From Saccharomonospora xinjiangensis XJ-54 (lineage in GTDB: Bacteria; Actinomycetota; Actinomycetes; Mycobacteriales; Pseudonocardiaceae), in NCBI RefSeq assembly GCF_000258175.1, contig NZ_JH636049.1:1899482-1963481 (forward strand): DNA of 64,000 nt. The letters run 5' to 3'. Below, piece by piece: positions 1 to 64,000 of the stretch. The translations under genes were made by a program, and so were the position numbers. Each line of letters starts with the position of its first letter. Positions within the stretch are counted from its first letter, which is position 1. The notes under the pieces were generated by a model, which was given only the letters and a program-made list of their open reading frames with translations, had not been told where the DNA came from and made no database searches.

Positions 1-963
1 GCGCTGCCGTTCTTCGGGATCATCACGGAGATCATTCCCGTGTTCAGCCGGAAACCTCTCTTCGGGTACCGGCTGATGGTGTTCGCGACCATCGGGATCA
101 TGGGCCTTTCCGCGGTGGTGTGGGCCCACCACATGTTCGCCACGGGGGCGGTGCTGCTGCCATTCTTCTCGATGACGACGTTCTTGATCGCTGTGCCGAC
201 GGGGATCAAGTTCTTCAACTGGATCGGCACGATGTGGAAGGGGCAGTTGACGTTCGAGACACCGATGTTGTTCTCGGTCGGTTTTCTCGTCACGTTCCTG
301 CTCGGCGGGCTGAGTGGAGTCATCCTTGCCGCCCCGCCTCTCGACTTCCACGTGCACGACACGTATTTCGTGGTGGCGCATTTCCACTACGTGCTCTTCG
401 GCACCATCGTGTTCGCCACGTTCGCGGGAATCTATTTCTGGTTCCCGAAGTTCACGGGGCGGATGATGAACGAGCCGCTCGGCAAGCTGCATTTCTGGCT
501 CACGTTCGTCGGCTTCCACACGGCGTTCCTCGTGCAGCACTGGCTCGGTAACGAGGGCATGCCCCGCCGCTACGCCGACTACCTGCCCACCGACGGGTTC
601 ACCACTCTGCACGCCGTGTCGTCGATCGGCTCGTTCATTCTCGGCCTTTCGATGTTGCCGTTCCTGTGGAACGTCGTGCGCAGTTACCGGTTCGGCGACC
701 CGGTGACGGTGGACGATCCCTGGGGCTACGGCAACTCGCTCGAATGGGCAACGACCTGCCCGCCCCCTCGGCACAATTTCACGGAGTTGCCGCGGATCCG
801 ATCGGAGCGGCCCGCATTCGAGCTGCACTATCCGCACATGACCGAGCGAATGCGTGCGGAGGGGAACATCTCGTTCACCGGCAAGGCGAGATCGCTCGAC
901 GAGTCCGCCCTGACACCGCCCGAGGTGAAGGCGTCGGACGCCACGAAGGGCGAGACAGGCTAG
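1..963 (+). CDS. ctaD: Cytochrome c oxidase subunit I (aa3 type), 3' part; 5' end outside window
   Basis: This is the C-terminal part of the catalytic heme-copper oxidase subunit, open in frame from base 1, so the start lies outside the window. The Cu-B histidine pair is seen in WAHHMF (bases about 121-138). The heme a3 and heme a axial histidines are seen in the helix motif [10 protein letters not shown] (about 373-402), just after the conserved HVHDTYF. Several hydrophobic helices follow, then a hydrophilic tail of about 90 residues, as usual for actinobacterial CtaD. The enzyme sits in the membrane, takes electrons from cytochrome c (the bcc-aa3 supercomplex in actinobacteria) and reduces O2 while pumping protons. 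The tail ends in TAG. Identification is firm. Confidence 0.97.
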
Positions 964-1034
964 TCCTGGCCCCCGTGCGCGAGCCGGTGCGCGGCGGAAC
1001 CCGACTGCGCGCCCGGGCGTGCCACACTCTGGGC

Positions 1035-1511
1035 GTGGCCGAACGCGACCGAGACGACGAGGGGCGGGCCCGCAACGCCAGGCCGAGGGACGGCCTGGGC
1101 AGGCCGTTGCCGCGTGGCGCGACCGGGGTTCCCCGCCAACCCGAGGGTGTGTCACGGACTCCCGAGGAGACGGTGCTGGAAGCGCAACGGCTGCTCGACG
1201 AGGGCAAACCTTTCCACGCGCACGAAGTGTTCGAGGACGCCTGGAAGTCGGGGCCGGAGGCCGAACGGGAACTGTGGCGGGGGCTCGCCCAGCTGGCCGT
1301 GGGCCTCACTCACGCGGCCAGGGGGAACCGGACGGGAGCTGTGGCGCTGCTGCGCCGTGGGGCGGACGCCATCGAGCCGTTCGCCGAGGCAACGCCCCAT
1401 GGCATCGACATCACCGCCCTGCGCGACTGGGCGTCCGCACTCGCCGAGAGCGTACCGCGCCACGAAAGCCCGCCGGACGCGGCGACGCTCGCGCCCCGGC
1501 TCAGGCCCTAA
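1035..1511 (+). CDS. DUF309 domain protein
   Basis: The protein is about 158 residues from the GTG at 1035; the frame is open further upstream, but that part overlaps ctaD and has shadow-like Arg-rich composition. The first 40 residues are Arg/Pro-rich. The rest matches the DUF309 helical pattern, with PFHAHEVFEDAW, then ELWRGLAQLAVGLTHAARGN, then a leucine-rich helix. The conserved histidines and acidic residues in AHEVFED are the family signature; its biochemical role is unknown. Its last 11 bases overlap the 3' end of the convergent SnoaL-like gene. No promoter was recognised in the 70 bases after ctaD. Confidence 0.8.
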   Translation: MAERDRDDEGRARNARPRDGLGRPLPRGATGVPRQPEGVSRTPEETVLEAQRLLDEGKPFHAHEVFEDAWKSGPEAERELWRGLAQLAVGLTHAARGNRTGAVALLRRGADAIEPFAEATPHGIDITALRDWASALAESVPRHESPPDAATLAPRLRP

Positions 1512-2013
1512 CCCCCGCGGCCCTGCCAAGCCCGAGTGCACGGGCCAGCCGCACGAGTCCCCTGGCCATGCGCGCGGGGACGGAGTCGGGCGAGGGAATC
1601 GTCAGCGGCCGCACCCGGCCGTTGTGGATGGCGGCGATCCGCCAGCCGACCGGCGTGCGGACGCACACGATGGTGTTGCGGGTGAGCCGCCGCTTGGGCA
1701 GCGTGGACCGCCAGGCGACGAGGACCGACCCTGTGCCGTGGACGAGAGCGACGTCGTCGGAGAGAAATCGGACGGACTCGACCTTCCCGACCAGCGCCGT
1801 TCCCGCCAGGACGCCGCGGAAGAGCCGGTCGTGGGACTCCACCATCGGCGCGCGGCCCGTCACGCGGGTGCCGTCGAAGGAGACGTAGTCGCTGTCCTCG
1901 GTGAACAGTTCCCCGTAGGCATTGGCGTCGCCCGACGTCCATGCCTCACACATGCGGTCGAACAGAGACCGCACTTCGGCCTCGGCGGCTTGTCCGGCTT
2001 CACCGTGGGTCAT
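1501..2013 (-). CDS. SnoaL-like / SgcJ-EcaC family protein (NTF2 fold)
   Basis: This 170-residue protein has an N-terminal helix pair with FDRMCEAWTSGDANAYGELF followed by alternating strands (YVSFDGTRVTGR, VRFLSDDVALVHGTG, RNTIVCVRTPVGWRIAAIHN). That is the layout of the SgcJ/EcaC/SnoaL-like group of small cone-shaped proteins. Members act as cyclases, hydrolases or have no known activity, so no substrate is assigned. Its ATG overlaps the stop of the upstream marR gene as ATGA (2010-2013), so the two are translationally coupled and it probably belongs to the MarR-controlled unit. The C-terminal 30 residues are an Arg/Ala-rich tail. Confidence 0.75.
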   Translation of the reverse strand: MTHGEAGQAAEAEVRSLFDRMCEAWTSGDANAYGELFTEDSDYVSFDGTRVTGRAPMVESHDRLFRGVLAGTALVGKVESVRFLSDDVALVHGTGSVLVAWRSTLPKRRLTRNTIVCVRTPVGWRIAAIHNGRVRPLTIPSPDSVPARMARGLVRLARALGLGRAAGVRA

Positions 2014-2507
2014 GTCTGCCTCCTCTTGAGTCGGGTCATCGCGTGGGCGCGAAGGAGAGCGGCCTGCCGGAAGGAGAAATCGGTCCCCCTGCCGAGGAAC
2101 TCGGCGATCGCGGCCAACTGGTGGGCGTCGAAACCCGACAGCAGTGTGGACGCGTCGGCGAGTTCAGCGAAGACCTCACCGATGCGCTGCCGCCCTTCGG
2201 GGGTGCAGTGGAGCAACTGCTTACGGCCGTCGTGCGGGTCGGGCTCGCGACTGAGAAATCCCGCCCGCTCCAGCCTCGCCACCACGCCGGTGATCGCCCC
2301 GCTGGTGAGTCCAGTGATCCCTGCCAGTTCACTGCCGGTCATCGGCCCCCGCTCCACGACGAGGTCGAGGCACTTGTGGTCGGTGGGCCCCAGGCCAAGC
2401 CGTTCGGCCACGGCGTGGTGCAGCAGCACCGTCGCGGTGCTGTGACGACGAGCCAGCGTGCCCATGATCTGGGCGATCAACTCGTCGCGGGTTCCGGTCG
2501 GCGACAT
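2010..2507 (-). CDS. MarR family transcriptional regulator
   Basis: A winged-helix regulator of 165 residues from the ATG at 2507, chosen because AAGGA lies just upstream and the frame continues only into non-conserved sequence. The family pattern is clear: a dimerisation helix, LGPTDHKCLDLVVERGPMTG, then recognition helix LTSGAITGVVARLERAGF, then the wing SREPDPHDGRKQLLHCTPEG. DPxDxR in the wing is the MarR hallmark. It is followed by the coupled SnoaL-like gene. A perfect palindrome 15 bases upstream of its start (2522-2536) suggests autoregulation, and probably also control of the divergent gene at 2635. Confidence 0.9.
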   Translation of the reverse strand: MSPTGTRDELIAQIMGTLARRHSTATVLLHHAVAERLGLGPTDHKCLDLVVERGPMTGSELAGITGLTSGAITGVVARLERAGFLSREPDPHDGRKQLLHCTPEGRQRIGEVFAELADASTLLSGFDAHQLAAIAEFLGRGTDFSFRQAALLRAHAMTRLKRRQT

Positions 2508-2521
2508 CCACTTATCCTTTC

Positions 2522-2536
2522 GCTTAGTTTCTAAGC
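2522..2536. promoter_or_regulatory. Palindrome GCTTAGTTTCTAAGC, probable MarR operator
   Basis: Two perfect 6-base arms (GCTTAG and CTAAGC) flank a TTT centre in the 127-bp region between the marR start (2507, minus) and the divergent gene at 2635. It is AT-rich against a very GC-rich background. Size, symmetry and position immediately upstream of the regulator's own SD sequence fit a MarR-family operator; binding is inferred. Confidence 0.6.
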
Positions 2537-2634
2537 TACCTACCGAGGTTTCCGGGGTCAAGCGATCTCGTGTACGCGAGCGGGAACGGGTATTCGACAG
2601 GGGTACGTGCCTCGATGGTGAGAGGTGGTTCGAG

Positions 2635-3456
2635 GTGACGGACCCGTACGAGGGCAACGGCATCGACGGCATCGATGACATCGACGACATCGGCGACATC
2701 GATGCCGTCGGAGGCCCCGAGGATTCTCCACCTGCCGATACTCCCGCCGGCCCCGGCGACGAGTTCGCCGAGCCGGAACCCGACGTTCTGCTGGATGTTC
2801 CTGACCTGTCGGTGGAGGAGATCGGCCTCGACGTCGAGGATCTGCGGGCGCACGTCTCGCTCCGGGCCGACGTGCTCGACCTGCTCAAGCTTCACGTGGG
2901 TGCCGATGTGGAGCTGGGCAAGGTGTCGCTCACGATCACAGGGGTCAAGGCGCAGGCCCAGCTCAAGGTCCGGCTCAACCGGGTGGCACAGATCATCGAC
3001 CGGGTGCTCACCACCATCGATCGCAATCCCGAGGTGCTCAACCGCGTGGTGCGTGCTGTGGAGCCCGTGCTGCGTGAGACCGGTGCCGCGGGCGGGGAAC
3101 TCGGCGCCGGTAACAGGAGAGCCGTGGAGGATGTCGGCGCCGGTGGCAGAAGAGCCGTCGGAGACGTCGGTGGCGATGTCGGCGATGTCGGCGATGTGGT
3201 CGAGGACGTTGGTGGTGGAGTGCCGCGGGTCACCGACAGCGCCGGTGGCGTCGGTGGCGCCGTGGACCGCCTCGTGGAGGAACCGGAAGACACGGAATCC
3301 GACACGGAATCCATGGAGACGGACATGGAGGCCGCCACCGAGGCCGGCATGGAGCCGGGTGCGCCCCGGCGGCCGAAGCGCTCCCGACCGCAGGGAGAAC
3401 ACCGTGAGCCGCGTCGGCGAGTCCCCCCAAAACGCCGGAGGCCCCGGACGTCGTAA
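2635..3456 (+). CDS. Acidic conserved actinobacterial protein of unknown function
   Basis: The GTG at 2635 has AGAGG about 9 bases upstream, giving 273 residues. After an Asp/Ile-rich low-complexity start (GIDGIDDIDDIGDID) comes a well-ordered core of about 100 residues: VEEIGLDVEDLRAHVSLRAD, LLKLHVGADVELGKVSLTI, then VRLNRVAQIIDRVLTTIDRN. I recognise this core as recurring in actinobacterial hypothetical proteins, with no function known to me. The second half is Gly/Asp/Val-repetitive (DVGDVGDV). The last 35 residues are strongly basic (RRRVPPKRRRPRTS), unlike the rest. The basic end coincides with a possible -1 frameshift site at 3426-3432, so the true C-terminus may lie in the next frame. 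Confidence 0.65.
   Translation: MTDPYEGNGIDGIDDIDDIGDIDAVGGPEDSPPADTPAGPGDEFAEPEPDVLLDVPDLSVEEIGLDVEDLRAHVSLRADVLDLLKLHVGADVELGKVSLTITGVKAQAQLKVRLNRVAQIIDRVLTTIDRNPEVLNRVVRAVEPVLRETGAAGGELGAGNRRAVEDVGAGGRRAVGDVGGDVGDVGDVVEDVGGGVPRVTDSAGGVGGAVDRLVEEPEDTESDTESMETDMEAATEAGMEPGAPRRPKRSRPQGEHREPRRRVPPKRRRPRTS
3426..3432 (+). other. CCCAAAA slippery heptamer in the correct frame for -1 frameshifting
   Basis: The upstream gene reads CCA AAA here, so C CCA AAA matches the X XXY YYZ pattern. A -1 slip moves translation into the frame that is open from 3408 to 3713. That frame has coding-like codon use well before its only start codon, a TTG at 3495. An indel within the adjacent six-C run would look the same. 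Confidence 0.35.
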
Positions 3457-3494
3457 CAGGAGCCGGGGCCACCGACATCTCGTCCACCGACATC

Positions 3495-3713
3495 TTGTTC
3501 AGCGCCCACGTCGCGGGAAAGACACTGTGGTGGCACGAGGACCCGGAAACCGAGGTGTCGTTCCACGGGTCCGACGGCTTCCGGTCCCGGTCTAGCAGCG
3601 AGCGTGTCGGCCTGCCGGACCGAGTCCAGTCACGACACACCTACCGTGACATCACGGTGGACTACTGGCTCGATTGCGCGCTGCCCGACCACGAAACCGG
3701 CCGGACCGAATGA
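3495..3713 (+). CDS. Small hypothetical protein, possibly the -1 frameshift extension of the preceding gene
   Basis: The 72-residue product from a TTG start at 3495 begins MFSAHVAGKTLWWHEDPETE and ends in YRDITVDYWLDCALPDH. Composition is ordinary, with tryptophans and strong GC3, so I regard the frame as coding. However, it is open and equally coding-like back to 3408 with no ATG or GTG, and it overlaps the basic tail of the previous gene. Either it starts at TTG with a weak signal, or it is reached by frameshift at 3426-3432, which would give a fused protein of about 360 residues. I do not recognise the family. Confidence 0.5.
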   Translation: MFSAHVAGKTLWWHEDPETEVSFHGSDGFRSRSSSERVGLPDRVQSRHTYRDITVDYWLDCALPDHETGRTE

Positions 3714-3738
3714 GTCGTCAGGCGATGCGACGGACCCG

Positions 3739-4080
3739 TCACAGCCCCACCACGAGCAGCACCGCACCGACGGCGAGACGCATGGCGCTCTCGATGCTCT
3801 GGAACAACCAGAACCGGTCGGCGGGATGGAACGCCGCCCGCTGTCCCGCCACACGCTGCCGGATCAGGCAGGTCGTCGGCGTGTCACCATCCCGGCATGC
3901 CGAGGGCTTGAACGCCACCACGGCGCCCCGCTCGTCGTAGTACACGGACTCCAGTCGCCACGCGTCGTCGGGGACGGGACTCCTCCCCTGCTCCACCGTC
4001 ACCGTGGCATGGGCCGGTCCGGCGTAGTGAGATCGCACGGAAACACCGACGCCCACCAGGAGAAGCGCGACCCCGCTCAG
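3739..4080 (-). CDS. Small two-helix membrane protein, unknown function
   Basis: The ordered part is about 113 residues. An N-terminal hydrophobic helix (SGVALLLVGVGVSV) is followed by an extracytoplasmic-looking domain with paired cysteines (SACRDGDTPTTC) and a C-terminal helix (AMRLAVGAVLLVVGL). The frame is open upstream to 4194, but that part overlaps the kinase gene and translates as Arg/Pro-rich shadow. The best start that fits the gene order is a CTG at 4080 overlapping the kinase stop as CTGA. CTG starts are rare, so the start is uncertain. Coupled translation with the kinase is inferred. Confidence 0.5.
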   Translation of the reverse strand: MSGVALLLVGVGVSVRSHYAGPAHATVTVEQGRSPVPDDAWRLESVYYDERGAVVAFKPSACRDGDTPTTCLIRQRVAGQRAAFHPADRFWLFQSIESAMRLAVGAVLLVVGL

Positions 4081-4889
4081 GCGAGGTCCCAGAGCAGCCG
4101 GTAGTAGGCGATGCGCTCGGGGTCGGGCTCGACGCCGTACGCGGCGTAGACGAGGTGGTCGTAGCCGGGCCCGTGGTTCCACTCCGTGCTCCACGCCGCG
4201 ACGGCGAGATCCGCCCAGCGGTCGGCGACGCCGAGCGAGCCGAGATCGACGTGCGCGGCGAACGTGCCGTCGTCGTGCAGCAGCGTGTTAGGCGCGCAGG
4301 CATCGCCGTGGCACACCACGAGCCGGTCAACCGGCGGGGCGTCGTCGAGCAGGCCGCGCGCCTCGGCGACCGTGAGATGGCGGTGCTCGGGGAACCAGTC
4401 ACCGGGTCCCTCACCGTCGGCGATGCGCTCGTCGGCGCGCGCGAGCCGGTCGGCGACACTCCACGTGTACGGGCACTCGGCGACGGGAAGCGCGTCGTGC
4501 AACACACGAAGCCCGTGCCCGATGGCCGTGGCCGCCGTGGCGGGATCGGCGAGCCAGCGGGTGTCCACTGCGGACCGTCCCGGTACTGGGGCGGTCACCA
4601 GCCACGAGCCTTCGGCGTTCGAGCCCTGGCCCAGCACACGCGGTACGCGAACCCAGCGACTCGCCCACGCGAGACGGTCCGCCTCGGCGGCCAGGTCGAT
4701 CTCGGGCGTGCCGTGGGCGACCCACTTGACGTAACGGCTTCCTCCGATCCGCGCGTCGAGCCGGAACGTGAGTCCTCCCAGTTCGTTCTCCCACACCGGG
4801 GTGATGTCGTCGCCCTTCGCCAGCTCGGCGACGACGGAGGGAACGGGAACGGGTCCGGTGGGGATCTCGGCGACCTCGCGAGTGTTCAT
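4077..4889 (-). CDS. APH/aminoglycoside phosphotransferase-like kinase
   Basis: This 270-residue protein has the APH-family layout. The N-lobe contains GGLTFRLDA and the likely ATP-binding lysine in RYVKWVAHG. The catalytic loop reads VVCHGDACAPNTLL (HGD and N), and the metal-binding segment reads AAHVDLGSLGVADRWADL. These are the essential residues of APH(3')-type enzymes. Many actinobacterial members phosphorylate unknown small molecules rather than drugs, so resistance should not be assumed. The gene is divergent from the amidase with 97 bp between them. Downstream it overlaps a small membrane protein. Confidence 0.85.
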   Translation of the reverse strand: MNTREVAEIPTGPVPVPSVVAELAKGDDITPVWENELGGLTFRLDARIGGSRYVKWVAHGTPEIDLAAEADRLAWASRWVRVPRVLGQGSNAEGSWLVTAPVPGRSAVDTRWLADPATAATAIGHGLRVLHDALPVAECPYTWSVADRLARADERIADGEGPGDWFPEHRHLTVAEARGLLDDAPPVDRLVVCHGDACAPNTLLHDDGTFAAHVDLGSLGVADRWADLAVAAWSTEWNHGPGYDHLVYAAYGVEPDPERIAYYRLLWDLA

Positions 4890-4986
4890 TTCGCCACCCT
4901 ATGGTCGGTGTGACGCGGGCCGGCGTCACGCGAAAGCGGCTTGTGCGTTGACCTGTTCGAAGCGACCTTCGAGCAGGGCGGTGCAC

Positions 4987-6477
4987 ATGGCGGCGATGCG
5001 ATACGACGAGTACCGGCGATACGACGCGGTCGGGCTTGCCGGGCTGGTGGCGCGGGGTGAGGTGTCGCCCGCCGAGCTGCTGGAGGTGGCGATCCGCCGC
5101 ACCGAGGACGTCAACGGGCGGCTCAACGCGATCGTTCACCCGATGTACGACGTCGCCAGAACGCGAGCGGCATCGGAGTTGTCGGGGCCGTTCGCGGGGG
5201 TTCCGTTCCTGCTCAAGGACCTGATGCAGGACTACGCGGGCGTGCCGACGGGCAGCGGTTCGCGGGCGCTGCGCCACCGTTCGCCCGCGAAACACAGTGA
5301 GGTCGTGCGGCGCTGGCTCGACGCGGGACTCGTGGTGTTCGGCAAGACCGCCACGCCCGAGTTCGGCCTCAAGGGCGTCACCGAGCCGGACGCGACGGGC
5401 CCCACCCGCAACCCGTGGAGCCTCGACCACACTCCGGGCGGTTCGTCAGGCGGTTCGGCGGCAGCGGTGGCGGCCGGGGTGGTGCCGGTGGCCGGTGCGA
5501 GTGACGGCGGAGGCTCCATCCGCATCCCGGCCGCCTGCTGCGGCATTGTCGGGCTCAAACCCGGTCGTGGCCTTGTGCCCGCAGGGCCCGGCCACGCCGA
5601 GCACCTCGCGGGTGCTGCCACGGACGGCGTGGTGTCCCGCACCGTTCGCGACACCGCCGCGATGCTCGACGTGCTGGCGCGCACACCCGACCCCGGCGCG
5701 CCGTATCCGGTCGCCGTCCCCGCCACGTCCTACGTCGAACTCGCCCGCCGCACACCGCCGAGGTTGCGGATCGGCTTCACGACCCGGTCTCCCCTCGGCA
5801 CGCCCGTGCACGCGGACGCGGTCGCGGCCGTTGACCACGCGGCCACGCTGCTGGGGAAACTCGGCCACGACGTCGAGCCTGCCGAACCCGGCATCGACGG
5901 GGTGGCGCTCGCCCGCGACTTCATGACGATGTGGTCGGCGCAGACGGCCGTGACCATCGCCGCGGCCAAACGGGACACCGGCGCCCGCGATCGGGAGTTC
6001 GAAGTGGACACCCGGCTGCTCGCCGCGTCCGCGCACTCGGTGCGTGCGGTGGAACACGCCGAGGCGCGGGCGCGCTGGAACGACTACACGCGCGCGCTGG
6101 CCGACTTCCACGACCGCTACGACCTGCTGCTCACCCCGGCGCTCGCCCGGCCGCCCGTGCGCGTCGGCGAACTGGCCACGCCTCCGCTGCTGCGGCTCGG
6201 CGGCGAACTGCTGCTCCGACTTCGCCTGACCGGCCCGTTCACGAAGACCAGGCTCTGGAACGACCAGGTACTCGCCAACCTCGCACCTGTCCCCTTCACC
6301 CAACTGGCCAACATCACCGGCAGGCCCGCGATGTCCGTGCCCCTCTACCGGACGGCGAGCGGCCTGCCTCTCGGGGTGCAGTTCGTCGGCGGGCTCGGTG
6401 GCGAGGCGACACTGCTGGCGCTCGCCACACAACTGGAGGAGGAATTCCCGTGGGCGGACGCGGAACCGGATCTATGA
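4987..6477 (+). CDS. Amidase signature family amidase
   Basis: A 496-residue protein from ATG 4987 (GTG 4981 and ATG 4996 are alternatives). The amidase signature triad is visible: Lys in VPFLLKDL, the cis-Ser in the glycine/serine loop HTPGGSSGGSAAAVAAG, and the nucleophile Ser in GASDGGGSIRIPA. The length is normal for the family. It hydrolyses an amide or C-N bond in a small molecule; the substrate cannot be read from sequence. The C-terminal region (PAMSVPLY, GLPLGVQFVGG) is the conserved end of GatA-like amidases, but no gatB/C are nearby. It is therefore a stand-alone catabolic amidase, not a tRNA amidotransferase subunit. Confidence 0.92.
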   Translation: MAAMRYDEYRRYDAVGLAGLVARGEVSPAELLEVAIRRTEDVNGRLNAIVHPMYDVARTRAASELSGPFAGVPFLLKDLMQDYAGVPTGSGSRALRHRSPAKHSEVVRRWLDAGLVVFGKTATPEFGLKGVTEPDATGPTRNPWSLDHTPGGSSGGSAAAVAAGVVPVAGASDGGGSIRIPAACCGIVGLKPGRGLVPAGPGHAEHLAGAATDGVVSRTVRDTAAMLDVLARTPDPGAPYPVAVPATSYVELARRTPPRLRIGFTTRSPLGTPVHADAVAAVDHAATLLGKLGHDVEPAEPGIDGVALARDFMTMWSAQTAVTIAAAKRDTGARDREFEVDTRLLAASAHSVRAVEHAEARARWNDYTRALADFHDRYDLLLTPALARPPVRVGELATPPLLRLGGELLLRLRLTGPFTKTRLWNDQVLANLAPVPFTQLANITGRPAMSVPLYRTASGLPLGVQFVGGLGGEATLLALATQLEEEFPWADAEPDL

Positions 6478-6514
6478 GCCGAACCACGCACTCGGCGGGT
6501 GGGACGTCAACGCC

Positions 6515-6907
6515 TCACGCGGGGCCGAGCAGATCCCATTTGTTGCCCTCGATGTCGAGGAAGACCGCCACCCGCCCGTAGCTTTCGGTGCGCGGCGCCG
6601 TCACGAATTCCACGCCTGCCGCCACCATCCGGTCATACGCGGAGTCGAAGTCGTCAACCTGGAGGAAGAACGCCACCCTGCCCGCGCACTGGTCGCCGAC
6701 CACGGCCCTCTGGTGCTCACCGTCGGCCTGAGCGAGCAGGATCCCGGTCTCCCCGCCGGGCGGCCGGACGACGACCCACCGCTTGGGGCGGCCGTCGTTC
6801 GTCAGCGACGGCGTGTCCTCGACGAGGTCGAACCCCAGCGCGTCCACGAAGAACCGGATGGCGCGGTCGTAGTCGGCCACCACCAGCGCGGCCAGGTGAA
6901 GTCGCAT
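6515..6907 (-). CDS. VOC superfamily (glyoxalase/bleomycin-resistance-like) protein
   Basis: A single 130-residue VOC domain built of two beta-alpha-beta-beta-beta modules. The first runs LAALVVADYDRAIRFFVDAL with the following strand WVVVRPPG. The second runs VAFFLQVDDFDSAYDRMVAAG, then VAVFLDIEGNKWDLL. The terminal acidic residue before NKWDL is a typical VOC metal-ligand position. Function within the family (isomerase, dioxygenase, drug binding) cannot be decided. It is convergent to the amidase with 37 bp between them. Confidence 0.88.
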   Translation of the reverse strand: MRLHLAALVVADYDRAIRFFVDALGFDLVEDTPSLTNDGRPKRWVVVRPPGGETGILLAQADGEHQRAVVGDQCAGRVAFFLQVDDFDSAYDRMVAAGVEFVTAPRTESYGRVAVFLDIEGNKWDLLGPA

Positions 6908-7068
6908 GCCGATGACCCTAGAGCCGCGCCGGCATCTCCGGCGCGCGGCCGTGGCTGGACGGTGTCGCTGAATTTCTTTCGCTGCGGCGCAGCACCTAGG
7001 TCGGAAACTGACCGCTTTGCTTCCTAACGTGGTGCAGGAACACGCGATCAGACCTCGGAGGCCAAACC

Positions 7069-7611
7069 ATGACCAGTACCGCGACGACGCCGCACAGCCC
7101 CACCGCCGCAGGCGTCACCGGCGAACGCGCCGACCTCCTGGCGATGCTGGCTCAGCAGCGTTACTTCCTGCGGCACACGACCCGCGACCTGACCGACGAG
7201 CAGGCCAGGCAACGCACGACCGCGAGCGAGTTGTGCCTCGGCGGCCTGATCAAGCACGTCGCGGCGGTCGAAGTCAGCTGGAGGAACTTCATCGAGCGTG
7301 GCCCCGAGGCGATGGAGCCCACCCCTACTGCGGAGACGGACTGGGCAACCCAGTTCGACCTGCTGCCAGGGGAGACGCTGGAGGGCGTGCTGGCCGACTA
7401 TGCCGAGGTCGCCGCACGGACCGACGAGCTGGTCGCCGGCCTTCCCGGCCTCGACGCCGACCAGCCGCTCCCGCAGGCACCGTGGTTCGAGCCCGGTGCG
7501 CGGTGGTCGGCTCGCCGGGTGCTGCTGCACATCATCACCGAAACCGCCCAGCACACCGGTCACGCCGACATCATTCGCGAATCCCTCGACGGCGCGAAGA
7601 GCATGGGCTGA
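7069..7611 (+). CDS. DinB/DUF664 family protein
   Basis: A 180-residue four-helix-bundle protein. The metal-binding histidine pattern of the DinB superfamily is present: LIKHVAAVEVSWRNF in helix 2 and HIITETAQHTGHADIIRE in helix 4. ATG 7069 is chosen because a GGAGG lies 7 bases upstream (CTCGGAGGCCAAACC). Actinobacterial relatives include mycothiol-dependent transferases, which is a possibility and not a demonstration. A small inverted repeat, GGTC-N7-GACC at 6999-7013, lies in the 161-bp upstream region and might be regulatory. Confidence 0.85.
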   Translation: MTSTATTPHSPTAAGVTGERADLLAMLAQQRYFLRHTTRDLTDEQARQRTTASELCLGGLIKHVAAVEVSWRNFIERGPEAMEPTPTAETDWATQFDLLPGETLEGVLADYAEVAARTDELVAGLPGLDADQPLPQAPWFEPGARWSARRVLLHIITETAQHTGHADIIRESLDGAKSMG

Positions 7612-7766
7612 GTAGAGCGTGGGGTGACGCGATCGGCAGGGCAGCGCGGCAGGTGGTTGGTCCTCGCGGATGTCGTCTGCCGGAAAACCCGCGGTGGCGA
7701 TGGGCTGACGCTATCCTCCGCTTGACGCGCCCACCTGGCGCCGTCTGTCGGACTGGGGAGGACAGT

Positions 7767-8489
7767 GTGCTCGGCAGGATGAGGCGGAAAAGCAGCGAAC
7801 CACCCTTGGCGCAGGCGCACGGCTCAGCGGCCGGGCCCCCACGATGGCCTGTGGAGGCATGGGAGCGCGGCGACCTGCTCGCCGACGGTCCCGAGTATGT
7901 TGCTTCCTGCCTGGCCCCGGCGTTCCACGAGGAGCCCGAGACACGCACGATCCGCGACGGGCACGCTTTGAACCGGATCGTCGCGGTCGCCAAAACCGAC
8001 GGCTCCAGATCGCCTGCCATGGCGAACGTGGTGAACGAACTGCTCGCGGAGCCGCGTTACGCCGCCCTGGACTCCCTGTACAGCTGGCTGGCAGGCGTCT
8101 ACACGGGAACAGATCGGCAACTAGAGGTGATCGAGCAGGGTTTGCGCACCTGCCTCCGCAAGTACTGCCTGCTGGATCTGGCGGGAACCGCCATGTTGCA
8201 GCGCGAACGAGGCGCGGAAGCGCTCTACTACTGGGCGCATTCCGTGGTCAACGCCGAGTCGATCGGCGAAGGCAGGGACGCGACCGCGTACGACTTCCTC
8301 ATCGTGGTCGCGCATGAGGCAAGGCAGCGCGACGCGGCGAAGCGCTTCCGCGCCAGGGCGGACCAGGCGGACAGCCCGCAGACCATTCTCGACGAGGAAT
8401 ACACCGACCTGGTCAAGAAGGCGTTCAGGAAGCCGACGAAGGCCATGAAGACCGTGCTCCAGGAGCTGGCCCACCGGATTCCCTCGTAA
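7767..8489 (+). CDS. Hypothetical protein, mainly alpha-helical
   Basis: The start is GTG 7767, with GGGGAGGA ending 4-5 bases before it; the frame is open further upstream but with shadow composition. The 240-residue product has an Arg-rich N-terminus, then regular amphipathic helices such as MANVVNELLAEPRYAALDSL, CLLDLAGTAMLQRERGAEAL and KAMKTVLQELAHRIPS. The spacing suggests a TPR-like helical array, though no consensus repeat is clear. No signal peptide or membrane helix is visible. I do not recognise the family. The next gene is also unknown and starts 215 bp downstream; that gap holds no recognised feature. Confidence 0.7.
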   Translation: MLGRMRRKSSEPPLAQAHGSAAGPPRWPVEAWERGDLLADGPEYVASCLAPAFHEEPETRTIRDGHALNRIVAVAKTDGSRSPAMANVVNELLAEPRYAALDSLYSWLAGVYTGTDRQLEVIEQGLRTCLRKYCLLDLAGTAMLQRERGAEALYYWAHSVVNAESIGEGRDATAYDFLIVVAHEARQRDAAKRFRARADQADSPQTILDEEYTDLVKKAFRKPTKAMKTVLQELAHRIPS

Positions 8490-8704
8490 GCGCACCGGGA
8501 CGTTAACCGGCCTCTCGAATTCCCCGTGAGGCCGGTTAAGATCAGCAAACCGCTCAAGCCCTGGAATGATCGACTTCGCTGCTGTGGAATCGGGCCTGAC
8601 GAGGCCGAAGTGCCCTCTCCGCCACTGTCCTCGGGTCGGGGCACCGAGACCTCCACCGGGGCTGCCCAGGAAACCGGGCACGTCGTCGATCAGAAGGACA
8701 TCCG

Positions 8705-9451
8705 ATGAGCACTTTCGACGCTGCGGGCTGGACCGTCGCCACCTGCGGCGACGGCAAGGAGACCTACACCAAGAAGATCGGGTTGGCGAGAGTCGTCGCC
8801 GAATGGGACCCGATCGCCTCGCTCGGATCGATCACCGTGGAAGACATCCTCGGAACCCGCCACGTCACCGGCATCGACACCTTCCGTGACGCGCCCACGT
8901 TCTGGATCGCCGCGAACCTGGCCGCCGACACCGCCGCTGCGCCACTACCCGTGGCCGGGCACGTGATCGGTGCCATCAAGGCCGATCCGGGCGACTCTCT
9001 GGAAGCGGACCTCGACCTCACCATCGACGACGGACGTGAGATCAGCCTGACCCTCATCGACCGCCAGGCATACGACCTGATCAGTGAACTCAGCAAGATC
9101 GACAACTACGTGTGGCAAGAGGAACTCGAAGAAGAAGAGGACGATCCGTACGAAGGCCCCGACCACGGTAACTACACGGAGGTTCTCCCACAGGTGACCG
9201 CAGCGGAAACCTTGGCGCTCGTGGACGTCCTCACCAACCAGTTCGGCATCGACCGTCGCGCCATCGCGGTCTCGGGCGGTGGCGCGTGGATCGCCGTCAG
9301 CGGCGATGACGTTGTAACCGGAATCCTGCGGCGTGAGCAGGAGTTCGACACAGCCATCGGCGCGAAGTGGCGCTTCGCCACCCGCGACGCAGGCGAGCCA
9401 TGCCTCACCATCCAGTACTACCCCAAGGGCCAATACCAGCGTTCTCGCTGA
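8705..9451 (+). CDS. Hypothetical acidic protein
   Basis: A 248-residue protein from ATG 8705, preceded by GAAGGACATCCG. It has a beta-rich first half ([36 protein letters not shown]), a highly acidic linker ([16 protein letters not shown]), and a second half ending in [10 protein letters not shown]. There is no signal peptide, no membrane segment and no motif I can name. A strong hairpin (9478-9519) follows 26 bp after the stop and probably terminates it. Its only neighbour in the same direction is another unknown gene. Confidence 0.7.
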
Positions 9452-9477
9452 CCAGAAGCAGATTCGCCACCAACGAC

Positions 9478-9519
9478 AAACGCCCCGCCGCCTGGTCTTC
9501 CCAGGTCAGCGGGGCGTTT
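9478..9519. terminator. Bidirectional hairpin terminator
   Basis: AAACGCCCCGC and GCGGGGCGTTT form a perfect 11-bp outer stem, with an inner CCTGG/CCAGG stem. It lies between the convergent hypothetical gene (ends 9451) and tRNA-Tyr (9529-9610, minus), so it can end both transcripts. Confidence 0.8.
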
Positions 9520-9528
9520 CGGCTGCTG

Positions 9529-9610
9529 TGGCGGGTGAGGGATTCGAACCCCCGTAGGCTGAGCCGTCTGATTTACAGTCAGATCCCTTTGGCCACTCGG
9601 GTAACCCGCC
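9529..9610 (-). tRNA. tRNA-Tyr (anticodon GUA)
   Basis: On the minus strand the gene starts GGCGGGT and ends ACCCGCC plus discriminator A, giving a 7-bp acceptor stem. The anticodon arm is CTGACTGTAAATCAG, with GTA as anticodon. The T-arm is GGGGGTTCGAATCCC. A long variable arm makes it a class II tRNA of 82 nt, as expected for bacterial tRNA-Tyr. CCA is not encoded. Confidence 0.97.
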
Positions 9611-9726
9611 ATGGCCGGTCAACCCGGCCGCGCTCAAGGATACCGAATGCGCGGCTCGCCCGATCGGTGGGGTTGGCAGTGGCTAGGGTGGAGCCATCCA
9701 ACAGCCGAAACGACGAGGTGTGTGAC

Positions 9727-10218
9727 GTGGCCGATCCCTCTTTCGACGTCGTCAGCAAGGTCGATCGTCAGGAAGTGGACAACGCGCTCAACCAGGCGAG
9801 CAAGGAGCTGTCCACGCGGTTCGACTTCCGCGGCACCGGCGCCAAGGTCGAGTGGGCCGGTGAGCATGCCGTGACGATCGAGGCGGAGACCGAGGAGCGC
9901 GCCAAGGCGGCGGTCGAGGTCTTCAAGGAGAAGCTCATCAAACGAGGCATCTCCCTCAAGGCATTCGAGGCCGACGAGCCCGCGGTGTCGGGCAAGATCT
10001 ACAAGGTCAACGGCAAGATCCTGGAAGGCATCGAGTCGGACAAGGCGAAGAAGATCGCCAAGTTCATTCGGGACGAGGGCCCGAAGGGCGTGCAGGCGCA
10101 GGTCCAGGGCGATCAACTGCGGGTGTCCGGCAAGAAGAAGGACCACCTTCAGGAAGTCATCGCGCTGCTGAAGAACGAAGACTTCGGCATCGCGCTGCAA
10201 TTCACCAACTACCGGTGA
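9727..10218 (+). CDS. YajQ family cyclic-di-GMP-binding / nucleotide-binding protein
   Basis: A 163-residue protein from GTG 9727 with the family start [21 protein letters not shown] and the hallmark [13 protein letters not shown]. It continues with repeated alpha/beta modules ([35 protein letters not shown]) and ends [13 protein letters not shown]. Length and pattern match YajQ throughout. Family members bind nucleotides, and some bind cyclic-di-GMP and act as co-regulators; which applies here is unknown. It stands alone, divergent from tRNA-Tyr. Confidence 0.93.
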
Positions 10219-10507
10219 CGCACCTTGCGTGACCTGCGGTGATGCGTCATTCGGTGCCGCCGGGTACAGAGCCGGTTCACCCGGCGGCACGAAGCGCGGG
10301 CGCGGCGGCGGCCCGACACACGCCGCCGCGTCGCAGGCGCGCACCGGGCTTCCGCGCAGGCTTCGTGACCGTCCGTCGTCCCTGGCCGCTGCTGCTTCAC
10401 CCTGACGGCAGGCACAGCGGTCCTTTCGGCTGGTCCTGCTCCCGCGAGGCAACCTCGCTCCCCCCGCCCCACGTCCTGACTCCAGGAACCCGGAGAAGGG
10501 GGTGGCC

Positions 10508-11188
10508 ATGAAGCGCACCATGACGGCACACCTGCTGCTGGCCACGGTCGGCGCGACCTTCGCGCTGGCTGGATGCGGCTCCGGCGGCAGCCCCGGCAGC
10601 GCGGCCGGCTCGTCGCCTGAGGAGTCGGTCACGGCCTCGGCAACCACATCAGGCTCCGAGGCGACCGCGCCGACGAGCAGTACGGCGGGACACGCGCCGT
10701 CCGACACCTCAACGGATGGCTCCACGGATGCGAGACAACCGCCGCAGGACCCCGACTTCTGCACATCCGGGGAGCTGTCGTTGAGTCTCGGTGAAGGTGG
10801 TGGCGCGGCAGGAACGGTGTATCGGCCGCTGCGATTCACCAACGTCAGCGACTTCCCGTGCGTGCTCCGCGGCTTTCCCGGCGTCTCCTACGTCGCAGGC
10901 GACGACGGCCACCAGGTCGGCAAACCCGCCGAACACATCGGCTCCAAAGGTCCGGCGCTGACGTTGTACCCGGGCGATGTCGCGCACGCCGACGTGGGGT
11001 TCGTGCAGGTCCGCAACTACGACACGCAGGCATGTTCTCCCACGGAGGTGCGCGGGCTGCGCGTCTACCCTCCGCAGGAGACGGCCTCGAAGTTCGTGGA
11101 GATCCCCGGCACCGGCTGCGCCAGGGCCGACCTGCACGGCAACCAGCTCACGGTGTCCACCATCGAAGAAGGACCGGGCGAGCGCTGA
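10508..11188 (+). CDS. DUF4232 lipoprotein
   Basis: A secreted lipoprotein of about 226 residues. The signal peptide ends in the lipobox LAGC (residues about 18-21), so it is anchored by diacylglycerol on the outer face of the membrane. A Ser/Thr/Gly-rich linker leads to the DUF4232 domain, with C in DFCTSGEL, the segment RFTNVSDFPCVLRGFPGVSYV, and later cysteines QACSP and GCARA. ATG 10508 is favoured because GGAGAAGGGGG precedes it; GTG 10502 is an alternative. The 289 bp before it hold no recognised feature beyond GC-rich imperfect repeats. Function unknown. Confidence 0.85.
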   Translation: MKRTMTAHLLLATVGATFALAGCGSGGSPGSAAGSSPEESVTASATTSGSEATAPTSSTAGHAPSDTSTDGSTDARQPPQDPDFCTSGELSLSLGEGGGAAGTVYRPLRFTNVSDFPCVLRGFPGVSYVAGDDGHQVGKPAEHIGSKGPALTLYPGDVAHADVGFVQVRNYDTQACSPTEVRGLRVYPPQETASKFVEIPGTGCARADLHGNQLTVSTIEEGPGER

Positions 11189-11389
11189 ACCGGTTCGCAT
11201 CCGAAAGACGCCGCACATCTCGGCGTCCAATCAGGGAGCTGCGGCCAGACGGCCCCTGCCCGGTCTCGCGAAGTGACAGGACGCGAGCTGTTTCGGCGGC
11301 CCCGAGCGTTGTGACGGCCCCCGCAGCAGCCGGACGGCCGCGATACGCTGCCCACCGGCAGGTCGGTCGTCGGAGAACGCGGAGGGCGC

Positions 11390-12271
11390 ATGAAGGGCAT
11401 CGTGCTGGCCGGTGGCAGCGGCACCCGGCTGCACCCGATCACTCAAGCGACCTCGAAACAACTTCTGCCCGTCTACGACAAACCGATGATCTACTACCCG
11501 CTCTCGGTGCTGATGCTGGCCGGGATCAGGGAGATCCTGCTCATCTCCACGCCGAGCGATCTGCCCAACTTCCAGCGGCTGCTCGGCGACGGCAGCCAGT
11601 GGGGCCTCGACCTGCGGTACGCGGAGCAACCGAGCCCCAACGGGCTCGCCGAGGCGTTCATCATCGGTGCCGACTTCGTCGGTGACGACGACGTCGCGCT
11701 GATCCTCGGCGACAACATCTTCTACGGGCGAGGGTTCTCCGGGCTGCTCAGGCAGGAGACGGCGAACCTCGACGGTTGCGCGTTGTTCGGCTACGCCGTC
11801 AAAGACCCCCAGCGCTACGGCGTCGGCGAGGTGGACGCCGAGGGCAACCTGCTGTCGATCGAGGAGAAACCCGCGAAGCCGAAATCGAACCTCGCCATCA
11901 CCGGTCTCTACCTCTACGACTGCAACGTGGTGGACATCGCGAAGGGCCTCACGCCCTCGGCGCGGGGCGAACTGGAGATCACCGACGTCAACCTCGCCTA
12001 CCTCCGCGAGGGCAGGGCGCGAATGCACACGCTGAGCCGCGGTTTCGCCTGGCTCGACACAGGAACACACGACTCGCTGCTGGAGGCCGCCCAGTTCGTC
12101 CAGGTGCTGGAGCACCGCACGGGCGTGCGGATCGCCTGCCTCGAAGAGGTGGCACTGCGCATGGGGTTCATCACGCCCGACGAGTGCTACCGGCTCGGCA
12201 CCAAGCTGGCGAAGAGCGGGTACGGGGACTACGTGATGAGCGTGGCGCGCGACGCAGGCGCGGGCGCCTGA
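11390..12271 (+). CDS. rmlA: Glucose-1-phosphate thymidylyltransferase
   Basis: A 293-residue nucleotidyltransferase that makes dTDP-glucose from dTTP and glucose-1-phosphate, the first step to dTDP-rhamnose. The N-terminal signature [20 protein letters not shown] and the following KPMIYYPL are intact. [28 protein letters not shown] and the segment [17 protein letters not shown] match the short RmlA family closely. rmlB, C and D are not adjacent, so it is an orphan locus. In actinobacteria dTDP-rhamnose is used for the cell-wall linker or glycosylated products; which applies here is unknown. It is convergent to htpX with 18 bp between. Confidence 0.95.
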
Positions 12272-12289
12272 CCAGCGGGGCGAGGCTTT

Positions 12290-13153
12290 TCAGAACGGCC
12301 GTCGCGCCATCTCTTCGAGCCTGCGCACCCGTTCCTCCATGGGCGGGTGGGTGGAAAACAGCCGGGAAAGCCGCTCGCCTGGCCGGAACGGGTTGGCGAT
12401 CATCAGATGGGACTGCGACACGACCTTGGGTTCGGGCGCGAGGGGAAGCGCCCGCGTTCCCTGTTGCAGTTTGCGCAGGGCGGAGGCCAGAGCCAGCGGG
12501 TCCCCGGTGAGTTCGGCGCCGGATGCGTCGGCCTCGTACTCGCGTGAGCGGCTGACACTCATCCTGACGATCCCCGCCGCGACGGGGCCGAGAAGAACGA
12601 TCAGCAGCGTGGCGAGCGGGTTCACCCCGCCCTCGCGGTGGCCTCCGAACATGCCAGCGAACATCGCCATGTTGGCGAGGAAGCTGACCACGCTCGCGAG
12701 CGCACCCGCGACGCTGGAGATCAGAATGTCCCTGTTGTAGACGTGGGAGAGTTCGTGGCCCAGCACGGCTCGCAGTTCTCGCTCGTCGAGAATCCGCAGG
12801 ATGCCCGCGGTGCAGCACACGGCGGCGTTACGCGGGTTTCGTCCCGTGGCGAACGCGTTGGGTGCCTGTGTGGGGCTCACGTAGAGGCGCGGCATGGGTT
12901 GGCGCGCCGAGGTCGCGAGTTCCCTCACGATGCGATACATGGCGGGCTGTTCGGCCTCGGACACCGGGCGGGCCCGCATGGCACGCAGGGCGAGTTTGTC
13001 GGAGTTGAAGTAGGCGTAGCCGTTGACGGCGAGCGCGACGAGCAGGCCGATGACGAGCGCTCCCCTGCCGAACAACCCGCTGATCGCGACGATCATGGCG
13101 CTGAGCAGGCCGAGCAGTAGCGCCGTCTTCAACCCGTTGCGATGGCTGTGCAC
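12290..13153 (-). CDS. htpX: HtpX-like zinc metalloprotease (M48)
   Basis: A 287-residue membrane protease from GTG 13153, with GAGGCGGAG just upstream. Two N-terminal transmembrane helices are followed by the zinc motif [12 protein letters not shown] (HELSH) and a further hydrophobic pair. The third ligand region is [17 protein letters not shown] (E in YEAD), and the end motif is [17 protein letters not shown]. All catalytic positions are intact. It acts in quality control of membrane proteins. In M. tuberculosis htpX sits next to the polyprenyl synthase grcC1 and the men genes; here it is in the same wider neighbourhood. Confidence 0.95.
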
Positions 13154-13383
13154 GTGCTCCGCCTCCCGTTCTCGAACTCCAGTCCGGCGGGTGTCTCCCC
13201 GGCCGTCCCCCAGTGTCGAACGACTCCGCCGTGGACGGTGTTCCGCCGGTGTCCCCGGCGTCACTCCTGCGGTGACGGCCTGTCGTGACCGCGGCGCGCG
13301 GGGTGCCCGTTCTCGTCCTGCCGCGTGCTGCGGCGGCGATCTCATTGCCGGGACAGCGGAATTCGCTGGGCCTTACCCTGAAG

Positions 13384-13397
13384 TTCGGCATGGCGAA
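13384..13397. promoter_or_regulatory. Imperfect palindrome TTCGGCATGGCGAA, possible metalloregulator operator
   Basis: The arms TTCG..CGAA and central CATG are symmetric, with two mismatched positions. It sits 12 bases before the start of the metal ABC transporter operon, overlapping the region just upstream of its SD sequence. Size and position would suit a DtxR/MntR-type repressor. This is inferred; no regulator gene is nearby. Confidence 0.35.
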
Positions 13398-13409
13398 AAG
13401 AGGTGAGTC

Positions 13410-14417
13410 GTGGGGCTGGACGAGGCATTGTCGCCTGCGAGAAGGCGCAGGAGGGCGCGGCGCCGGGATGTGCGCGCGCTGGTGACGCTGGTTCTCGCTG
13501 CCACGCTCACCGTGTCGCTCGCCGTCTCCTACGCCCTCGGGCCCGGCTCGTCGGCGTCGGAGGGGCCGAACTCGCCGCTGCGTGTGGTCACCACCACGAC
13601 GTTCCTCGACGACACGGTACGCCGCATCGGCGGCGACGACGTGGTGACCGTTCGGCTCATGGGCCCCGGCGTTGACCCCCACCTGTACCAGGCGAAGGCG
13701 AGCGACCTCCGCGAGATGCGCCGCGCCGACGCCGTCGTGGCCGTTGGCCTCTACCTGGAGGGATCGCTGATGCGCACGCTCGACGCGGTGGCGCGGACCA
13801 AACCCGTGCTGTTCGCGGGTGAGGCCGTGCCCGAGCATCTGCTGCTGTCCCCGCCGCCCGGCGCCGCGCCGGGGGAGGAGCACGACCCGCACGTGTGGTT
13901 CGAGCCGCGCCTGTGGGCGTACGTCGTGGACGCGGTCACCACGCAGCTCGCCGATCTCGACCCCGCGCATGCCGCCGACTACCACCGCAGGGGCGCCGCG
14001 TACCGGGCCGAAGTGCTCGCACTCGACGAACAGGTGCGCGCCATGTTGGACGGCATCCCCGACCGGTCGCGGGTGCTCGTCACCTCCCACGACGCCTTCC
14101 GATATCTGGGCAGGGCATTCGATCTCGACGTGGTGGCGGTGCAGGGCATCTCGACCCAGCAGGAGGCGAGTACCGCCGACATCGGCCGCGTCGCCGACGT
14201 GGTCGCCGACCGTGACGTGGGAGCCGTGTTCGTGGAGACCAGCATGTCCGACCGCACGGTGAGCGCCGTACTCGCCGCCGTGCGCCACCGCGGTGGCGAC
14301 GCCTCGATCGGCGCCCCGCTGTATTCGGATTCCACCGGAGAGGACGGCACCCCCGAGGGCACCTACGTCGGCATGGTGCTGGCCAACGCCGAACGCATAG
14401 CGGAGGGACTGCGATGA
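13410..14417 (+). CDS. Metal ABC transporter substrate-binding protein (Mn/Zn, TroA-like)
   Basis: A 335-residue binding protein from GTG 13410, with AGAGGTGAG upstream. An Arg-rich cytoplasmic start and one hydrophobic segment (VTLVLAATLTVSLAVSYAL) lead to the extracytoplasmic domain. No lipobox cysteine is seen, so it may be anchored by the helix. Metal-ligand motifs of the cluster A-I family are present: GVDPHLYQ, HDPHVWFEP, an intact GISTQQEAST segment, and DSTGEDGTPEGTYVGM. There is no His-rich loop, which slightly favours manganese over zinc. The next gene starts within its stop codon (ATGA at 14414). Confidence 0.9.
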   Translation: MGLDEALSPARRRRRARRRDVRALVTLVLAATLTVSLAVSYALGPGSSASEGPNSPLRVVTTTTFLDDTVRRIGGDDVVTVRLMGPGVDPHLYQAKASDLREMRRADAVVAVGLYLEGSLMRTLDAVARTKPVLFAGEAVPEHLLLSPPPGAAPGEEHDPHVWFEPRLWAYVVDAVTTQLADLDPAHAADYHRRGAAYRAEVLALDEQVRAMLDGIPDRSRVLVTSHDAFRYLGRAFDLDVVAVQGISTQQEASTADIGRVADVVADRDVGAVFVETSMSDRTVSAVLAAVRHRGGDASIGAPLYSDSTGEDGTPEGTYVGMVLANAERIAEGLR

Positions 14418-15169
14418 CCTCGGATTCCCGCAGGCCGGGTGGCGCGCCCGCGTTGAGCATGGCGAACGTCACCGCGTCCTACGGCGGTCGGCCCGTGCTG
14501 TCCGACGTGAGTGTTGACGTCCCCGCTGGAATGCTCAGCGCGGTCGTGGGCCCCAACGGCGCGGGCAAATCCACGCTGGTGAAGGCGGCGCTGAACCTGG
14601 TGCCTTCGGTGCGGGGGCGAGTGTTGTTGCTCGGGCAACCGCTGGCCAGGGTGCGCCGCCGCGTCGCGTACGTGCCGCAGCAGGACTCGGTGGCGAGCGA
14701 CTTCCCGATCACCGCCGTTCAGGTGGTGGAGATGGGTCGCTACCCGCACAGGGGCTGGCTGCGGCGGCTCACGCACACCGACGACGAACTCGTGGCCGAG
14801 GCGATGGAGCAGGTCGGCGTCGTCGATCTCGCCGACCGCCCGCTTGACGAACTCTCCGGCGGCCAGCGGCAACGGGTGTTCCTCGCCAGGGCGCTGGCCC
14901 AGCGGGCCGAGCTGGTGATCCTCGACGAGCCGTTCACGGCTGTGGACGCGCGCACCGAGTCCGCACTGCTCGACGTGCTCACGGGCCTGTGCGGGCAGGG
15001 TGTCTCGGTGATCGCCGTGCACCACGACCTGCGCACGGTGCTTCGCCGGTTCGACCACGCTGTGTTGCTCGCCCACGGTGTTGTCGCGCAGGGTCCGGTG
15101 GCCGACGTGCTCACCACCGACCACCTCGAACGCGCCTTCGGCATGGCTCCCCTGGTGCTCGACTCATGA
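14414..15169 (+). CDS. Metal ABC transporter ATP-binding protein
   Basis: A 251-residue ATPase with Walker A GPNGAGKST, Q-loop PQQDSVASDFPIT, signature LSGGQRQRVFLARAL, Walker B LVILDEPFTAVD and H-loop VIAVHHDL. These motifs and the length match MntB/ZnuC-type subunits of Mn/Zn importers. It overlaps the binding-protein gene and the first permease gene by four bases each, so the operon is tightly coupled. Confidence 0.93.
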   Translation: MTSDSRRPGGAPALSMANVTASYGGRPVLSDVSVDVPAGMLSAVVGPNGAGKSTLVKAALNLVPSVRGRVLLLGQPLARVRRRVAYVPQQDSVASDFPITAVQVVEMGRYPHRGWLRRLTHTDDELVAEAMEQVGVVDLADRPLDELSGGQRQRVFLARALAQRAELVILDEPFTAVDARTESALLDVLTGLCGQGVSVIAVHHDLRTVLRRFDHAVLLAHGVVAQGPVADVLTTDHLERAFGMAPLVLDS

Positions 15170-16065
15170 TCGAAGGCTTTCTCTCCGTGCTGCCGCTGCC
15201 CTATCCGGACGCCGTCGTGGTGGTCGGCACCGCCGTGGTCGGGTTCGTTGCCGGTGTCCTCGGCCCTCTCGCCGTGCTGCGGCGGCGGAGCATGTTCGGT
15301 GACGCCATGAGCCACGGCACGCTCGCCGGTGTCGCCGTCGCCTTTCTGCTCACCGGCGCCAAGGTTCCCGAGGTGCTCCTGCTGGGCGCCACGATCTCGG
15401 CGGCGCTGGCGGCCTTCACCATGATCGGCCTCGAACGAGTGGGAAAGCTCAGACCGGATGCCGCCATCGGTGTGGTGCTCTCGGTATCGCTGTCGCTGGG
15501 CATCGTCCTCATCACGCACGTCTCCGCGTCCGGCAACAGCAACCAGGCGGGATTGTCCGACTACCTCCTCGGCCAGACAGCGGGCATGTCGGAGCGCGAC
15601 ATCGGGTTGGCGCTGGTGGTGGGTGCCGTGGGGCTGGCCGTCCTCGTGGTGGGTTTCCGGCTGCTGCGCAGTGCCGCGTTCGATCCCGGGTTCACGTCCG
15701 TCGCGGGCATGCCGGCGTGGGCGGTGGACGCGGTGAGCACGGGCCTGCTCGCGCTGGCCGTCGTCCTCGGCGTCCGCACCGTCGGTGCGATCCTCATGGT
15801 GGCGCTGCTGGTGGCGCCCGTCGTGGCGGCGAGGCAGGTCACGAAGCGGCTTTCGGCTCTGGTGCCGCTGTCCGGGGCCGTGGGGGCCGCGTGTGGCGCG
15901 CTGGGTGGGGTGCTGTCGGGGCGCGCCGAGCTGCCAGCGGGCCCGGTGATCGTCCTGCTCGCCACGGGTGTGGCGTTGCTGTCGGTCGTCTTCGCGCCCC
16001 GGCGCGGGGTGCTGGCCAGGGTCCGCAGGAGCCGCACGGTTCGCAGTCAGGAGCGTGGGACATGA
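15166..16065 (+). CDS. Metal ABC transporter permease (first of two)
   Basis: A 299-residue polytopic protein of the ABC-3 (ZnuB/MntC) family with about eight hydrophobic helices. The family motif LRRRSMFGDAMSHGTLAGVA near residue 45 and the loop SDYLLGQTAG are characteristic. The C-terminal RRSRTVRSQ tail is basic and cytoplasmic. ATG 15166 overlaps the ATPase stop (ATGA), and its own stop overlaps the second permease start in the same way. It forms the membrane channel together with the next gene. Confidence 0.9.
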   Translation: MIEGFLSVLPLPYPDAVVVVGTAVVGFVAGVLGPLAVLRRRSMFGDAMSHGTLAGVAVAFLLTGAKVPEVLLLGATISAALAAFTMIGLERVGKLRPDAAIGVVLSVSLSLGIVLITHVSASGNSNQAGLSDYLLGQTAGMSERDIGLALVVGAVGLAVLVVGFRLLRSAAFDPGFTSVAGMPAWAVDAVSTGLLALAVVLGVRTVGAILMVALLVAPVVAARQVTKRLSALVPLSGAVGAACGALGGVLSGRAELPAGPVIVLLATGVALLSVVFAPRRGVLARVRRSRTVRSQERGT

Positions 16066-16916
16066 CCGGTGACGACGTCGTGATCGTGCTGATTGCCGGC
16101 CTACTGTCCACGTCGTGTGCGCTGCTCGGCGGTTTCCTGATGCTACGGCGCCAGGCGCTGCTACCCGACGCGGTGAGCCACGCCGTGCTGCCGGGAATCG
16201 TGCTCGTGTTCCTGCTCACCGGCGAGCGCGCCTCGGCCGCCACGGTGCTCGGCGCCACGGCGTTCGGCGTGGCCTGCGTGGCGGGAGCGGAATGGTTGCG
16301 GCGCACCGGCGTCGTCGCCTCCGACGCCGCGCTCGCGCTGGCGTTTCCCGCGCTGTTCTCGCTCGGCGTGCTGGGGATCAGCGGCTTCGCCTCGGGCGCG
16401 CACATCGACCTCGACTCCGCGATCTACGGCGACATCACGTTCGCCCCGCTGCGCACCGCGGACGTACTCGGCACGCCGGTTCCGACGTCACTGCTGGTTA
16501 CCGGGCTGACAGCGGTGTGCACGGTGCTGTTCGTGACGCTGCTGTGGCGCCCGCTGTCCTCGGCGACGTTCGATCCCGACTTCGCCGAGCTCTCAGGGCT
16601 GAGGGGCGCCCTGGTGGGCCGCGTGCTGCTGGTCGTGGTCGCGGGCACCGCCGTCGTCGCGTTCGACAGCGTCGGCGCGATCCTGGTGATCACGTTCTTC
16701 GTCGTGCCCGCCGCCACGGCGCGGCTGCTGACCCACCGGCTGGGACCCATGCTCGCCGTCGCCGTGGGCGTCGGCTGGATCAGCTCGTTCGCGGGCCACC
16801 GCGCCGCGCTGGCGCTGGACTCGTCCGTGGCGGGCACCATCGGTCTCACGGCAGGTGCGCTGTTCACGGTGGCGCTGGCGGCGAGCAGGATCGCCCGCCA
16901 CCGCACCACCCCCTGA
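16062..16916 (+). CDS. Metal ABC transporter permease (second of two)
   Basis: A second ABC-3 family permease of 284 residues, clearly related to the preceding gene but divergent. It has LRRQALLPDAVSHAVLPGIV in place of the first permease's motif, and a longer loop GAHIDLDSAIYGDITFAP. Having two different permeases (MntC/MntD or TroC/TroD style) is typical of manganese or zinc systems using a heterodimeric channel. It is last in the operon; the 134-bp repeat element at 16918-17051 begins right after its TGA. Confidence 0.9.
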   Translation: MTGDDVVIVLIAGLLSTSCALLGGFLMLRRQALLPDAVSHAVLPGIVLVFLLTGERASAATVLGATAFGVACVAGAEWLRRTGVVASDAALALAFPALFSLGVLGISGFASGAHIDLDSAIYGDITFAPLRTADVLGTPVPTSLLVTGLTAVCTVLFVTLLWRPLSSATFDPDFAELSGLRGALVGRVLLVVVAGTAVVAFDSVGAILVITFFVVPAATARLLTHRLGPMLAVAVGVGWISSFAGHRAALALDSSVAGTIGLTAGALFTVALAASRIARHRTTP

Positions 16917-16917
16917 A

Positions 16918-17051
16918 CCGTGTCCGCACTTCTCGCACGTGTGTCCGCACTTCTCGTACGGAGGCTGACGCAGAGGCGGTAGGCCGACGTACCCGAGGTG
17001 CAAACACGCGGTCATGCAGTGCAAACTCGCGTGCACAGCCTGCGGACACGG
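16918..17051. repeat. Intergenic repeat element: 21-bp periodic units in two opposed arms
   Basis: Two forward units containing GTGTCCGCACTTCTCGCAC and GTGTCCGCACTTCTCGTAC start at 16920 and 16941, 21 bp apart. The right arm carries related 21-bp units in the opposite orientation (GTGCAAACACGCG, GTGCAAACTCGCG) and ends TGCGGACACGG (17041-17051). That end is the exact reverse complement of CCGTGTCCGCA at 16918-16928. The element begins directly after a stop codon. Similar units occur at 53102-53164. Confidence 0.65.
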
Positions 17052-17088
17052 CTGCTGGCAGGAGACCGGCCGCAGCCGGCAGCCGCTG

Positions 17089-17913
17089 TTACTTGCGAAT
17101 CTCCATCGTGCAGCACTTCGGGCCGCCGCCCGCCTTGCGCAGCTCGGAGATGTCCACGAACACGGGCTCGTAGCCGTGCGCGGCGACCTTCTCGGCCAGC
17201 GCAGTCGCCTCGACAGGCAGCACCACGTTGCGCCCGTCCGAGATCGCGTTGAGCCCGAAGCACGCCGCGTCGTCGGCGTCGGCGACGACCGCGTCGGGGA
17301 ACAGCCTGCTCAACACCTTCCTGGAGCCGACAGAGAAGGCATCGGGGTAGTACGCGACGTGCGCAGGCCGGTCGTCGCTTGCCTCCGACAGCACGAACAA
17401 CGCGGTGTCGAGGTGGTAGTAGCGGGGGTCCACCAGTGTCAGCGACACGACGGGAACACCGAGCACCTCCTGAGCCTCGGCGTGCGCCTTCGGGTCGGTG
17501 CGGAACCCGGTGCCCGCGAGCAGCAGGTGCCCGGTCCAGGTGAAGTCACCCTCGGCCTCGTTGGTCTCCTGCGGCATCGTGACGTCGCGGAAACCGTTCT
17601 CCACGAACCAGCGGCGGAAATGCTCCGCCTCGGCCGCACGCTGGCTCGTCGCGAATTTCGCACCGAGCACGCGGCCGTCAACCACGGTGCCCGAGTTCGC
17701 GGCGAACACCATGTCGGGCAGACCCGGCTGCGGCTCCACCTCGTCAACGAGGTGACCGAGCCTGCGGTAGGTGTCCCGCAGTTCCGTCCACTGGTGCAGC
17801 GCGCGCTCCGGGTCAACGGGCACGCCGGGGTCCATCCACGGGTTGATGGCGTAGTCCACCGCGAAGTACCTCGGTGGGCACATGACGTAGTGGCGAGGCA
17901 TGGGTACGCGCAT
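17089..17913 (-). CDS. ddaH: Dimethylargininase / DDAH-like guanidino-modifying enzyme
   Basis: About 274 residues from ATG 17913 (ATG 17901 is also possible). It belongs to the amidinotransferase/deiminase fold. The nucleophilic cysteine lies near the C-terminus in GGPKCCTMEIRK, the catalytic histidine in RYYHLDTALFVL, and acidic substrate contacts in EAEGDFTW and LPDMVFAANSG. Family members hydrolyse methylated arginines or related guanidines; in M. tuberculosis the relative Rv2323c sits beside an AsnC regulator and ornithine aminotransferase genes. The same divergent AsnC-type regulator is here (17988), but no ornithine aminotransferase is visible. The exact substrate is inferred only at family level. 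Confidence 0.85.
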   Translation of the reverse strand: MRVPMPRHYVMCPPRYFAVDYAINPWMDPGVPVDPERALHQWTELRDTYRRLGHLVDEVEPQPGLPDMVFAANSGTVVDGRVLGAKFATSQRAAEAEHFRRWFVENGFRDVTMPQETNEAEGDFTWTGHLLLAGTGFRTDPKAHAEAQEVLGVPVVSLTLVDPRYYHLDTALFVLSEASDDRPAHVAYYPDAFSVGSRKVLSRLFPDAVVADADDAACFGLNAISDGRNVVLPVEATALAEKVAAHGYEPVFVDISELRKAGGGPKCCTMEIRK

Positions 17914-17947
17914 GTATCGAATGTATGCGGAGCGTGTTCCGGCGATC

Positions 17948-17987
17948 AATTGTCAATAGTTGCGCGTTGGTATGCTATTTGTTGCGT
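17948..17987. promoter_or_regulatory. AT-rich divergent promoter/operator region, ddaH / asnC-type
   Basis: The short gap between the two divergent genes contains ATTGTCAAT (9-base palindrome) and two similar blocks ending TAGTTGCG and TTTGTTGCG. It also holds a TTGTCA (17950-17955) and TATGCT (17971-17976) pair 15 bp apart. This AT-rich patch probably holds both promoters and Lrp/AsnC binding sites; the assignment is inferred. Confidence 0.45.
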
Positions 17988-18434
17988 GTGAACACGTTGG
18001 ATCAACGTATCGTTTCGTGCCTTGTCGCGAACGCCCGGTCGAGCTACGCGGAGATCGGCAAGGTGGTGGGACTCTCCGCGCCTGCGGTGAAGCGCCGGGT
18101 TGACCGGCTGCTGGAGACCGGCGTGCTCCGCGGCTTCACCGCCGTTGTCGATCCCGAGGCGCTGGGCTGGGGCACGGAGGCTTTCGTGGAGGTCCACTGC
18201 CAGGGCAACGTCTCCCCTGCCCGGATCCGGTCGCATCTCGAACCGTTGCCCGAGGTCGTCGCCGCCTACACCGTGTCGGGAGCGGCGGACGCCATCGTGC
18301 ATCTGCGCGCCGCGGACATCCACCACCTGGAGGACGCTTTGGAGCGGCTGCGAGGGTTGGAGATCATCGACAGGACGGTGTCCACGGTGGTGCTCTCGAC
18401 GTTGCTCGAAAGGCCGCCGGACCCCGGGCGCTGA
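17988..18434 (+). CDS. Lrp/AsnC family transcriptional regulator
   Basis: A 148-residue regulator from GTG 17988. The N-terminal helix-turn-helix is LDQRIVSCLVANARSSYAEI followed by VGLSAPAVKRRVDRLLETGV. The C-terminal RAM ligand-binding domain begins LRGFTAVVDPEALGWGTEAF and contains VVAAYTVSGAADAIVHLRA. The pattern and length are standard. It is divergent from ddaH with about 75 bp between starts, so it probably controls ddaH and itself in response to an amino acid such as arginine or ornithine. Confidence 0.92.
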   Translation: MNTLDQRIVSCLVANARSSYAEIGKVVGLSAPAVKRRVDRLLETGVLRGFTAVVDPEALGWGTEAFVEVHCQGNVSPARIRSHLEPLPEVVAAYTVSGAADAIVHLRAADIHHLEDALERLRGLEIIDRTVSTVVLSTLLERPPDPGR

Positions 18435-18580
18435 TCTCAGAAACTGGAACCGGAGTACCCTGTTACCGCCGGTTACAGGTAAGCCGGATCACAGGCCCCG
18501 ACGGGGCCGTGGAACGACAAGTAATCTCGAAGTATGAGCGCGTCGCGCGCCGGAGTCGGGAGAGAGGGATTTGCTGGCCC

Positions 18581-20544
18581 ATGAGCACAAGCGCAGGCGC
18601 AGACGGCGCAGACGGTGTCAGGGGTTCGGGCGCGGATGAGGAGGACGTCCAGACCAGCGTGACCACGGCAAGGCCGATCGAGGTCAGCAGGCTCGACAGA
18701 GTCGTCATCCGGTTCGCGGGCGACTCGGGCGACGGCATGCAGTTGACCGGCGACCGGTTCACCTCGGAAGCCGCGGCGTTCGGCAACGACCTCGCCACAC
18801 TCCCCAACTACCCCGCCGAGATCAGGGCGCCGCAGGGCACCATTCCCGGCGTCTCCAGCTTCCAGGTCCACTTCGCCGATTACGACATCCTCACGCCGGG
18901 CGACCGTCCCGACGTGCTGGTGGCCATGAACCCCGCCGCGTTGAAGGCCAACATTGGCGACGTGCCGAAAGGCGGCATGGTGATCGTCAACACCGACGAG
19001 TTCACCAAGCGCAACCTCGGCAAGGTCGGCTACGACACCGACCCCTTGAGCGACGATTCGCTCTCGGCGTTCGAGGTGTACGAGGTGGCGATGTCCACGC
19101 TCACTCAGGGCGCGCTCGCCGACAGCGGCCTCGGCAAGAAGGACGCCGAACGCTGCAAGAACATGTTCGCGCTCGGGCTGCTCTCGTGGATGTACCACAG
19201 GCCGACCGACGGCACGGAAACCTTCCTGAGGGAGAAGTTCGCCGCCAAACCGCAGATCGCGGAGGCCAACATCCTGGCCTTCCGCGCGGGCTGGAACTAC
19301 GGCGAGACCACCGAGGTGTTCCGCACCACCTTCGAGGTGGCCCCCGCTAAGCTGCCCAAGGGCACCTACCGGCAGATCACCGGTAACACCGCGCTCGCGT
19401 ACGGCATCGTGGCGGCTGGCAGGCTCTCCGGTCTTCAGGTGCTGCTCGGCACCTACCCGATCACCCCGGCCTCCGACATCCTTCACGAGTTGTCGAAGCA
19501 CAAGAACTTCGGCGTCATCACGTTCCAGGCCGAGGACGAGATCGCCGGTATCGGCGCGGCTCTCGGCGCCTCCTACGGCGGCGCGCTCGGTGTGACCTCG
19601 ACGTCGGGTCCCGGCATCGCGCTGAAGTCCGAGACCATCGGCCTCGGCGTGATGATCGAGCTGCCGCTCGTCGTGATCGACGTGCAGCGCGGTGGGCCGT
19701 CAACGGGGCTGCCGACCAAGACCGAGCAGGCCGACCTTCTTCAGGCCATGTACGGCCGCAACAGCGAGTCGCCCGTGCCGATCGTGGCGCCCCGCTCGCC
19801 AGCCGACTGCTTCGACGCCGCGCTGGAAGCCACGCGCATCGCGCTGACCTACCGCACTCCGGTGCTGCTGCTGTCCGACGGCGCCATCGCCAACGGGTCG
19901 GAGCCGTGGCTCATCCCCGACGTGGAGACGCTGCCCGACCTCCGGGTGCGGTTCGCGTCCGAACCCAACGCGCTCGACGGTTCCGGCGAGTTCTGGCCGT
20001 ACGTGCGTGACCCCGAGACCCTCGCGAGGGAATGGGCCGTTCCGGGCACACCTGGGCTGCAACACCGGGTCGGCGGGCTCGAAAAGGCCGACGGCAAGGG
20101 CAACATCTCGTACGACCCCGACAACCACGACCGGATGGTGCGCCTGCGCCAGGCCAAGATCGACGGCATCGACGTGCCCGACGTCGAGGTGGACGATCCC
20201 AGCAACGGCGAGGCGCGCGTGCTGGCACTCGGCTGGGGTTCCACCTACGGCCCCATCGGGGCCGCGTGCCGGAGGTTGCGGCGCAAGGGCATCCCGATCG
20301 CGCAGGCACATCTTCGGCATCTCAACCCGTTCCCCGCGAATCTCGGCGAGGTCCTGCGCTCGTACGACACCGTGGTGGTGCCCGAGATGAACCTCGGGCA
20401 GCTTGCGACGATGCTGCGCGCGAAGTACCTCGTGGACGTCCACTCCCACACGAAGATCGCGGGCCTTCCGTTCAAGGCCGAGGAGCTGGAGCACGTGTTC
20501 ACCGACATCGCCCACCGCACAGCGAACAAGGAGGCCGTGGTCAA

Positions 20545-20548
<4 letters not shown>
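18581..20548 (+). CDS. korA: 2-oxoglutarate:ferredoxin oxidoreductase, alpha subunit (gamma-alpha fusion)
   Basis: A 655-residue protein from ATG 18581, with GAGAGAGGG upstream. After a 40-residue acidic leader come the gamma domain (VVIRFAGDSGDGMQLTGDRF, YPAEIRAPQGTIPG) and the pyrimidine-binding alpha domain (LLGTYPITPASDILHEL, FQAEDEIAGIGAALGASYGG, STSGPGIALKSE, QRGGPSTGLPTKTEQADLL). It pairs with KorB to convert 2-oxoglutarate, CoA and oxidised ferredoxin to succinyl-CoA, CO2 and reduced ferredoxin in the cytoplasm. This matches M. tuberculosis KorA in layout. No ferredoxin gene lies next to it. The stop overlaps korB (GTGA). Confidence 0.95.
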
Positions 20549-21609
<1,061 letters not shown>

Positions 21610-21620
21610 CCCGTGGACGA

Positions 21621-21649
21621 GGGGCACCCGCGAGTGCGTGTGGTGCCCC
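21621..21649. terminator. Hairpin between convergent korB and the sunset-domain gene
   Basis: GGGGCACC and GGTGCCCC form a perfect 8-bp stem around a 13-base loop in the 65-bp gap between two converging genes. There is no U-tract, as usual in GC-rich actinobacteria. It is probably a bidirectional terminator. Confidence 0.55.
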
Positions 21650-21674
21650 CGCTTCCCTGCTCCGGGGTCTGGGG

Positions 21675-22787
21675 TCAGGGTGCCGAGAGGGGGCGGAATC
21701 CGACCCGCTCCGCGTCGGCGGGTGTGCGGAACCAGACCTCGGCGACCATGCGCGGATACTCCGGCGAGCCCTCGGCGCAGTAGCGCAGTGCGGTAACGCT
21801 GGCCTTGACGGTGAACTCGTCCGAAGGGCGCCCGCCTCCCGGCTCCGGCATCGCCGATCCCGGCCCGAATGGTCCCGGCGGAAGGTCGGAGGCGGCAGAG
21901 ACGTCCCTCGCGGGCGGCGCCGAGTTTGACGGCGGCACGGCGGGCTCGAACAGCGATCCGCTGCGGCTCGGCTCGGGGTCGCGGCGCTCCACCTGGCGCA
22001 TCGACGGCTTCAAGGGCTTCGCCGAGTCGAAGCTCTCCAACTGCGAACGCCCCGGCTGCCGCTTCGGCAGCGCGGTGGCGCTCTCCACCCTCGGTTCGTC
22101 GGCTCCCTGCCCGCCCTGGCCGAAGGCGGGTGGCTTCTCCTCCGGCTCATCGTCCAGCGGGGCGGGTTCGAACAGGCTGGTGCCCTTGCGTTTACCGCTC
22201 CCGGTGTCGCTGCGCTCGCCGCCGAGGTCGAGCTCGCCGTCCCTACCCCGGATCTGGGTGGGCTCACCGGGATCGGACGGTGGAGGAGCGTCGAGCACGC
22301 CGCCCGTGCTGCCGCGAAGGTCGTCGAGGGTGCCGTCGATGGAGCTGCCGTGCTCGGCGTCCCGGTCGTCGAGGTCGTCGGCGCGGAGGAACTCCTCGTC
22401 GAGAGAGTCGATCTCCGATGGCCCCGCGCCGGAGCGCCCCTGGAGGCTGTCGCGCTCCAGCCAGCTCGGCGACGGCGCGATGTGCTCGGTCACCTCCCCC
22501 GGCCTCGGTTCGGCAGCCGGCTCGAAGTGCCGTGTCGGGGATGTCGCCGGTGTGTCTTCGCGGTCGGTGAGGTCGCCACGGTCTCCACCCGTCGTGCCCA
22601 GTGCGGGGGCGATACGTGTGCTGTGAGGGCCGGTCCGCGGCCTCGGCGAGCCCTCCGCGGCGGCGAGCCTGCGCTGAAGTTCGCCGATGCGCTTCTGCGC
22701 GGGACGGACGAGGAACAGCCAGGCGAGGAAGGCGCCGAGCACGAACGCGACCGCACTGAACACCCAGACCTGGCCGAAAACGGACAT
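21675..22787 (-). CDS. Membrane-anchored protein with C-terminal sunset-like domain
   Basis: A 370-residue protein. One N-terminal transmembrane helix (VWVFSAVAFVLGAFLAWLFLV) is followed by about 280 residues of disordered, acidic, Pro/Ser/Gly-rich sequence with short recurring LFEPA motifs. It ends in a compact domain: EFTVKASVTALRYCAEGSPE, then MVAEVWFRTPADAERVGFRPL. The last part matches the sunset motif (EVWF...DAE..GFRP) found in actinobacterial ArfC-like membrane accessory proteins, but the usual YHxP is replaced by YCAEGSPEY. Function unknown. It lies 14 bp after the polyprenyl synthase start on the same strand and may be co-transcribed with it. Confidence 0.65.
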   Translation of the reverse strand: MSVFGQVWVFSAVAFVLGAFLAWLFLVRPAQKRIGELQRRLAAAEGSPRPRTGPHSTRIAPALGTTGGDRGDLTDREDTPATSPTRHFEPAAEPRPGEVTEHIAPSPSWLERDSLQGRSGAGPSEIDSLDEEFLRADDLDDRDAEHGSSIDGTLDDLRGSTGGVLDAPPPSDPGEPTQIRGRDGELDLGGERSDTGSGKRKGTSLFEPAPLDDEPEEKPPAFGQGGQGADEPRVESATALPKRQPGRSQLESFDSAKPLKPSMRQVERRDPEPSRSGSLFEPAVPPSNSAPPARDVSAASDLPPGPFGPGSAMPEPGGGRPSDEFTVKASVTALRYCAEGSPEYPRMVAEVWFRTPADAERVGFRPLSAP

Positions 22788-22801
22788 GACGGCTGCCCTC
22801 C

Positions 22802-23821
22802 TTAGTGGGTGCGTGCGACGAGGTAGTCGGCGACCGACTCGCAGGCCACCCTCGCCGGGGACTGCGGCAACACGGCGAGCTCCTCTCGTGCGCGCCGAGC
22901 GTAGTCGGCGAGGGTGGCGCGCGTGCGTTCGAGCCCACCCGATCGGCGTAGCAGGTCGAGTGCCTCCGCCACCAGCGCGTCGTCGGTGAGCGGCCCCGCC
23001 AGCAACGCCACGAGGCGCGGATCGGGATCACAGGACAGCGCGTAGTGCATCGGCAGGGTTCGCACGCCCTCGCGCAGGTCCGTTCCCTGCGCCTTGCCCG
23101 AGGTGTCGGGCGGTGAGGCGATGTCGATGATGTCGTCGGAGATCTGGAACGCCGTGCCCACGATCTCGCCGAACCGGTGAAGAGCCTCGACGTGTTCGGG
23201 AGCGGCGTCGGAGAACATGCCGCCGAAACGTCCCGCCGTCGCGATCAGGGACCCGGTCTTCTGGCCGATGACGGACAGGTAGTGCTCGACAGGGTCGTCC
23301 CCACCCTGCGGTCCGACCGTCTCGCGCATCTGCCCCGTCACGAGTTCGCCGAACGTCTCGGCGATGATGCGGGCGGCGTCTGTGCCCAGGTCTGCCACCA
23401 GACGCGAGGCGTGGGCGAAGAGGTAGTCGCCCGTCAGGATGGCGACGCTGTTGTCCCAGCGGGCGTTGACGCTGGGGGCGCCCCGGCGCATCGTGGCCTC
23501 GTCCATCACGTCGTCGTGGTAGAGCGTGGCGAGGTGCACCAGTTCCACCGCGGCGGCCGCGGTGATCACGGCGTCCCGGCTTCCCCCCTCGCCGAACTGG
23601 GAGGCGAGCAACGTGAACATGGGGCGGAAGCGTTTGCCACCGGCATCGACGAGGTGGCGCGCGGCCTCGTCAATGGCCGCGACGTCACTGCTGACGACGC
23701 CACGAAGAACCTCCTCGACGTCGTCGAGCCCCGCGACGAGCGTCCGCAGCAGCTCCTCGTCCGCGATCTGCAGCCCGACTGCAGCGCGCAACTCGTCGAT
23801 GGTGCCATCACGCACTGACAC
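22802..23821 (-). CDS. Polyprenyl diphosphate synthase (long-chain trans-prenyltransferase)
   Basis: A 339-residue enzyme from GTG 23821. The first aspartate-rich motif is LYHDDVMDEATMRRG and the second is QISDDIIDIASPPD. KRFRPMFTLLAS and VELVHLATLYHDD are conserved flanks. Length fits heptaprenyl/octaprenyl-type synthases such as M. tuberculosis GrcC1. It most likely makes the polyprenyl side chain that MenA (54640) attaches to the naphthoquinone ring, a role supported by the surrounding men and nuo genes. Chain length cannot be read with certainty. Confidence 0.9.
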   Translation of the reverse strand: MSVRDGTIDELRAAVGLQIADEELLRTLVAGLDDVEEVLRGVVSSDVAAIDEAARHLVDAGGKRFRPMFTLLASQFGEGGSRDAVITAAAAVELVHLATLYHDDVMDEATMRRGAPSVNARWDNSVAILTGDYLFAHASRLVADLGTDAARIIAETFGELVTGQMRETVGPQGGDDPVEHYLSVIGQKTGSLIATAGRFGGMFSDAAPEHVEALHRFGEIVGTAFQISDDIIDIASPPDTSGKAQGTDLREGVRTLPMHYALSCDPDPRLVALLAGPLTDDALVAEALDLLRRSGGLERTRATLADYARRAREELAVLPQSPARVACESVADYLVARTH

Positions 23822-24154
23822 GTCGGCTCCGCCCTTTCGGCCCTGTCGGTCACGGTCCTCACCAGCCTAATGGGCGGAGGTCGCGCGGCGACGACCCGCA
23901 GGTCACTCCCCACTTCGTGACGCGGGCGACACACGGCAGCACGACCCTGTATCCTTCTACATCGTGCCGCGCTACCCCGCGTCATGCACCGGGTTTCGAA
24001 CATCATTTTGATCAAAACTGTTTTCCGAAACAGCCTTTTCGATAGGAGGGAATCTTTGGCCCAAACGGGCGAAATTGCTGCGAATCACATAATCGAATGC
24101 TAACGTCAAGCCGCTTCGCGCGGGAGGAAAGCCACAGAAACCGGGGGGTTCGAG
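23822..24154. other. 333-bp intergenic region, unusually AT-rich, before the ESX satellite locus
   Basis: The part from about 23950 to 24110 is clearly richer in A and T than the surroundings. It contains the perfect palindrome TTTTGATCAAAA (24006-24017), immediately followed by CTGTTTTCCGAAACAG (24018-24033, 6-bp arms). A possible 15-codon leader ORF follows at 24056. It probably holds the promoter and control sites of the locus at 24155-28456; no regulator can be assigned. Confidence 0.5.
24056..24103 (+). CDS. Possible 15-residue leader peptide
   Basis: TTG 24056 has a near-perfect SD, GGAGGG, ending 5 bases upstream. It encodes MAQTGEIAANHIIEC followed by TAA. The peptide lies upstream of the ESX-satellite gene at 24155. 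It could be a leader or the remnant N-terminus of a lost small gene. Only the SD and open frame support it. Confidence 0.2.
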   Translation: MAQTGEIAANHIIEC

Positions 24155-24613
24155 GTGGCAAGAAAGATCAGGGGATTTGCCCACCCAGCCGCTGGCGCCG
24201 TCTACATTCCCGAAACCGCGCAACCGTCTTCACCACCTCCACATGATCTTCTTCTCCACCGCGCCGCGCGCACCGACGCCGCGCTCGACGAGGTGATTGG
24301 CGACGAAGGCTTCGCCTTCGACACCGAAACCCTCCAACACCTCGCCAACCAATGGGCCGACTTCGCCCGCCGCTACAGGGACGCACGCGATCTCGCCAAC
24401 CACCTCACACGAGCGGAGGGCCCCGGGCTCGACTACGCGAGCGTCGGACACGCGGAGACGCTCGTGGCGTCCGGCCAGGCGCTGAAGGCCGCGCTCGACG
24501 AACGGGTTCGCTACTGCGAGGACATGCGCGACAGATTCCTCGCGGCGCTGGGCAAGTACATCGCAGCCGAGGACGAAGCCGAGACCACGATCGACAAGGG
24601 CAGATTCGAATGA
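24155..24613 (+). CDS. ESX-satellite helical protein, copy 1 (unknown function)
   Basis: A 152-residue protein from GTG 24155. After a Pro-rich N-terminus (IPETAQPSSPPPHD) it is all helical, with HRAARTDAALDEVIGDEG, LQHLANQWADFARRYRDA, and VRYCEDMRDRFLAALGKYIA. There is no signal peptide. Its size, helical content and position before DUF3558, PPE-like and EspG-like genes suggest a type VII secretion substrate or helper, but there is no clear WXG motif. A close paralogue starts at 25397, with 128 bp identical at DNA level (24240-24367). The stop overlaps the lipoprotein gene (ATGA). Confidence 0.65.
   Translation: MARKIRGFAHPAAGAVYIPETAQPSSPPPHDLLLHRAARTDAALDEVIGDEGFAFDTETLQHLANQWADFARRYRDARDLANHLTRAEGPGLDYASVGHAETLVASGQALKAALDERVRYCEDMRDRFLAALGKYIAAEDEAETTIDKGRFE
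24240..24367 (+). repeat. 128-bp perfect direct repeat, copy 1 (partner 25482-25609)
   Basis: Every base is identical to 25482-25609, including silent positions, although the coding sequence on both sides has diverged substantially. The distance is 1,242 bp. This is the signature of recent gene conversion or recombination between the duplicated cassettes. Confidence 0.95.
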
Positions 24614-25233
24614 GGAACCCTGGACTCGCCGCCGCACTCGTCGCCACAGCATTCCTCACAGGCTGCTCCTCGACACCCAGCGACGGCACACCGACGCCGT
24701 CCTCACCACCGACCAACCCACCCCACTCCACCGGCAACCAAACCCACGGTGCGCCCAGAGTTACCGACCCACTCGCCATCGACCCCTTCCTCCAGAAGCC
24801 CTGCACCTCACTGACCGAAAAGCAGGTCACCGAGTATCTCGGTGCGGACGCCGAGACCCGACCCAAGACGGATCGCAGTGCGGGACCGTCCTGTGCCTGG
24901 CACTCGGACGTATTGAGCGACGCTCAAATCTCGGTCACCTATCCCCAGCTGGGCGACGAGGGCTTGACCTCGATTTACCGAAACAGGGACAAGGCCGCCT
25001 ATTTCACGGAAATGGATTCCGTGGACGGCTATCCCACCATCGCCTCCAGCACCATCGACAACCGCGACGAAGGCGAATGCCTCGTCACGGTCGGCACCAG
25101 TGACTCCGACTACGTCAACATCGACATGTATCTCGGCGACGGCTCCGTCGGGAAACTCGATCCGTGCGAGGCCGCTCACGAGGTCGCCACCGCCGTCATC
25201 GGCAACATCAAGACAGCCAACGGAGGCAAGTGA
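24610..25233 (+). CDS. DUF3558 lipoprotein, copy 1
   Basis: A 207-residue lipoprotein whose signal peptide ends in the lipobox LTGC (residues about 16-19), followed by a Ser/Pro/Thr-rich linker. The DUF3558 domain starts DPLAIDPFLQKPCTSLTEKQ, with a second cysteine in GPSCAWHSD, and continues ISVTYPQLGDEGL. A C-terminal cysteine pair follows (EGECLVTVG, DPCEAAHEV). DUF3558 proteins are exported lipoproteins of actinobacteria, often beside ESX/EspG genes; function unknown. It is translationally coupled to the helical protein upstream. Its last 105 coding bases are almost identical to copy 2. Confidence 0.85.
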   Translation: MRNPGLAAALVATAFLTGCSSTPSDGTPTPSSPPTNPPHSTGNQTHGAPRVTDPLAIDPFLQKPCTSLTEKQVTEYLGADAETRPKTDRSAGPSCAWHSDVLSDAQISVTYPQLGDEGLTSIYRNRDKAAYFTEMDSVDGYPTIASSTIDNRDEGECLVTVGTSDSDYVNIDMYLGDGSVGKLDPCEAAHEVATAVIGNIKTANGGK

Positions 25234-25239
25234 TCATGG
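25129..25239 (+). repeat. 111-bp near-identical direct repeat, copy 1 (partner 26380-26490)
   Basis: Only three mismatches separate it from 26380-26490. It covers the DUF3558 C-terminus, the stop codon and the following ATCATGG, so the junction to the next reading frame is duplicated too. Together with the 128-bp repeat it brackets diverged sequence. Confidence 0.9.
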
Positions 25240-25396
25240 CGGATAGCCGAGTTCGCGCCGAGCCGACGTGTACGCCGATGGAGGGCCTGTCCGGATCGAG
25301 GTCGAATCGGACGCCACCGCCGACATCGCTGGGTCCTGCGGCCCAACGGCTGGACGCGGGGAACGAGCCTCGGCTGACGACATCAGGGGGCCGGTA
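25234..25396 (+). other. Spacer between duplicated cassettes, possible gene remnant
   Basis: In copy 2 the sequence after the lipoprotein stop starts the PPE-like gene at ATG 26487. Here the same ATG (25236) opens a 53-codon frame of shadow composition ending at 25397. A second frame (from a GTG near 25267) reads VYADGGPVRIEVESDATADIA and runs into the next gene; that looks like a fragment of a lost small protein. I make no gene call. Confidence 0.4.
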
Positions 25397-25861
25397 ATGG
25401 CCAGGGAGATCAGAGGAGTCGCCCATCCGGTCGGCGGCGCGGTCTACACACCCCAGGCCTCACCGCCACCCACACCACCTTCACATGATCTTCTTCTCCA
25501 CCGCGCCGCGCGCACCGACGCCGCGCTCGACGAGGTGATTGGCGACGAAGGCTTCGCCTTCGACACCGAAACCCTCCAACACCTCGCCAACCAATGGGCC
25601 GACTTCGCCAGTCGCTACGAAGACGCACTCTCCGACGCCGACCTCATTGCCTCGGCAGAGGGACCGGGGATCGAGTACGCGAGTGCCGGGCACGCGGAGA
25701 AACTGCGAGCGTCCGGCAGGGCCTTGAGAGACGCGTTGCAGGAACGCATCAGGTACTGCGAGGAAATGAGGGACAAATTCCGCGCAGCGCTCGGCGATCA
25801 CCTCAGCACCGAGGGCGACGCCGAGACCACTCTCTCGAAAGTGAAGGGCGAGATGGAATGA
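25397..25861 (+). CDS. ESX-satellite helical protein, copy 2 (unknown function)
   Basis: A 154-residue paralogue of the protein at 24155. The start ATG 25397 is set by alignment of the N-termini (MAREIRGVAHP against MARKIRGFAHP), with AGGGGG upstream. The central part is identical in DNA to copy 1, but the C-terminal third (EGPGIEYASAGHAEKL, LSTEGDAETTLSKVKGEME) has many substitutions. It retains the helices and the QWADF segment. The stop overlaps the next lipoprotein start (ATGA). Role unknown, inferred to be type VII secretion related. Confidence 0.65.
   Translation: MAREIRGVAHPVGGAVYTPQASPPPTPPSHDLLLHRAARTDAALDEVIGDEGFAFDTETLQHLANQWADFASRYEDALSDADLIASAEGPGIEYASAGHAEKLRASGRALRDALQERIRYCEEMRDKFRAALGDHLSTEGDAETTLSKVKGEME
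25482..25609 (+). repeat. 128-bp perfect direct repeat, copy 2 (partner 24240-24367)
   Basis: The second copy of the identical block within the paralogous helical proteins. It codes for the segment from about DLLLHRAARTD to QWADFA. No mismatch was found by base-by-base comparison. Confidence 0.95.
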
Positions 25862-26484
25862 GACCTGCTTGGCCTACCATCACACTGATCATCGCCGCCG
25901 TGGTTGCCACAGGCTGTTCGCGCACGCCGCACGTCGGCATTGCCGCGGGCTCCTCCTTCCCGCCCGCCTCCCCAGCGTCCACCATCGGCACCGTGACTGG
26001 AGTCCCTTCGATCGAAAGTCCCCTGGACATCGACTCCTTCGTGACAGAGCCATGCCACTCGTTGACGAACGAACAAATCACCAAATATCTCGGCGAGGAA
26101 ACCAAAACAAACCCGCGCAAGGATGGGGCCGCGGGTCCGGCCTGCTCGTGGCGTTCCGACATGCACAGCGACGCCAAGATTTCGATCACCTATCCCCAGG
26201 TCACCGACGAGGGACTGACCGCGATCTACCGCAACAAGAACGAGGCCGCGTATTTCACCGAGCTGCCGGACGTGGATGGTTACCCCGCTGTCGCGTCCAG
26301 CATGATCGACGCTCGCGACGAGGGCGAATGCCACCTTCTTGTCGGAACGAGCAACACCAGCTATGTGAGTGTTCGCGCGTATCTCGGCGACGGCTCCGTC
26401 GGGAAGGTCGATCCGTGCGAGGCCGCTCACGAGGTCGCCACCGCCGTCATCGGCAACATCAAGGCAGCCAACGGAGGCAAGTGA
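25858..26484 (+). CDS. DUF3558 lipoprotein, copy 2
   Basis: A 208-residue paralogue of the lipoprotein at 24610, with lipobox ATGC at the end of a short signal peptide. DUF3558 features are conserved: DIDSFVTEPCHSLTNEQ, GPACSWRSD, ISITYPQVTDEGLTAIYRN, EGECHLLVG and DPCEAAHEVATAV. The signal peptide and linker differ from copy 1; the final 35 codons are almost identical in DNA. The start codon overlaps the upstream stop. It is followed 2 bases after its stop by the PPE-like gene, so all lie in one operon. Confidence 0.85.
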   Translation: MRPAWPTITLIIAAVVATGCSRTPHVGIAAGSSFPPASPASTIGTVTGVPSIESPLDIDSFVTEPCHSLTNEQITKYLGEETKTNPRKDGAAGPACSWRSDMHSDAKISITYPQVTDEGLTAIYRNKNEAAYFTELPDVDGYPAVASSMIDARDEGECHLLVGTSNTSYVSVRAYLGDGSVGKVDPCEAAHEVATAVIGNIKAANGGK

Positions 26485-26490
26485 TCATGG
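26380..26490 (+). repeat. 111-bp near-identical direct repeat, copy 2 (partner 25129-25239)
   Basis: Three mismatches against copy 1 in 111 bases. It includes the lipoprotein stop and the start codon of the PPE-like gene. Confidence 0.9.
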
Positions 26491-27761
26491 TTGCTGAAAG
26501 ACCGCTCACAGCCGCCGAGATCTACGAGCAGGTCACCGGCGGCAACGGTCCTGGGAGGCTGTCCACCGCTGCGGAGGCCACTGCGCGACTGCGCAGGGCA
26601 CTCGCCGACCTCGCCGCCGATGTGCGCGGCGCCGCAGGGCAGGCCGACCGCGGTTGGGAAGGTGAAGCGGGCCGCCGCGCAGCCCTGCTCGCGATGCCGC
26701 TCGCCTTGGCTTCCGAGACCGACGAGGCCCTGCTGCGGGACGTCGATCGCACGCTCAGCGACCAGATCACCGCCTTCGCCGGGACCCGCGACAGCGTCGT
26801 GCCCGTGCCGCCACAGCCTCCGGCACCCACCAAGGAAGACCTGGTCCGCGACCTGCTCGGCGGCGACTCCTACCGGACGAAACTCGACGCCTACGAACGG
26901 GATGCCGCCACCAACGTCGCCGCGTTCCGCTCCTATCACCAGGCCAGCACCGTCAACAGCGGAGCGATACCCGCCCGCTACGCCCCGCTGAGCGCCGACG
27001 CCGCCGAGATCACCCTGTCCGACGCGAACGAGACGACCGGCGTTTCCGTGGCACAGACCCGGACGAGCGGGCAGACCAGCTCCCCCGGCCTGTTCACCGT
27101 CGAGCCCGCGTCCACCCCGGCGAGTTCCGCGCCGACCTACGCCTCCGAGCGGAACACCGACATCCCAAGGACGCCAAAGGGCACAACCGAACCAGAGCCC
27201 GAAAGCACGCACGCGGCGGCACACACGCCCCCGCCACCGGCGCCGAGTGAGCACCACAGCGGCCCCTCCGGTCCTCCCGGACGGCACACCGTGTCGCCGA
27301 CACCCACCGGCATCGAGCCCACCGGGCGTCTCGCCGCTCAGGGAAGAGGCCCCGGTTCCGGCCAGCGCGACACGCCCGGCGCAGGCGGCCCTGCCTCGCG
27401 CTCGAACAGGCAGACGAACCTGCCCCCGAACGCACACGGGCGCACTCCGGCCGCACCGCCCGGCCAGCAGCCCCTACCCGGCCGCGGCAGCGGGGCCGGC
27501 ACGGCCGAAAGGCCCGGCGGCGACGTCGCCCGTGGTGGCACACCACCCACGGCGGGCGGCGCAGGCAGCACCAGCGCCCGAACCGCGGCAGGGCCGGCAC
27601 CCGTGGGAACCGCGGGTCGCGGCGGAGGGGACGACAAGGACCGTCGCCGGCCCGGCTACCTGCGCGAACCCGACCCGGAGGACACCTTCAGCGACCCACT
27701 GCCCAAGACCCCGCCACCGGTCATCGGCCACACCGACCAGACACCCCGGGGTGGAACGTGA
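26487..27761 (+). CDS. PPE-like protein with long Pro/Gly/Thr-rich tail
   Basis: A 424-residue protein from ATG 26487. The first 170 residues are helical (TAAEIYEQVTGGNGPGRL, TARLRRALADLAADVRGAAG, then WEGEAGRRAALLAMPLALAS). They include AFRSYHQASTVNSGAIPARY, which resembles the end of PPE-type domains. Residues about 190-424 are low-complexity Pro/Thr/Gly/Ser, with a charged end (DDKDRRRPGYLREPDPEDTF). PPE proteins are type VII substrates bound by EspG chaperones, and an EspG-like gene follows with a GTGA overlap. The exported role is inferred; the weak primary match leaves some doubt. Confidence 0.6.
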   Translation: MVAERPLTAAEIYEQVTGGNGPGRLSTAAEATARLRRALADLAADVRGAAGQADRGWEGEAGRRAALLAMPLALASETDEALLRDVDRTLSDQITAFAGTRDSVVPVPPQPPAPTKEDLVRDLLGGDSYRTKLDAYERDAATNVAAFRSYHQASTVNSGAIPARYAPLSADAAEITLSDANETTGVSVAQTRTSGQTSSPGLFTVEPASTPASSAPTYASERNTDIPRTPKGTTEPEPESTHAAAHTPPPPAPSEHHSGPSGPPGRHTVSPTPTGIEPTGRLAAQGRGPGSGQRDTPGAGGPASRSNRQTNLPPNAHGRTPAAPPGQQPLPGRGSGAGTAERPGGDVARGGTPPTAGGAGSTSARTAAGPAPVGTAGRGGGDDKDRRRPGYLREPDPEDTFSDPLPKTPPPVIGHTDQTPRGGT

Positions 27762-28456
27762 CGGTCGCACTGACCCTCCACACTCTCCTCGACGCGCTGG
27801 CGGTCGTCGGCTGCCACACGCCCCACGCGGTCTTCGCGGGCGGCGCCCGGTATGTGCCGCCGTCCGCGACAGCGCGGGTCGCGGCCGAGACCACCGTCGA
27901 ACTCGCCGCAGCCGGACTTGTCGCGGGGACCCGGCTCACGCCCGAGTTCGAGGACGTCCTCCACGTGCTCGGCAAACCGCACACCGAGTACTTCGCGCAC
28001 GTACGCGCTGGCGGGGAACAACACCACTCGCTCGTCGCCGCGCGCGGCAGGTCGGTCGTCGTCGCGGTCAGGACCGGAGAGCGAGTGCGCCTCGACACCG
28101 CCACCACACGCGACCTGCCCGGCCTTCTCGTGAGAAGCCTGCCGCAGTCCAGCGCCGCGATGTTCGAGCCGTTCCTCGTGCACACCCGCCGATCCGGCGA
28201 AAGCCCTGATTCCCTCGACGCCACCGGGGATCTCCGCCGCCTGCTCTCCCTGCCGGAACGCGGGATCGGCTACCTGCATGTCGCGCGGCGTCCCGGCCGC
28301 GGGCCACGGGTGGAGGCCGACGGCACCGTGTACTACCTCGACGCCGACCTGGGCAGGGTCGGCCTGCACCGCGAGTGCGACCGCGTCACCGTGTTCCCCG
28401 GCCGCCCCGACCTGCTCGCGGCCAAGGTGGCCGCCCTGCGCGCCACCCTGGCCTGA
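27758..28456 (+). CDS. EspG-like ESX secretion-associated chaperone
   Basis: A 232-residue alpha/beta protein from GTG 27758, overlapping the previous stop. The order of elements fits actinobacterial EspG: an N-terminal hydrophobic segment (ALTLHTLLDALAVVG), a strand pair with LGKPHTEYFAHVRAGGEQHH and VVVAVRTGERVRLDTA, and a central DLPGLLVRSLPQSSAAMFEP. A C-terminal strand set follows (VEADGTVYYLDADLGRVGL, then CDRVTVFPGRPDLLAAKVAALRA). EspG binds PE/PPE substrates in the cytoplasm, which matches the coupled upstream gene. No ESX core genes (EccB-E, WXG100 pair) are in the window. It ends 6 bp before the convergent nuoN stop. Confidence 0.65.
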   Translation: MTVALTLHTLLDALAVVGCHTPHAVFAGGARYVPPSATARVAAETTVELAAAGLVAGTRLTPEFEDVLHVLGKPHTEYFAHVRAGGEQHHSLVAARGRSVVVAVRTGERVRLDTATTRDLPGLLVRSLPQSSAAMFEPFLVHTRRSGESPDSLDATGDLRRLLSLPERGIGYLHVARRPGRGPRVEADGTVYYLDADLGRVGLHRECDRVTVFPGRPDLLAAKVAALRATLA

Positions 28457-28462
28457 ACCCGC

Positions 28463-30034
28463 TCACGACGTGATCGAGAAACCGCCCGCGCCCGCCCAGT
28501 CGAGCGCGAACGTCGGCGCGACACCGAGCAGGAGGGTCACCACGACGCCCAGCGTGATGGCCGCCGTGGTGAACGTGCCGGGCACGCTCACCGTGGGGCC
28601 GTCGTCCGCGGGCTTCGAGAAGTACATCAACACGACCACGCGCAGGTAGAAGAACGCCGCGACCGCGCTGAACACCAGCCCGATCACCACCAGCGGCGCC
28701 ATCCCGTCGGACAGCGCGGCGGAGAACACCACGAACTTGCCGACGAACCCGCTGGTCAACGGAATCCCAGCGAGTGCGAAGAGCAGGAACGTGAACACCG
28801 CGGCCAGCACGGGGGAACGCTTCGCGAGCCCCGCCCACGCCGAAAGGTGAGTCGCCTCGCCGCTGCCGTCACGGACCAGCGAGATCACCCCGAACGCCGC
28901 CAGCGTCGTGAAACCGTACGCGAGCAGGTAGAACAGGGTGCCGGAGAGACCGGCGTCTGTCAGCGCCATCGTGCCAATGAGCAGGAACCCGGCGTGCGCC
29001 ACGGAGGAGTAGGCAATCATGCGCTTGACGTCGGTCTGCGTGAGGCCCAGCACGGCGCCGATGAGCATCGACACGATGGCAACACCCCACAGCACACCGC
29101 GCCACTCCCAGTGGGTGGATTCGAAGGCGACCGTCAGCACCCGCAGCATCCCGCCGAACGCCGCGACCTTGGTGCAGGCGGCCATGAACGCGGTGACCGG
29201 GGTCGGCGCCCCCTGGTAGACGTCGGGGGTCCAGGCGTGGAACGGGCCGACCGACGCCTTGAACAACAGACCGACCATGAGGAGCCCGAGACCGGCGAAC
29301 AGCAGCGTGTCGGAACGGTCGGTGCCCGCGGTGGCGTTCGCGATGTCCGAGAGCCGCACCGAACCGGCGTAGCCGTAGAGGAGTGCGAGGCCGTACAGGA
29401 AGATGGCGCTGGCGAAGGCACCGAGGAGGAAGTACTTCACCGCCGCTTCCTGTGACAGCAGCCGCCGCCGTCGCGCGAGCCCGCACATCAGGTACAGCGG
29501 GAGGCTCAGCACCTCCAGTGCCACGAACATGGTCAGCAGATCGTTGGCCGCCGTGAAGGCCATCATGCCGCCCAGTGCGAACAGCGTGAGCGGGAAGACC
29601 TCGGTGGACATCGACTCGGTCCTGGCCTGTTCCTTGTCCTGGAACGTGCCTGGGCTGATACCGGCTTCGGCCACGAAGGCGCCGCCTCGCTCCACCGTCC
29701 GGTCGGCGATCAACAGCAGCGCGGCGACGGTGAGGGCGAGCAGCGTGCCCCACAGGAACAGTGCGGGGGAATCGACGGCGAGTGTTCCGCTCAACGTCGT
29801 GGTGCCGTGCTCGGGAGCGTCCGGGATGTACAGCGCGAGCGCGACGCCCGCACCCGCGACAGCGAGCAGGCTCAACGAGACCTGCGCCGTCCACCGCCGG
29901 CGCTTCGGCAGGAACGCCTCGATCAGCACTCCGGCGCACGCCACACCGAGCACGATCACCAACGGCATGATGGCCGGGTAGTCGATGGCGGGTGCCTCGA
30001 CCGGGCCCTGCTGGGCGAGATGAAGGTTCAACAC
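28463..30034 (-). CDS. nuoN: NADH-quinone oxidoreductase subunit N
   Basis: A 523-residue Mrp-antiporter-like membrane subunit, last in the nuoA-N operon. It has about 14 helices. Typical elements are FVALEVLSLPLYLMCGLARR (with the conserved Glu in helix 5), LLFKASVGPFHAWTPDVYQG (broken-helix Lys) and MIAYSSVAHAGFLLIG. It is one of the three proton-pumping antiporter-like subunits of Complex I. GTG 30034 lies 7 bp after the nuoM stop. An insertion after residue 100 (GAFVAEAGISPGTFQDKEQA) is characteristic of actinobacterial NuoN. Confidence 0.97.
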   Translation of the reverse strand: MLNLHLAQQGPVEAPAIDYPAIMPLVIVLGVACAGVLIEAFLPKRRRWTAQVSLSLLAVAGAGVALALYIPDAPEHGTTTLSGTLAVDSPALFLWGTLLALTVAALLLIADRTVERGGAFVAEAGISPGTFQDKEQARTESMSTEVFPLTLFALGGMMAFTAANDLLTMFVALEVLSLPLYLMCGLARRRRLLSQEAAVKYFLLGAFASAIFLYGLALLYGYAGSVRLSDIANATAGTDRSDTLLFAGLGLLMVGLLFKASVGPFHAWTPDVYQGAPTPVTAFMAACTKVAAFGGMLRVLTVAFESTHWEWRGVLWGVAIVSMLIGAVLGLTQTDVKRMIAYSSVAHAGFLLIGTMALTDAGLSGTLFYLLAYGFTTLAAFGVISLVRDGSGEATHLSAWAGLAKRSPVLAAVFTFLLFALAGIPLTSGFVGKFVVFSAALSDGMAPLVVIGLVFSAVAAFFYLRVVVLMYFSKPADDGPTVSVPGTFTTAAITLGVVVTLLLGVAPTFALDWAGAGGFSITS

Positions 30035-30041
30035 GGCTGCA

Positions 30042-31646
30042 TTACCTTTCCTGCACCGCTTGCAGTGTCGCTTCCACCGACGGTGTCACCGTGTCGAGCA
30101 CCGGCTTCGGGTAGAGACCGAGGCCGATGATCAGCACGACGAGCGGTGCGAGCACCGCGATTTCCTTGCCGGAGAGGTCACGGATCGCCTTGCGAGTCGT
30201 GGTCTCGGTTCGTTCGGGGGCCACGGCCGTCGCCGTACCGCGCTCCCCGCTTCCCGCGCTCGCGGGCGTGGCACCGGATAGTGTTTCACCGGATACCTCG
30301 ACGAGCGCGGCCCCGCGCACCGGACCCGTCATGATCCGCTGGTACAGCCAGAGCACGTACGCGGCGGCGAGCACCATGCCCACGGTGGCGATGGTGGCGT
30401 AGACCGGTTGTGTGTCGAAAGCGCCCAGCAGCACGAGGAACTCGCTGACGAACGAGTTCGTGCCCGGCAACGACAATGTGGACATTCCAGCCAGCAGCAG
30501 CATGCCGCCGAGGATCGGCGTGAGCTTGAACATGCCGCCGTAGTCGGAGATCCTCGTCGAACCGCCGCGCTGTGCGACGATGCCGATCACGAGGATGAGC
30601 ATGCCCGTCGCGAGGCTGTGGTTGAGCATGTACGTCGCCGAACCAACGGTGGCCTGCGGCGTGAAAGCGAAGATTCCGAGTGCGATGAATCCGAAGTGGG
30701 CGATCGAAACGTAGGCCACGAACCGCTTCAGATCCTGCTGGCCCGCGGCGAGGATGGAGCCGTAGATCACGCCGAGGACGGCGAGCACCAGCACGAGCGG
30801 GGCGAGCTGCGCGCTCGCGTCGGGGAACATCGGGAGGCTGTAACGCAGGAACCCGAACGTGCCGACCTTGTCGAGTACACCGACCAGCAGCACCGTGACG
30901 GCGATCGGCGCCTGGCCTGCCGCGTCGGGAAGCCACGTGTGGAACGGCACGAGCGGCGCCTTGACGGCGAAGGCGAGGAAGAACCCGAGGAACAGCCAGA
31001 TCTGTGTCTCAAGGGGTGCGTTGCTCACCACGGACACCAGCGTGGCCCAGTCGAACGTGCCCTCACCGAGTTCATCAACAGCCAGCACGTACGCCCCGAT
31101 GGCGGAGGCGAGCATGATCAGGCCGCCGAGGAACGAGTAGAGGAAGAACTTGACGGCCGCGTACTGCCGCTTCGGACCGCCGTAGAAGCCGATGAGGAAG
31201 TACATCGGTACGAGCATGATCTCGAAGAGCACGTAGAACAGGAAGACGTCGGTCGCCGCGAACACGGCGATGGTGAGTGCCTCCTGCACCAGGATCAGCG
31301 AGAGGAACCCACCTGCCGAACGTCCCTCGGGCAAGCGGTCGGTGGAGTTCAGCAGACCGATCACCACCGGCACCAGCAGTGCGATCACCGCGATCATGAC
31401 GAGCGCGATGCCGTCGATGCCGAACGAGAGGTGCACGCCCAGAGCGGGAATCCAGTCCACCGACGTGGCGAGCTGGATGCGGTCGCCGCCGGGGTCGTAG
31501 GCCAGCCAGGCCGGCACGATCAGCAGCAGCTCCACAACGGACACCGCGAGCGCTGCCAGTGTCGCCGCCCGGTCGTTGTTCCGCAGGCCGGCCACCACGA
31601 GGGCGCCTGCCAGCGGCAGGAGGATCAGGGCAATGAGCCAACTCAT
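30042..31646 (-). CDS. nuoM: NADH-quinone oxidoreductase subunit M
   Basis: A 534-residue antiporter-like subunit. Conserved pieces include [39 protein letters not shown] (helix 5 Glu), [20 protein letters not shown] (Lys and His) and [20 protein letters not shown]. The loop near the C-terminus is long and polar ([20 protein letters not shown]), an actinobacterial feature. ATG 31646 overlaps the nuoL stop (ATGA). Its role is proton translocation in the Complex I membrane arm. Confidence 0.97.
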
Positions 31647-33541
31647 GAGAACCTCACCAACAGCAGTGCGGCGACGAGCAGGAACGACCCGCCGAGCATC
31701 GACAACGCATACGACCGCACGAACCCGGTCTGCATCCTGCGAAGGCGGCTGGACCCACCGCCGAATGCCGCGGCGAGCCCGTTCACCGCGCCGTCAACGC
31801 CGCGGTTGTCGAGGAACACCGCGAAGCGGGTGAGCCACAGCCCCGGCGTGGCGACGAGCGCCTCGTTGAGGGCGTTGCCGTACAGGTCCTTGCGGGCGGC
31901 GCGGACGGGCCAGGCCACGTTCTCCGGCCGCTCGACCGGGGTCGGCCGCCTGCCGAACAACATCCACGCGAGCAGCACACCGAGCGCCGAGAGGCCCACG
32001 GTCAACCACGGCACGAGTGCGTGCGGGAGTACGCCGTGCTCGGGCTCGGCCAGCGCACCCACCGAGGGAACGAGGAACTCGGTCAGCGTGTCGCCCGCCA
32101 TCAACAGGAAGCCCGCGGCGACGGAGCCGACCGACAGCACGATCATCGGCACGGTCATCACCGGTGGCGACTCGTGCGGGTGGAACTGCCTTCCGTCGGC
32201 CGACGTCGTCTCCCGCCAGCGTTGGCTGCCGAAGAACGTCAGCAGCACCAGCCGGGTCATGTAGAAGCCGGTGATGCCTGCCGCGAGCAGCGCCGCGCCG
32301 CCGAACACCCAGCCGCGCCAGCCTTCCTGCCCGAACGCCGCCTCGATGATGGCGTCCTTCGTCCAGTACCCGGAGAGGAAGGGGAAACCGATGATCGCGA
32401 GGTAACCGAGGCCGAAGGTGGCCGCCGTGATCGGCATCTTCTTCGCGAGGCCACCGAACTTGCGCATATCGACCTCGTCGTTCATGGCATGCATGACCGA
32501 CCCCGCACCGAGGAACAGTCCCGCCTTGAAAAAGCCGTGCGTGAGCAGGTGGGCGATGCCGAGTGCGTATCCCATCGGCCCGAGACCGACGGCCAGCATC
32601 ATGTACCCGATCTGGCTCACGGTCGAATAGGCGAGCACCTTCTTGATGTCGTCGTAGGCACAACCGATGATCGCCCCGAGGAGAAGGGTGAACGCACCGA
32701 CGATGGTGACGACCAGCCTCCCGTCCTCGGTGAGGTTGTAGATCGGCGAGGAGCGGGCGATGAGGTACACACCTGCGGTGACCATCGTGGCCGCGTGGAT
32801 CAGGGCCGAAACCGGGGTCGGACCCTCCATCGCGTCGGGCAACCACGCCTGGAGCGGGAACTGACCCGACTTGCCGCACGCCCCGAGCAGGAGCAGCAGC
32901 GCGATCGCGGTGATCACGCCGGGCGAGAGGTCACCGATGCCCGCGAACACCTCGGCGTAGTTCGTGCTGCCGATGTGCTTGAACATCAAGAAGATCGCCA
33001 GCGCGAGCCCGACGTCACCGACGCGGTTCATCAGGAACGCCTTCTTCGCGGCTGTGGCCGCCGAAGGCCGGTCCTGGTACCAGCCGATCAGCAGGTACGA
33101 AGCGAGGCCGACACCTTCCCAGCCCAGGTACAGCATCACGAAGCTGTTGCCGAGCACCAGCACCAGCATCGAGGCGACGAAGAGGTTGAGGTAGCCGAAG
33201 AAGCGACGCCGCGAGGCGTCGTTCGACATGTAGCCGATCGAGTAGATGTGGATCAGCGCGCCCACACCCGTGATCAGCAGGACGAACGTCACCGAGAGCG
33301 GATCGATGCGCAGTCCGAAATCGACCTGCAACGACTCGACGGGAATCCACGAGTAGACCGTCGTGTCAGCGGCCTCGGACAGTGACTCGCCGAAGAACAG
33401 CGCCAAGCCGTAGACGAACGACGCGATGACCGTCGCGCAGCCCAGCAGGTGCCCCCATGCGTTGGTGCGGTTACCACCGACCAACAGGACGAGGGCGCCG
33501 AGCGCGGGGAACGCGACCAGCAGCCACGATTGAGCGATCAA
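31643..33541 (-). CDS. nuoL: NADH-quinone oxidoreductase subunit L
   Basis: A 632-residue distal antiporter-like subunit with the long C-terminal lateral helix region. Motifs include [40 protein letters not shown] (helix 5 Glu), [20 protein letters not shown] and [20 protein letters not shown]. The apparent start at 33541 is TTG, 22 bp after the nuoK stop, with only a weak SD; no other in-frame start gives a full N-terminus. This is the only gene of the operon with a TTG start and it may be initiated less efficiently. Confidence 0.96.
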
Positions 33542-33563
33542 GGTAGTTCCCTGTGGTTGGAGG

Positions 33564-33863
33564 CTAGTACTTCAGCAGGTTGGAGTCATCGACCGAGGCG
33601 GAACGCCGGGTCCTGAAGATCGACATGATGATCGCCAGACCGACCACGACCTCGGCCGCGGCCACGACCATCACGAAGAACGCCATCACCTGACCGTCGA
33701 TCGAGCCGTTGATCCTGGAGAAGGTCACCAGCGATAGGTTCACAGCGTTCAGCATCAACTCGATGCACATGAACACCACGACGGCGTTGCGGCGCACGAG
33801 GACGCCGACGGCGCCGATCGTGAACAGCAGAGCCGACAGAAGCAGGTAGTACGTGGGGCTCAC
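33564..33863 (-). CDS. nuoK: NADH-quinone oxidoreductase subunit K
   Basis: A 99-residue three-helix subunit from GTG 33863, overlapping the nuoJ stop (GTGA). The conserved glutamates of the proton path are in [18 protein letters not shown] and in [18 protein letters not shown]. Size and pattern are standard. Confidence 0.97.
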
Positions 33864-34783
33864 TTGTCCTCCCCCTCGTCGGAGCCTGCGCCGGTCTCAC
33901 TCGCGGTGCCTTGACCGACGAGAGCCTTCGCGCCCGGTTCGCCCTTCTTCCCCTCGACCTGCTCGCGGTGCGCCTGCAACCGCGCCGTCGGAGTGGCCTC
34001 GATGAGTTCGGAGAGCGACTCCGGCGCCACCGAGCCGTCGGGCAACAGCGCGGGTGTGGCCACCGAGCTGGACGTCGCGAACACGCCGGGACCGGGCTTC
34101 GGGGAAGGCCGTTCGTACTCGCCCCTGAACCGTGCGACGACCAGTTCGCGCTGGCTGCGCTTGCCGCCCTTCATGTGGCGGGTGGTGAACGACAGCACCA
34201 TGCCCGCCATCGCGGCGGTGATCAGCAGTGCTGCCGTCAGCTCGAACGGGAACAGATAGTCGGTGAAGATCAGGCGGCCGAGGCCTGCCGCGCCACCACC
34301 CGCGTCACTCCACGGGTCGAGCGGAGCCGCAGGCGTGACGTCCGCGACCGCGCGGGCCAGCGTGGCGGCGAGGAGCACGGCGACGCCGATGCCGACGAGG
34401 CCGGCCATCAGGCGTTGCCCTCGCAGCACCTCGACCACCGAGTCGGACGACTCGCGCCCCACCAGCATGAGCACGAACAGGAACAGCATCATGATCGCGC
34501 CGGTGTAGACGATGATCTGGGTGAATCCCAGGAACTGCGCCTGCTGGGTCAGGTAGAGCAACCCGAGCGAGAGCATCGTCAGTACGAGCCACAACGCGGA
34601 GTGCACCGCGTTGCGGGCGAAGACCATGCCCAGCGCGCCTGCCAACGCGATGGGGCCGAGGATCCAGAACGCGACCGCCTCACCCGTTGACACGCTCGCG
34701 CCTGCCTCGGCCTGCGCGACGATCACGCCGTTCAGCGGCGTCGTCAGCGCCGTCAGAGTCATCCCGGTCATGCCGGTCATCAC
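33860..34783 (-). CDS. nuoJ: NADH-quinone oxidoreductase subunit J, with long C-terminal extension
   Basis: A 307-residue protein from GTG 34783 (GTGA overlap with nuoI). The first 200 residues have the five-helix NuoJ core, with [20 protein letters not shown] and [19 protein letters not shown]. The remaining 100 residues form a hydrophilic tail ([20 protein letters not shown], ending [13 protein letters not shown]). Long tails occur in actinobacterial NuoJ; E. coli NuoJ is about 184 residues. The tail is likely cytoplasmic and disordered. Confidence 0.96.
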
Positions 34784-35343
34784 ACTGCCTTCTCTCCGGA
34801 CGTCTCGACCGCCTCGCCGGAGGGCACACCGCGCTGCCGGGCCAGCTCGGGTCCCCTGACGTAGTAGTCCTGCTCGTCGTCACCCAGCCGCATGGGGTGC
34901 GGCGGCTGTTCCATGCCCGGCAGCAACGGCGCGAGCAGATCCTCCTTCGTGTAGATCAGCTTCTGCCGGTCGTCGTCGGCCAGCTCATAGAAGTTGATCA
35001 TCGTGAGGGATCGGGTCGGGCACGCCTCGACGCACAGGCCGCAGCCGATGCACCGCAGGTAGTTGATCTGGTAGTCCTTCCCGTACCGCTCACCGGGCGA
35101 GTAGCGGGCCTCGTCGGTGTTGTCCCCGCCCTCGACGAAGATCGCGTCGGCGGGGCACGCCCAGGCACACAGCTCGCAGCCGACGCATTTCTCAAGCCCG
35201 TCGGGATGCCGGTTGAGCTGGTGGCGGCCGTGGTATCGCGGCGCGGCAGGCGCTCCGATCTCCGGGTACTCCTCCGTCGCCACCTTCTTGAACATCATCG
35301 AGAAGGTGACGCCGAAGCCCTTCAGCGGATCAAACATCCCCAT
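34780..35343 (-). CDS. nuoI: NADH-quinone oxidoreductase subunit I (two 4Fe-4S clusters)
   Basis: A 187-residue iron-sulfur subunit carrying clusters N6a and N6b. The two binding motifs are [17 protein letters not shown] and [21 protein letters not shown] 35343 is preferred because AAGGAGAAC lies 6-7 bases upstream. It overlaps the nuoH end by 14 bases; ATG 35337 is a second option. The N-terminal amphipathic helix ([17 protein letters not shown]) sits against the membrane arm. Confidence 0.97.
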
Positions 35344-36739
35344 CGGCGTTCTCCTTACCTGAGGTGACCGCAGCCGGTTCGGACTGGCCGCTGGGCTCCT
35401 GCTCCCCGTGCTCCCCCGCCTTGCCCGCATCGACGGCTTGCCGCGAGGACCGCTGCTTCGCCTTGAGCGCCTTCTGCCGGGGCGTCGTCTTCGGGACGGC
35501 GAGGTCGAGCGGCGGCAACGGGTAGTCGCTTCCGGTGACGGGCACCGAGTCCGACTCGGGAACCTGCTTCTCCGGCAGCAGCAGCGTCAGCAGCACGAGG
35601 ACGGCGATGATGATGGCGCCGACGACGAGAATCTGTCCCGTCGAGACGTTCCCGTCGGTGCGCAGCGCCCTGATCGCGGAGATGACCAGGATCCACACCA
35701 GCCCGACCGGGATGAGCACCTTCCAGCCGAGCTTCATGAACTGGTCGTAGCGGAACCTCGGCAGCGTTCCCCGCAGCCAGATGAAGCCGAACAGCAGGAC
35801 GAACATCTTGCCGAAGAACCACAGCACCGGCCACCAGCCCTGGTTGAGCGGTGAGTCGAGGCCGACGAACGGGAACATCCACCCGCCGAGGAACAGCGTG
35901 GTCGCGAACGCCGAGACGATGACCATGTTGGTGTACTCGGCGAGGAAGAACATCGCGAACTTCATCGAGCTGTACTCGGTGTGGAAGCCACCGACCAGCT
36001 CGGACTCCGCCTCGGGAAGGTCGAACGGCGCGCGGTTGGTCTCCCCGACCATCGAGATCAGGTAGATGACGAAACTCGGCAGCAGCAGGTAGAAGTACCA
36101 GCCGCTCGCCTGAGCGTCCACGATCTCGCCGGTGGAGAGCGACTGCGCGTACAGCGCCACGCCGACGATCGAAAGGCCCATCGCGATCTCGTAGGAGATC
36201 ACCTGTGCCGCCGAGCGGAGGCCACCCAGCAGCGGGTACGGCGACCCTGACGACCACCCCGCGAGCACGATGCCGTACACACCGACGGACGCGCCCGCGA
36301 GGATGAGCAGCACGCTGACGGGCAGCTCGATCAGCTGCAACACGGTGCGCTCGCCGAAGATCGTCACCTCGGGCCCGAACGGGATCGCCGCGAGCCCGAT
36401 CAGTGCGGGCACCACCACGATCACCGGCGCGAGGAAGTAGACCTTGCGGTCGGCCGTGTCAGGGATGATCTGTTCCTTGAACGGCAGCTTGATCGCGTCG
36501 GCGAACGACTGGAACCAGCCACCGGGGCCGACGCGGTTGGGCCCCGGTCGATTCTGCATCCGACCGATGATCTTGCGCTCGCCGACGATGAGGAACACCG
36601 TCAGGATCGGGCCGATCAGCAGGACGACGACGGCCTTCATCAGGATCAACCACAGCGGGTCATCCGCCAGCAGTTCCGCCCTCGTCATCGGCTCCTGTGC
36701 CTGCGCGAGGAAGGGAACCATCGAGGTCGCTGGGCTCAC
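35330..36739 (-). CDS. nuoH: NADH-quinone oxidoreductase subunit H, with C-terminal extension
   Basis: A 469-residue quinone-chamber subunit from GTG 36739 (overlap with nuoG). Conserved segments are [33 protein letters not shown] helices, and the Glu-rich loop [20 protein letters not shown]. NuoH is usually about 325-430 residues. The extra C-terminal 60 residues here are charged and Lys/Ala/Gln-rich ([19 protein letters not shown]), again typical of actinobacterial versions. Confidence 0.97.
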
Positions 36740-39228
36740 CGTTCACCTCCGGCAGCGATCGAGACCACGGCGCCGTGCCCCGCACCGAGCGTGGCGCGGA
36801 GCGTGGAACCCGGCGAGTTGCCCGGAAGCCACACGACACCGTCGGGGAGGTCGGCGACCTCGAAGGGCAGCGTGATCGAGCCACGACTGGTGGACACCGT
36901 CACCGTGGGCGATTCGCCGAGTGACGCCGCCATGGCCTTGGAGATCTTGGCGACCACCCGCCGCGCGGTGCCCGCGAGGTGCGGCTCGTCCCTCTGGAGC
37001 GCGCCCTCGTCGAGCAACTGCCGCCACGTCGCCAGCAGTGCCTGTCCCTCTCCGACCTTCGGAACCGGCGCGCTGGGGACGTCCGGCGCCGCAGGCCGGT
37101 GACCGCGATCGAGGCCGTCGATGCTCCGTGCGAAGTCGCCGGCCGCAGCGGTGGGTGTCTGGGTGAAGAGGTCGGCGTCCATCTCGACGGCGAGCGTGTC
37201 GAGGACACGGCAGTCGGGCAGCGCCCCTGTGCCGTCGAGCGTCACCGAGAACTCGCGCCTGCGGCCCTCCCAGTTGACGAAGCTGCCCGGCTTCTCGTCA
37301 ACGGGGGCGATGGGCAGCACCACGTCGGCGTGGTCGGTGACCTCGCTGCGCAGCAGTTCGAGGCTGACCACGAACCCGCAGCGCCGCACCGCTTCGAGCG
37401 CCAGTCCGGGGTCGGGGAGGTCGGACAGCTCGACCCCGCCGACGAGAAGTGCGTCGAGATCGCCGTTGCGGGCGGCGGTCAGGATTCCGGTGGTGTCCCT
37501 GCCCGCAACGGACGGCAGCGATCCCGCTTCGAGATTCCACGCCCGCTCCAGCGCCGCGCGGGCCTCCGCGTCGGTGACGGCGGCACCGCCGGGCAGCAGG
37601 TTCGGCAGAGCACCGGCGTCGATCGCCCCGCGCTCGCCCGCCCTGCGCGGCACCCACGCGATCGGCGCTCCCGTGCGTTCGGAGAGCCGGTGGAGCGCGG
37701 AGTAGAGGCCGGGCACCTCGGCCGCCCTCTCCCCGACGAGCACCACCGAGCCCTCGGCACGCAGCAGCTCATCGACGTCGCTCGCGTGCTCGGCGAGCCC
37801 GTCCACCGCCTCGGCCTCGGCACCGGGAACGCAGGCGAGGAGCTCCCCGAAAGTCCTTCGGACGGCCGGGGTAGTCCACTGACCGATGTGGACGACCTTC
37901 GTGCCGTTCTTGCGTGCGCCCTTGCGCAGCCGCAGGAACAGCACGGGCGCTTCCTCCTCCGGCTCGAACGCCACGCACAGCACCAGCGGCGCCGTTTCGA
38001 GCTGGCCGAACGTGACGCCGGTGTCCGGTGTGGTTCCGACGACGTGGGAGGCGAGGAAGTCCAGCTCCTCAGGAGAGTGCGCCCTCGCCCTGAAGTCGAT
38101 GTCGTTGGTCCGCAACGCCATCCTGGCGAACTTGCTGTAGGCGTAGGCGTCCTCGACTGTCAGCCTGCCGCCGGGCAGCACTCCTGCGCCACGGCCGTCG
38201 CGGGCCTTCGCCAGTCCCTCCGCCGCCACGCGCAGTGCCTGTGTCCACGACGTCCGCTCCAGCTCCCCTGTCTCGGGGTTGCGCACGAGCGGGTGGCGGA
38301 TGCGGTCGGCCGCACCCGCGTACCGGAAGGCGAAGCGGCCCTTGTCGCAGAGCCATTCCTCGTTGACCTCGGGGTCGTCACCGGCGAGGCGGCGCATCAC
38401 CTTGCCGCGCCGGAAGTCAGTCCGCATCGCGCAGCCCACCGAGCAGTGCTCGCACACGCTCGGCGACGACACGAGGTCGAACGGCCGCGAGCGGAACCGG
38501 TACTGAGCGCTGGTCAGCGCGCCGACGGGGCAGATCTGGATGGTGTTGCCGGAGAAGTACGACTGGAACGGCGTCCCGCTGCTGGTGCGGGAAGCGAGAT
38601 CAAGAACGTCGGCCGTCTCCGAGGTCCCGATCTGTTGCTGCGCACCGCGTTCGAGCAGTTCGATGAACGGGTCGCCCGCGATCTGGGCCGAGAAGCGCGT
38701 GCACCGCTGGCACAGCACGCACCGCTCGCGGTCGAGCAGCACCTGCGTGGAGATCGGCAGCGGTTTCGGGAACGTGCGCTTGCGGTCGCGGAAGCGGGAT
38801 TCGGCCCTCCCGTGGGCCATCGCCTGGTTCTGCAAAGGGCACTCGCCGCCCTTGTCGCAGATCGGGCAGTCCAGCGGGTGATTGATGAGCAGCAGCTCCA
38901 TCACACCCTGCTGTGCCTTGTCCGCGACGGGCGAGGTCCGCTGGGTCTTCACGACCATGCCGTCCGCGACGGTCATCGTGCACGAAGCCTGCGGCTTCGG
39001 CATGGGGCGGCCGTTCATCTCGACCTCGACGAGGCATTGCCTGCACGCGCCTGCGGGGTCGAGCAGCGGGTGGTCGCAGAACCGGGGGATGACAGTGCCC
39101 AGCCGCTCGGCGGTGCGGATCAGCAACTCGCCCTTGGGGGCGATGACCTCTTCACCGTCGATGGTGAGCTTGACGTGGCCCTCCGGAACCGGTGTCTCGT
39201 CCGAGGCCGCCTCGGGTGCGATGGTCAT
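36736..39228 (-). CDS. nuoG: NADH-quinone oxidoreductase subunit G
   Basis: An 830-residue peripheral-arm subunit. Iron-sulfur motifs: the 2Fe-2S N1b ligands in [20 protein letters not shown], the His/Cys set of N5 in [19 protein letters not shown], and N4-type cysteines in [15 protein letters not shown] and [11 protein letters not shown] molybdopterin-oxidoreductase-like domain without cofactor follows, plus a C-terminal MopB-type domain ([20 protein letters not shown]). The start is ATG 39228, overlapping the nuoF stop. Confidence 0.97.
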
Positions 39229-40514
39229 GATGCTCCCACCAATTCGGGCGAGTGCGCCCGGTTCTTCTCACACAGTTCGACGAACTCGTCGCGGAAGTAC
39301 TTGATGGCGCTGGTGATGGGGCTCGTGGCACCGTCGCCGAGCGCGCAGAACGAGCGGCCGAGGATGTTGTCGCAGATGTCGAGCAACGTGTCGATGTCCT
39401 CGGTGGTGCCGTGGCCGTCCACCATGCGTTCGAGGATCTGCGCCAGCCAGTAGGTGCCCTCCCTGCACGGGGTGCACTTGCCGCAGGACTCGTGCTCGTA
39501 GAACTGGGTCCACTTCATCACGGCCCACGGCACGGACACGGTCTCGTTGAACACCTGTACGGCCGTGGTTCCGAGCATCGACCCCGCCTCGGCCGCGCCC
39601 TCGAAGTCCAGTGGCACGTCGAGGTGTTCGGCCGTGAACAACGGCGTCGAAGAACCACCCGGCGTCCAGAACTTCAGCGGGATACCGTCCTTCATGCCGC
39701 CGGCCATCTCCAGCAGCTGACGCAGCGTGGTGCCGAGTGGCGCCTCGTACTGACCCGGCTTCTCCACGTGGCCGGAGATCGAGTAGATCTTCGGGCCGGG
39801 CGACTTCTCGGTGCCCATCTGCCGGAACCAGTCGGCCCCACCGTTGACGATGTAGGGAACACTGGCGATGGTCTCGACGTTGTTCACCGTGGTGGGTGCG
39901 GCGTAGAGGCCCGCTGCCGCGGGGAAGGGCGGCTTCAGCCTCGGCTGGCCACGGCGGCCTTCCAGCGAGTCGAGCAGCGCCGTCTCCTCACCACAGATGT
40001 AGGCGCCAGCACCCGCGTGCACAGTGATGTCGAGGTCGAACCCTGAGCCGAGGATGTTCTTGCCGAGGTACCCCGCCTTGTACGCCTCGCGCACAGCCGC
40101 GTTGAGCCTGCGGATCGGGTGCAGTGCCTCGCCACGCACGTAGATGAAGCAGCGATGCGACCGCATGGCGTAGGAGGCGATGACACAACCCTCGATGAGC
40201 GAGTGAGGGTCGGCCATCATCAGCGGGATGTCCTTGCAGGTACCCGGTTCCCCCTCGTCGGCGTTGATCACGAGGTAGTGGGGCTTGTCCTCGTTCGGCG
40301 GCATGAACGACCACTTCACGCCTGCCGGGAATCCCGCACCGCCACGGCCACGCAGGCCCGCGGCCTTGACGAGCTCCACGAGTTGTTCCGGCGTTCCGGA
40401 CAGCGCCTTGCGAAGGGCCGTGTAGCCCTCCAGCTTCTCGTACGTCGCCAGACGCCACGACTGCGGTGAGAGCCACCGCTTCGTCAGAACCGGCGTCAAC
40501 GGATCGGCTGTCAT
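39225..40514 (-). CDS. nuoF: NADH-quinone oxidoreductase subunit F (NADH/FMN-binding)
   Basis: A 429-residue subunit, start ATG 40514. The NADH/FMN motifs [37 protein letters not shown] and [18 protein letters not shown] are intact. The N3 4Fe-4S ligands are in [16 protein letters not shown] and in [10 protein letters not shown]. The start overlaps the stop of a preceding mini-ORF (ATGA at 40511-40514), with GGGAGG 8 bases upstream. The frame is open back to 40658, but that part lies in the tandem repeat and is not NuoF-like. NuoF accepts hydride from NADH. Confidence 0.97.
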
Positions 40515-40624
40515 TTCTGAACCTCCCACTGCGGGACACTCTCCCCTACTGCGGCAGAAGCACCTGCCGCAGCGGGGGCCGACCCCGGTCGGCTCCACGA
40601 ACGCGACAAACCAGCGTCGTTCAT
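40511..40624 (-). CDS. Mini-ORF 3 between nuoE and nuoF (37 residues)
   Basis: Starts [14 protein letters not shown] exactly like the two mini-ORFs before it, then has an Ala-rich middle (SAPAAAGASAAVGES) and ends VPQWEVQK. Its ATG (40624) overlaps the stop of mini-ORF 2 and its stop overlaps the nuoF start, both as ATGA. A GGAGGTGGAGG lies just before its start. It is the only mini-ORF not fully inside a perfect repeat unit and may be the ancestral one. Product function unknown. Confidence 0.5.
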   Translation of the reverse strand: MNDAGLSRSWSRPGSAPAAAGASAAVGESVPQWEVQK

Positions 40625-40698
40625 TTCGCCTCCACCTCCCACTGCGGGACACCCGCACCCGGTCGGCTCCACGAACGCGACAAACCAGCGTCGTTCAT
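40621..40698 (-). CDS. Mini-ORF 2 between nuoE and nuoF (25 residues)
   Basis: Encodes [10 protein letters not shown]...VPQWEVEAK, identical in DNA to mini-ORF 1. Start and stop overlap the neighbouring mini-ORFs as ATGA, and GGAGGTGGAGG precedes the ATG. It is part of the 74-bp tandem repeat. Probably translated by re-initiation if ribosomes pass from nuoE to nuoF. Function unknown. Confidence 0.5.
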   Translation of the reverse strand: MNDAGLSRSWSRPGAGVPQWEVEAK

Positions 40699-40772
40699 TT
40701 CGCCTCCACCTCCCACTGCGGGACACCCGCACCCGGTCGGCTCCACGAACGCGACAAACCAGCGTCGTTCAT
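40695..40772 (-). CDS. Mini-ORF 1 between nuoE and nuoF (25 residues)
   Basis: Begins at ATG 40772, inside the nuoE stop (ATGA), with GGAGGTGGAGGCGAA immediately before it. It encodes [10 protein letters not shown]...VPQWEVEAK. Its last five residues, EVEAK, equal the end of NuoE, reflecting the shared repeat sequence. It ends in another ATGA. Not recognisable as a known peptide. Confidence 0.5.
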   Translation of the reverse strand: MNDAGLSRSWSRPGAGVPQWEVEAK

Positions 40773-41647
40773 TTCGCCTCCACCTCCGGCAACGGGGCGT
40801 TCTCCGGCATCACCGGCGCCGTCCAACCGCGATCCGCCGCGAGCTGCGCTCCCCGCAGCGTCTCGACCGCCTGTGATGGAGCGTCCACATCGGAGCGGAA
40901 CACGTCCTCCTCCTCGGGGAAGAACCCGGCGAGCTGGCGTTCCACGGACTTGAAGTCGGTCAGCGGCGCGCCTCGTGTCGGCTGCGGCTTCTCGCCCCTG
41001 CGCAGCGCATCGACGAGTTCGACGGCCTTCTCCGGCGTCTGGTTGTCGAAGTACTCGTAGTTCACCTGGATGACGGGGCCGAGATCGCAGGCAGCGAGGC
41101 ATTCCGCGTGTTCGAGCGTGATGGAACCGGGTTCGCCCGGCTCGCCCGCGGTCTCCTCGTGGCCGAGCGGCTTGCCGTCCTCACCGAGGTGCTCCGACAG
41201 TCGCTTGTAGATGTCGTCACCGCCGAGCACGGCGCACAACGTGTTGGTGCACACGCTCACGAGATGCTGCCCGCACGGCCTGCGCTTGTACATCGTGTAG
41301 AAGGTGGCGACCGCGCTGACCTCGGCCTCCGTGAGGTCGAGCTGCCTCGCGCAGAACGCGATGCCCTCCTGGCTCACGTAACCCTGTACCGACTGCACGA
41401 GGTGCAGCATCGGCAGCAGCGCCGAACGCGACTGCGGGTAGCGCGCGGCGAGTTCACCCGCCTTCGCCTCGATCTCCGGGCCGAACTCCTCGGCGACCGA
41501 AGGCTGTGTCGGCGGCGATGTCACCTCATCGGCGACCGGCGAGATCGCCTTGACGTCCACGTCGGGCGACGCGGCGGCGTAGGTCCTCTCGGCAGGCCGC
41601 GAACCTGGCCGCGGTGTCTCCGAAGGCTGTTGCGACGGTGTGGTCAT
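40769..41647 (-). CDS. nuoE: NADH-quinone oxidoreductase subunit E (2Fe-2S)
   Basis: A 292-residue subunit from ATG 41647 (ATGA overlap with nuoD). The first 55 residues are a low-complexity leader ([20 protein letters not shown]). The thioredoxin-like core carries the N1a ligands in [13 protein letters not shown] and [12 protein letters not shown]. About 80 C-terminal residues ([20 protein letters not shown], and so on) extend beyond the E. coli length, as in other actinobacteria. It ends LPEVEAK; the last 17 bases belong to the 74-bp repeat array that follows. Confidence 0.96.
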
Positions 41648-43017
41648 CGGTCCACTCCCCCCATCACCGGGTCGATCGAGGCGATGGCCGCGATGACGTC
41701 GGCGACGAGGCCGCCTTCCGCCATGGCAGGCATCGCTTGCAGGTTCACGAAGCTCGGTTCCCTGACGTGTACCCGCAGCGGCCGTGTTCCGCCGTCGGAG
41801 ACAAGGTGGAAGCCGAGTTCGCCTCGCGGTGATTCCACGGGGCTGTACACCTGGCCCGGCGGGACCCGGAAGCCCTCGGTGACCAGCTTGAAGTGGTGGA
41901 TGAGCGACTCCATCGACTGCCCCATGATCTTGCGGACGTGTTCGAGGGAGTTGCCCATGCCGTCGCTGGAGATCGACAACTGGGCTGGCCACGCGATCTT
42001 GCGGTCCTCCACCATCACGGGGCCGGGTTCCAGCATGGTCAGCACCTGCCGGACGATGCGAAGCGACTGGTGCATCTCCTCGACCCGCAGCAGGTAGCGG
42101 GCCCAGCAGTCGGCGTCGGTTGAGGTGGGCACCTCGAACTCGATCTCGTCGTAGCCTGAGTACGGCTCCACCTTGCGCAGGTCCCACGGAATGCCCGCCG
42201 ACCGGAGCACCGGTCCCGTGACGCCCAGCGCGAGGCAGGCGTCCAGCGGCAGGAATCCCACGCCCTTGAGCCTGTTGCGCCAGATCGGCTGCCCTGTGAA
42301 CAGCTTGTCGTACAGCGGGAGGCGTTTGTCCATCACCTTGCAGAACTCGGTGACCTTCTCGTGGAAGTCCTCCGGCATGTCCTGCGCGAGCCCTCCAGGC
42401 CGGATGAACGCGTGGTTCATGCGCAGACCCGTCAGGTGTTCGAGCAGGTGCAGTACCTCTTCGCGCTCACGGAACCCGAGCGTCATCGCCGTTGTGGCGC
42501 CGAGTTCCATGCCTCCGGTGGCGATGTAGACGAGGTGGGAGGCGATGCGGTTCAGCTCCATGAGCATGATCCGCAGAAGTTGCGCGCGGCGGGGAACCTC
42601 GATGCCGAGGAGCTTCTCCACCGCCATGCAGTAGCCCATCTCGTTGAACAGCGGCGAGAGGTAGTCCATGCGGGTCACGAATGTGACGCCCTGGGTCCAC
42701 GTCCGGTATTCGCAGTTCTTCTCGATGCCGGTGTGGAGGTAGCCGATCACCGAACGGAGCTGGGTGACGGTCTCGCCCTCCATCTCCAGTACGAGGCGAA
42801 GCACACCGTGCGTCGAAGGGTGCTGCGGCCCCATGTTGATGACCATGCGCTCGGCATGGGTGGCGTCGGAGAGGACGTCGTCCCAGTCGCCGCCCGAGAC
42901 CGTGTAGACCCGGCCTTCCGTGGTCTCGCGGTGCTCGGCGTAAGGGGCGCTTTCGCTGCCCTCGGCCGTGGTGTCGGTGCCTGTGCTCGCCTCGGCGATG
43001 CGGTCGCTCGTGGTCAT
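41644..43017 (-). CDS. nuoD: NADH-quinone oxidoreductase subunit D
   Basis: A 457-residue, 49-kDa-type subunit from ATG 43017 (ATGA overlap with nuoC). After a 45-residue acidic leader comes [20 protein letters not shown], the quinone-site motif with the conserved His. Then follow [37 protein letters not shown] and DPVMGGVDR at the end. All are conserved in Complex I. With NuoB it forms the menaquinone-reducing site. Confidence 0.97.
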
Positions 43018-43784
43018 GAGTAAGACCTCCGCGTGTCGGGCGGCGGGATTTCCGCGCCCTTGTACTCCACCGGGATTCCGCCGAGTGGATAGTCCTTGCG
43101 CTGCGGGTGGCCGTCCCAGTCGTCGGGCATGAGAATGCGCGTCAGCGCCGGGTGCCCGTCGTAGACGATCCCGAACATGTCGTAGGCCTCCCGCTCGTGC
43201 CAGTCGGCCGTCGGGTAGACCTCCACGACGGACGGCACGTGCGGGTCGTCGATGTCCAGCGAGACCTCGAGGCGGATGCGGCGCCGGTAGGTCATCGACA
43301 GCAGGTGGTACACGGAGTGCAGCCGTTGGGGGACCTCGGGGCCGTAGTCCACACCGGACACAGAGACGCACAACTCGAATCGCAGGCCCGCGTCGTCGCG
43401 CAGCGTGCGGCAGAGTTCGACGAGGTGCTCGCGCCGGACGTAAAACGTGATCTCCCCGCGGTCGATGGTGACCTGCTGGATCGCCTCGGCCGGAATTCCG
43501 TTGTCCGACATCGCCGCGAAGAACTCGTCGGCGAAGTCGTCGAACCAGCCGCCGTAGGGCCGTTCGGCAGGAGGCGGTGAGTACGCGGGGAGCGCAAGAC
43601 CGCCGTACCCCGAGGTGTCGCCGCTGCCCGACACTCCGAACATGCCGTGGCGCTGCCGTCCCGCCACCACCGGCGCGGCCGGCCGCGCCGGCTCGGAACC
43701 TTGAGGGCGAAGGCCGTTCTCGCTGCGCTCGGCACTCGACAGCTCGCCGCCGGTCTCTGGCTTCTCGTCAGGCATGCCCATCAC
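43014..43784 (-). CDS. nuoC: NADH-quinone oxidoreductase subunit C
   Basis: A 256-residue, 30-kDa-type subunit. GTG 43784 overlaps the nuoB stop (GTGA); ATG 43781 is almost equivalent. The N-terminal 70 residues are polar and variable ([20 protein letters not shown]). The conserved core contains [20 protein letters not shown] and [20 protein letters not shown], then [21 protein letters not shown] and D are separate genes, not fused. Confidence 0.96.
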
Positions 43785-44329
43785 TTCTTCGCGTACTTGA
43801 TCGAAGACGGGATGATCTCCGTCTGCTTCCCGCTCTCGGCACGCAATGCCGCCCGCCTCGGCCCCATCGGCTCGTCCTGGATCTTGGCGTGCAGCTTGAG
43901 GATCGCGTCGAGCAGCATTTCCGGCCTCGGCGGGCAGCCGGGCAGGTACATATCGACCGGAACGATGTGGTCAACGCCCTGCACCACGGCGTAGTTGTTG
44001 AACATCCCTCCCGAGGACGCGCACACGCCCATGGCGAGCACCCACTTCGGCTCGGCCATCTGGTCGTAGATCTGCCGCAGCACCGGGGCCATTTTCTGCG
44101 TGACCCTCCCCGCGACGATCATGAGATCGGCCTGCCTCGGCGTCGCGCTGAACCGCTCCATGCCGAACCGCGCGATGTCGTAGCGCGATCCGCCCGTCGT
44201 CATCATCTCGATCGCACAGCAGGCGAGACCGAACGTGGCAGGCCACAGCGAGTTCTTGCGCGCCCAGTTGACCACGCCTTCCAGCGTCGTCAGCAGGATT
44301 CCGTTGGGGAGTTTCTCTTCGAGACCCAT
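43781..44329 (-). CDS. nuoB: NADH-quinone oxidoreductase subunit B (4Fe-4S N2)
   Basis: A 182-residue subunit carrying cluster N2. The ligand cysteines are the adjacent pair in [13 protein letters not shown], then [11 protein letters not shown] and [15 protein letters not shown]. The segment [20 protein letters not shown] is the usual NuoB signature. It starts at ATG 44329, 7 bp after the nuoA stop. Confidence 0.98.
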
Positions 44330-44336
44330 GGTTCGA

Positions 44337-44756
44337 TCAGTTCCAATCCAGCCCGCCGCGCCGCCACACGTAGATGTCGGCGATGAAGAACGTCGCGATG
44401 AACACCGAGACGGCCGCGACTCCCCACAACCCCAGGAAGTCGGCCGAGACGGCGTAGGGGAAGAGGAACACCATCTCGATGTCGAAGAGGATGAACAGCA
44501 TCGCCGTCACGTAGTAGGCGATGGGCATCCGGCCTGCGCCGACGAGCGGCTGGGGGGACGGTTCGATACCGCACTCGTACGCGGACAGCTTGGCCTTGTT
44601 GTACCGGCTCGGCCCGAGCAATGGTCCAAGTAGGACGGAGAAGAGCGCGAATGCGAGCGCGAGCCCGAACAGCAACACGAGCGGCAGGAAAACGCCGAGG
44701 CCGGAATCCGCGCTCTCCTGCGCCAGAACCTCCACCGCGGACACCGAGGAGATCAC
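44337..44756 (-). CDS. nuoA: NADH-quinone oxidoreductase subunit A
   Basis: A 139-residue three-helix membrane subunit from GTG 44756, first gene of the 14-gene operon. The signature [20 protein letters not shown] (with the loop Cys) and [20 protein letters not shown] (helix 2 Glu/Asp) are intact. The upstream 421-bp region contains two Rex-type palindromes, implying redox control of the entire operon. Confidence 0.97.
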
Positions 44757-44918
44757 TGCGGCACCATCCTTTCACGCGCCGCTGCGTAACGGACATGGTT
44801 CGACAACTGTCTTGCCGTGGCGAGACTCTAGGCGACCTTCACCACACCGCTGCGGGTAAGGACCGCCTTACTTTGTGTTCTCGACCACCTCTGTCACGAA
44901 CGGCGCAACCAACGCGGC

Positions 44919-44936
44919 TTGTGAAACAGTTCACAA
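44919..44936. promoter_or_regulatory. Rex-type operator 1 (TTGTGAAACAGTTCACAA)
   Basis: A perfect inverted repeat TTGTGAA-N4-TTCACAA, matching the TGTGAA-N-TTCACA pattern of the actinobacterial redox repressor Rex described in Streptomyces, where nuo is a known target. It lies 163 bp upstream of the nuoA start. A second copy is 32 bp away, about three helical turns. Confidence 0.8.
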
Positions 44937-44950
44937 ACTCGCCTGCGCGG

Positions 44951-44968
44951 TTGTGAAGCCCTTCACAA
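44951..44968. promoter_or_regulatory. Rex-type operator 2 (TTGTGAAGCCCTTCACAA)
   Basis: A second perfect TTGTGAA-N4-TTCACAA palindrome in the nuo upstream region. Rex releases DNA when NADH/NAD+ is high, so these sites would derepress Complex I when NADH accumulates or oxygen falls. Binding is inferred from the sequence match. Confidence 0.8.
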
Positions 44969-45177
44969 AACATGGGTGCAGTGTAAGACGCAACTCACAC
45001 CTTGTCGCTAGCCCCCGGCGCAACCAGTTACCCGCCTGCGACGTTCAGGGCGCGCCCGGCCCCCTGAGGCTCTCGCGCGGGCACCCTGCGTGACCTGGGT
45101 AGAAACCCGGGGGACACAGCCGAGGACGCTTAAGAGTACGCGCGTACTGTGATGTTTCCCACTGACCAGGCGGACGG

Positions 45178-46452
45178 TCAGCGCGGCGAAGGCGTGATGC
45201 GCGCCAGCGTCGCGACGAGGCGATCGACGACGTCGCCGCCCTTCGGGTCGTAGCACCCGGAGAGCCCCTTGAACACCAGCGGGATCAGGGGACTCACCCG
45301 CAGCCCGTACTTCGTGGCCGCGCGCATGACCTTCGGGTTGCCGATGGCCTTGGCGAAGAGGTTGCCGAGGCGGTAATAGCCGCCCATCAGGTCGGCAACC
45401 GCGCGTGGGTAGCCGCGCAGCGCGCGTTCGCGAGACGGCCCCTCGGGACGGGCGAGAGCTTGCACCACGTGTTCGGCGGCCACCTTCGCCGACTCCATCG
45501 CCGCCGCGATTCCCTCGCCGTTGAAGGGGCTCACCATGCCGCCCGCGTCGCCGAGCAGCAGCAGCCCGTCGCGATAGTGCGGCGTGCGGTTGAAGCCCAT
45601 CGGGATACCGGCGCCGCCGATACGCCCCACGGCGTTCTCCTCGCGGTAGCCCCATTCCTCCGGCGTCGAGTCGAGCCACGACCGCAGCAACGCGCGGTAG
45701 TCGATGTTGCGGAACGACTTCGACGTGGAGAGCATCCCCAATCCCACGTTCACCGTGCCGTCGCCGAGCGGGAACGCCCAGCCGTAACCGGGAAGCAGCG
45801 TGGGGTCGCGAGGGTCGCTGCGGTCCCACAGTTCGAGGTGGCCCTCGATGTAGGCGTCGTCGTGCCGGGGGCTGCGGTAGTAGCGGCGCACCGCGACGCC
45901 CATCGGCCTGCTGTCGTCCTTCTGGATGCCCACGGACAGAGCGAGGCGCGCAGACACGCCGTCGCACGCCAGCACCAGCGGTGCGCGGTAGGAGACCGGT
46001 GTCCGCTCGGGGCCTTGCCGCGCCTCGACACCGACGACGCGCCCGGTGCGCTCGTCGGTGATCGCGCCGGTGACGGTGGTGCGTTCGAAAAGCCGCGCGC
46101 CCGACTTCACGGCGGTTCTGGCGAGCAGGTCGTCGAAGTCCTGGCGCGTGCGCGCCACCCCGTAAGGCGGGTACGCCGTGAGATCGGGCCAGTCCAGTTC
46201 GAGGGTCAGCTCGCCGGTGAGGATGCGCAGCCCCCTGCTGTGGACCCAGCCCGCTTCCCTGCTGGTGTCGATGCCGAGGTCGATGAGCTGCTTCACGCCA
46301 CGCGGCGTGAGTCCGTCACCACACACCTTCTCGCGCGGGAAACTCGTCTTCTCCAGCAGGAGCACATCGACGCCCGCGCGGGCGAGATAGGTGGCCGCGG
46401 TGGAGCCCGCAGGGCCCGCACCGACGACGATGACCTCGGCGTCGTGAGTCAT
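45178..46452 (-). CDS. menJ: Geranylgeranyl reductase family FAD enzyme, probable menaquinone reductase
   Basis: A 424-residue flavoprotein. The N-terminal FAD Rossmann motif is [20 protein letters not shown], followed by the family motif [19 protein letters not shown]. The second FAD motif is [20 protein letters not shown]. The M. tuberculosis relative MenJ saturates one isoprene unit of the menaquinone side chain; this gene is coupled (ATGA) to the menG methyltransferase, which supports the same role. It is the last gene before the nuo regulatory region. Confidence 0.88.
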
Positions 46453-47168
46453 GCGGTGAGTCTACGAGCCGCCGGATCGTCACCTGGCTTCCACGCACGG
46501 TGAATGGCCACAGCGCCGAACATGAGGTTCATCCACTCGACGCCGCGCCAGCCGGAGTCGGCGATGATCTCGGCGAGCCTGCGCTGGTTGGGCCAGGTCA
46601 GCGCCGACTCGAACAGATAGACGTAGGCGTCCGGGTTCGACGACACCCTCCTGCCGACCCAGGTGAGCAGGGGCAGCATCACCTTGCGGTAGACGAAGCG
46701 GATCGGCGGGAACGTCGGCGTGGACATCTCGCACACCACGAGCCTTCCGCCCGGCTTCACGACGCGGGCGATCTCGACGAGCGCGGCCTTGGTGTCCACG
46801 AAGTTCCTGATACCGAACGAGATCGTGACGGCGTCGAAGGAGGAGTCGGCGAACGGCAGCCGCAGCGCGTCGGCCGCCACTTTCGGCACCTTGCGGTGAG
46901 ACCCGCCTCTGAGCATGCCGAGCGAGAAGTCGGCGGCGACACACCACGCGCCACTGCGTGAGTACTCCTCGGTGGACACGCCGGTTCCCGCGGCCAGGTC
47001 GAGCACCTTCTCGCCGGGGCGGGCGTCGAGCACCCTGCCCGTGATGAAGCGCCATCGGCGGTCGAAGCCGAACGTCATCACGGAGTTGGTGCGGTCGTAG
47101 CGCTTCCCGACGTCGTCGAACATCGCCGCGACGTCGGCTGGGTCCTTGTCCAGGCTCGCTCTGGCCAT
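46449..47168 (-). CDS. menG: Demethylmenaquinone methyltransferase
   Basis: A 239-residue class I SAM methyltransferase (UbiE/MenG family). Hallmarks are [20 protein letters not shown], the SAM loop [37 protein letters not shown] and [20 protein letters not shown]. It performs the last ring methylation of menaquinone. The stop overlaps the menJ start. Confidence 0.96.
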
Positions 47169-47392
47169 GCCGGGAGTCTAGTCGTGCTGTGTTCGCCTTC
47201 CGTTCGCCTCGACCCCGCACCCTTTCCGTTCGCCGATGCCGAGCAGGCGCGGCGGCCTCCCCGAGGACCGGAAAGGGCAGGTGCGAGCCTTCCTTTCCGG
47301 CGCACGTCAGATATCAAGGTTCACGCAGGTCGCGCCGGGTCGTCACCTCGGTGTCGCGTTGCCGACACCAGCACGGGCCACACTGGACCGGC

Positions 47393-48202
47393 ATGGCACT
47401 CCTGTCGTCAGCGTCCACGCGGCCCGTCGAGCCCGGTCTCGTGTCCCGCGCACTGGACGTCGCCGCGCGTCTCGCCGACGATGCGAACGACGTCATCGCG
47501 GCTACGGCGGGGAGCGCGGCGAGAACCGGCGGCGGAGCCTCGCCGTTCGAGTGGGTTCGCGACACGGACGCCACCCTCGAACGGCACACCCGGCGGGTAC
47601 TCGCGACCGAGTTCCCCGGCATCCCCGTGCTGGGGCGCGGCACCACGGCCGCGAAGGACAGCACCGCGCCCTACCGCTGGCTGGTCGCACCGGTGGAAGG
47701 CGCGGCGAACTACGTCGCCGGGCTGCCCTGGTACGCCTACAGCCTCGCGTTGATGGACGACTCAGGGCCGGTGGTCGGTGTGGTCGCCGATCCGTGCGGC
47801 GGCCAGACGTACGCGGCCGCCCGTGGTCTCGGGGTTCGCACGGACGACGGTCCCGTACGCACCCAGCACCGCCACGCTCCGGAGGGAGCGATCGTGTGCG
47901 TGGAGCCGGTGGCGGAACTGCCGTGGCCCGGCATGACCCGGTTCGCCCTGCGCGCCACGGCGGCCGGAGCACGGGTGCGGGTGCTGGGTTCGGCGGCGCT
48001 ATCGGTGACGCAGGTGGCGCTGGGCAGGGCGGGGGCGGCGATCCTGCCGAGCTACAGCGAGTCGGAGGTCGCGGGAGCACTGGCGCTGGCCGTCGAGGCG
48101 GCCGCCGTGGTGGCGGAGAGCGACAGCGGGCTTCCGGAGGGCTCCCTGCTGGTTTGCGCTCCCGCGCTGGCGCCGACACTGCTGTCGTGGCTGCGCGACT
48201 GA
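47393..48202 (+). CDS. Inositol monophosphatase-fold protein with degenerate metal site
   Basis: A 269-residue protein from ATG 47393 with the length and layout of the inositol monophosphatase family. The central signature WxxDPxDGTxNF is present as WLVAPVEGAANYVAGLPWYA: the first metal-binding Asp is Ala and the second is Glu. The GEE motif is replaced (PVLGRGTTAAKDST), and the C-terminal WDxAAG is SEVAGALALAVEAAA. The three metal-binding regions have thus lost key acids, so I infer it is not a normal phosphatase and may be regulatory. The upstream 224 bp hold no recognised element. It is divergent from menG. Confidence 0.7.
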   Translation: MALLSSASTRPVEPGLVSRALDVAARLADDANDVIAATAGSAARTGGGASPFEWVRDTDATLERHTRRVLATEFPGIPVLGRGTTAAKDSTAPYRWLVAPVEGAANYVAGLPWYAYSLALMDDSGPVVGVVADPCGGQTYAAARGLGVRTDDGPVRTQHRHAPEGAIVCVEPVAELPWPGMTRFALRATAAGARVRVLGSAALSVTQVALGRAGAAILPSYSESEVAGALALAVEAAAVVAESDSGLPEGSLLVCAPALAPTLLSWLRD

Positions 48203-48236
48203 GCGTCGTTCGCGTCTATTCCGCCCTGCCGGAAAG

Positions 48237-48725
48237 TCAGGCGACGACCGGGGTCGCGATTCTCGCGCGAAGGCGCGACCGCAGGCCCCACAGCAACGGT
48301 GCGGCGACCAGCCACGTGAACAGCAGCGTCGTGGTCACGGGGAGCAGGGTGAGCAGCCACGTCCGCTCCGCCACCTTGGCCAGTGCGGGATCGGTGGTGT
48401 CGTACTCGATACGGACGAGTTGTCCCTCGGTGAGGCCGTCCGGGTAGAGCACCCCGTTCTCGGGGCTGTGCGACACGCCGTCGGGCGTCTCGTACCTGAT
48501 GAGCGTGCGGTCGAACGTCGTCTGCTCGACGAGCGCCGTCGCCGTGCCGTGGTGCTCGGCGATCACCTGGTCGTTCCGGAAGGCACCCAGCACGAGCACG
48601 ACGCCGAGCAACGTGATCACCGACGCGACCCCGAGCACGCCGAGGAAACCGAGTCTCAGCGCGTGGTCGCGCCGCGACTCGGGTGCCTGCGCTGTCCTGA
48701 CGAGCCCGGGGCCGACGATGTTCAC
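48237..48725 (-). CDS. DUF3592-type membrane protein
   Basis: A 162-residue protein with two transmembrane helices (LGFLGVLGVASVITLLGVVL near residue 30 and LLTLLPVTTTLLFTWLVAA near residue 130). Between them is a beta-rich extracytoplasmic domain with LIRYETPDGVSHSPENGVLY and GQLVRIEYDTTDPALAKV. This is the DUF3592 layout; function unknown. It lies 21 bp downstream of the M1 peptidase gene on the same strand, suggesting co-transcription. Confidence 0.75.
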   Translation of the reverse strand: MNIVGPGLVRTAQAPESRRDHALRLGFLGVLGVASVITLLGVVLVLGAFRNDQVIAEHHGTATALVEQTTFDRTLIRYETPDGVSHSPENGVLYPDGLTEGQLVRIEYDTTDPALAKVAERTWLLTLLPVTTTLLFTWLVAAPLLWGLRSRLRARIATPVVA

Positions 48726-48746
48726 CTCGCGAGCATATCGAGCCGC

Positions 48747-50255
48747 CTACCGGCGCTTCGCCAGTTGTTCGTGGGTGAAGGAGATCTCCCGGTAGGACTC
48801 GGGTTCGGCGACCGCGGCCCTCGCCTCTGCTCCTTCGGCACCGTTGGGCCCTGCCTGCGGCTTGCCCTTCGTGAACAACCACACCTCGAACACCTCGTCG
48901 AGCTGCCGCCCTGACAGCCGCTCGGCCAGCTCGACGAACTCCTCGATCGTCCCGTGGCCGCCGCGCTTGGCATCGAGCCACGTCCTGAGGATCTCGAAGA
49001 ACACCTCGTCACCCACCGCCGTGCGCAGCGCGTGGACGGCGAGGGCTCCCCGGTCGTAGACGGCGGAGTGGAACTGGTTCTCGGGACCGGGGTCACCGGG
49101 AAGCACCTGCCAGAACTCGTCGCCGGCGGGAATCGAGTCGTAGAGGTACTGCGCCAGTTCAGCCGCCGTGCCCTCCCCCGAGTGCTCCGACCACAGGAAT
49201 TCGGCGTAGGAGGCGAAGCCCTCGTTGAGCCAGATGTCGCTCCACTTGCCGAGCGCGACGGAATCGCCGAACCACTGGTGGGCGTTCTCGTGCACCACAA
49301 CCGACAGGTTGGTGCCACGGCTGAAGAACCCGGCGTCGTAGACGGAGCGGGTCTGATTCTCCAGCGCGAACCCGAGATCCCTGGTGACGACGCCGCCCTG
49401 CGCCTCGAACGGATACGGACCGAAGAGGCTCTCCAGGAACTCCACCACCTCGGGTGTGCGCTCCACACTGGCCTCCGCCGAGGGCCGGAGGTCGCCGAGC
49501 GCGGTGTCGTAGGCGTTCACCACGGGAAGGCCGCTCGGCGCCGTGGAATGCCGCACGTCGTAGTCACCGATGGCGAGGAAGGCGAGGTAGGTGGCCTGCG
49601 GTTCGGTGCTGCGCCAGTTCCAGCGCGTCCAGCCCGCACGCTGCGTGCCCGTGCCTTCGAGCACGCCGTTCGAGAGCGCGACGACGTCGTCGGGCACCTC
49701 GACCGACACGTCGTAGGTCGCCTTGTCGGTCGGATGGTCGTTCGAGGGGAACCACCACTCGGCGATGTGCGGTTCATCGACGGCCAGTGCGCCCGTCGCG
49801 GTGCGCTTCCACGCGGTGAAACCGTCCACGGCCACCTCGGACGGCGTTCCGGCGTAGCGGACCACCACCGTCACCGGTTCCCCCTCGCGCAAGGCCGCCT
49901 TCGGGGTGACGACCACCTCGGTGGGGTCGGCGGCGTCGCGTTCGACGCGGGCCGGGTGGTTGTTGACCCTCACCCACCGGATGTCCAGCGCGAAGTCGAG
50001 GTTGAAACTCGACAGCTCGGCGGTGGGGGTCGCGAGGATCGTCGTCGTGCCGGAGAGGCGGTCGCTCTCCGGTGTGTAGGTGAGCCGGATGTCGTAGTGC
50101 GAGACGTCGTAGCCGCCGTTGCCGTCGCCGGGATAGTACGGATCACCGACCCCGGGGGCACCCGGCATGGGCGCGGCGCTCGCCGTCGTGGCTGTGAGCA
50201 CCGTGACCAGGCTCGCGGCGACACCGCCGAGGCAAGCACGTGTTGGAATGCGCAT
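48747..50255 (-). CDS. Secreted M1 family zinc aminopeptidase
   Basis: About 502 residues from ATG 50255 (GTG starts at 50261 and 50282 are possible). A signal peptide (ACLGGVAASLVTVLTATTASA) is followed by the mature N-terminal beta domain. The catalytic domain has VVVHENAHQWFGDSVALG (HExxH) and IWLNEGFASYAEF (third ligand Glu). The substrate-binding motif that is GxMEN in canonical members appears as GFALENQTRS. It lacks the large C-terminal helical domain of PepN, like other short actinobacterial M1 enzymes. It acts outside the cell. Confidence 0.9.
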   Translation of the reverse strand: MRIPTRACLGGVAASLVTVLTATTASAAPMPGAPGVGDPYYPGDGNGGYDVSHYDIRLTYTPESDRLSGTTTILATPTAELSSFNLDFALDIRWVRVNNHPARVERDAADPTEVVVTPKAALREGEPVTVVVRYAGTPSEVAVDGFTAWKRTATGALAVDEPHIAEWWFPSNDHPTDKATYDVSVEVPDDVVALSNGVLEGTGTQRAGWTRWNWRSTEPQATYLAFLAIGDYDVRHSTAPSGLPVVNAYDTALGDLRPSAEASVERTPEVVEFLESLFGPYPFEAQGGVVTRDLGFALENQTRSVYDAGFFSRGTNLSVVVHENAHQWFGDSVALGKWSDIWLNEGFASYAEFLWSEHSGEGTAAELAQYLYDSIPAGDEFWQVLPGDPGPENQFHSAVYDRGALAVHALRTAVGDEVFFEILRTWLDAKRGGHGTIEEFVELAERLSGRQLDEVFEVWLFTKGKPQAGPNGAEGAEARAAVAEPESYREISFTHEQLAKRR

Positions 50256-50345
50256 GTTCACGAACAGTAGCGCTCCGGACACCCCATGGACACGGGAGAA
50301 AGTCGGCCTCCGCTGTTCGTGCTGCCGTTCGCGCCGCCTGCCCCC

Positions 50346-52064
50346 CTACCGGGTGCCGACCGCTCTCGCCACCGCCGCGCGCACGCGTGCGTGGAGATCA
50401 CGGTGGCGCGATCGATCGACCCGCACCTCCACGACCCTGAGGCCGGGTGAGGGACGAAGCGCCTCGCGCAGTGCCGTCCGCGATTCGACCGCCGTGTGCG
50501 GAACGCGATACCCCGCGCAGAGCGCGGCGAGGTCGGCGCCGTGCGGAGTACCGAAAATCCGTTCGAAGCTGCTTTCGTGCTGGTCCTCGCCCTGTTCGAG
50601 AAGGGAGAAGATGCCGCCGCCGTCGTCGTTGAGCACCACGATGGTCAGGTTGGGGCGCTGTTCCTGTGGACCGGTGAGCAGGCCGTTGATGTCGTGCAGG
50701 AAGGTCAGGTCGCCGACGAAGGCGTACGAAGGGCCCGAGTGCACGAGTGCCGCGCCCAGCGCGGTGGAGAGCGTCCCGTCGATGCCCGCGACCCCCCGGT
50801 TGCGGTGCACCAGCACGTCGGGCCTGCACCCGCCGACGAGTGCGACGTCCCTGGCCGGGTTGGACGAGCCGACCACCAGCAGTGACTCCTCCGGCAGTGA
50901 CTCCACCAGCTCGCCTGCCACGCTCAGGCCGCTCGGCCACGGCTGCGCGGCGAGCGTGTCACGCACCGCGGCGGTGGCCGCGGCGTCCGCCCTGCGCCAG
51001 CGGAGCAACCAGTCGGGATCGGCGGGCTTCGCGGGTTCGTCGAACCACTGCCCCACCTGCCGCACATTGTGGGCGGGAGCGGGCCAGTCGGAGTCGGGCC
51101 GCACCAACAGCACCTCGACGTCCGGGTCGGACAGTACCCGCTGCACCTGCCGGAACACGGTGGGCCTCCCGATACACAGCACCTGCTCGGGCTTGTGTTC
51201 CTCGACGAACTCGTCGAGGCCGAGCAGCCACACCCCTCCCGCGATCGCCGTCGTGCCGCCGAGCCCGAGACCACCCGTCTCCGCGATGACCGGCCAGCCG
51301 TGCAGTTCGGCCCATTCGGCCGCAGCTCTCACGCCCGCGTCACACGCGATCACGAGACCGTGGCGCGCCGAGGGCACCACGAACGACGGCAACGCGCCGA
51401 AGTCGGGCAGCTCCGTCCAGCGCGCTCCCTGTGGTCTTCCTTCGAGAGACTCGGGCCAGTCGGTGCCGTCAGCGCCCCTGGTGTCATCGGTGCCGCTGGT
51501 GCCGCTGGTGCTGCTGGCGTCGGGTACGAGCGGTTCGCGGAACGGGATGTTGAGGTGTACCGGACCGCACCGCCACTCGCCGTACGCGGCGTTCCAGGCC
51601 CGGCAGATCTGGCTGCGCCAGTACGCGTTCTGGCCCGCTTTGCGTTCCGCCACGGCCAGCTCGTCGAAATACCTGACCGCACCGCCGTAGAGGTCGCGCT
51701 GGTCGATGACCTGGTTCGCACCGGCAGCGCGCAACTCGGGCGGCCGGTCGGCCGTCAGCACGATCAACGGAACGCCTGCCCTGTCGGCTTCGAGAACGGC
51801 CGGATGGAAATTGGCCGCCGCCGTACCCGACGTGCACACCACGGCGACAGGTCTTCCCGTGCGCGCGGCAATGCCGAGAGCGAGGAACGCGGCACTCCGC
51901 TCGTCGATGCGCACATGCAGGCTGAGCCTGCCCTCCGCGGCGGCGTCGTGGAGCGCGAACGACAGCGGCGCGTTGCGGGAACCGGGGCTGAGCACCACGT
52001 GCGACACCGTGTTGCGCACGAGTTCGTCCACGAGAACGCGGGCCTGTGCCGTGGATGGATTCAC
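50346..52064 (-). CDS. menD: 2-succinyl-5-enolpyruvyl-6-hydroxy-3-cyclohexene-1-carboxylate synthase
   Basis: A 572-residue ThDP enzyme that joins isochorismate and 2-oxoglutarate. N-terminal VSHVVLSPGSRNAPLSFAL and DERSAAFLALGIAARTGRPV (catalytic Glu) are intact. So are CTSGTAAANFHPAVLEA, GPVHLNIPFREPL and the ThDP-binding YAFVGDLTFLHDINGL with VVLNDDGGGIFSLLEQ. A Ser/Thr/Gly/Asp low-complexity insert (DASSTSGTSGTDDTRGADGT) follows FREPLVP. The gene is divergent from menB. Confidence 0.96.
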   Translation of the reverse strand: MNPSTAQARVLVDELVRNTVSHVVLSPGSRNAPLSFALHDAAAEGRLSLHVRIDERSAAFLALGIAARTGRPVAVVCTSGTAAANFHPAVLEADRAGVPLIVLTADRPPELRAAGANQVIDQRDLYGGAVRYFDELAVAERKAGQNAYWRSQICRAWNAAYGEWRCGPVHLNIPFREPLVPDASSTSGTSGTDDTRGADGTDWPESLEGRPQGARWTELPDFGALPSFVVPSARHGLVIACDAGVRAAAEWAELHGWPVIAETGGLGLGGTTAIAGGVWLLGLDEFVEEHKPEQVLCIGRPTVFRQVQRVLSDPDVEVLLVRPDSDWPAPAHNVRQVGQWFDEPAKPADPDWLLRWRRADAAATAAVRDTLAAQPWPSGLSVAGELVESLPEESLLVVGSSNPARDVALVGGCRPDVLVHRNRGVAGIDGTLSTALGAALVHSGPSYAFVGDLTFLHDINGLLTGPQEQRPNLTIVVLNDDGGGIFSLLEQGEDQHESSFERIFGTPHGADLAALCAGYRVPHTAVESRTALREALRPSPGLRVVEVRVDRSRHRDLHARVRAAVARAVGTR

Positions 52065-52166
52065 CTGGCAGCCCCCTGGACGTCGATGTCCCCACGAGAC
52101 CGCGGACGGCGGTCACGCCGCGCCGGGGTGTCGCTGAGGGGAAGCACACGGCCTATTCTCCCAGGC

Positions 52167-53090
52167 GTGCACCACACCCAGGTTTCGGAGCTGTTCGACC
52201 CCGCCGAGTGGGACGAGGTCCCCGGCTTCGACTTCACCGACATCACATACCACCGTTCGAGGAGAACCCGGTCCGGCAAGCGCGTCGTGCGTGTGGCGTT
52301 CGACCGGCCGGAGGTGCGCAACGCCTTCCGCCCCCACACCGTGGACGAGCTGTACCGCGCGCTCGACCACGCCCGGATGAGCTCCGACGTGGGGTGTGTC
52401 CTGCTCACCGGCAACGGACCATCTCCCAAGGACGGCGGCTGGGCTTTCTGCTCCGGTGGTGACCAGCGTATTCGCGGCCGTTCCGGCTATCAGTACGCCA
52501 GTGGCGAGACGTCCGACACCATCGACCCCGCCAGGGCGGGCAGGCTGCACATCCTCGAAGTCCAGCGCCTGATCAGATTCATGCCGAAGGTCGTGATCGC
52601 CGTCGTTCCGGGGTGGGCCGCCGGTGGAGGGCACTCACTGCATGTGGTGTGCGACCTCACGCTGGCCTCGGCCGAACACGCGCGGTTCAAGCAGACCGAC
52701 GCCGACGTGGGGTCGTTCGACGGCGGGTTCGGTTCGGCGTACCTGGCGCGGCAGGTGGGCCAGAAGTTCGCGCGCGAGATCTTCTTCCTCGGCCGGCCCT
52801 ACTCCGCGGAGGAGGCACACGCGATGGGCGCGGTGAACAAGGCCGTCCCCCACGAGCGGCTCGAGGCCGAGGCGCTGGAGTGGGCGTGGGATGTGCTCGG
52901 CAAGTCACCGACGGCGCAACGCATGCTCAAGTACGCCTTCAACCTCATCGACGACGGCCTTGTCGGCCAGCAGGTGTTCGCGGGGGAGACCACACGCCTC
53001 GCCTACATGCAGGACGAAGCCGTCGAGGGCCGCGACGCCTTCCTTCAGAAACGTGACCCGGACTGGTCGGACTACCCGTACTACTACTAA
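52167..53090 (+). CDS. menB: 1,4-dihydroxy-2-naphthoyl-CoA synthase
   Basis: A 307-residue crotonase-fold enzyme from GTG 52167. Key segments are FDRPEVRNAFRPHTVDELYR, WAFCSGGDQRIRGRSGY, VPGWAAGGGHSLHVVCDLTL (oxyanion hole) and QTDADVGSFDGGFGSAYLAR with the catalytic Asp. It closes the second ring to form DHNA-CoA. Its TAA is followed 11 bp later by the 21-bp periodic repeat. Confidence 0.96.
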   Translation: MHHTQVSELFDPAEWDEVPGFDFTDITYHRSRRTRSGKRVVRVAFDRPEVRNAFRPHTVDELYRALDHARMSSDVGCVLLTGNGPSPKDGGWAFCSGGDQRIRGRSGYQYASGETSDTIDPARAGRLHILEVQRLIRFMPKVVIAVVPGWAAGGGHSLHVVCDLTLASAEHARFKQTDADVGSFDGGFGSAYLARQVGQKFAREIFFLGRPYSAEEAHAMGAVNKAVPHERLEAEALEWAWDVLGKSPTAQRMLKYAFNLIDDGLVGQQVFAGETTRLAYMQDEAVEGRDAFLQKRDPDWSDYPYYY

Positions 53091-53101
53091 AGCCGACCCG
53101 C

Positions 53102-53164
53102 GTGTCCGCACTTCCCGCACGCATGTCCGCACCCTGTGCACGGGAGTTGGCACTTCACGCGTGT
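53102..53164. repeat. Three degenerate 21-bp units, same family as the element at 16918-17051
   Basis: Units begin at 53102, 53123 and 53144. The first contains GTGTCCGCACTTCCCGCAC, the second ATGTCCGCACCCTGTGCAC, and the third is more diverged. The first differs from the unit at 16920 by one base in the 19 shown. It lies just after the menB stop, as the other element lies just after a stop codon. Confidence 0.65.
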
Positions 53165-53188
53165 CAACAGGCAGTGCCGAAGCCGCCG

Positions 53189-53332
53189 TCAGACCTCCGG
53201 CTTCGGCACAGCCTGGACGTTGCGGGCCTCCCGGATACCGTCGCGAACGGCAGCTTTCACAACCAAGTAGAGGATGAAGAAGAACACCGCGGCGAACGCG
53301 ACATACGTCAGTACTCCAGGAAAAGTTGCCAT
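53189..53332 (-). CDS. Small single-helix membrane protein (47 residues)
   Basis: ATG 53332 opens MATFPGVLTYVAFAAVFFFI, continuing as a single hydrophobic helix, then the basic/charged KAAVRDGIREARNVQAVPKPEV. The predicted topology is one transmembrane segment with a cytoplasmic C-terminus. It starts only 18 bp from the divergent menE start, so their promoters overlap. Similar short proteins (DUF6019-type) are found in actinobacteria, but the function is unknown. Its position within the men cluster is suggestive only. Confidence 0.6.
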   Translation of the reverse strand: MATFPGVLTYVAFAAVFFFILYLVVKAAVRDGIREARNVQAVPKPEV

Positions 53333-53350
53333 GTGAAGGGACCGTAAAGC

Positions 53351-54643
53351 ATGCGGGTGGTCTGGTCGGACGGCAGCGCCGGGTCGGTGGCCGAACTCAC
53401 CCGCGCTGTGCTCGACGCGCTCGACGGTGGCCCGACCGTGCTCCCACTGGACCCGCGCAACCCCTCGGCCGACGCCGTCCGGGCCGCCATGCGCCCCGGC
53501 GAGGCCGTGGAACCGGGCACCGCCGTGATCATCCCCACCTCCGGCTCGACGGGGCGACCGAAGGGCACAGTGCTCTCGGCCCGCGCGCTGCTGGCCTCCG
53601 CCGACGCCACTCACGCCAGGCTCGGCGGCCCCGGCCGGTGGCTGCTCGCGACCCCGCCCGCCTACATCGGTGGGCTCCAGGTACTCGTCCGTTCACACCT
53701 GGCAGGCACCACACCCGTGGTCTGCGATCTGAGCCGCGGCTTCCGGCCCGAGGCCTTCGCGCAGGCCGCTCGCGAACTTCTGGCTTCTCCGGGGCCGCAC
53801 TACACCGCACTGGTACCGACGCAGCTTGCCCGGCTGCTCGACATGCGAGACACGACAGGCACGCGAGGCACGACAGACCCGACGGACACCGAAGACACCA
53901 GCGGCGCCAACGACACCGACGGCACCGACGGCACCGGAGCGGACCCTGTCGAGTTGGCGGCCTCGCTCGACGCGATCGTCCTCGGCGGTGCCGCCTGCCC
54001 CGAGCCGCTGCGTCGTCGAGCCGAGCATGCGGGGCTTTCCGTGGTGCCGTCGTACGGGATGAGCGAGACCGCGAGCGGGTGCGTCTACGACGGCATCCCG
54101 CTCGACGGCGTGCGCGTCCGCCTCGGCGACGCCGACCGGATCGAGATCTCCGGGCCCATGCTCGCCGACGGCTACCGGCTCGATCCCGAACTCACGGCGG
54201 CGTCGTTCGTGGACGGCTGGTTCCGTACCAGCGACGTCGGCCGGTTCACCGGCGACGGCAGGCTTGAGGTACTCGGCCGCCTCGACGACGTGATCAACAC
54301 CGGTGGGGTCAAGGTGGCGGCCCGCGACGTCGAAGACGTGCTGACCCGCTGTCCCGGGGTCAGCGCGGCCTGCGTCGTCGGGTTGCCCGACCCGGAGTGG
54401 GGGCATCGGGTCGCCGCTGTCGTCGCCATCACCCGGAATGTCGCCGACGCCGACACCGCCGAGGTCACCGGCGAGCGGCTCCGCGACGCGGTGCGCGCCG
54501 AACTCGGCGGTGCCGCCACACCGAAGCAGATCCGCGCGGTCGCCGAACTGCCGCTGCTCGGTCCGGGCAAGGTGGACCGGAGTGCTGTGCGCCGCCTTCT
54601 GCTCGGCCACGTCGATCACGAAAGCGCCGATGCCGAAGAATGA
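53351..54643 (+). CDS. menE: o-Succinylbenzoate-CoA ligase
   Basis: A 430-residue adenylate-forming enzyme. ATP/AMP motifs are [58 protein letters not shown] and the C-terminal lysine loop [16 protein letters not shown]. It activates o-succinylbenzoate with CoA for MenB. An insert rich in Thr, Asp and Gly ([20 protein letters not shown] and following) interrupts the domain after [11 protein letters not shown]. The stop overlaps menA (ATGA). Confidence 0.95.
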
Positions 54644-55533
54644 CCCGCATGGCAACCGTCGGTGAGTGGATCGAGGGGGCACGACCGCGCACGCTGCCCA
54701 ACGCCGTCGCCCCCGTGCTGGCAGGCTGTGGCGCGGCGGCACAACTCGACGCCTTCTCGTGGTGGCGTTCCTTGCTGGCGCTGCTCGTCGCGCTGGGGCT
54801 GATCGTGGGTGTGAACTTCGCCAACGACTACTCCGACGGCGTCAGGGGAACCGATGCGGAGCGCGTCGGCCCGTTGCGGCTGGTGGGCTCGGGTGCCGCG
54901 TCACCAAAGGCGGTTCTGGCCGCCGCGCTGGCGTCGTTCGCGGCTGCCGCGCTGTTCGGGCTCGTGCTGGTGCTGGTGACCGGCCAGTGGTGGCTGATCG
55001 CGGCCGGGGCCGCGTGCCTTGCCGGAGCGTGGTTCTACACGGGAGGTTCGCGCCCCTACGGCTACGCCGGGTTCGGCGAGGTCGCGGTGTTCGTCTTCTT
55101 CGGCCTTGCCGCCGTGCTCGGCACCGTGTACGTGCAGGCAGGCGGGGTGAGCTGGGAGGCTCTCGGCGCTGCGGTCGCCGTCGGGTCGCTGTCCATGGCG
55201 GTGCTCGTGGCCAACAATCTGCGCGACATTCCCACCGACCGCGTCGCCGGCAAGATCACCCTCGCCGTCCGGCTCGGCGACGCGGGCACCCGCCGGTTGT
55301 ACCTGATACTCGTCACCGCGCCGTTCGTCGTCACGGTCACGCTCGGCCTCGCGCACCCCGTCACACTCATCGGCCTGCTGGCCGGAGCGTTGCTGATCAC
55401 ACCGGTACGCACGATCACACGAGGGCGGGACGGGCTCGACCTCATCCCGGTGTTGAGGGACACGGGTTTCGCCATGCTCGCCTGGGCGGTGCTCACCGGC
55501 GCCGCGCTCGCGGTGGCGGGTTCACCGTTGTAG
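54640..55533 (+). CDS. menA: 1,4-dihydroxy-2-naphthoate polyprenyltransferase
   Basis: A 297-residue UbiA-family membrane prenyltransferase. The first Asp-rich motif is [15 protein letters not shown] and the second is [40 protein letters not shown] is the typical MenA N-terminus. It attaches the polyprenyl chain to DHNA, giving demethylmenaquinone for MenG. ATG 54640 overlaps the menE stop. A hairpin terminator follows. Confidence 0.95.
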
Positions 55534-55546
55534 GCCTTTCATCGCT

Positions 55547-55587
55547 GAACACGGCTGACCGGGGAAGGCGCCGCGTCAGCCGTGTTC
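55547..55587. terminator. Bidirectional hairpin terminator between menA and the Cds1-like gene
   Basis: GAACACGGCTGAC (55547-55559) and GTCAGCCGTGTTC (55575-55587) form a perfect 13-bp stem with a 15-base loop. It is placed between two converging genes (stops at 55533 and 55609). Confidence 0.85.
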
Positions 55588-55608
55588 ACCACCCCATCAC
55601 TGACTGTG

Positions 55609-56688
55609 TCAGCCGGGAAACACCCCGGTTTCCAGGAACCGCTCGCACGCCTTCAGGTGCGGCTCGATGTCGAGGCCTCGCTCGGCGAGCCACGTGTCGT
55701 CGTAGTAGGTCCCGGCATAGCGCTCGCCACCGTCACACAGCAACGTCACCACACTGCCGTGCTCACCGCGCTCCAGCATCCGCGAGATGAGCGTGAACGC
55801 GCCGTAGAGGTTGGTGCCCGTCGAGCCACCCGCCCAGTGACCGGTGTGGCCTCGCAGGAACCGGATCGCCGCCAGCGACCCCGCGTCGGGGACCTGGATC
55901 ATCTCGTCGATCACCTCGGGGACGAACGACGGCTCCACCCTCGGCCTTCCGATGCCTTCGATGCGTGACGGCATGCCCGTCTGGTAGTCGCGGACTCCCG
56001 TCTGCCACGCGCCGTAGAACGCGGAATTCTCGGGGTCAACGACGGCGACCTTCGTGGCGTGCCTGCGATACCGGACGTACCGGCCGAACGTCGCGCTCGT
56101 TCCGCCCGTGCCTGCCCCGACCACGATCCAGGACGGCACGGGGTGCCGCTCGGAACGCAACTGTGTGAACACCGACTCCGCGATGTTGTTGTTGCCGCGC
56201 CAGTCGGTGGCCCGCTCGGCGTAGGTGAACTGGTCGAGGTAGTGGCCGCCGCATTCGGCGGCGAGCCGCTCGGCCTCGGGGTACATGTCGGGAGCCCGAT
56301 CGACGTAATGGCAGCGCCCGCCGTAGAACTCGATCAGCTCGATCTTCTCGCGGCTCGTCTTCCTCGGCACCACGGTGATGAAGTCGAGTCCGAGCATCCG
56401 CGCGAAGTACGCCTCCGACACCGCCGTCGAGCCGCTCGACGCCTCGACGAGCACCGTTTCGGGACCGATCCGGCCGTTCACCAGCCCGTAGAGCAGCAGC
56501 GACCGCGCCAACCGGTGTTTGAGCGAGCCCGTCGGGTGTACGGACTCGTCCTTGAGGTAGAGGTCGATGCCCCATTCGGGAGGCAGCGGGAAGACGTGCA
56601 GGTGAGTGTCCGCACTGCGGTTGGCGTCCGCCTCGATGATGCGGACCGCCTCGCGCACCCAGTCATCGTTGCCTGTGTTCACCATCAC
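55609..56688 (-). CDS. PLP-dependent cysteine synthase family enzyme, Cds1-like
   Basis: A 359-residue fold-type II PLP enzyme. The PLP lysine lies in [18 protein letters not shown], the phosphate loop in [18 protein letters not shown], and the substrate loop in [18 protein letters not shown]. The N-terminus [20 protein letters not shown] strongly resembles M. tuberculosis Cds1, an L-cysteine desulfhydrase giving H2S, pyruvate and ammonia. I infer the same activity, but cysteine synthase-like roles cannot be excluded. GTG 56688 overlaps the stop of the upstream gene (GTGA); ATG 56685 is equally possible. Confidence 0.85.
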
Positions 56689-57263
56689 CGTGTCCCCGGC
56701 GTCTCGTCGGTCTCCGTGCCGCTGCGGCCGGCACCGTCGGTGTCGCCGGTGTGGCCAGCGGAGTCAGGGGAATCAGCGGCGTCACCGGCGTCAGCGGCGT
56801 CACCGGCGTCAGCGGCGTCACCGGCGTCAGCGGCGTCACCGGCGTCAGCGGCGTCACCGGCGTCACCGTTGTCGATGCGCTCGGCGGTGCCCGCGCGTTC
56901 GGCGGTGTCGGCGCGACCTGTGGTGTCGGCGGCGCCCGCGGTGTCACTGCGCTCGGTTTCTCCCGAGGGCTCGTCGTCACCGCCCGCCTCGAACGTCTCG
57001 CCACGCAACTCGGCACGCAAGCGCGCGCGCTCAGCGGCCCGGTGCGCGTTACGCGCTGCGAGGCCCTCGGTCACCCTCGCGTTGAGGGACCGGAAGAGCA
57101 GCAGGCCGAGAGGAAGCCCGACGACCAGCCCGATGACGAGGCCGACGAGCAGAGGAACCCTGGCCACCACGAGGATCGCCGCGATCACCGCGACGAGCAC
57201 GAACCGGGCGAGCACGTACAGGGTGAGATCACGGACAAGCGTGTCGGATGGGCGGTCGCTCAC
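56685..57263 (-). CDS. DUF4229-type membrane protein with tandem hexapeptide tail
   Basis: About 192 residues from GTG 57263 (the frame is open to 57317). Two close transmembrane helices ([20 protein letters not shown] and [20 protein letters not shown]) precede a basic helical segment ([20 protein letters not shown]), which is the DUF4229 pattern. The C-terminal 90 residues are acidic and low-complexity, including about five copies of a DAADAG-like hexapeptide encoded by an 18-bp tandem repeat. Function unknown. It is coupled to the Cds1-like gene by GTGA. Confidence 0.7.
56775..56864. repeat. 18-bp tandem repeat, 5 copies, in-frame in the DUF4229 gene
   Basis: The unit AGCGGCGTCACCGGCGTC recurs exactly from 56775, 56793, 56811, 56829 and 56847. 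The unit length is a multiple of three, so copy number changes keep the frame. Flanking units are degenerate, showing an expanding microsatellite within the tail. Confidence 0.95.
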
Positions 57264-57416
57264 GCTTTCAGAGGCTACGCCGTCTTCCCGACGACACCGG
57301 TGGCGCCCGAACAGCACCGTTTGTCCCTTACTACCTCTTTACTCATGGACAACCGTTCGAGTACTCAGCGGGTGAAGTGACACGATTGTGATCTCCGAGA
57401 GTGAAGGAGGCGAAGA

Positions 57417-57626
57417 GTGACCGCGAGCACTGGAGGCCGGCTTCTGACGCCGGGCGAAGTCGCCGCTTTGTTCCGAGTCGATCCGAAGACGGTGACGCGC
57501 TGGGCTACCGCGGGCCGGATCGGATCGATTCGCACCCCTGGGGGCCATCGTCGTTTTCGCGAGTCCGAGGTCAACCAGCTCCTTGCCGAGCTGACCACGG
57601 ACGCGAGTGAACGTCCTCGGAACTGA
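57417..57626 (+). CDS. bldC: BldC-family MerR-like DNA-binding protein
   Basis: A 69-residue single-domain regulator from GTG 57417, preceded by GAAGGAGG. The winged-helix pattern is LLTPGEVAALFRVDPKTVTR followed by WATAGRIGSIRTPGGHRRFR and ESEVNQLLAEL, which is almost the entire BldC consensus. In Streptomyces BldC binds repeated DNA sites cooperatively and controls development. Here it is alone, with a very strong hairpin after it. Confidence 0.93.
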   Translation: MTASTGGRLLTPGEVAALFRVDPKTVTRWATAGRIGSIRTPGGHRRFRESEVNQLLAELTTDASERPRN

Positions 57627-57629
57627 CCC

Positions 57630-57690
57630 TGCTCGGGGTGTCCTTCGCCTGCCTCGCCGGTCCCTGCCGCCGCGAAGGACACCCCGAGCA
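57630..57690. terminator. Long hairpin terminator after bldC
   Basis: TGCTCGGGGTGTCCTTCGC (57630-57648) and its exact complement at 57672-57690 form a perfect 19-bp stem with a 23-base loop, 4 bases after the bldC stop. It should end bldC transcription strongly. Similar perfect stems have been noted at actinobacterial gene ends. Confidence 0.85.
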
Positions 57691-57774
57691 GCACCCGGCA
57701 CGCGCAATGGACAAAAGGGTTAATCTCGGGTGCGCTAGTGTGGTCACCTGCGCGACACACCGAAGGGAGCGAGC

Positions 57775-57966
57775 ATGATCTACCTGCTCGCGGCGATCGG
57801 CGCCGTCACTATCGCTGTCCTGTTGTGGCGCATTCTCGGTGCCGACCGCGTCGGCGTGACCACGCGGCAGGCCCCGGTCGCGCCGGACGACGACCCCGAG
57901 TTCCTGCGTCGTCTCTCCGAACAGCAGAAGAAGAAGCGTAAGGACGGCGAGCACGGCGGGAGCTGA
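57775..57966 (+). CDS. Small single-helix membrane protein (63 residues)
   Basis: ATG 57775, with AAGGGAGCG just upstream, encodes one transmembrane helix (MIYLLAAIGAVTIAVLLWRI). A short linker and a charged, coiled-coil-like tail follow (EFLRRLSEQQKKKRKDGEHG). The SD, start and composition support it as real. Function unknown. It is convergent with the EspI-like gene with 36 bp between. Confidence 0.6.
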   Translation: MIYLLAAIGAVTIAVLLWRILGADRVGVTTRQAPVAPDDDPEFLRRLSEQQKKKRKDGEHGGS

Positions 57967-58002
57967 CACTCACCCCGAACACCGGCTTCGCCGCCGTCCG
58001 GA

Positions 58003-59187
58003 TCAGCGCAGCAGCGGCATCGCCTCTGGCCCGAAGCCGTCGGCGATCGTCGCGGCGAGTTCCAGCAGCGCCGCCCGAGTACCCCCAGAAAGCCGGTCGA
58101 GTTCGATCTCCGCGCCCTCTTCGAGATGCGGATCGAACGGGATACGCACCACCGCGCGCACGCGCGCCGCGAAGTGCGCGGCCAGCTTGTCCAGATCAAC
58201 CGAGCCCGCCTTGGGGCGCACCGAGTTGATGACCGCGACCGAGCGCGCTACGAGGTCGCCGTACCCGTGCGCATCGAGCCAGTCGAGTGTCGCCGAGGCG
58301 CTGCGCGCGCCGTCCAGCGAACCCGAGGACACCACCACGAGCGTGTCGGCGCTGTCCAGCACACCCTTCATCGCCGAGTGCATCAGGCCGGTGCCGCAGT
58401 CGGTGAGCACGATGTTGTAGAAGCGCTCCAGCACCGACACCACACGCAGGTAGTCCTGCTCGGAGAATGCCTCGGAGGCTGCGGGATCGGCGTCGGATGC
58501 CAGGATCTCCAGCCTGCTCGGCCCCTGCGAGGTGTAGGAGCGCACGTCGCTGTAGCGCGTGACGCGGTCCGCGTCGCGGAGCAGGTGCCGCACCGTCGCC
58601 GTGGTCTCGATCGGGATCTTCTGTGACAAAGTGCCAGCGTCGGGGTTGGCGTCGATCGCCACGACGCGGTCGCCCCGCAGTGACGCGAACGTGGACCCCA
58701 GCGTCGTCGTGGTGGTGGTCTTTCCCACCCCGCCCTTCAAGCTCAGCATCGCGATGCGGTGGCAGCCACGCAGCGGCTGGTTCACCCGCGACACGAGTTC
58801 CCCGCGCCGCCGTTCCTCGGGGCTCTCACCGGGGTTGATCAGGGTGCCCGACGCCAGGTACAGCGCCTTGCGCCAGCCCGACCGGGGTGCGCGCTTCGGC
58901 TTGCGCACGAACCGCGCACTGTCGAGCCCGGGATACGGATAGCCTGCCGGATGCGGTGGCGGTGGCGGATGCTGTGGCTGTGGGAGTGGCGGCCCTTGCT
59001 GCGCCTGTTGTGCCTGTTGTGCCTGCACTCCGTACGGAGCTTGCGGCGGAGCAGGCGGCATGGCGCCGGGCCACCCGGCCTGCTGCGGCTGCTGCCCGCT
59101 CGCCATCGCCGGGTGGGGCGTCGAGTCCGTGCTCGCGTCGGAATAAAGCGGATGATCCTGCCCGCCGCGTTCGTGGGATGCGGTCAC
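58003..59187 (-). CDS. EspI/MinD-like P-loop ATPase
   Basis: A 394-residue protein from GTG 59187. Residues 1-90 are Pro/Gln/Gly-rich and disordered (QQAQQAQQGPPLPQPQ). The C-terminal 250 residues form a ParA/MinD-type ATPase: the deviant Walker A motif in LSLKGGVGKTTTTTTLGSTF, then VVAIDANPDAGTLSQ, and LTDCGTGLMHSAMKGVLDSA. This fusion layout matches ESX-associated EspI-like proteins, which modulate type VII secretion. It is 30 kb from the EspG-like locus and no ESX core is near, so the link is inferred. Another possibility is a general polar-localisation ATPase. Confidence 0.75.
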   Translation of the reverse strand: MTASHERGGQDHPLYSDASTDSTPHPAMASGQQPQQAGWPGAMPPAPPQAPYGVQAQQAQQAQQGPPLPQPQHPPPPPHPAGYPYPGLDSARFVRKPKRAPRSGWRKALYLASGTLINPGESPEERRRGELVSRVNQPLRGCHRIAMLSLKGGVGKTTTTTTLGSTFASLRGDRVVAIDANPDAGTLSQKIPIETTATVRHLLRDADRVTRYSDVRSYTSQGPSRLEILASDADPAASEAFSEQDYLRVVSVLERFYNIVLTDCGTGLMHSAMKGVLDSADTLVVVSSGSLDGARSASATLDWLDAHGYGDLVARSVAVINSVRPKAGSVDLDKLAAHFAARVRAVVRIPFDPHLEEGAEIELDRLSGGTRAALLELAATIADGFGPEAMPLLR

Positions 59188-59267
59188 CGCGTCAGTCCTC
59201 CGATGGGTTGCCGAGCGTCCCCCTCACGCTTCACACGTGCGACGGTAGCCGCAGCGGCGCGAGAACG

Positions 59268-60263
59268 TCAGCCGACTCCGGCATACGAGTGAAGACCCGT
59301 CGAGACGAGGTTGACGAAGAACAGGTTGAACACGGTCACCGCGAAACCGATCACGTTGATCACCGCGGCGCGGGTACCCCGCCAGCCCGCTGTGGCGCGG
59401 GAGTGCAGATAGGCGGCGTAGACCACCCAGGCGATGAAGGCGACCGTCTCCTTCGGGTCCCAGCCCCAGAAGCGGCCCCACGCGGCCTCCGCCCACACGG
59501 CGCCGCACAGGATGCCGAAGGTGAACACCGGGAACGCGAACACGGTGGTCCGGTAGGCGACCCTGTCGAGCACATCGGCGGCGGGAAGCTTGGGGCCGAG
59601 CTTGCCGAACTTCACCGGGTCCCTGTCGTACGCCGACCGGATCAGGTACAGGATGCTCGCCACACCGGGCACGAGGAAGACACCCGAACTCACCGCGGCC
59701 GCCGTGACGTGGATCACGAGCCAGTAGGACTGCAACGCGGGCTGCACGGGAGCGGCGACGGCGTACAGCATGGTGCCGCCGATGAACATGAGGATCACGA
59801 CGGGCAGCAGCAAGAACGCCGAGAGGTGCCGGATGCGGTATTTGCGCATCATCACCAGCCACGCGGCCACGGTCACCAGCGTGATGGCCATCATGTACTC
59901 GTACATGTTGCCGAGCGGCATGCGGCTGGTGGCGAGGCCGCGAAGCACGAACGCCGTCAGATGCAGGGCGACGCCGAGAATCGCGAGTGCGGCGCCCATG
60001 CGGCCGATGCGCTCTGTCCTGCTCCTCGGCGGAGTGCCCGGCCCGCCGGTGCCCGCCTGAGCTGGGGAGTCCACAGGAGACCCGGGGACCGAGCCCCCAC
60101 CGGCGCCGACGAGCTGCCTGGTCCGGGTCCGTTCGGCCGCGCGAACGCCGTGCTTGCCGAAGGACTGCTCGACGAGGAAGAAAATCATCGCCAGCACGTA
60201 CACCACGACGGATGTGGTGTAGGACCAGTCGCTGTACTGCGACAGCGTCTCGTTCACCGGCAT
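59268..60263 (-). CDS. ccsB: Cytochrome c biogenesis protein CcsB (CcsA-type, heme handling)
   Basis: A 331-residue polytopic protein from ATG 60263, overlapping the resB stop by one base (TGATG). The heme-binding WWD domain is seen in WGRFWGWDPKETVAFIAWVV, and histidines occur in VALHLTAF, YWLVIHVTAAAVSS and AAYLHSRATAGW. A Gly/Pro-rich insert (GAGGGSVPGSPVDSPAQAGT) separates the first and second helices. With ResB it forms the System II cytochrome c synthase, attaching heme outside the membrane. Confidence 0.95.
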   Translation of the reverse strand: MPVNETLSQYSDWSYTTSVVVYVLAMIFFLVEQSFGKHGVRAAERTRTRQLVGAGGGSVPGSPVDSPAQAGTGGPGTPPRSRTERIGRMGAALAILGVALHLTAFVLRGLATSRMPLGNMYEYMMAITLVTVAAWLVMMRKYRIRHLSAFLLLPVVILMFIGGTMLYAVAAPVQPALQSYWLVIHVTAAAVSSGVFLVPGVASILYLIRSAYDRDPVKFGKLGPKLPAADVLDRVAYRTTVFAFPVFTFGILCGAVWAEAAWGRFWGWDPKETVAFIAWVVYAAYLHSRATAGWRGTRAAVINVIGFAVTVFNLFFVNLVSTGLHSYAGVG

Positions 60264-61990
60264 CAGCGTGCCTTTCTCTCCTGTGGCAGGCGTTGGAGGA
60301 CGTCCCGCGCGAGGACGGCGAACTCCTCGCCGTACCCGGCCTGGTCGGTGCGGGCGAGCCCGCCCAACTCTACTACAGCGCGTCGGAGATCGGGCTCGGC
60401 GGCGGTGCTGTCGGTTTCGGCGGTGTTCGCGGTGTCGTCCTGCCTCACCCTGACCCAGAATCGGCGCCGTTTGACGGCCAGCGACGCGCCGAGGCCCGCG
60501 AACATGACGATGGAGAACGCGAGCATCCAGCCCTGCGTCGGATCGTGCGACACCTGGAGGGACACCCACCGCCGCACGCCGTCGAAGCTGATCGTGGTGC
60601 CGTCGTCGAGCGTGACGCTCTCCCCGACCCGCAGATTCTCGCGGGCCACGCGGCTCAACCTGCCGCTGTCCACCATGCGCTGATCGATCTCGAAGATGGA
60701 CTGCGAACGCCCCGAGTCAACCCCGAGTTCGCCACGCATGACATCGATCGCCACCGCAGGGTCGGTGAGGTCCGGAAACGACGACGAGAGGATCGTGCCG
60801 TGGAAAGCGGCGGTCGGGGCGAAGAGGCCCGTGATCGCCAACTGGTTCTTCCTGCGCTGCTCCGAGTCGGTGACACCGGGCGGGTCGAACTTCGTCGCGC
60901 CCTGGGAGAGCAGCGTCGTCTGGTCGGTGGGACGCCACTGGATGGTCTGTGTGCGCGACTCGCCGCCGGGCCAGGTCACCGTGAACGTCGGCGCGTAGCC
61001 GTGTCCCAGCAGGTACACGCGGTCGCCTGCCGTGCGCAGCGGCTCGTTGACCTCAAGGTGGTAGTCGCGCCAGGCTCCCGTGGTCAGGTCCCCGCCCGCC
61101 TGGTACTGGATGTCGGCCTCGTAGCTGATCGGCTGGCCCGCGTCGGTGAAGGTCGCGTCGAAGTCGTTCACACGCACGCAGAACGGCGAGAGCTGGGTGC
61201 CGTCCACCCGGAGGCCGGGGTCGAACGAGTCGTAGGCGAAGACGCCGGAGTTGCAGAACTCGTGACCGTCGGCGTGGACGATGACCTGACCCTCGTACGA
61301 GTACATCGCGCCGATCGCGAACGTGGCGATGAGGCCGAGCATCCCGAAGTGGAAGAGCAGGTTGCCGGTCTCCCTCAGGTAGCCGCGCTCGGCACTGATC
61401 GTGCGGGCACCATCTGGCTCCGTTCGCTCCGAGATCCGCCAGCCGCGCAGCCTGCGCCGCGCCGCGTCGAGCACCTCGTCGGGATCGGCCTCGACCTCGG
61501 TCCTGAGGTGGTGAGGCAGCCTCGACAGGTTCCTCGGCGTCAGTACGGGGCCCGCGCGCATGGCGCGGAGGTACTCGCCCGTCCTCGGCACGAGACAGCC
61601 GATCAGCGACACCATCAGCAGCAGGTAGATGGCCGAGAACCAGGCGCTGGAGTAGACATCGAAGAACTGGAGCCGGTCGAGCAGCTCGCCCCACCAGCCG
61701 CGCTCGGCGATGTAGGACTCGGTCTTGGCGGCGTTGAGGTCCCACTGCGGCAGCAACGCGCCGGGCAGTGCCGCCACAGCCAGCAGGAACAGCAGCACCA
61801 GCGCCGTGCGCATGGATGTGAGCCCGCGCCAGGTGTTGCGCAGGAAGGCGAGCGCCGCGCGAACCGGCGTCCTGCGGTAGGCGGGCCGCTCCCGTCCGGA
61901 CTCCGTCGAGGGCTCCGACGTCTTCGACATCTCCGACGTCTCCGAGAACTCCGAGGTCTCCGACCTCGTCGTGATGGTCTCGTCGCTCAC
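60263..61990 (-). CDS. resB: Cytochrome c biogenesis protein ResB
   Basis: A 575-residue ResB from GTG 61990 (GTGA overlap with ccdA). The N-terminus is a Ser/Glu/Thr repeat region (TSEFSETSEMSKTSEPSTES). The family core starts TWRGLTSMRTALVLLFLLAV, followed by DVYSSAWFSAIYLLLMVSLI and LFHFGMLGLIATFAIGAMYS. A large outside loop and a last helix (GWMLAFSIVMFAGLGASLAV) complete the ResB layout. It is the partner of CcsB. Confidence 0.93.
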   Translation of the reverse strand: MSDETITTRSETSEFSETSEMSKTSEPSTESGRERPAYRRTPVRAALAFLRNTWRGLTSMRTALVLLFLLAVAALPGALLPQWDLNAAKTESYIAERGWWGELLDRLQFFDVYSSAWFSAIYLLLMVSLIGCLVPRTGEYLRAMRAGPVLTPRNLSRLPHHLRTEVEADPDEVLDAARRRLRGWRISERTEPDGARTISAERGYLRETGNLLFHFGMLGLIATFAIGAMYSYEGQVIVHADGHEFCNSGVFAYDSFDPGLRVDGTQLSPFCVRVNDFDATFTDAGQPISYEADIQYQAGGDLTTGAWRDYHLEVNEPLRTAGDRVYLLGHGYAPTFTVTWPGGESRTQTIQWRPTDQTTLLSQGATKFDPPGVTDSEQRRKNQLAITGLFAPTAAFHGTILSSSFPDLTDPAVAIDVMRGELGVDSGRSQSIFEIDQRMVDSGRLSRVARENLRVGESVTLDDGTTISFDGVRRWVSLQVSHDPTQGWMLAFSIVMFAGLGASLAVKRRRFWVRVRQDDTANTAETDSTAAEPDLRRAVVELGGLARTDQAGYGEEFAVLARDVLQRLPQERKAR

Positions 61991-62760
61991 AGCGGCAACC
62001 TCGTGTCCGTGATGAAGGCGTCCCGCATCCAGCTCGTGAGATCGGCCCACAGGCCGGTCACCAGGAGCACCCCGACGACGAGCAGCAGCACACCGCCGAA
62101 GATCTGCACCGTGCGGCCGTTGCGGCGAAGCCAGTCGGTGGCGCCCACCGCCCAGCGGGCTCCCGCCGCGAGCAGCACGAACGGCAGGCCGAGCCCCAGG
62201 CAGTACAGCAGGACGAGGAACACTCCCCTCGCTCCCGTCGCGCCGCTGCTGGTGGCGATCATCAGAACGCCGGAGAGGGTGGGGCCGATGCACGGGGTCC
62301 ACCCGAGACCGAACACGGCGCCGAGCACGGGCGCGCCCCACAGTCCCGCCCTGGGAATCCGGTGGATGCGGACGTCGCGCTGGAGCATCGGGATGAAGCC
62401 GAGGAACACGAACGCCATCGCGATGATCACCACACCGCCGACGCGCTGCAACAATTCCTGGTTGGCCCACAGGGAATCGGCCAGCCACACCAGCCCGCCG
62501 ACGCCTGCGGTGAACACCACGGTGAACCCGAGCACGAACAGCCCTGCGGCGCCGACGACGGCGAGTCGTCCCTTCTTGCGCTCCTCATCCACGCTGACGG
62601 CGGGGGCGTCGGCACCGACGAGTGCCGCCAGATAGGCGAGGTAGCCGGGCACGAGGGGGACCACGCAGGGCGAGGCGAACGAGATCGCGCCGGCGAGCAG
62701 CGAAAGCCCGGCGGCGAGCAGCAGCGGCCCGGTCGTCGCCAGCTCGGTTACCGCATTCAC
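61987..62760 (-). CDS. ccdA: Thiol:disulfide transporter CcdA
   Basis: A 257-residue six-helix DsbD-like membrane protein from GTG 62760. The two redox cysteines lie in AISFASPCVVPLVPGYLAYL and GLGWTPCIGPTLSGVLMIA, the CcdA hallmarks. It moves electrons from cytoplasmic thioredoxin to ResA so that apocytochrome cysteines are reduced. The 157 bp between it and resA contain no recognised gene. Confidence 0.95.
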   Translation of the reverse strand: MNAVTELATTGPLLLAAGLSLLAGAISFASPCVVPLVPGYLAYLAALVGADAPAVSVDEERKKGRLAVVGAAGLFVLGFTVVFTAGVGGLVWLADSLWANQELLQRVGGVVIIAMAFVFLGFIPMLQRDVRIHRIPRAGLWGAPVLGAVFGLGWTPCIGPTLSGVLMIATSSGATGARGVFLVLLYCLGLGLPFVLLAAGARWAVGATDWLRRNGRTVQIFGGVLLLVVGVLLVTGLWADLTSWMRDAFITDTRLPL

Positions 62761-62917
62761 GCGCCTCAGCGTAGGGAATGGGGTTCGTGCCGAGCCCACT
62801 GGCTGGTGCGGCGAGTGAGCTGGACGACCGCGAACACCGATGTCACGGTCCCACCAGCCGGTCCGCCCATGGCCCCGCGGCGAGGCAGGCAGCGCGGAGA
62901 AAGACCGGCCGCGACCG

Positions 62918-63520
62918 TCAGGACGGTTTCTCCCCGGCGAGCCGCGTGACGAGCGGGCGCAGGTCCTCGGCGAGCAGGTCTCGCAGGAACACGGCGGCGA
63001 CCCGTCCCTGCCGATCCACCACGATGGTGGACGGCACGACACTGCGCGGGTAGCCGGAGAGATTCACCAGTGACCGGCCGGACGGATCGTAGATCGACGG
63101 ATAGGTCAGCCCACGGTCGCGCATGAAGTCCTGCGGGGCCGAACGGTCGTGGTCGCGCACGTCGATGCCGAGCACGACAACGCCGTCGTCGGCGTGCTCC
63201 TCGTAGAGCTTCTGCATCTCGGGCGCCTCCGTGCGGCACGGACCACACCACTGGCCCCAGATGTTGATGACGAGGACCTTGCCCTTGTAGTCCGCCGCCG
63301 AAAGGCGCTTGCCCTCGTCGAACAGGTCCTCACCAGCCACCTCGGGCAGTCGCTGACGCTGCTCGCCCTCGTAGTAGATGTCGGACTTGCCTCCGGGAGC
63401 GACGAAACTGAAGTCACCGCCACTCGCCACGGCGTCGTCGCCCGTGGCGCAGCCGGTGAGCGCCACGGCCATCGCCGTCACAGCGGCGACCAGCCCGGCC
63501 CTGACGCGCCCCGATCTCAT
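62918..63520 (-). CDS. resA: Thioredoxin-like lipoprotein, ResA/TlpA type
   Basis: A 200-residue exported protein from ATG 63520. The signal peptide ends in the lipobox LTGC (residues about 21-24). The thioredoxin fold carries the active site INIWGQWCGPCRTEAPEMQK, then VVVLGIDVRDHDRSAPQDFM and the cis-Pro loop YPRSVVPSTIVVDRQG. It reduces apocytochrome c cysteines before heme attachment, receiving electrons from CcdA. Its start overlaps the upstream phosphatase stop (ATGA). Confidence 0.93.
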   Translation of the reverse strand: MRSGRVRAGLVAAVTAMAVALTGCATGDDAVASGGDFSFVAPGGKSDIYYEGEQRQRLPEVAGEDLFDEGKRLSAADYKGKVLVINIWGQWCGPCRTEAPEMQKLYEEHADDGVVVLGIDVRDHDRSAPQDFMRDRGLTYPSIYDPSGRSLVNLSGYPRSVVPSTIVVDRQGRVAAVFLRDLLAEDLRPLVTRLAGEKPS

Positions 63521-64000
63521 GCTCCGGTCACCCTCGGGTCGGTACTGCCTGCCGGTTCGCTGTAGACGATGTCCACGAGCTGCTCGTCCGAGAACACCAA
63601 GCTGGTGAGCGAGGCCAGCGAGCACTGCCGCCGCCTCGGGTCGTGCCATAGCCGCTTGCCCTCCAGGTACCGGCGAAGGGTCCAGATCGGAAGCTGGTGC
63701 GACACACACAGCGCCTCCTGTCCCTCGGCTGCGGCGCGGGCCGCGTGCACGGCGCCCAGCATGCGGTGGGCGATCTCCAGATAGGGCTCTCCCCACGACG
63801 GCAGCAGCGGGTTCCGCAGCTTCGGCCAGTGTTCCGGCCTGCGCAGCGCGCCGTCACCGACACTGACCTTCAGCCCCTCGAACTGGTTGTCCGCCTCGAT
63901 GAGACGCTCATCGGTGGCGACGTCCAGCCGATGCGCCGCAGCCGAGGGCGTCGCCGTCTCCTGCGCTCTCTCCAGCGGCGACGCGACCACGTGCGCGAGC
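63517..64000 (-). CDS. Histidine phosphatase family protein, C-terminal part
   Basis: The gene runs off the window at its 5' end; about 160 residues are present. The second conserved segment (ASPLERAQETA) and the C-terminal histidine (CVSHQLPIWTLRR) of the phosphoglycerate mutase-like fold are visible. The RHG catalytic motif would lie beyond 64000. In M. tuberculosis a similar gene (Rv0525) heads the same cytochrome c maturation cluster, so its position is conserved, but its substrate is unknown. Confidence 0.88.
   Translation of the reverse strand, partial: LAHVVASPLERAQETATPSAAAHRLDVATDERLIEADNQFEGLKVSVGDGALRRPEHWPKLRNPLLPSWGEPYLEIAHRMLGAVHAARAAAEGQEALCVSHQLPIWTLRRYLEGKRLWHDPRRRQCSLASLTSLVFSDEQLVDIVYSEPAGSTDPRVTGA

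Follow-up and report, generated by a model that had tools for sequence, protein, structure and literature searches.

What is a chain of three miniature ORFs doing between nuoE and nuoF, and is it peculiar to Complex I? The chain lies in a 64,000-nucleotide stretch of the Saccharomonospora xinjiangensis XJ-54 genome, referred to here as the window, in which NCBIfam matches identified NuoE, NuoF and NuoG. On the minus strand, nuoE (292 aa; 40769..41647) is followed by three mini-ORFs, 25, 25 and 37 codons long, and then by nuoF (429 aa; 39225..40514), all joined by four ATGA overlaps. The TGA of nuoE contributes to the first of these, overlapping the ATG of mini-ORF1 (unit 1; 40695..40772). Mini-ORF2 (unit 2; 40621..40698), identical to mini-ORF1, and mini-ORF3 (unit 3; 40511..40624), a long form with an additional internal hairpin, each open in an ATGA, and the nuoF start lies within the last. 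GGAGG or GGGAGG precedes every start in the chain, and Tandem Repeats Finder reports a period of 74 over positions 40584-40787 (2.8 copies, 100% match). The chain, its coordinates, its tandem repeat and its Shine-Dalgarno motifs were all as a first-pass annotation of the sequence had described them. That annotation also held that the agreement between the 74-bp period and an ORF length of 78 less a 4-base overlap would rarely be preserved by chance. However, whenever an open ORF has NTGA at each of its two ends, the start-to-start distance is the ORF length minus 4, so duplication always keeps the overlaps; the relation is the arithmetic of an ATGA-ended unit and no sign of selection. Within window positions 40400-40900, a scan found no terminator in the array, and two Rfam matches were both far below the gathering score. 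Elsewhere in the window, an 18-bp tandem repeat (56773-56865; 5.2 copies, 100% match) bears no relation to the nuoE-nuoF repeat.

Used as a query against its own genome, the array detected related sequence at seven further junctions, so that the repeat, first taken as a feature of nuoE-nuoF, is not confined to that junction. We recognised 17 units at eight loci: nuoE-nuoF, gltB-gltD, a second gltD, pheS-pheT, pyrB-pyrC, lysA-hom and two ABC transporters. Neighbouring genes were named by NCBIfam, hom as encoding homoserine dehydrogenase, with the transporter genes, a partial GltB and a partial PheT scoring below curated cut-offs; at the second gltD locus the name covers GltD, without its upstream gene. 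The 17 units comprise 12 short cores with at most one mismatch to the search pattern CCGACCGGGTGCGGGYGYCCCGC, another short core that has an additional G, and four long cores. Two own-genome matches with three mismatches are probably due to chance, and of several long-core matches with one or two mismatches, which occurred near the control level, four were inspected and were not the repeat. Within the window, the minus-strand core of unit 1 (CCGACCGGGTGCGGGTGTCCCGC) occupies 40718..40740 (contig 1940199-1940221), with its hairpin TGCGGG-TGT-CCCGCA at 40717-40731; that of unit 2 occupies 40644..40666 (contig 1940125-1940147), and the long-form core of unit 3 begins at 40575..40592 (contig 1940056-1940073). 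Judged by its sequence, what lies at nuoE-nuoF is a dispersed repeat of about 72 bp in three tandem copies.

The core was present in all 12 genomes of Saccharomonospora, where a reversed-pattern control gave 1 match in total. Across the Pseudonocardiaceae it was found in 125 of 390 genomes, belonging to 30 of 46 genera, at up to 40 copies, with 0 reversed-pattern hits among the matches listed. A class-wide sample of 394 genomes, 3 of them from the family, placed it in 3 of the 391 outside. One of these, of the same order (G749), has four copies on the same hairpin plan, and the other two have a single 1-mismatch match each; the reversed pattern also yielded three single matches class-wide, so these two outsiders stand at control level. 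The copies in G749, which belongs to another family of that order, are a possible case of horizontal transfer (L280-L283). The counts are lower bounds, since relatives' arrays with only long-form cores fell outside the search; the pheS-pheT arrays of G004 and G010 were found by protein. Five 2-mismatch genus matches, likely due to chance, were left out (one each in G001, G002, G003, G004 and G006). A single diverged copy in G009 (L219) could be assigned to no gene junction and has no long direct repeat. A search of the open-access literature found no description of this repeat.

Orthologous junctions are found both with and without the repeat. At nuoE-nuoF, 3 of 12 genus genomes have a bare ATGA and the other nine have 1-3 units of short or long form, and among 80 named relatives the core was recognisable in 3 and not recognised in 77. 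Comparison of this junction across relatives had been proposed as a check on the locus, and on this outcome a conserved Complex I function falls. In Prauserella alba (L056) and Amycolatopsis taiwanensis (L042), the same junction holds small ORFs without the core, possibly remnants or another element. The pheS-pheT junction is empty in 6 of the 12 genus genomes and filled in 6. In G004, the variant TGAACGATG stands on both sides of the pheS-pheT insert, and G005 and G006 show it once at their empty sites, a pattern that would suit either a gain in G004 or a precise loss from the other two genomes. The flanking copies in G010 are not alike. At one further junction (L207, in G007), the gene is present in 7 of the 12 genus genomes. 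Of 73 genus arrays, 59 lie between direct repeats of at least 10 bp (median 16), length being the sole criterion, as do 10 of 25 arrays from five genomes of other genera; the outer copies of the window's own array share only 7 bp. In a minority context, the repeat lies in frame inside a gene, nuoG of G001 (L177) and G006 (L199). The insertion lengthens these two NuoG proteins by about two dozen residues, which follow ETADV, precede ASRT and are absent from the window's NuoG.

To describe the unit, we used 134 genus units in 75 arrays, after removing one false core in nuoE from 135; discounting two second reads left 73 arrays. As these are partly orthologues, they were grouped by flank similarity into 19 junction families, one of which merges both gltD junctions. 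Throughout the 75 arrays, a unit begins with the local start stretch and its Shine-Dalgarno sequence, continues through a loop, often GAGGATGGT-like, to the reverse complement of that start stretch, and then through the core with its hairpin TGCGGG-TGT-CCCGCA to the next start stretch. In unit 1 of the window, the 5' arm is the local start stretch GGCGAAATGAACG (40766..40778, minus strand; identical letters at 40692-40704 in unit 2 and 40618-40630 in unit 3), and the 3' arm is its imperfect reverse complement, CGTTCGTGGAGCC (40739..40751, minus strand; identical letters at 40665-40677 and 40591-40603). Pairing between these two arms covers 10 of 14 positions.

The 3' arm is specific to its locus. 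With one unit taken per junction family (n=19), the summed duplex energy of start stretches with their own arms was -414 kcal/mol, whereas permuting the arms gave -268 (sd 15); 0 of 20,000 permutations did as well, and the own arm was the best partner in 12 of the 19 families. In the window's junction family one other arm pairs equally well or better. The same test on 25 arrays from other genera gave -507 against -332 (sd 17), again with 0 of 20,000 permutations as good and the own arm best in 12 of 25. That set was drawn from 114 matches in five genomes chosen for many copies, 30 loci yielding 25 arrays once four that repeat an array and one without a core in its centre were removed. The 3' arm is, on these pairing energies, complementary to its own unit's start stretch far beyond chance. 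The two arms also change together: at lysA-hom, GGTGTCGTGAAGCG faces TGCTTCGCGACACC in G011 (L226), and GGTGTCGTGACGTG faces CACGGCATGACGCC in G009 (L214). Predicted folds of 19 units have a mean z of -2.7, with 13 of 19 below -2, and the whole window array has a z of -3.0; by our own reading of the 19, GGAGG pairs with the CCGACC of the core in 13, the window's unit not being among them, and the core hairpin forms in 16. The arm fits the next start stretch (mean -20.5) about as well as its own (-21.4), the next-start window being the longer of the two, and in a comparison that leaves out L284 the own stretch was the stronger partner in only 27 of 73 arrays. Pairing of the arms is still found where the start codon is gone (L187, L216, L220), and the arms are matched in the nuoG insertions as well, so the hairpin may serve the spread of the element rather than translation. 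The second unit of L175 has likewise lost its start codon, and its hairpin arms still match.

Coupling of the reading frames was assessed in 129 units of 70 arrays, leaving out the three loci not at a start (L177, L199, L219). Here 53 mini-ORFs end at the next start (28 at -4 and 16 at -8) and 39 run in frame into the next ORF; the rest stop early (12), overrun (6), have no start (12) or have no recognised next start (7). The translational coupling through ATGA originally proposed for the window is sound insofar as a ribosome path is kept in 92 of 110 assessable genus units, a raw count taken without a null expectation, but 30 of the 129 units break the chain by a missing start, an early stop or an overrun. 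Tandem copies are most commonly spaced 72 bases apart (27 of 59 spacings). A period of 72 keeps the frame, and the window's period of 74 keeps the ATGA. Frames taken from the longest stop-to-stop ORFs are unreliable in this DNA and were set aside. Among open units, the core is in phase 1 in 71, phase 2 in 29 and phase 0 in 6, with a further 11 units closed and 17 lacking a start; the first of these phases predominates (71 of 106 open units), yet all three are in use, and no single peptide is conserved.

Several explanations of the array have to be weighed against a mobile repeat. One is a regulatory hairpin maintained locus by locus, in which selection would keep the 3' arm complementary so as to throttle initiation, a cis-acting translational switch whose single arm could close either start. 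Both permutation tests speak for this reading, as does the fit of the 3' arm to its own and the next start stretch. In the window, the predicted unpaired probability of the start codon is 0.01, 0.01 and 0.15 for the three mini-ORFs against 0.39 for nuoF, as a switch of this kind would have it. However, predicted openness is 0.31-0.60 for the Shine-Dalgarno stretches of the mini-ORFs and lower, 0.18, for that of nuoF, so that hiding of the Shine-Dalgarno sequence by the hairpin is not borne out by the model in the window. The stems contain more G.U than A.C pairs, 53 to 13 in the symmetric register (80%, against 62% G.U in non-cognate pairings) and 49 to 11 in a Watson-Crick-only register (82%, against 69% in the control). 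This excess is modest and points only faintly to pairing of the RNA strand, and with one unit per family the count is 12 to 3, too few to decide. Counting further against locus-by-locus selection, the hairpin is missing from orthologous junctions of close relatives, and its arms are matched where no start codon is left and also inside nuoG. We regard a regulatory hairpin as possible, though we lean against it.

The remaining alternatives are weaker. The first-pass annotation had suggested a small Complex I-associated peptide or a meter of the NuoE:NuoF ratio, and the ATGA chain with its good Shine-Dalgarno sequences would suit either; yet the gltBD, pheST, pyrBC, lysA-hom and transporter operons share the repeat, its core is read in three frames, and nuoE-nuoF is empty in a quarter of the genus genomes and without a recognised core in nearly all named relatives. 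We reject a Complex I peptide or stoichiometry device on the grounds of the other operons, the three frames and the empty sites, and consider it very unlikely. The units might instead drive the downstream gene from a promoter of their own, an idea put forward for the senX3-regX3 MIRUs and with precedent in MIRUs only, but no sigma-70-like promoter was found in window 40400-40900 (0 found, 0.0 expected; the scan looks for a single promoter type and performs poorly in GC-rich actinomycetes), and we think such a function improbable. Only a little less improbable is a REP-type origin, with a Y1 (RAYT) transposase mobilising the hairpin in single-stranded form: the repeat is short, palindromic and dispersed, with a conserved hairpin, but Y1_Tnp (PF01797) occurs in 4 of 12 genus genomes as against 12 of 12 for the repeat, although the enzyme may have been lost. 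A Y1 transposase as the mover is not supported, the own genome having no Y1_Tnp. The identity of the two 25-aa units might suggest local slippage or an assembly artefact, but diverged units, 1-3 in number, are present at nuoE-nuoF in the assemblies of other species and other junctions carry versions of their own, which makes this explanation scarcely credible.

We therefore favour, with a probability of roughly three in four, a dispersed repeat of about 72 bp that lies mostly at start/stop junctions in Pseudonocardiaceae operons and likely persists there because its open mini-ORF would hand ribosomes on from the upstream gene to the downstream one. The dispersal of the repeat, its varying copy number, the orthologous sites with and without it, the start/stop overlaps, the absence of a single conserved peptide and the tailored 3' arm are read directly from the DNA; the mechanism is conditional. 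The hairpin is predicted to pair the start codon of the mini-ORF, so that most of the ribosomes entering a mini-ORF would be those that come from upstream. These would terminate and re-initiate at each NTGA. The repeat itself would be mobile in the manner of a MIRU and mostly neutral to the host operon, with tandem copies arising later, presumably by unequal recombination between identical units. Quasi-palindrome correction is a template-switching mechanism and could keep the arms matched without selection. Speculatively, and in our view doubtfully, the element might tailor itself, its insertion making two copies of the target's start stretch, one direct and one inverted; each new copy would then come with a hairpin fitted to the host start and with translation of the operon already restored. 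If true, self-tailoring would be a novel way for an inserting element to copy its target. The repeat thus raises testable questions about how an element without a visible enzyme would copy its target and whether start-codon hairpins force coupled translation. It also carries a warning for annotation, as the tiny ORFs and the extra loop in some NuoG proteins are repeat-derived.

Several known systems resemble this repeat in part. Rickettsia palindromic elements (RPEs) are likewise short and palindromic and lie in frame inside protein genes, as the repeat does in nuoG of two genomes. RPEs, however, are described as about 150 bp long and encoding a conserved peptide (PMC10969869), whereas here the core is read in three frames (71, 29 and 6 units) and most copies lie at junctions. 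REP/RAYT elements and MITEs share the dispersed hairpin repeat and the direct repeats at many copies, but the direct repeats here are long and variable and the own genome lacks the Y1 enzyme.

The closest likeness is to the MIRUs of mycobacteria. Although the first-pass annotation knew of no description of such an array, its kind is described there: MIRUs are said to 'insert themselves at start codons', with coupling at -4 nt (PMC12548453), to occur in forms of 77 and 53 bp (PMC12548453, PMC4213456) and, at senX3-regX3, to have internal promoter activity (PMC4213456). As those accounts present them, MIRUs are short, dispersed, tandem in variable number and placed at start/stop overlaps with a small ORF coupled at -4 nt, and come in more than one length, comparable to the short and long units here. 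Our repeat shares the dispersal over many loci (17 units at 8 loci), the start/stop overlap with a small coupled ORF, and the variation in copy number at one site (0-3 units at nuoE-nuoF in 12 genomes). Several of the MIRU loci we compared have start/stop overlaps, with tandem spacings of about 51-54 bases; judging by the RegX3 start, two of them (L297 and L303) are probably senX3-regX3. The two repeats differ in sequence, the MIRU core being unrelated to the core described here. A MIRU core pattern matched 20 of 397 genomes of the order, 19 of them in genus g47 and none in the Pseudonocardiaceae, and no g47 genome was among the class-wide matches listed for our core. The MIRUs compared also carry GGAGGAG within their constant part, and one test of 19 MIRU loci, in windows of our own choosing, found no locus-specific complementarity (z 0.59). 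What is new here is that copies bear an inverted image of their own landing site, a feature absent from the MIRUs compared. In its workings the repeat resembles a MIRU, though by sequence it is not one, and the tailored arm distinguishes it; the way of life of MIRUs, as operon repeats that feed ribosomes through, would thereby extend to a second, unrelated repeat across the Pseudonocardiaceae.
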